Positions 1 to 12,015 of a stretch of 12,015 nucleotides of DNA are shown here, piece by piece (positions within the stretch are counted from its first letter, which is position 1; each line of letters opens with the position of its first letter). Both the position numbers and the translations under genes were made by a program. Origin of the DNA: Gammaproteobacteria bacterium (GTDB lineage: Bacteria > Pseudomonadota > Gammaproteobacteria > Steroidobacterales > Steroidobacteraceae); assembly GCA_009923475.1 (NCBI GenBank), contig RFTM01000020.1, forward strand, positions 1 to 12,015. Direction: 5' to 3'. Under the pieces are notes generated by a model that was given only the letters and a program-made list of their open reading frames with translations, had not been told where the DNA came from and did no database searches.

Positions 1-1
1 C

Positions 2-1213
2 GACCTCGCCGCCAAGTACGGCGTCGAGAACATGGCCCGCTCGCGCAAGCAGGACATCATCTTCAGCCTGCTCAAGGCGCACGCCCGCCAGGGCGAGCAC
101 ATCTACGGCGACGGCGTGCTCGAGATCCTGCAGGACGGCTTCGGCTTCCTGCGCTCGGCCGACGGCTCCTACCTCGCCGGTCCGGACGACATCTACATCA
201 GCCCCGCGCAGATCCGCCGCTTCAACCTGCGCACCGGCGACAGCATCTCCGGCCTCATCCGCCCGCCGAAAGAGGGCGAGCGCTACTTCGCGCTCACCAA
301 GGTCGGCGAGATCAACTTCGATTCGCCCGAGAACGCGCGCAGCAAGGTGCTGTTCGAGAACCTCACCCCGCTGCACCCGACCAAGCGCCTGAAGCTCGAG
401 CGCGGCAACGGCTCCACCGAGGACCTCACCGCGCGCGCCATCGACCTCTGCTCGCCGATCGGCAAGGGCCAGCGCGGCCTCATCGTCTCGCCGCCCAAGG
501 CCGGCAAGACGATGCTGCTGCAGAACATCGCCACCGCCATCACCGCCAACCATCCCGAGGTCTACCTCATCGTGCTGCTCATCGACGAGCGCCCGGAAGA
601 GGTCACCGAGATGCAGCGCACGGTGGCGGGCGAGGTGGTGTCGTCCACCTTCGACGAGCCGGCCGCGCGGCACGTGCAGGTCGCCGAGATGGTCATCGAG
701 AAGGCCAAGCGCCTCGTCGAGCACAAGAAGGATGTCGTGATCCTGCTCGACTCCATCACCCGCCTCGCGCGCGCCTACAACACCGTGGTGCCGAGCTCCG
801 GCAAGGTGCTGACGGGCGGCGTCGACGCCAACGCGCTGCAGCGCCCCAAGCGCTTCTTCGGCGCGGCGCGCAACATCGAGGAGGGCGGTTCGCTCACCAT
901 CCTCGCGACGGCGCTGATCGACACCGGCTCGAAGATGGACGACGTCATCTACGAGGAGTTCAAGGGCACCGGCAACAGCGAGATCCACCTCGACCGCCGC
1001 ATCGCCGAGAAGCGCACCTTCCCGGCGCTCAACATCAACCGCTCGGGCACCCGCAAGGAAGACCTCATCACCGATCCGGGCGAACTCGCCAAGATGTGGA
1101 TCCTGCGCAAGCTGCTGCACCCGATGGACGAGCTCGCCGCCATCGAGTTCCTGCTCGACAAGATGAAGGACACCAAGACGAACGCGGAGTTCTTCGAGGC
1201 GATGAAGCGCTGA
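2..1213 (+). CDS. rho: Transcription termination factor Rho (5' end cut by window edge)
   Basis: Rho is the hexameric RNA-dependent ATPase/translocase that terminates transcription of untranslated RNA. The reading frame is open from base 2, upstream of the first ATG at 32. The codons before that ATG read [10 protein letters not shown], matching the region ahead of the RKQDIIF motif in other Rho proteins, so the true start lies outside the window and the ATG at 32 is internal. Visible in order: end of the N-terminal helical domain, the cold-shock-like RNA-binding fold ([27 protein letters not shown]), the Walker A loop PPKAGKT (lysine codon 506-508), the [12 protein letters not shown] segment, Walker [14 protein letters not shown], the Q-loop region [13 protein letters not shown] and the R-loop EEFKGTGN. 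There is no large N-terminal insertion of the actinobacterial type. About 403 residues are visible against roughly 419 in E. coli, so little is missing. It converges on purD with 31 bp between the stop codons. Identity is very secure. Confidence 0.98.
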
Positions 1214-1221
1214 CCGCGCCC

Positions 1222-1246
1222 GGCGCCCCGGCCGCTCCGGGGCGTC
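1222..1246. terminator. Hairpin between convergent rho and purD, possible bidirectional terminator
   Basis: A perfect 8-bp inverted repeat lies at 1224-1231 (CGCCCCGG) and 1237-1244 (CCGGGGCG) with the 5-nt loop CCGCT. In plus-strand RNA it extends by a G-U and a G-C pair to 1222/1246. It fills most of the 31 bp between the rho and purD stop codons and touches the purD stop. Neither side carries a T-tract, so it is not a standard intrinsic terminator. It could block read-through or protect 3' ends with Rho-dependent help. In such GC-rich DNA a chance hairpin is possible. Confidence 0.45.
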
Positions 1247-2549
1247 AGCCGGTCCCGCGCTCCCGCGCGATGGCGCGGTGGCCGATGTCGCGGCGGCAGA
1301 GCATGCCGTCCCAGGAGATGCGGTCGACGAGCGCGTAGGCCGCGGCCTGCGCCTCGCCCACCGTGCCGCCGAGCCCGACCGCGCACAGCACGCGGCCCCC
1401 GGCGGTGGTCACCTGCCCGTCCTTGAGCGCCGTGCCGGCATGGAAGACCTTGCCCGGCAACGCCGCGGCCGCGTCCAGCCCCGAGATCGCGTCGCCCTTG
1501 CGCACCGACTCCGGGTAGCCGCCCGCCGCCAGCACCACGCCGAGCGCGGCGCGCGGGTCCCAGTCCATCGATGCCCCGTCGAGCCGGCCGGCGAGCGCCG
1601 CCTCGCAGAGCGTCACGAGGTCGGAGCGCAGGCGGCACATGATCGGCTGCGTCTCCGGGTCGCCGAAGCGGCAGTTGAACTCGAGCACGTTCGGCGTGCC
1701 GTCCGGCGCGATCATGATGCCGGCGTAGAGGAAACCGGTGTACGGCGTGCCGTCGGCCGCGAGGCCGCGCAGCGTCGGCCCGATCACCTCGCGCATGATG
1801 CGCTCGTGCATCGCGGGCGTGACCACCGGCGCCGGCGAGTAGGCGCCCATGCCGCCCGTGTTCGGGCCGGTGTCGCCGTCGCCCACGCGCTTGTGATCTT
1901 GGGAGGTCGCGAAGGGCAGCGCATGCACGCCGTCAGCGATGACGATGAAGCTCGCCTCCTCGCCGGGCAGGAACTCCTCGATGACGACCTCGTCGCCGGC
2001 CGCGCCGAAGCGTCCCTCGAACATGTCCTGCGCGGCGGCGATGGCCTCGTCCGCCGTGTCGACGATCAGCACGCCCTTGCCCGCGGCGAGCCCGCTCGCC
2101 TTGACCACGATGGGGCAGCGCTGGGCGCGCACCCAGGCCGGGTCGAAGGTCTCGCGCGTGAAGGTGGCATACGCGGCCGTCGGGATGCCGTAGCGGCGCA
2201 GGAATTCCTTGGTGTAGGCCTTGGAGCCCTCGAGCTGCGCGGCGGCCTTGCGCGGCCCGAAGCAGCGCAGTCCCGCGGCCTCGAAGGCGTCGACCACGCC
2301 CAGCACCAGCGGCGCTTCGGGGCCGATGATGGTGAGGTCGACGCGCTCGCTCCTCGCGAGCGCGACGAGTCCCGGGATGTCCTCGGCGGACACCGCGACG
2401 TTGCGCATGCGCGGCTCGGTGGCGGTGCCGGCGTTGCCGGGCGCGACCAGCACCTCGGCGACGCGCGGCGACTGCGCGCACTTCCAGGCGAGCGCGTGCT
2501 CGCGCCCGCCGCCGCCGACGATGAGGATCTTGAGGCCGTCTGCGTCCAT
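1245..2549 (-). CDS. purD: Phosphoribosylamine--glycine ligase (GAR synthetase)
   Basis: PurD joins phosphoribosylamine and glycine using ATP to give glycinamide ribonucleotide, the second step of de novo purine synthesis, in the cytoplasm. The 434-residue protein has the usual length. It shows the N-domain GGGGREHAL (12-20), IIGPEAPLV near 74-82, the ATP-grasp segment [12 protein letters not shown] (148-159), [21 protein letters not shown] (219-239) and the metal/ATP site [13 protein letters not shown] (289-301). Start: ATG at 2549 has an AGGA Shine-Dalgarno-like site about 6 nt upstream. The protein begins a few residues before the family's usual MKxLxxGGGG start, and no methionine sits closer. 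It lies 34 nt downstream of purH and is the last gene of the minus-strand series. It ends 31 bp from the rho stop, facing it. Very secure. Confidence 0.98.
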
Positions 2550-2583
2550 TTCGCGTCCTATCGGCGCCGGTCGGGGGCGGGGG

Positions 2584-4149
2584 TCAATGCCGGAAATGGC
2601 GCATGCCGGTGAACACCATCGCGATGCCGTGCTCGTCGGCCGCCGCGATGACTTCCGCGTCGCGCAGGCTGCCGCCCGGCTGGATCACGGCGGTGATGCC
2701 GTACTCCGCGGCGACATCCAGGCCGTCGCGGAACGGGAAGAAGGCGTCCGAGGCCATCACCGCGCCCTTGACCTCGAGCTTCTCGTCGGCGGCCTTGAGG
2801 GCGGCGACGCGGCTGGAGTAGACGCGGCTCGTCTGGCCGGCGCCGATGCCGACGGTGCTGCCGCCGCGCGCGTAGACGATGGCGTTGGACTTGACCGACT
2901 TGCAGACCTGCCAGGCGAAGAGCAGGTCGTCGAGTTCGGCGGCGGTCGGCGCGCGCCGGCTGACGACCTTGAGGTCGTCGCGCGACACCGCGCCGCGGTC
3001 GCGCGACTGCGCGAGCAGGCCGCCCGTGACGCTGCGGTACTCGGTCTCGCTGCCCGCCTCGCGCGGCAGGTCGCCGAGCTCGAGCACGCGGATGTTGGGC
3101 TTGGCGGCGAGCGCCGCGCGCGCCTCGGGCAGCACCTGCGGCGCGGCCAGCACCTCGACGAACTGCCGCTCCAGGATGCGCGCCGCCGTCGCGCCGTCCA
3201 GCGGCCGGTTGAAGGCGATGATGCCGCCGAAAGCGGAGGTGGGGTCGGTGCGGTAGGCCGACTCGTAGGCATCGCCGATGCCGCCCGCCACGGCGACGCC
3301 GCAGGGGTTGGCATGCTTGACGATGACGCAGGCGGGCGCGGCGAACTGCCGCACGCACTCGATGGCGGTGTCGGCGTCGGCGATGTTGTTGAAGGACATC
3401 TCCTTGCCCTGCAGCAGCCGTGCGTTGGCGACCGATGGGCCGCGCTGCGTCGGGTCGCGGTAGAACGCCGCCTGCTGGTGCGGGTTCTCGCCGTAGCGCA
3501 GGTCCTGCACCTTCTCGAAGACGAGCGGCAGCACCGCCGGGAACGCCTCGCCGGGCGAGGGGTTGCGGGACTGCAGGTAGCTCGCGACCATGGAGTCGTA
3601 GCGCGCGGTGTGCGCGAAAGCCTTGGCGGCGAGCCGCGCACGCAGCGCCGGCGTGGTCGCGCCCTCGTGCGCGTCGAGCTCGCCGAGCACCGACGGGTAG
3701 TCGGCGGGATCGACGACCACCGTGACGGCGTCGTGGTTCTTGGCCGCGGCGCGCACCATGGCCGGGCCGCCGATGTCGATGTTCTCGATGGCCTCGGCAT
3801 AGCTGCAGGCGGGGCGCGCGACGGTCTCGGCGAACGGATAGAGGTTGACGACCAGCAGGTCGATGCGCTCGATGCCATGCAGCGCCATCACGCTCTCGTC
3901 GACGCCGCGGCGGCCGAGAAGGCCGCCGTGGATGCGCGGATGCAGCGTCTTGACGCGGCCGTCCATGATCTCGGGGAAGCCCGTGTGCTGCGACACCTCG
4001 GTGACGGCGATGCCCTCGGCGGTGAGCAGGCGCGCGGTGCCGCCCGTGGAGAGGATCGCCACGCCGCGGCGTTGCAGCTCGCGGGCGAGGTCGATGAGGC
4101 CGGTCTTGTCGGAGACGGAGAGCAGCGCTCGGCGCAGCGTCACGGGCAT
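2584..4149 (-). CDS. purH: Bifunctional AICAR formyltransferase / IMP cyclohydrolase
   Basis: PurH carries out the last two steps of de novo IMP synthesis: formylation of AICAR with 10-formyl-THF, then ring closure to IMP. The 521 residues are close to the 529 of E. coli. The N-terminal cyclohydrolase (MGS-like) domain shows [10 protein letters not shown] (8-17), STGGTARLL (34-42), [15 protein letters not shown] (64-78) and [17 protein letters not shown] (123-139). The C-terminal transformylase domain shows RYGENPHQ (218-225), the catalytic KHANPCGV with Lys278/His279, [10 protein letters not shown] (305-314) and a late VKSNAIVYA segment. Start: ATG at 4149 has GGAG 7 nt upstream and sits 13 nt after the fis stop, so it is very likely read from the same mRNA as fis. 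purD follows after 34 nt, so consecutive-pathway genes are co-oriented. Identity is secure. Confidence 0.98.
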
Positions 4150-4162
4150 GGCGGGTCTCCGG

Positions 4163-4429
4163 TCAGGGTCGGTCGGCCGCGAGGCCGTGGTCGCGCAGTT
4201 TGCGGCGCAGCGTGGCGCGGTTGATGCCGAGGATGCCGGCGGCGCGGCTCTGGTTGCCGGCGGCGTGCTTGAGGACGACGCGCAGCAGCGGCTCCTCGAC
4301 CTCTTTCATGACGAGCTGGTAGAGGCCGCCGGCGCGATGGCCGTCGAGGTGCGCGAGGTAATCTTCGAAGGCGCGCTCGGCATGGCCGCGCAGCGGCAGG
4401 GCGCCGGTGTCCCGATCGTCTTTGGCCAT
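4163..4429 (-). CDS. fis: Fis family nucleoid-associated DNA-binding protein
   Basis: Fis bends DNA, organises the nucleoid and regulates many growth-phase genes. This 88-residue protein matches the family over most of its length. The dimerisation helices hold [19 protein letters not shown] (35-53). The C-terminal helix-turn-helix holds [20 protein letters not shown] (58-77), close to E. coli Fis including the GINR-TLR-KL core. It is shorter than the 98-residue E. coli protein: about 11 residues precede the PLR segment instead of about 25, so most of the N-terminal beta-hairpin region used for Hin/Gin invertase activation appears absent. ATG at 4429 has GGGAGG about 8 nt upstream. It sits 24 nt after dusB and 13 nt before purH. 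The dusB-fis pairing is conserved in gammaproteobacteria and fis-purH adjacency occurs in pseudomonads. High confidence for the family; regulatory scope in this organism is inference. Confidence 0.95.
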
Positions 4430-4453
4430 CTGCGTCGCCTCCCGCTCCGTGGG

Positions 4454-5470
4454 TCACGCCGCCTGCGGATCCGCCCGGCTCCACGCCTCGAACTCTCCGA
4501 CCGCGCACGCGAACTGCGATGCCGTGTCCGGGGCCGCCATGAACCGCGCCCGTGCCGCGGGCGCGTCGTCGAGCAGCTTGCCGTACCAGCCGAGGTGTTT
4601 GCGTGCGATCCGCAGTCCGAAATCTTCGCCGTGGAAGGCGTAGATGGCCTGCAGATGCGAGAGGATGATATCACGCCGCTCGGCGCGGGAGAGCGGGGCG
4701 GGCAGCCGCCCGCGCGTCAAAAGACCGTTGATGTCGCGGAAGATCCACGGCGCGCCGTGCGCGGCCCGGCCCACCATCACCCCCGCCGCGCCCGTCCGGT
4801 CGAGCACGTCGCGGGCTTTTTGGGCCGAGTCCACGTCGCCGTTGGCGACCACAGGTATGGACACCGCGGCGCGGATCTCCCGGATGGTCTCGTATTCGGC
4901 CTCGCCCTCGTAGAAATCGGCGCGCGTCCGGCCGTGGATGGCGAGCGCGGCGATGCCCGCGGCTTCGGCGATGCGCGCCACCGCGACCCCGTTGCGGTGC
5001 TCGCGGTCCCAGCCGGTGCGGGTCTTGAGCGTGACCGGCACGCCCGTGCCCTGCACGGCGGCGACCACCGCTCCGAGGATGCGCCCGACCAGCGGCTCGT
5101 CCTGCAGCAGCGCCGAGCCGCACAGGCGGTTGCAGACTTTCTTGGCCGGGCAGCCCATGTTGATGTCGATGATCTGCGCGCCGAGGTCGACGTTGCGCCG
5201 GGCCGCTTCGGCGAGCGCCTCGGGCTCGGCGCCCGCGAGCTGCACCACGCGCGGCTCGGGTTCGCCGGAATGGTCCATGCGCAGGCGCGACTTGCGCGAG
5301 TTCCAGAGCCGCGTGTCGGAGGTGATCATCTCCGAGGCGGCGAGCGCCGCGCCCAGCCCGCGCGCGACGATGCGGAACGGGCGGTCCGTGACGCCTGCCA
5401 TCGGCGCGAGCACGGCGGGCGCCGGGATCTCCCAGCGGCCGATGCGGAACGCGGGTGCCTGATCGCTCAT
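4454..5470 (-). CDS. dusB: tRNA-dihydrouridine synthase B
   Basis: DusB is an FMN enzyme that reduces uridines in the tRNA D-loop to dihydrouridine using NADPH. The start chosen, ATG at 5470, gives 338 residues beginning MSDQAPAFRIGRWEIP. The open frame extends upstream, but that part overlaps the prmA gene and has no family similarity. Motifs: APMAGVTDRPFR (22-33), SEMITS (46-51), INMGCPAKKV (103-112) with catalytic Cys107, KTRTGWD (149-155) with the conserved Lys, IHGRTR (178-183), VANGDV (208-213) and MVGRAAHGAPWIF (232-244). These fit the DusB subgroup better than DusA or DusC, also supported by the following fis gene. The start overlaps the stop of prmA in an ATGA, suggesting translational coupling; the Shine-Dalgarno site is weak. 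fis begins 24 nt downstream. Confidence 0.95.
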   Translation of the reverse strand: MSDQAPAFRIGRWEIPAPAVLAPMAGVTDRPFRIVARGLGAALAASEMITSDTRLWNSRKSRLRMDHSGEPEPRVVQLAGAEPEALAEAARRNVDLGAQIIDINMGCPAKKVCNRLCGSALLQDEPLVGRILGAVVAAVQGTGVPVTLKTRTGWDREHRNGVAVARIAEAAGIAALAIHGRTRADFYEGEAEYETIREIRAAVSIPVVANGDVDSAQKARDVLDRTGAAGVMVGRAAHGAPWIFRDINGLLTRGRLPAPLSRAERRDIILSHLQAIYAFHGEDFGLRIARKHLGWYGKLLDDAPAARARFMAAPDTASQFACAVGEFEAWSRADPQAA

Positions 5471-6927
5471 GGCGTCGGCCCGTGGGCGCAGACCGGCGCG
5501 CGGTCGGCGCGCGGCAGGCAGGCATCGAGCTCGAAGCCGACCACGTTCGGACCGGGGTCCTGCGCCGAGAACTCCGCCTCCACGCGGCCGCCGGCGGCCA
5601 TGGTCGCGGCGCCCGTCGGGGCGCCGGTCGGGGCGTACTCCGCGGGCGCGAGGTCGCGGCGCGCCACCGGCCTGCCCTGCGCATCGAGCAGCACCACCCG
5701 CAGCAGCGGCATGGGCTGCGGCCGCGGGGCCGTGTTGCGCAGCGTCGCGCGCACCGTGAGGAAGCCCGGCGCGTCGTCTTCGCCGGCGCCGCGCTGCACG
5801 ACCTCGTACGCGCGCGGATCCCAATCAGGCTGCAGGGGATGGCCGACGGCGGCGGCCGAGCCGGCGACCGCAGGACCGACGATCGGCAGCGTGGCGAGCG
5901 CGGCGCGCTCCTGCCAGGCGACCTGCCCGGCGAGCAGCAGTCCGAGGACGGCGACCGTCGGCCCGCTGCCGCGCGGCGCGGCGGCCGGGGGCGGCGGCAC
6001 GAGGTCCGCCGCGGTCACGGCGCTGCTGCGCCCGAGGAGGCAGGTCCAGCCCTCGAGCGAGCGCCAGGCACGAAGCGACAGGCGCGGCGCGTAGGCCTCG
6101 ATGAGTTCCTCGGCCTGCTCGTCGAGCAGGCCCGCGAGCACCAGCGTGCCACCCGGCTTGAGCAGCGCGCAAAGCTGCGGCGCGAGCTCCTGCAACGGTC
6201 CGGCGAGGATGTTGGCGAGCACGATGTCCGCGCCGCCGGCGGCCGTCACCGCGGCCGTGAGGGCCTCCTGCGAGCCGTGCACCTGCAGGCGGTCCGACAC
6301 CTCGTTGCGACCGGCGTTGTCGCGGGTCGCGGTGAGCGCCTGCGGGTCGATGTCGAAGACATGCGCCTGCGCGGCGCCGAGCTTCAGCGCGGCGACGGCG
6401 AGCACGCCCGAGCCGCAGCCGTAATCGACCACCACGCCGCCGATGAGCCCCGTGCCGTCGCTCGATGCCGCATCGAGGGATTCGAGGCAGAGCCGCGTCG
6501 TCGGATGGGTGCCGGTGCCGAAGGCGAGTCCCGGGTCGAGTTCGACGACCACGGCCCCGGGCTCATCGAGCGTCGCGTGCGAGGGGCGGATCCACAGCCG
6601 TTCGCCGAAGCGCATCGGCTTGAAGTCGCGCAGCCACTCGCGCTCCCAGGCGCGCTCTTCCACGGCGCGCACCTCGAGGCGGCCGACGTCGCAGCCGATG
6701 TCGGCGGCGAGGAGCACGAGCTGCGTCGGCGGCAGCGCATCGGCCTCGAAGATCGCCTGCAGGCGGGTCGCGGGCCACAACCGCACCTCGCCGGGCGCGG
6801 GCTCGAGGATCGCGTCGTCGCGCCGGTCGGTGTAGGTGACGGCGAGCGCGCCGGCGGCGAAACAGGCGGCTTCGACGGCCTCGGCGTCGAGCCCGTCGAG
6901 ATCGAGCGTGAGGGCGACCTGCGGCAC
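5467..6927 (-). CDS. prmA: Ribosomal protein L11 methyltransferase PrmA fused to a C-terminal membrane/DUF3426 domain
   Basis: One uninterrupted 486-residue frame starts with GTG at 6927. Residues 1-300 are a full PrmA, the SAM-dependent methyltransferase of L11: WEREWLRDFKPMRFGERLWI (94-113), DPGLAFGTGTHPTT (131-144), SAM motif I VVDYGCGSG (166-174), DIDP (192-195) and the catalytic-region LANILAGPL (237-245). It ends at EGWTCLLGR, where E. coli PrmA (293 residues) ends. The frame continues through a Pro/Ala linker (about 303-322), one probable membrane segment (about 323-339) and a domain resembling DUF3426 (about 365-475, with TVRATLRN and VLLDAQGRPVARRDLAPAEY). In related genomes that domain belongs to a separate zinc-ribbon protein next to prmA; no zinc-ribbon CxxC pair exists here. 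No in-frame ATG starts the second part; GTG at residue 303 is possible but lacks a good ribosome site. The gene follows accC after 15 nt and overlaps dusB by ATGA. The PrmA call is secure; the DUF3426 call is strong by pattern. Confidence 0.92.
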   Translation of the reverse strand: MPQVALTLDLDGLDAEAVEAACFAAGALAVTYTDRRDDAILEPAPGEVRLWPATRLQAIFEADALPPTQLVLLAADIGCDVGRLEVRAVEERAWEREWLRDFKPMRFGERLWIRPSHATLDEPGAVVVELDPGLAFGTGTHPTTRLCLESLDAASSDGTGLIGGVVVDYGCGSGVLAVAALKLGAAQAHVFDIDPQALTATRDNAGRNEVSDRLQVHGSQEALTAAVTAAGGADIVLANILAGPLQELAPQLCALLKPGGTLVLAGLLDEQAEELIEAYAPRLSLRAWRSLEGWTCLLGRSSAVTAADLVPPPPAAAPRGSGPTVAVLGLLLAGQVAWQERAALATLPIVGPAVAGSAAAVGHPLQPDWDPRAYEVVQRGAGEDDAPGFLTVRATLRNTAPRPQPMPLLRVVLLDAQGRPVARRDLAPAEYAPTGAPTGAATMAAGGRVEAEFSAQDPGPNVVGFELDACLPRADRAPVCAHGPTP

Positions 6928-6942
6928 GGGGCGGGTGCGCGC

Positions 6943-8286
6943 CTATTTCAGGCCGAGGCGCCGCTCGAGGTAGTGGATGTCGAGCCCGCCCTGCTGGAAG
7001 GCCGCGTGCGCGAGGATCTCCTGGTGCAGCGCCGAGTTGGTCTTGATGCCCTCGACCACCATCTCGGCGAGCGCGTTGCGCATGCGCGCGATGGCGGTGT
7101 CGCGCGTCTCGCCGTAGGAGATGAGCTTGGCGATCAGCGAGTCGTAGTTGGGCGGCACGCTGTAGCCCGAGTAGAGATGGCTGTCGACGCGCACGCCGGG
7201 GCCGCCGGGCGCATGCCACAGCCGCACCGGACCGGGCGAGGGCATGAAGGTCTTCGGGTCCTCGGCGTTGATGCGGCACTCGAGCGCGTGGCCGCGCAGT
7301 ACGATGTCCGATTGGGTCCACGGCAGCTTCTCGCCCGCCGCGATCATGAGCTGCGCCTTGACGAGGTCGATGCCGGTGATGAGCTCCGTCACGGGGTGCT
7401 CGACCTGGATGCGCGTGTTCATCTCGATGAAGTAGAACTCGCCGTTCTCGTACAGGAACTCGAGCGTGCCGGCGCTGCGGTAGCCGACCGCGCGGCAAGC
7501 CTCCACCACGCGCTCGCCCATGCGCGCGCGCTGCGCCTCGGTGATGCCGGGGGCGGGCGCCTCCTCGATGACCTTCTGGTGCCGGCGCTGCATGGAGCAG
7601 TCGCGCTCGCCGAGGTGGATCACGTTGCCGTGGTGGTCGGCGAGCACCTGGAACTCGATGTGCCGCGGCTTCTCGAGGAACTTCTCCATGTACACCTGGT
7701 CGTTGCCGAAGGCGGCGAGCGCCTCGGACCGGGTGACGTTGATGGCGTGCAGCAGCGCCGCGGCGTTGTGCACCACGCGCATGCCGCGGCCGCCGCCGCC
7801 GCCCGAGGCCTTGATGATGACCGGGTAGCCGATGTCCTTGGCGATGCGCAGGTTCTCGTCGCCGTCGGCGCCGAGCGGACCGCCGGAGCCGGGCACGCAG
7901 GGCACGCCGTAGGACTTCATCGCGCGGATCGCCGAGACCTTGTCGCCCATCAGCCGGATGGTCTCCGCCTTCGGGCCGATGAAGATGAAGCCGCTCTGCT
8001 CGACGCGCTCGGCGAAGTCGGCGTTCTCGGAGAGGAAGCCGTAGCCGGGGTGGATCGCCGCGGCGTCGGTGAGCTCGGCCGCCGCGATCAGCGAGGGCAT
8101 GTTGAGGTAGCTCTTGGCCGAGGGCGGCGGGCCGATGCACACCGACTCGTCGGCGAGCAGCACGTGCTTGAGGTTGGCGTCGACGGTCGAATGCACCGCC
8201 ACCGTCTTGATGCCGAGCTCGCGGCAGGCGCGCAGCACCCGCAGCGCGATCTCGCCGCGGTTGGCGATGATGACCTTGTCGAGCAT
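6943..8286 (-). CDS. accC: Acetyl-CoA carboxylase, biotin carboxylase subunit
   Basis: AccC carboxylates the biotin on AccB using ATP and bicarbonate, the first half-reaction of malonyl-CoA synthesis for fatty acids. The start chosen, ATG at 8286, gives 447 residues beginning [14 protein letters not shown], the standard family start (E. coli 449). The frame extends upstream to 8415 but only into accB in another frame. Features: biotin-carboxylase N-domain ([12 protein letters not shown], 79-90), ATP-grasp Lys116 and Lys159, glycine loop GGGGGRGM (162-169), [18 protein letters not shown] with Lys238, Glu276, Glu288, and the active site [13 protein letters not shown] with Arg292 and Glu296, plus Arg338. 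By my count these fall at the same numbers as in E. coli, so the enzyme looks intact. It begins 2 nt after the accB stop, so the pair is almost certainly co-translated. Stop TAG; prmA follows after 15 nt. Confidence 0.98.
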
Positions 8287-8288
8287 GG

Positions 8289-8753
8289 TCAGGCGATCGA
8301 GAACAGCGGCTGGCCGAACTCGACCGGGTCGCCGTTCTGCACCAGCACCGAGGTGATGCGTCCGGCGCGGTCGCTCTCGATCTGGTTCATCATCTTCATG
8401 GCCTCGATGATGCACAGCACCTGGCCGACCTTCACCTCGTCGCCGATCTGCACGAAGGCCTTGGCGCCCGGCGCAGGCGCCGAATAGAACGTGCCGACCA
8501 TCGGAGCCTGCACCGTATGGTCGGCGGACCTCGGCGCGGCGGGAGCGGCGGCGATCGTCGCGGCGGGGGCGGCGGCCTCGGCGGCCGCCATGGACAGCGG
8601 CATCGGGGGCGGCGCGTAGTACGACATCTGCGGCGGGCCGCCGGCGGGCGCGCGGCTGATGCGCACCGATTCCTCGCCTTCCTTGATCTCGATCTCGTTG
8701 ATGCCCGACTCTTCGAGCAGCTCGATCAGTTTCTTGACCTTGCGGATATCCAT
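8289..8753 (-). CDS. accB: Acetyl-CoA carboxylase, biotin carboxyl carrier protein
   Basis: AccB carries the biotin that shuttles carboxyl groups from AccC to the carboxyltransferase AccAD. The protein has 154 residues (E. coli 156). It shows the N-terminal [18 protein letters not shown] segment, a Pro/Ala/Met-rich flexible linker (about 35-78), and a C-terminal biotinyl domain with APMVGTFY (83-90), a protruding-thumb-like [10 protein letters not shown] segment (91-100) and the biotinylation site EAMKMMN, where Lys120 should be modified by BirA. ATG at 8753 is preceded by a run of seven G as its only Shine-Dalgarno-like site. The 108 nt upstream carry a hairpin, short repeats and a weak promoter-like sequence, so accB may begin its own transcription unit. 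AccC follows with a 2-nt gap. In pseudomonads aroQ sits just upstream of accB; it is absent here. Confidence 0.97.
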
Positions 8754-8786
8754 GGCCCCCCCGGTCGCGGGCGAGAAAGGGCGGTC

Positions 8787-8815
8787 AATCTACCCCAAAT
8801 CGACGCAGATGCCAC
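8787..8815 (-). promoter_or_regulatory. Weak candidate sigma-70 promoter for accBC
   Basis: On the minus strand, GTGGCA (8815-8810, 4 of 6 matches to TTGACA) is followed after 17 nt by TAGATT (8792-8787, 4 of 6 matches to TATAAT). Transcription would start near 8780, leaving about 26 nt before the accB ATG. The position suits an accB-led operon and this is a locally AT-richer patch. The match is poor enough to arise by chance. Confidence 0.22.
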
Positions 8816-8836
8816 CCTTTTCGCCACCGAAAAGGG
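8815..8836. terminator. Perfect 9-bp hairpin between tlpA-like gene and accB, possible terminator or attenuator
   Basis: CCCTTTTCG (8815-8823) and CGAAAAGGG (8828-8836) form a perfect 9-bp inverted repeat around a 4-nt loop (CCAC on the plus strand). It lies 26 nt past the stop of the tlpA-like gene and about 60 nt before the accB start. It could end dsbD-tlpA transcripts or act in the accB leader. No T-tract follows on the minus strand, so intrinsic termination is doubtful. Confidence 0.4.
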
Positions 8837-8857
8837 CCGAAACGGGGCCGAAATGGG
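8827..8857. repeat. Three short direct repeats of CCGAAAnGGG downstream of tlpA-like gene
   Basis: Three adjacent units, CCGAAAAGGG (8827-8836), CCGAAACGGGG (8837-8847) and CCGAAATGGG (8848-8857), run head to tail, followed by a degenerate CCGATCAGG at the tlpA stop. The first unit is also the right arm of the 9-bp hairpin. The CCGAAAAACCGG inside the end of the tlpA-like gene (minus strand, 8878-8867) can pair alternatively with these units. This may be short-repeat slippage or a set of alternative RNA folds; no known function is recognised. Confidence 0.5.
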
Positions 8858-8861
8858 CCGA

Positions 8862-9545
8862 TCAGGCCGGTTTTTCGGTGCGCTGCGCCTCGAGGCGCTG
8901 CAGTTCGGCCCGGATCAGGGCCTGGACCTCTCTGAGCGGTAACCGACCGGCGTTCAAGAGCTCGATGTGGTCGAGGATGAACGCGGCTTCGTCGGCATGC
9001 AGTTCGCCGACCTTGACCGCGACGATGCGCCGCTGCGCGTCGGCGAACACCGTGAACGGGAACACCGGGTCGATGCCGAAGGCGTCGGCGGCCGCGAGGC
9101 CGTCCTCCTCGCCGATGAGCAGGGGGTAGTCGAGGCCGATCTTGGCCACGTACTTCTCGACGTCCTCGCGGAAGTCGACGGCGATGCCGAGCACCTCGAC
9201 ACCGCGCGCGCCGCGCTCCGCGCGCAGCTGCCGCAGCAGCGGGATCTCGCGGCGGCAAGGCGCGCACCAGGTCGCCCAGAAGTTGATCACCAAGGAGGGG
9301 TGCTTGTACGAGGACAGCGCCCGCGGCGGACCCTCGAGCGTGGCGAGCGTGAACTCGGGCAACACCTCGGGGATGACGCGCGGCGGCTTCTTGGCGGGGG
9401 CCGGGGCTGCCGTGCTGGCTGCCGCGCCGGCTGCCGAGCCGGGACCGGCTGCCGGCGGCGCGCCTGCCTGCGAGCGCGTCCAAAGATAGGCACCGAGGCC
9501 CGCCGCGGCGGCGAGCAGGAGGATGGGCAGCAGCAGTCGCTTCAT
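8862..9545 (-). CDS. TlpA/ResA-like membrane-anchored periplasmic thioredoxin-family protein
   Basis: The start ATG at 9545 gives 227 residues. The N-terminus MKRLLLPILLLAAAAGLGAY is a signal anchor, without an obvious lipobox or clear cleavage site. Residues about 25-57 form an Ala/Pro/Gly-rich linker with a repetitive DNA base (repeated GGCTGCCG on the plus strand). A thioredoxin fold follows: LPEFTLATLEG (62-72), INFWATWCAPCRREIP (87-102) with redox Cys94 and Cys97, and the cis-proline region DPVFPFTVF (159-167). About 30 charged, helical-looking residues extend beyond the fold. This fits TlpA/ResA-type disulfide reductases, which reduce apo-cytochrome c or other periplasmic thiols; the actual partner is unknown. 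The start overlaps the dsbD stop (ATGA), with GGAG 7 nt upstream inside dsbD, so translation is probably coupled. DsbD is a plausible electron donor, by inference. The longer upstream frame, up to 9830, overlaps dsbD and is rejected. Confidence 0.9.
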   Translation of the reverse strand: MKRLLLPILLLAAAAGLGAYLWTRSQAGAPPAAGPGSAAGAAASTAAPAPAKKPPRVIPEVLPEFTLATLEGPPRALSSYKHPSLVINFWATWCAPCRREIPLLRQLRAERGARGVEVLGIAVDFREDVEKYVAKIGLDYPLLIGEEDGLAAADAFGIDPVFPFTVFADAQRRIVAVKVGELHADEAAFILDHIELLNAGRLPLREVQALIRAELQRLEAQRTEKPA

Positions 9546-11383
9546 GGTCTCGCTCCGGCTGGGGGCGTTGCGGCGGTGGCTTGGCGTGCGACCGCGGCGA
9601 ACTCCGCGGCCTTCATGAAGCCGACCACGCGGAACTGCGGGCGCTCGGCGCCGTCCGGGCCCCAGAACGCGATGGTCGGCGGGCCGAAGATGCCGAAGCG
9701 CTTGAGCAGCGCCTGGTCCGCCTCGTCGTTGGCCGTGACATCGGCCTTGAGCAGCACCGCGCCCGCGAGCGCCTGCTGCACGGCGGCGTCGGTGAAGGTG
9801 TAGCGCTCCATCTCCTTGCAGGAGACGCACCAGTCCGCATAGAAATCGAGCATCACCGGTCGGCCCGCCGCCGCGGCCGCGGCGACCTCGGCGTCGAGCC
9901 CCGCCGTGCCCTTCACGGCGCGGAACTGCAGCGACTTCGCCTCGCGCGCGAGCTGCGGGATCGGCGCCAGCGGGTCACGGCCGCCGAGCGCGGCACCCGC
10001 GAGCAGCGCGATGCCGTAGAGGCCGGCCACGGCCGCGAGCGCGCGCGCGGCCCACAGCCGCGCTGCGCCGCGCGGGCGCAGCCGCCACAGCACCCAGGCG
10101 AGGGCGAGCGCCGGTGCCGCCCAGGCGACGAGCGCGAGGCGCTCCGGCAGCACGCGCGCCAGCATCCAGGCCGCCACGCCCAGCATCAGCACCCCGAAGA
10201 ATTCCTTGACCGCCTCCATCCAGGCACCGACCCGCGGCAGCAGTTGGCCCGCCGAGGCGCCGACCGCGAGCAGCGGCACGCCCATGCCGAGCGACATCGC
10301 GAACAGGGCGCTGCCGCCGCGCGCCACGTCGCCGGACTGCGCGATGACCGCCAGCGCCGCGAACATCGGCGGCGCGACGCAGGCCGAGACGATGAGCGCC
10401 GACAGCGCGCCCATCGCGGCGACGCCCCACAGCGTGCCGGCGCGCTGCGCGTTGCTGGCCGCGGCGAGGCGCGTCTGCAACGAGGCGGGCAGCTGCAGCG
10501 TGAAGAGCCCGAACATCGAGGCCGCGAGCGCGACGAACAGCAGCGCGAAGGCGATGATGATCCAGGGTTGCTGGAAGAAGGTCTGCAGCTGCTGCCCGGC
10601 CGCCGCCGCGCCGATGCCGGCGAGCGTGTTGGTGGCCGCCATGCCGAGCACGTAGGCGAGCGAGAGCGTGAAGGAGCGCCGCGGCGTGGCGGAAGCGCCT
10701 TGCCCCGCGATGATGCCCGAGAGGATGGGGACCATCGGCAGCACGCAGGGCGTGAACGCGAGCAGCAGGCCGAGCCCGAAGAAGGTGGCGAGCACCGCCG
10801 GCAGGCGGCCGTCGCGGATCAGCGCGGCGAGCCGGTCCTGCTCGGACACATAGCCCGCGCCCGCGGAGCCCGTCTTGCCGGCGTCACGGGCCGCGCCGGG
10901 CGCCGGCGCCGCTGCTGCGGCGACGCCCGCCGCCGCCGGCAGCGAGACCTTGAAGCGGCGCTTTTCGGGCGGATAGCAGAGCCCCGCGTCGGCGCAGCCC
11001 TGCAGCCCGACCACGAGCGGCAGCTCGAGCGCGCCGCCCCGGGCGCGCGCCACCGGCAGCGCGACGCTCAGGCTCTCGTGGAACACCTGCTGGCGACCGA
11101 AGAATTCGTCCTCTTTCCATTCGCCCTCGGGGATGACGGGCGCGCCCAGCGTGGCCGCGACCGGTCCGCCCGCGGTGTCGAGGGCGAAGTTCATGCGGTG
11201 GCGGTAGAGGTAGTAGCCCGGCGTGACCAGGAAATCGACGCGGACCCGGTCCGGCCCCTCGGCCACGGCCTCGACCTTGAACGCCTCGCCCGGGGGCAGG
11301 AACTGTGAGTCACCGATCTGTGCGACGGCGGAGGCGGCCAGCGCGGACAGGCACAGGGCGCCGAGGAAACGCTTTAAATTCAT
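9542..11383 (-). CDS. dsbD: Thiol:disulfide interchange protein DsbD
   Basis: DsbD moves electrons from cytoplasmic thioredoxin through the inner membrane to periplasmic thiol proteins. From ATG at 11383 the protein has 613 residues (E. coli 565). A signal peptide (MNLKRFLGALCLSALAASAVA, likely cut before Gln22) supports this start; the frame continues to 11464, but that extra part spoils the signal peptide and runs into the groES promoter. The alpha domain has the redox pair QGCADAGLCYPP (Cys130/Cys136). The beta domain has about eight membrane segments with AFTPCVLPMVP (Cys213) and VSACVAPPM (Cys335). The periplasmic gamma thioredoxin domain has YADWCVSCKEME (Cys519/Cys522) and FGPPTIAFW. 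All six functional cysteines are present, so it should be active. An Ala/Gly-rich linker (about 150-177) joins alpha to beta. Only a weak ribosome site (GGTAA) is seen. It diverges from groES and is coupled to the thioredoxin-like gene downstream. Confidence 0.96.
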   Translation of the reverse strand: MNLKRFLGALCLSALAASAVAQIGDSQFLPPGEAFKVEAVAEGPDRVRVDFLVTPGYYLYRHRMNFALDTAGGPVAATLGAPVIPEGEWKEDEFFGRQQVFHESLSVALPVARARGGALELPLVVGLQGCADAGLCYPPEKRRFKVSLPAAAGVAAAAAPAPGAARDAGKTGSAGAGYVSEQDRLAALIRDGRLPAVLATFFGLGLLLAFTPCVLPMVPILSGIIAGQGASATPRRSFTLSLAYVLGMAATNTLAGIGAAAAGQQLQTFFQQPWIIIAFALLFVALAASMFGLFTLQLPASLQTRLAAASNAQRAGTLWGVAAMGALSALIVSACVAPPMFAALAVIAQSGDVARGGSALFAMSLGMGVPLLAVGASAGQLLPRVGAWMEAVKEFFGVLMLGVAAWMLARVLPERLALVAWAAPALALAWVLWRLRPRGAARLWAARALAAVAGLYGIALLAGAALGGRDPLAPIPQLAREAKSLQFRAVKGTAGLDAEVAAAAAAGRPVMLDFYADWCVSCKEMERYTFTDAAVQQALAGAVLLKADVTANDEADQALLKRFGIFGPPTIAFWGPDGAERPQFRVVGFMKAAEFAAVARQATAATPPAGARP

Positions 11384-11435
11384 GGGGTTACCGAAACGGG
11401 GGTCGGTCGAGCCCATCAGCATAGCCGGGTCCGCC

Positions 11436-11464
11436 CTTGAAATGGAACATTCCGTCGCTATCAT
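11436..11464 (+). promoter_or_regulatory. groESL promoter, readable as sigma-70 and sigma-32 type
   Basis: TTGAAA (11437-11442) and TATCAT (11459-11464) with a 16-nt spacer each match 5 of 6 positions of the sigma-70 consensus. The same upstream block reads CTTGAAA (11436-11442), the heat-shock sigma-32 -35 consensus; 13 nt later CGCTAT (from 11456) is an imperfect match to the sigma-32 -10 CCCAT-type element. Transcription would start near 11471, inside the CIRCE operator. The position, 78 nt or more before groES, is sensible. Confidence is good for a promoter, lower for the sigma-32 reading. Confidence 0.7.
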
Positions 11465-11490
11465 TAGCAGCCATGCGGGGAGAGTGCTAA
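11464..11490 (+). promoter_or_regulatory. CIRCE operator (HrcA binding site) upstream of groESL
   Basis: TTAGCAGCC, a 9-nt spacer, then GAGTGCTAA matches the CIRCE consensus (TTAGCACTC-N9-GAGTGCTAA) with a perfect right arm, 7 of 9 in the left arm and exactly the right spacing. It overlaps the end of the -10 element and the predicted start site, where bound HrcA would block transcription until heat stress. The hrcA gene is not in the window. Confidence 0.88.
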
Positions 11491-11541
11491 CAGGCGCCTT
11501 CCCGCCCCTTTTCAGTCCACCGTTTCAGCAAGGAGCGAAAC

Positions 11542-11835
11542 ATGAAAATCCGTCCGCTTCATGACCGCGTGATCGTGAAGCGCCTGGAGGAGGAACGCAC
11601 CTCCCCGGGCGGCATCGTCATCCCCGACAGCGCCACCGAGAAGCCCTCGCAGGGCAAGATCATCGCCACCGGCAAGGGCAAGATCCTCGAGGACGGCAAG
11701 GTCCGCGCCCTCGACGTCAAGGTCGGCGACAAGATCCTCTTCGGCAAGTACAGCGGCACCGAAGTGAAGATCGACGGCGAAGAGCTCCTCGTGATGCGCG
11801 AGGAAGACATCATGGCCGTGATCGAAGGCAAGTAA
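11542..11835 (+). CDS. groES: Co-chaperonin GroES
   Basis: GroES is the heptameric lid of the GroEL folding chamber. The 97-residue protein has full family length and begins [14 protein letters not shown]. It shows the mobile loop region ([20 protein letters not shown]), the GKIIATGKG segment, [20 protein letters not shown] and the C-terminal [17 protein letters not shown] at 11542 has the strong Shine-Dalgarno site AAGGAG (11530-11535) 6 nt upstream. The mRNA should start near 11471, under the CIRCE operator and the promoter described, so heat induction is expected through HrcA and possibly sigma-32. groEL follows 30 nt downstream. It is transcribed away from dsbD. Lysine-rich and well matched to proteobacterial GroES; no anomalies. 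Confidence 0.99.

Positions 11836-12015
<180 letters not shown>

Follow-up and report, generated by a model that had tools for sequence, protein, structure and literature searches.

The window, the whole 12,015-nucleotide stretch of DNA analysed here, encodes the L11 methyltransferase PrmA, a hydrophobic segment and a DUF3426 domain in one uninterrupted reading frame. We consider it likely (probability about 0.72) that this frame gives one polypeptide with a competent cytoplasmic PrmA, one membrane pass and a periplasmic DUF3426, and that it arose in place, its former zinc ribbon being reduced to a fossil. What is new here is that the fusion recurs across Gammaproteobacteria, and the recurrent joins hint at a possible link between PrmA and its neighbour protein.

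The features of the window are listed below. The genes flanking the fusion are presumed to be accB, accC, dusB, fis and purH.

8289..8753, minus strand: presumed accB
6943..8319, minus strand: presumed accC, start codon tentative
5467..6927, minus strand: fused gene prmA-TM-DUF3426, 486 aa, GTG start, TGA stop
6028..6909, minus strand: PrmA (L11 methyltransferase) domain, residues 7-300, from Pfam, NCBIfam and alignment
5971..6027, minus strand: proline/alanine-rich linker, residues 301-319, varying among relatives
6001..6021, minus strand: zinc-ribbon fossil AVTAADL, residues 303-309, matching what lies between the two CxxC pairs in the genus's unfused members
5914..5970, minus strand: predicted single TM segment, residues ~320-338, from hydropathy only, found at the corresponding position of the 26 fused proteins aligned
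5524..5955, minus strand: DUF3426 match, residues 325-468, overlapping the end of the TM segment
4454..5470, minus strand: presumed dusB, ATG start
4163..4429, minus strand: presumed fis

The ORF translation shows 486 codons with no internal stop. Pfam PF06325 (PrmA) matches residues 7-300 with 263.7 bits against a cut-off of 22, the NCBIfam prmA equivalog TIGR00406 covers residues 14-294, nearly the whole model, with 225.2 bits (cut-off 183.15), and PF11906 (DUF3426) matches residues 325-468 with 97.9 bits (cut-off 27.7). The first-pass annotation, which had described PrmA, linker, hydrophobic segment and DUF3426 in a single frame, is thus borne out by ORF, Pfam, TIGR00406 and hydropathy. Behind DUF3426, Cys470 and Cys480 are invariant in 26 aligned proteins of group A, as we call the set of 30 fused clusters to which the window protein belongs. 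The minus-strand order is accB-accC-[prmA-DUF3426]-dusB-fis-purH, with the TGA of the fused gene overlapping the dusB ATG as ATGA, and accB, accC, dusB and fis are kept around prmA in relatives. A PHROGs search gave zero matches. The opposite strand holds long open frames, e.g., 5455-8487 (plus strand, 1010 aa), which are common in GC-rich coding DNA.

Among the 24 genomes of the genus, seven carry the fusion (G000, G015, G021, G004, G008, G006, and G020; in G008 a contig end cuts the frame inside DUF3426) and two, G012 and G018, have separate prmA and zinc-ribbon/DUF3426 genes. Fourteen, G002 included, have no DUF3426 match and carry prmA directly before dusB, and in G011 (77% complete) prmA is absent from the assembly. 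A database search with the whole protein, suggested at first pass as a check for relatives with both domains, returned both Pfam domains in 30 of the 120 protein matches listed, three of these 30 being fragments, and several lineages turned out to share the fusion. One of the matches, P0001, has 486 aa and is 99% identical to the window protein; its contig is 15,113 bases long and that of the window, which fills its contig, has 12,015, so it comes from another assembly, possibly of the same sample. We calculated dN/dS (Nei-Gojobori, own script) for five pairs of group A with some members in common and for the pair G228/G081 (group C, see below). The five overlapping pairs gave 0.16, 0.11, 0.26, 0.20, and 0.25 for the PrmA part and, in the same order, 0.30, 0.23, 0.32, 0.22, and 0.33 for TM+DUF3426, with scattered (0.2 to 1.9) or incomputable values for the linker; the group C pair gave 0.21, 0.21 and, for the linker, 0.61. 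The low values for PrmA and for TM+DUF3426 mean that both halves are kept by selection, i.e., purifying selection acts on either half. The assemblies are fragmented, and a missing stretch or a frameshift could in principle mimic a fusion, but the same join in seven genomes and 30 protein clusters, together with dN/dS below 0.35 on either side of it, rules out an assembly artefact with near certainty.

PrmA is normally a free soluble enzyme of ~293 residues, and the window protein differs from it in being extended by a predicted TM segment and DUF3426. What it shares with the family (PF06325, TIGR00406) is the full-length match, the catalytic histidine, the SAM motif, dusB and fis downstream, and the target residues in L11. 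His141 aligns to His104 of Thermus thermophilus PrmA, described in passages of PMC3347575 as the likely catalytic base. The SAM motif DYGCGSG lies at residues 168-174, and the domain also contains Asn239; His141 and the SAM motif are invariant in 26 aligned fused proteins. L11 with Ala1, Lys3, and Lys39 is encoded in all six genomes in which L11 was found (nine searched; the L11 of G000 is L120). A second full PrmA match was not found in the fused genomes, where further matches were weak and covered just part of the domain, over the methyltransferase fold. Judged from these features, the fused protein most likely works as an L11 methyltransferase while tethered to the inner membrane, which would then be the site of action of the sole such enzyme detected in the genome.

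The hydrophobic stretch at residues 320-338 (19 residues, GES mean 1.43) is short, contains Gln335 and is outscored by another stretch just behind it, at 343-361 (1.64). The near-identical P0001 shows no charge bias, and these properties weigh against our preferred explanation. Scanning 39 fused proteins, we found a tail stretch with a GES value of at least 1.19 in 38, the remaining one, P0027, reaching 0.52. Passages of PMC5182063 and PMC5182065 describe the zinc ribbon of the Caulobacter protein ZitP as cytoplasmic and PopZ-binding, and the DUF3426 domain of the same protein as predicted to be periplasmic and needed for CpaM recruitment. The window protein resembles ZitP in having a TM segment followed by DUF3426 and a predicted cytoplasmic N-terminal head; it is unlike ZitP in that the PopZ-binding zinc ribbon is gone and PrmA takes its place; the likeness considered here is one of domains. 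By hydropathy and by analogy with the published ZitP prediction, the protein is plausibly anchored in the inner membrane with PrmA as its cytoplasmic head and DUF3426 outside, and DUF3426 might keep binding an envelope partner.

A single tethered product would not be formed if an internal start or proteolysis yielded a separate DUF3426 membrane protein. The fused gene of the window does have GTG at codons 304 and 310, and cleavage is possible. Neither GTG, however, has a Shine-Dalgarno match of more than 3 bases, in-frame ATG, GTG, and TTG are absent at codons 287-350 in G021 and G004, and across seven genomes no candidate start recurs at an obviously shared place. A conserved internal start in group A was thus not found in these seven genomes, and we regard two products as improbable.

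The relatives with separate genes point to where the tail came from. In a tree of 30 rows built from joined AccC, PrmA, and DusB, G018 and G012 branch ahead of a crown of seven fused and 13 lost-state genomes (crown support 100/99). The fused rows come out together in this tree, though weakly supported (56/47); in the PrmA tree, which includes five of the seven genomes, they group at 95/81. The zinc ribbon PF13719 was detected in two of the 24 genomes, the unfused G012 and G018, and was not found when sought elsewhere in the fused genomes of the genus; a diverged ribbon could escape this model, because the ribbon in the fused protein of G049, a genome of another family, scored 27.0 bits against the cut-off of 29.3. 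The CxxC...CxxC pattern is absent from the whole sequence, linker included, in all 30 group A clusters (3 fragments among them). G012, G018, and several further family members have a ribbon of the form CPxC-x5-VTAADLR-x-x-QGxVRCGxC, and the window linker, which reads GRSSAVTAADLVPPPP, holds AVTAADL. Its match to the G012 ribbon was reached by none of 300 linker shuffles; the same comparison gave 0/300 for P0016, 1/300 for P0003, and 8/300 for G021, and was negative for G006 (213/300), G020 (138/300), and group C (240/300). The fossil implies that the join passed through the zinc-ribbon gene and that the CxxC pairs were lost.

In G012 there is a start/stop overlap between the two separate genes. 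Like the window tail, the unfused proteins beside prmA occupy the same locus and have a TM segment and DUF3426; they differ in being encoded by a separate gene, in retaining the zinc ribbon and in having a longer linker, and those of G012 and G018 represent the likely source of the tail. These comparisons support an origin in place, in which prmA was joined to the directly downstream zinc-ribbon/TM/DUF3426 gene and the ribbon shrank to a short fossil. By such a join PrmA would occupy the ribbon's former position and form the cytoplasmic head of a bitopic protein. The first-pass annotation had given a separate neighbouring zinc-ribbon/DUF3426 gene in relatives as known and had proposed a merger with ribbon loss; the former is seen in G012 and G018, and the latter is supported by the position of that gene, the early branching of both genomes and AVTAADL in the linker.

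DUF3426 is dispensable in the genus, and its absence from 14 of 24 genomes counts against our preferred explanation. It could also mean that the fused DUF3426 is a decaying vestige heading for full loss. One protein, P0029, encoded on a contig of 1,461 bases, has a fused-type PrmA that has lost almost the whole of DUF3426 by deletion but keeps the C-terminal RAPVCARGAIP; it is the sole direct case that we saw and likely represents loss from the fused state. In the tails of lost-state PrmAs no fossil of the fusion is recognisable by eye. On the other side, TM+DUF3426 is under purifying selection, though in each of the five pairs from group A the selection is somewhat weaker than on PrmA, and many positions are invariant across 26 fused proteins. 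We hold decay to be improbable, about as much so as two separate products. At locus L021 of the small genome G022, prmA is interrupted by a single TAG ~52 codons after the match begins; the gene may be a pseudogene, or the TAG a sequencing error.

Outside the genus we found up to five more fused groups, all within Gammaproteobacteria and with the domain order of the window protein. Fused loci in the class were sought among the matches listed, as long-looking frames, and more may exist. G049, from another family of the same order, encodes PrmA, zinc ribbon, TM segment, and DUF3426 as 670 aa in one frame of 679 residues; G425 is fused in the same way, and G426, split by contig ends, is consistent with fusion. 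G228 and G081 have PrmA-TM-DUF3426 proteins of 492 aa without zinc ribbon (start of G081 tentative), and represent another order of the class, given that their order contains just these two. The 13 other loci read from the matches listed (10 of the class; G052, G055, and G196 included; G012, G018, and G011, read for other purposes, not counted) were all without fusion. Length-restricted database searches for long PrmA proteins returned both domains in 26/120 and 5/120 matches listed.

Among the matches listed in three database searches, the fused clusters number at least 55, comprising 30 in group A, 18 in group B (P0121-P0127 and P0129-P0139; the group also takes in the genomes G049 and G425), and seven others (P0148, P0149, P0151, P0152, P0154, P0156, and P0228). 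We refer to G228/G081 as group C, to P0152 as group D and to P0149 with P0156 as group E; the record of P0149 is named Methyloprofundus sp. The zinc-ribbon pattern occurs in 0/30 clusters of group A, in 17/18 of group B (P0138 being without), and in 2/7 of the others; within group E, P0149 has it and P0156 has not. This suggests that, in groups B and E, fusion came first and loss of the ribbon followed inside the group. Group B proteins thus have the fusion partner and domain order of the window protein, and differ from it in mostly keeping the ribbon and in forming a separate branch of the PrmA tree. The recurrence of the fusion, a fused group that mostly keeps its ribbon and the absence of DUF3426 from most genomes of the genus all go beyond the first-pass annotation.

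Unfused loci served as control. We used 73 loci with a usable PrmA, chosen non-randomly from high or suspicious matches and with at least one genome (G052) entering twice; DUF3426 was separate at 59, not found at 10 (some contigs being too short), and fused at four. Counting with a strict pattern over the whole frame, we found that the ribbon shares a frame with the best DUF3426 match at 56 of the 59 separate loci; at L028 and L095 it lies in a different frame of the locus. L097, where the DUF3426 gene lies on the opposite strand, is the sole unfused locus without ribbon. With 58 of 59 set against the counts for fused proteins, the ribbon is near-universal among the unfused loci sampled and often missing when fused.

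The PrmA tree indicates that the fusion arose more than once. This tree has 100 rows, 21 of them fused, and leaves out pieces <240 aa as well as L047, L051, L059, L060, L079, and L096 (duplicates or fragments). The fused/unfused state changes six times on it, a count that holds for this one tree (6-7 in the bootstrap, which had not converged), and the starred branches force three changes. A single clade of all fusions was rejected (p-AU 7.7e-7), as was a clade of groups A and C (p-AU 7.6e-4), and A+B (p 0.0445) and C+E (p 0.037) were borderline. B+C is compatible with the data (p-AU 0.276), and uniting C with D improves the likelihood over that of the free tree (p-AU 0.773). All of these p-values are optimistic, as the groups were named after the tree had been seen.

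Repeated joining need not mean that the tether has a role. It may be a tolerated by-product of adjacency, with each half keeping its old job; this is compatible with the proposed architecture and denies solely that the tether matters. As the two genes are neighbours in many Gammaproteobacteria and the N-terminus of the second protein is cytoplasmic, stop loss or small deletions could join them harmlessly, and 58 of the 59 separate DUF3426 loci examined, a non-random set, follow prmA on its own strand at a distance of no more than 2.5 kb. The start/stop overlap in G012 fits, as do the genome sizes, 4.3 and 3.6 Mb for the unfused G012 and G018 vs 1.4-2.8 Mb for the fused and lost-state genomes of the crown (completeness being unequal), and PrmA is joined to other domains too. 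According to passages of PMC3347575, an E. coli prmA mutant shows no noticeable difference from wild type, so the tether could be neutral; the same passages leave the purpose of L11 trimethylation unexplained. However, no PrmA-DusB fusion was seen in the 14 genomes of the genus with prmA directly before dusB, and among 120 matches listed, one PrmA-DusB protein stands against 26 PrmA-DUF3426 proteins (the list is biased to relatives of the fused query). We give the by-product a chance only slightly short of even.

Because the fusion was repeated and the ribbon then lost in several groups, the zinc-ribbon/DUF3426 protein may be a standing partner of PrmA across Gammaproteobacteria, the two forming one membrane complex in which PrmA replaces the ribbon. 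We hold this to be unlikely, though less so than two products or decay; if it were true, methylation of L11 or of some second substrate would be coupled to the cell envelope. Separate fusions of the two families are a concrete, testable lead that PrmA and the DUF3426 protein cooperate, and the locus offers a natural experiment with fused states with and without ribbon, separate genes and loss. A literature search, with most subscription papers outside its reach, found no paper on a PrmA-DUF3426 fusion among those listed, and in the literature searched DUF3426 was discussed only for ZitP of Caulobacter and kin. Since database domain annotation shows both domains, the fusion is undescribed as far as searched and not unseen; the first-pass remark that no description of this architecture was known holds for the literature searched and does not extend to database annotation.

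Several other proteins join PrmA to a different domain. P0153, P0158, P0166, and similar proteins carry ~140 C-terminal residues resembling PTP-NADK phosphatase (PF22741), which is among the precomputed domains of many of them (weakly in P0166, 19.8 bits against a cut-off of 27); some of these records are named Solimonas, Stenotrophobium, or Sinimarinibacterium. P0147 combines an upstream sodium/solute symporter (PF00474) with PrmA, and P0150, named Klebsiella pneumoniae, combines PrmA with DusB (PF01207); these two joins may be frameshift or sequencing artefacts. In P0143 and P0200, PrmA is in frame with a Fis-family HTH (PF02954).
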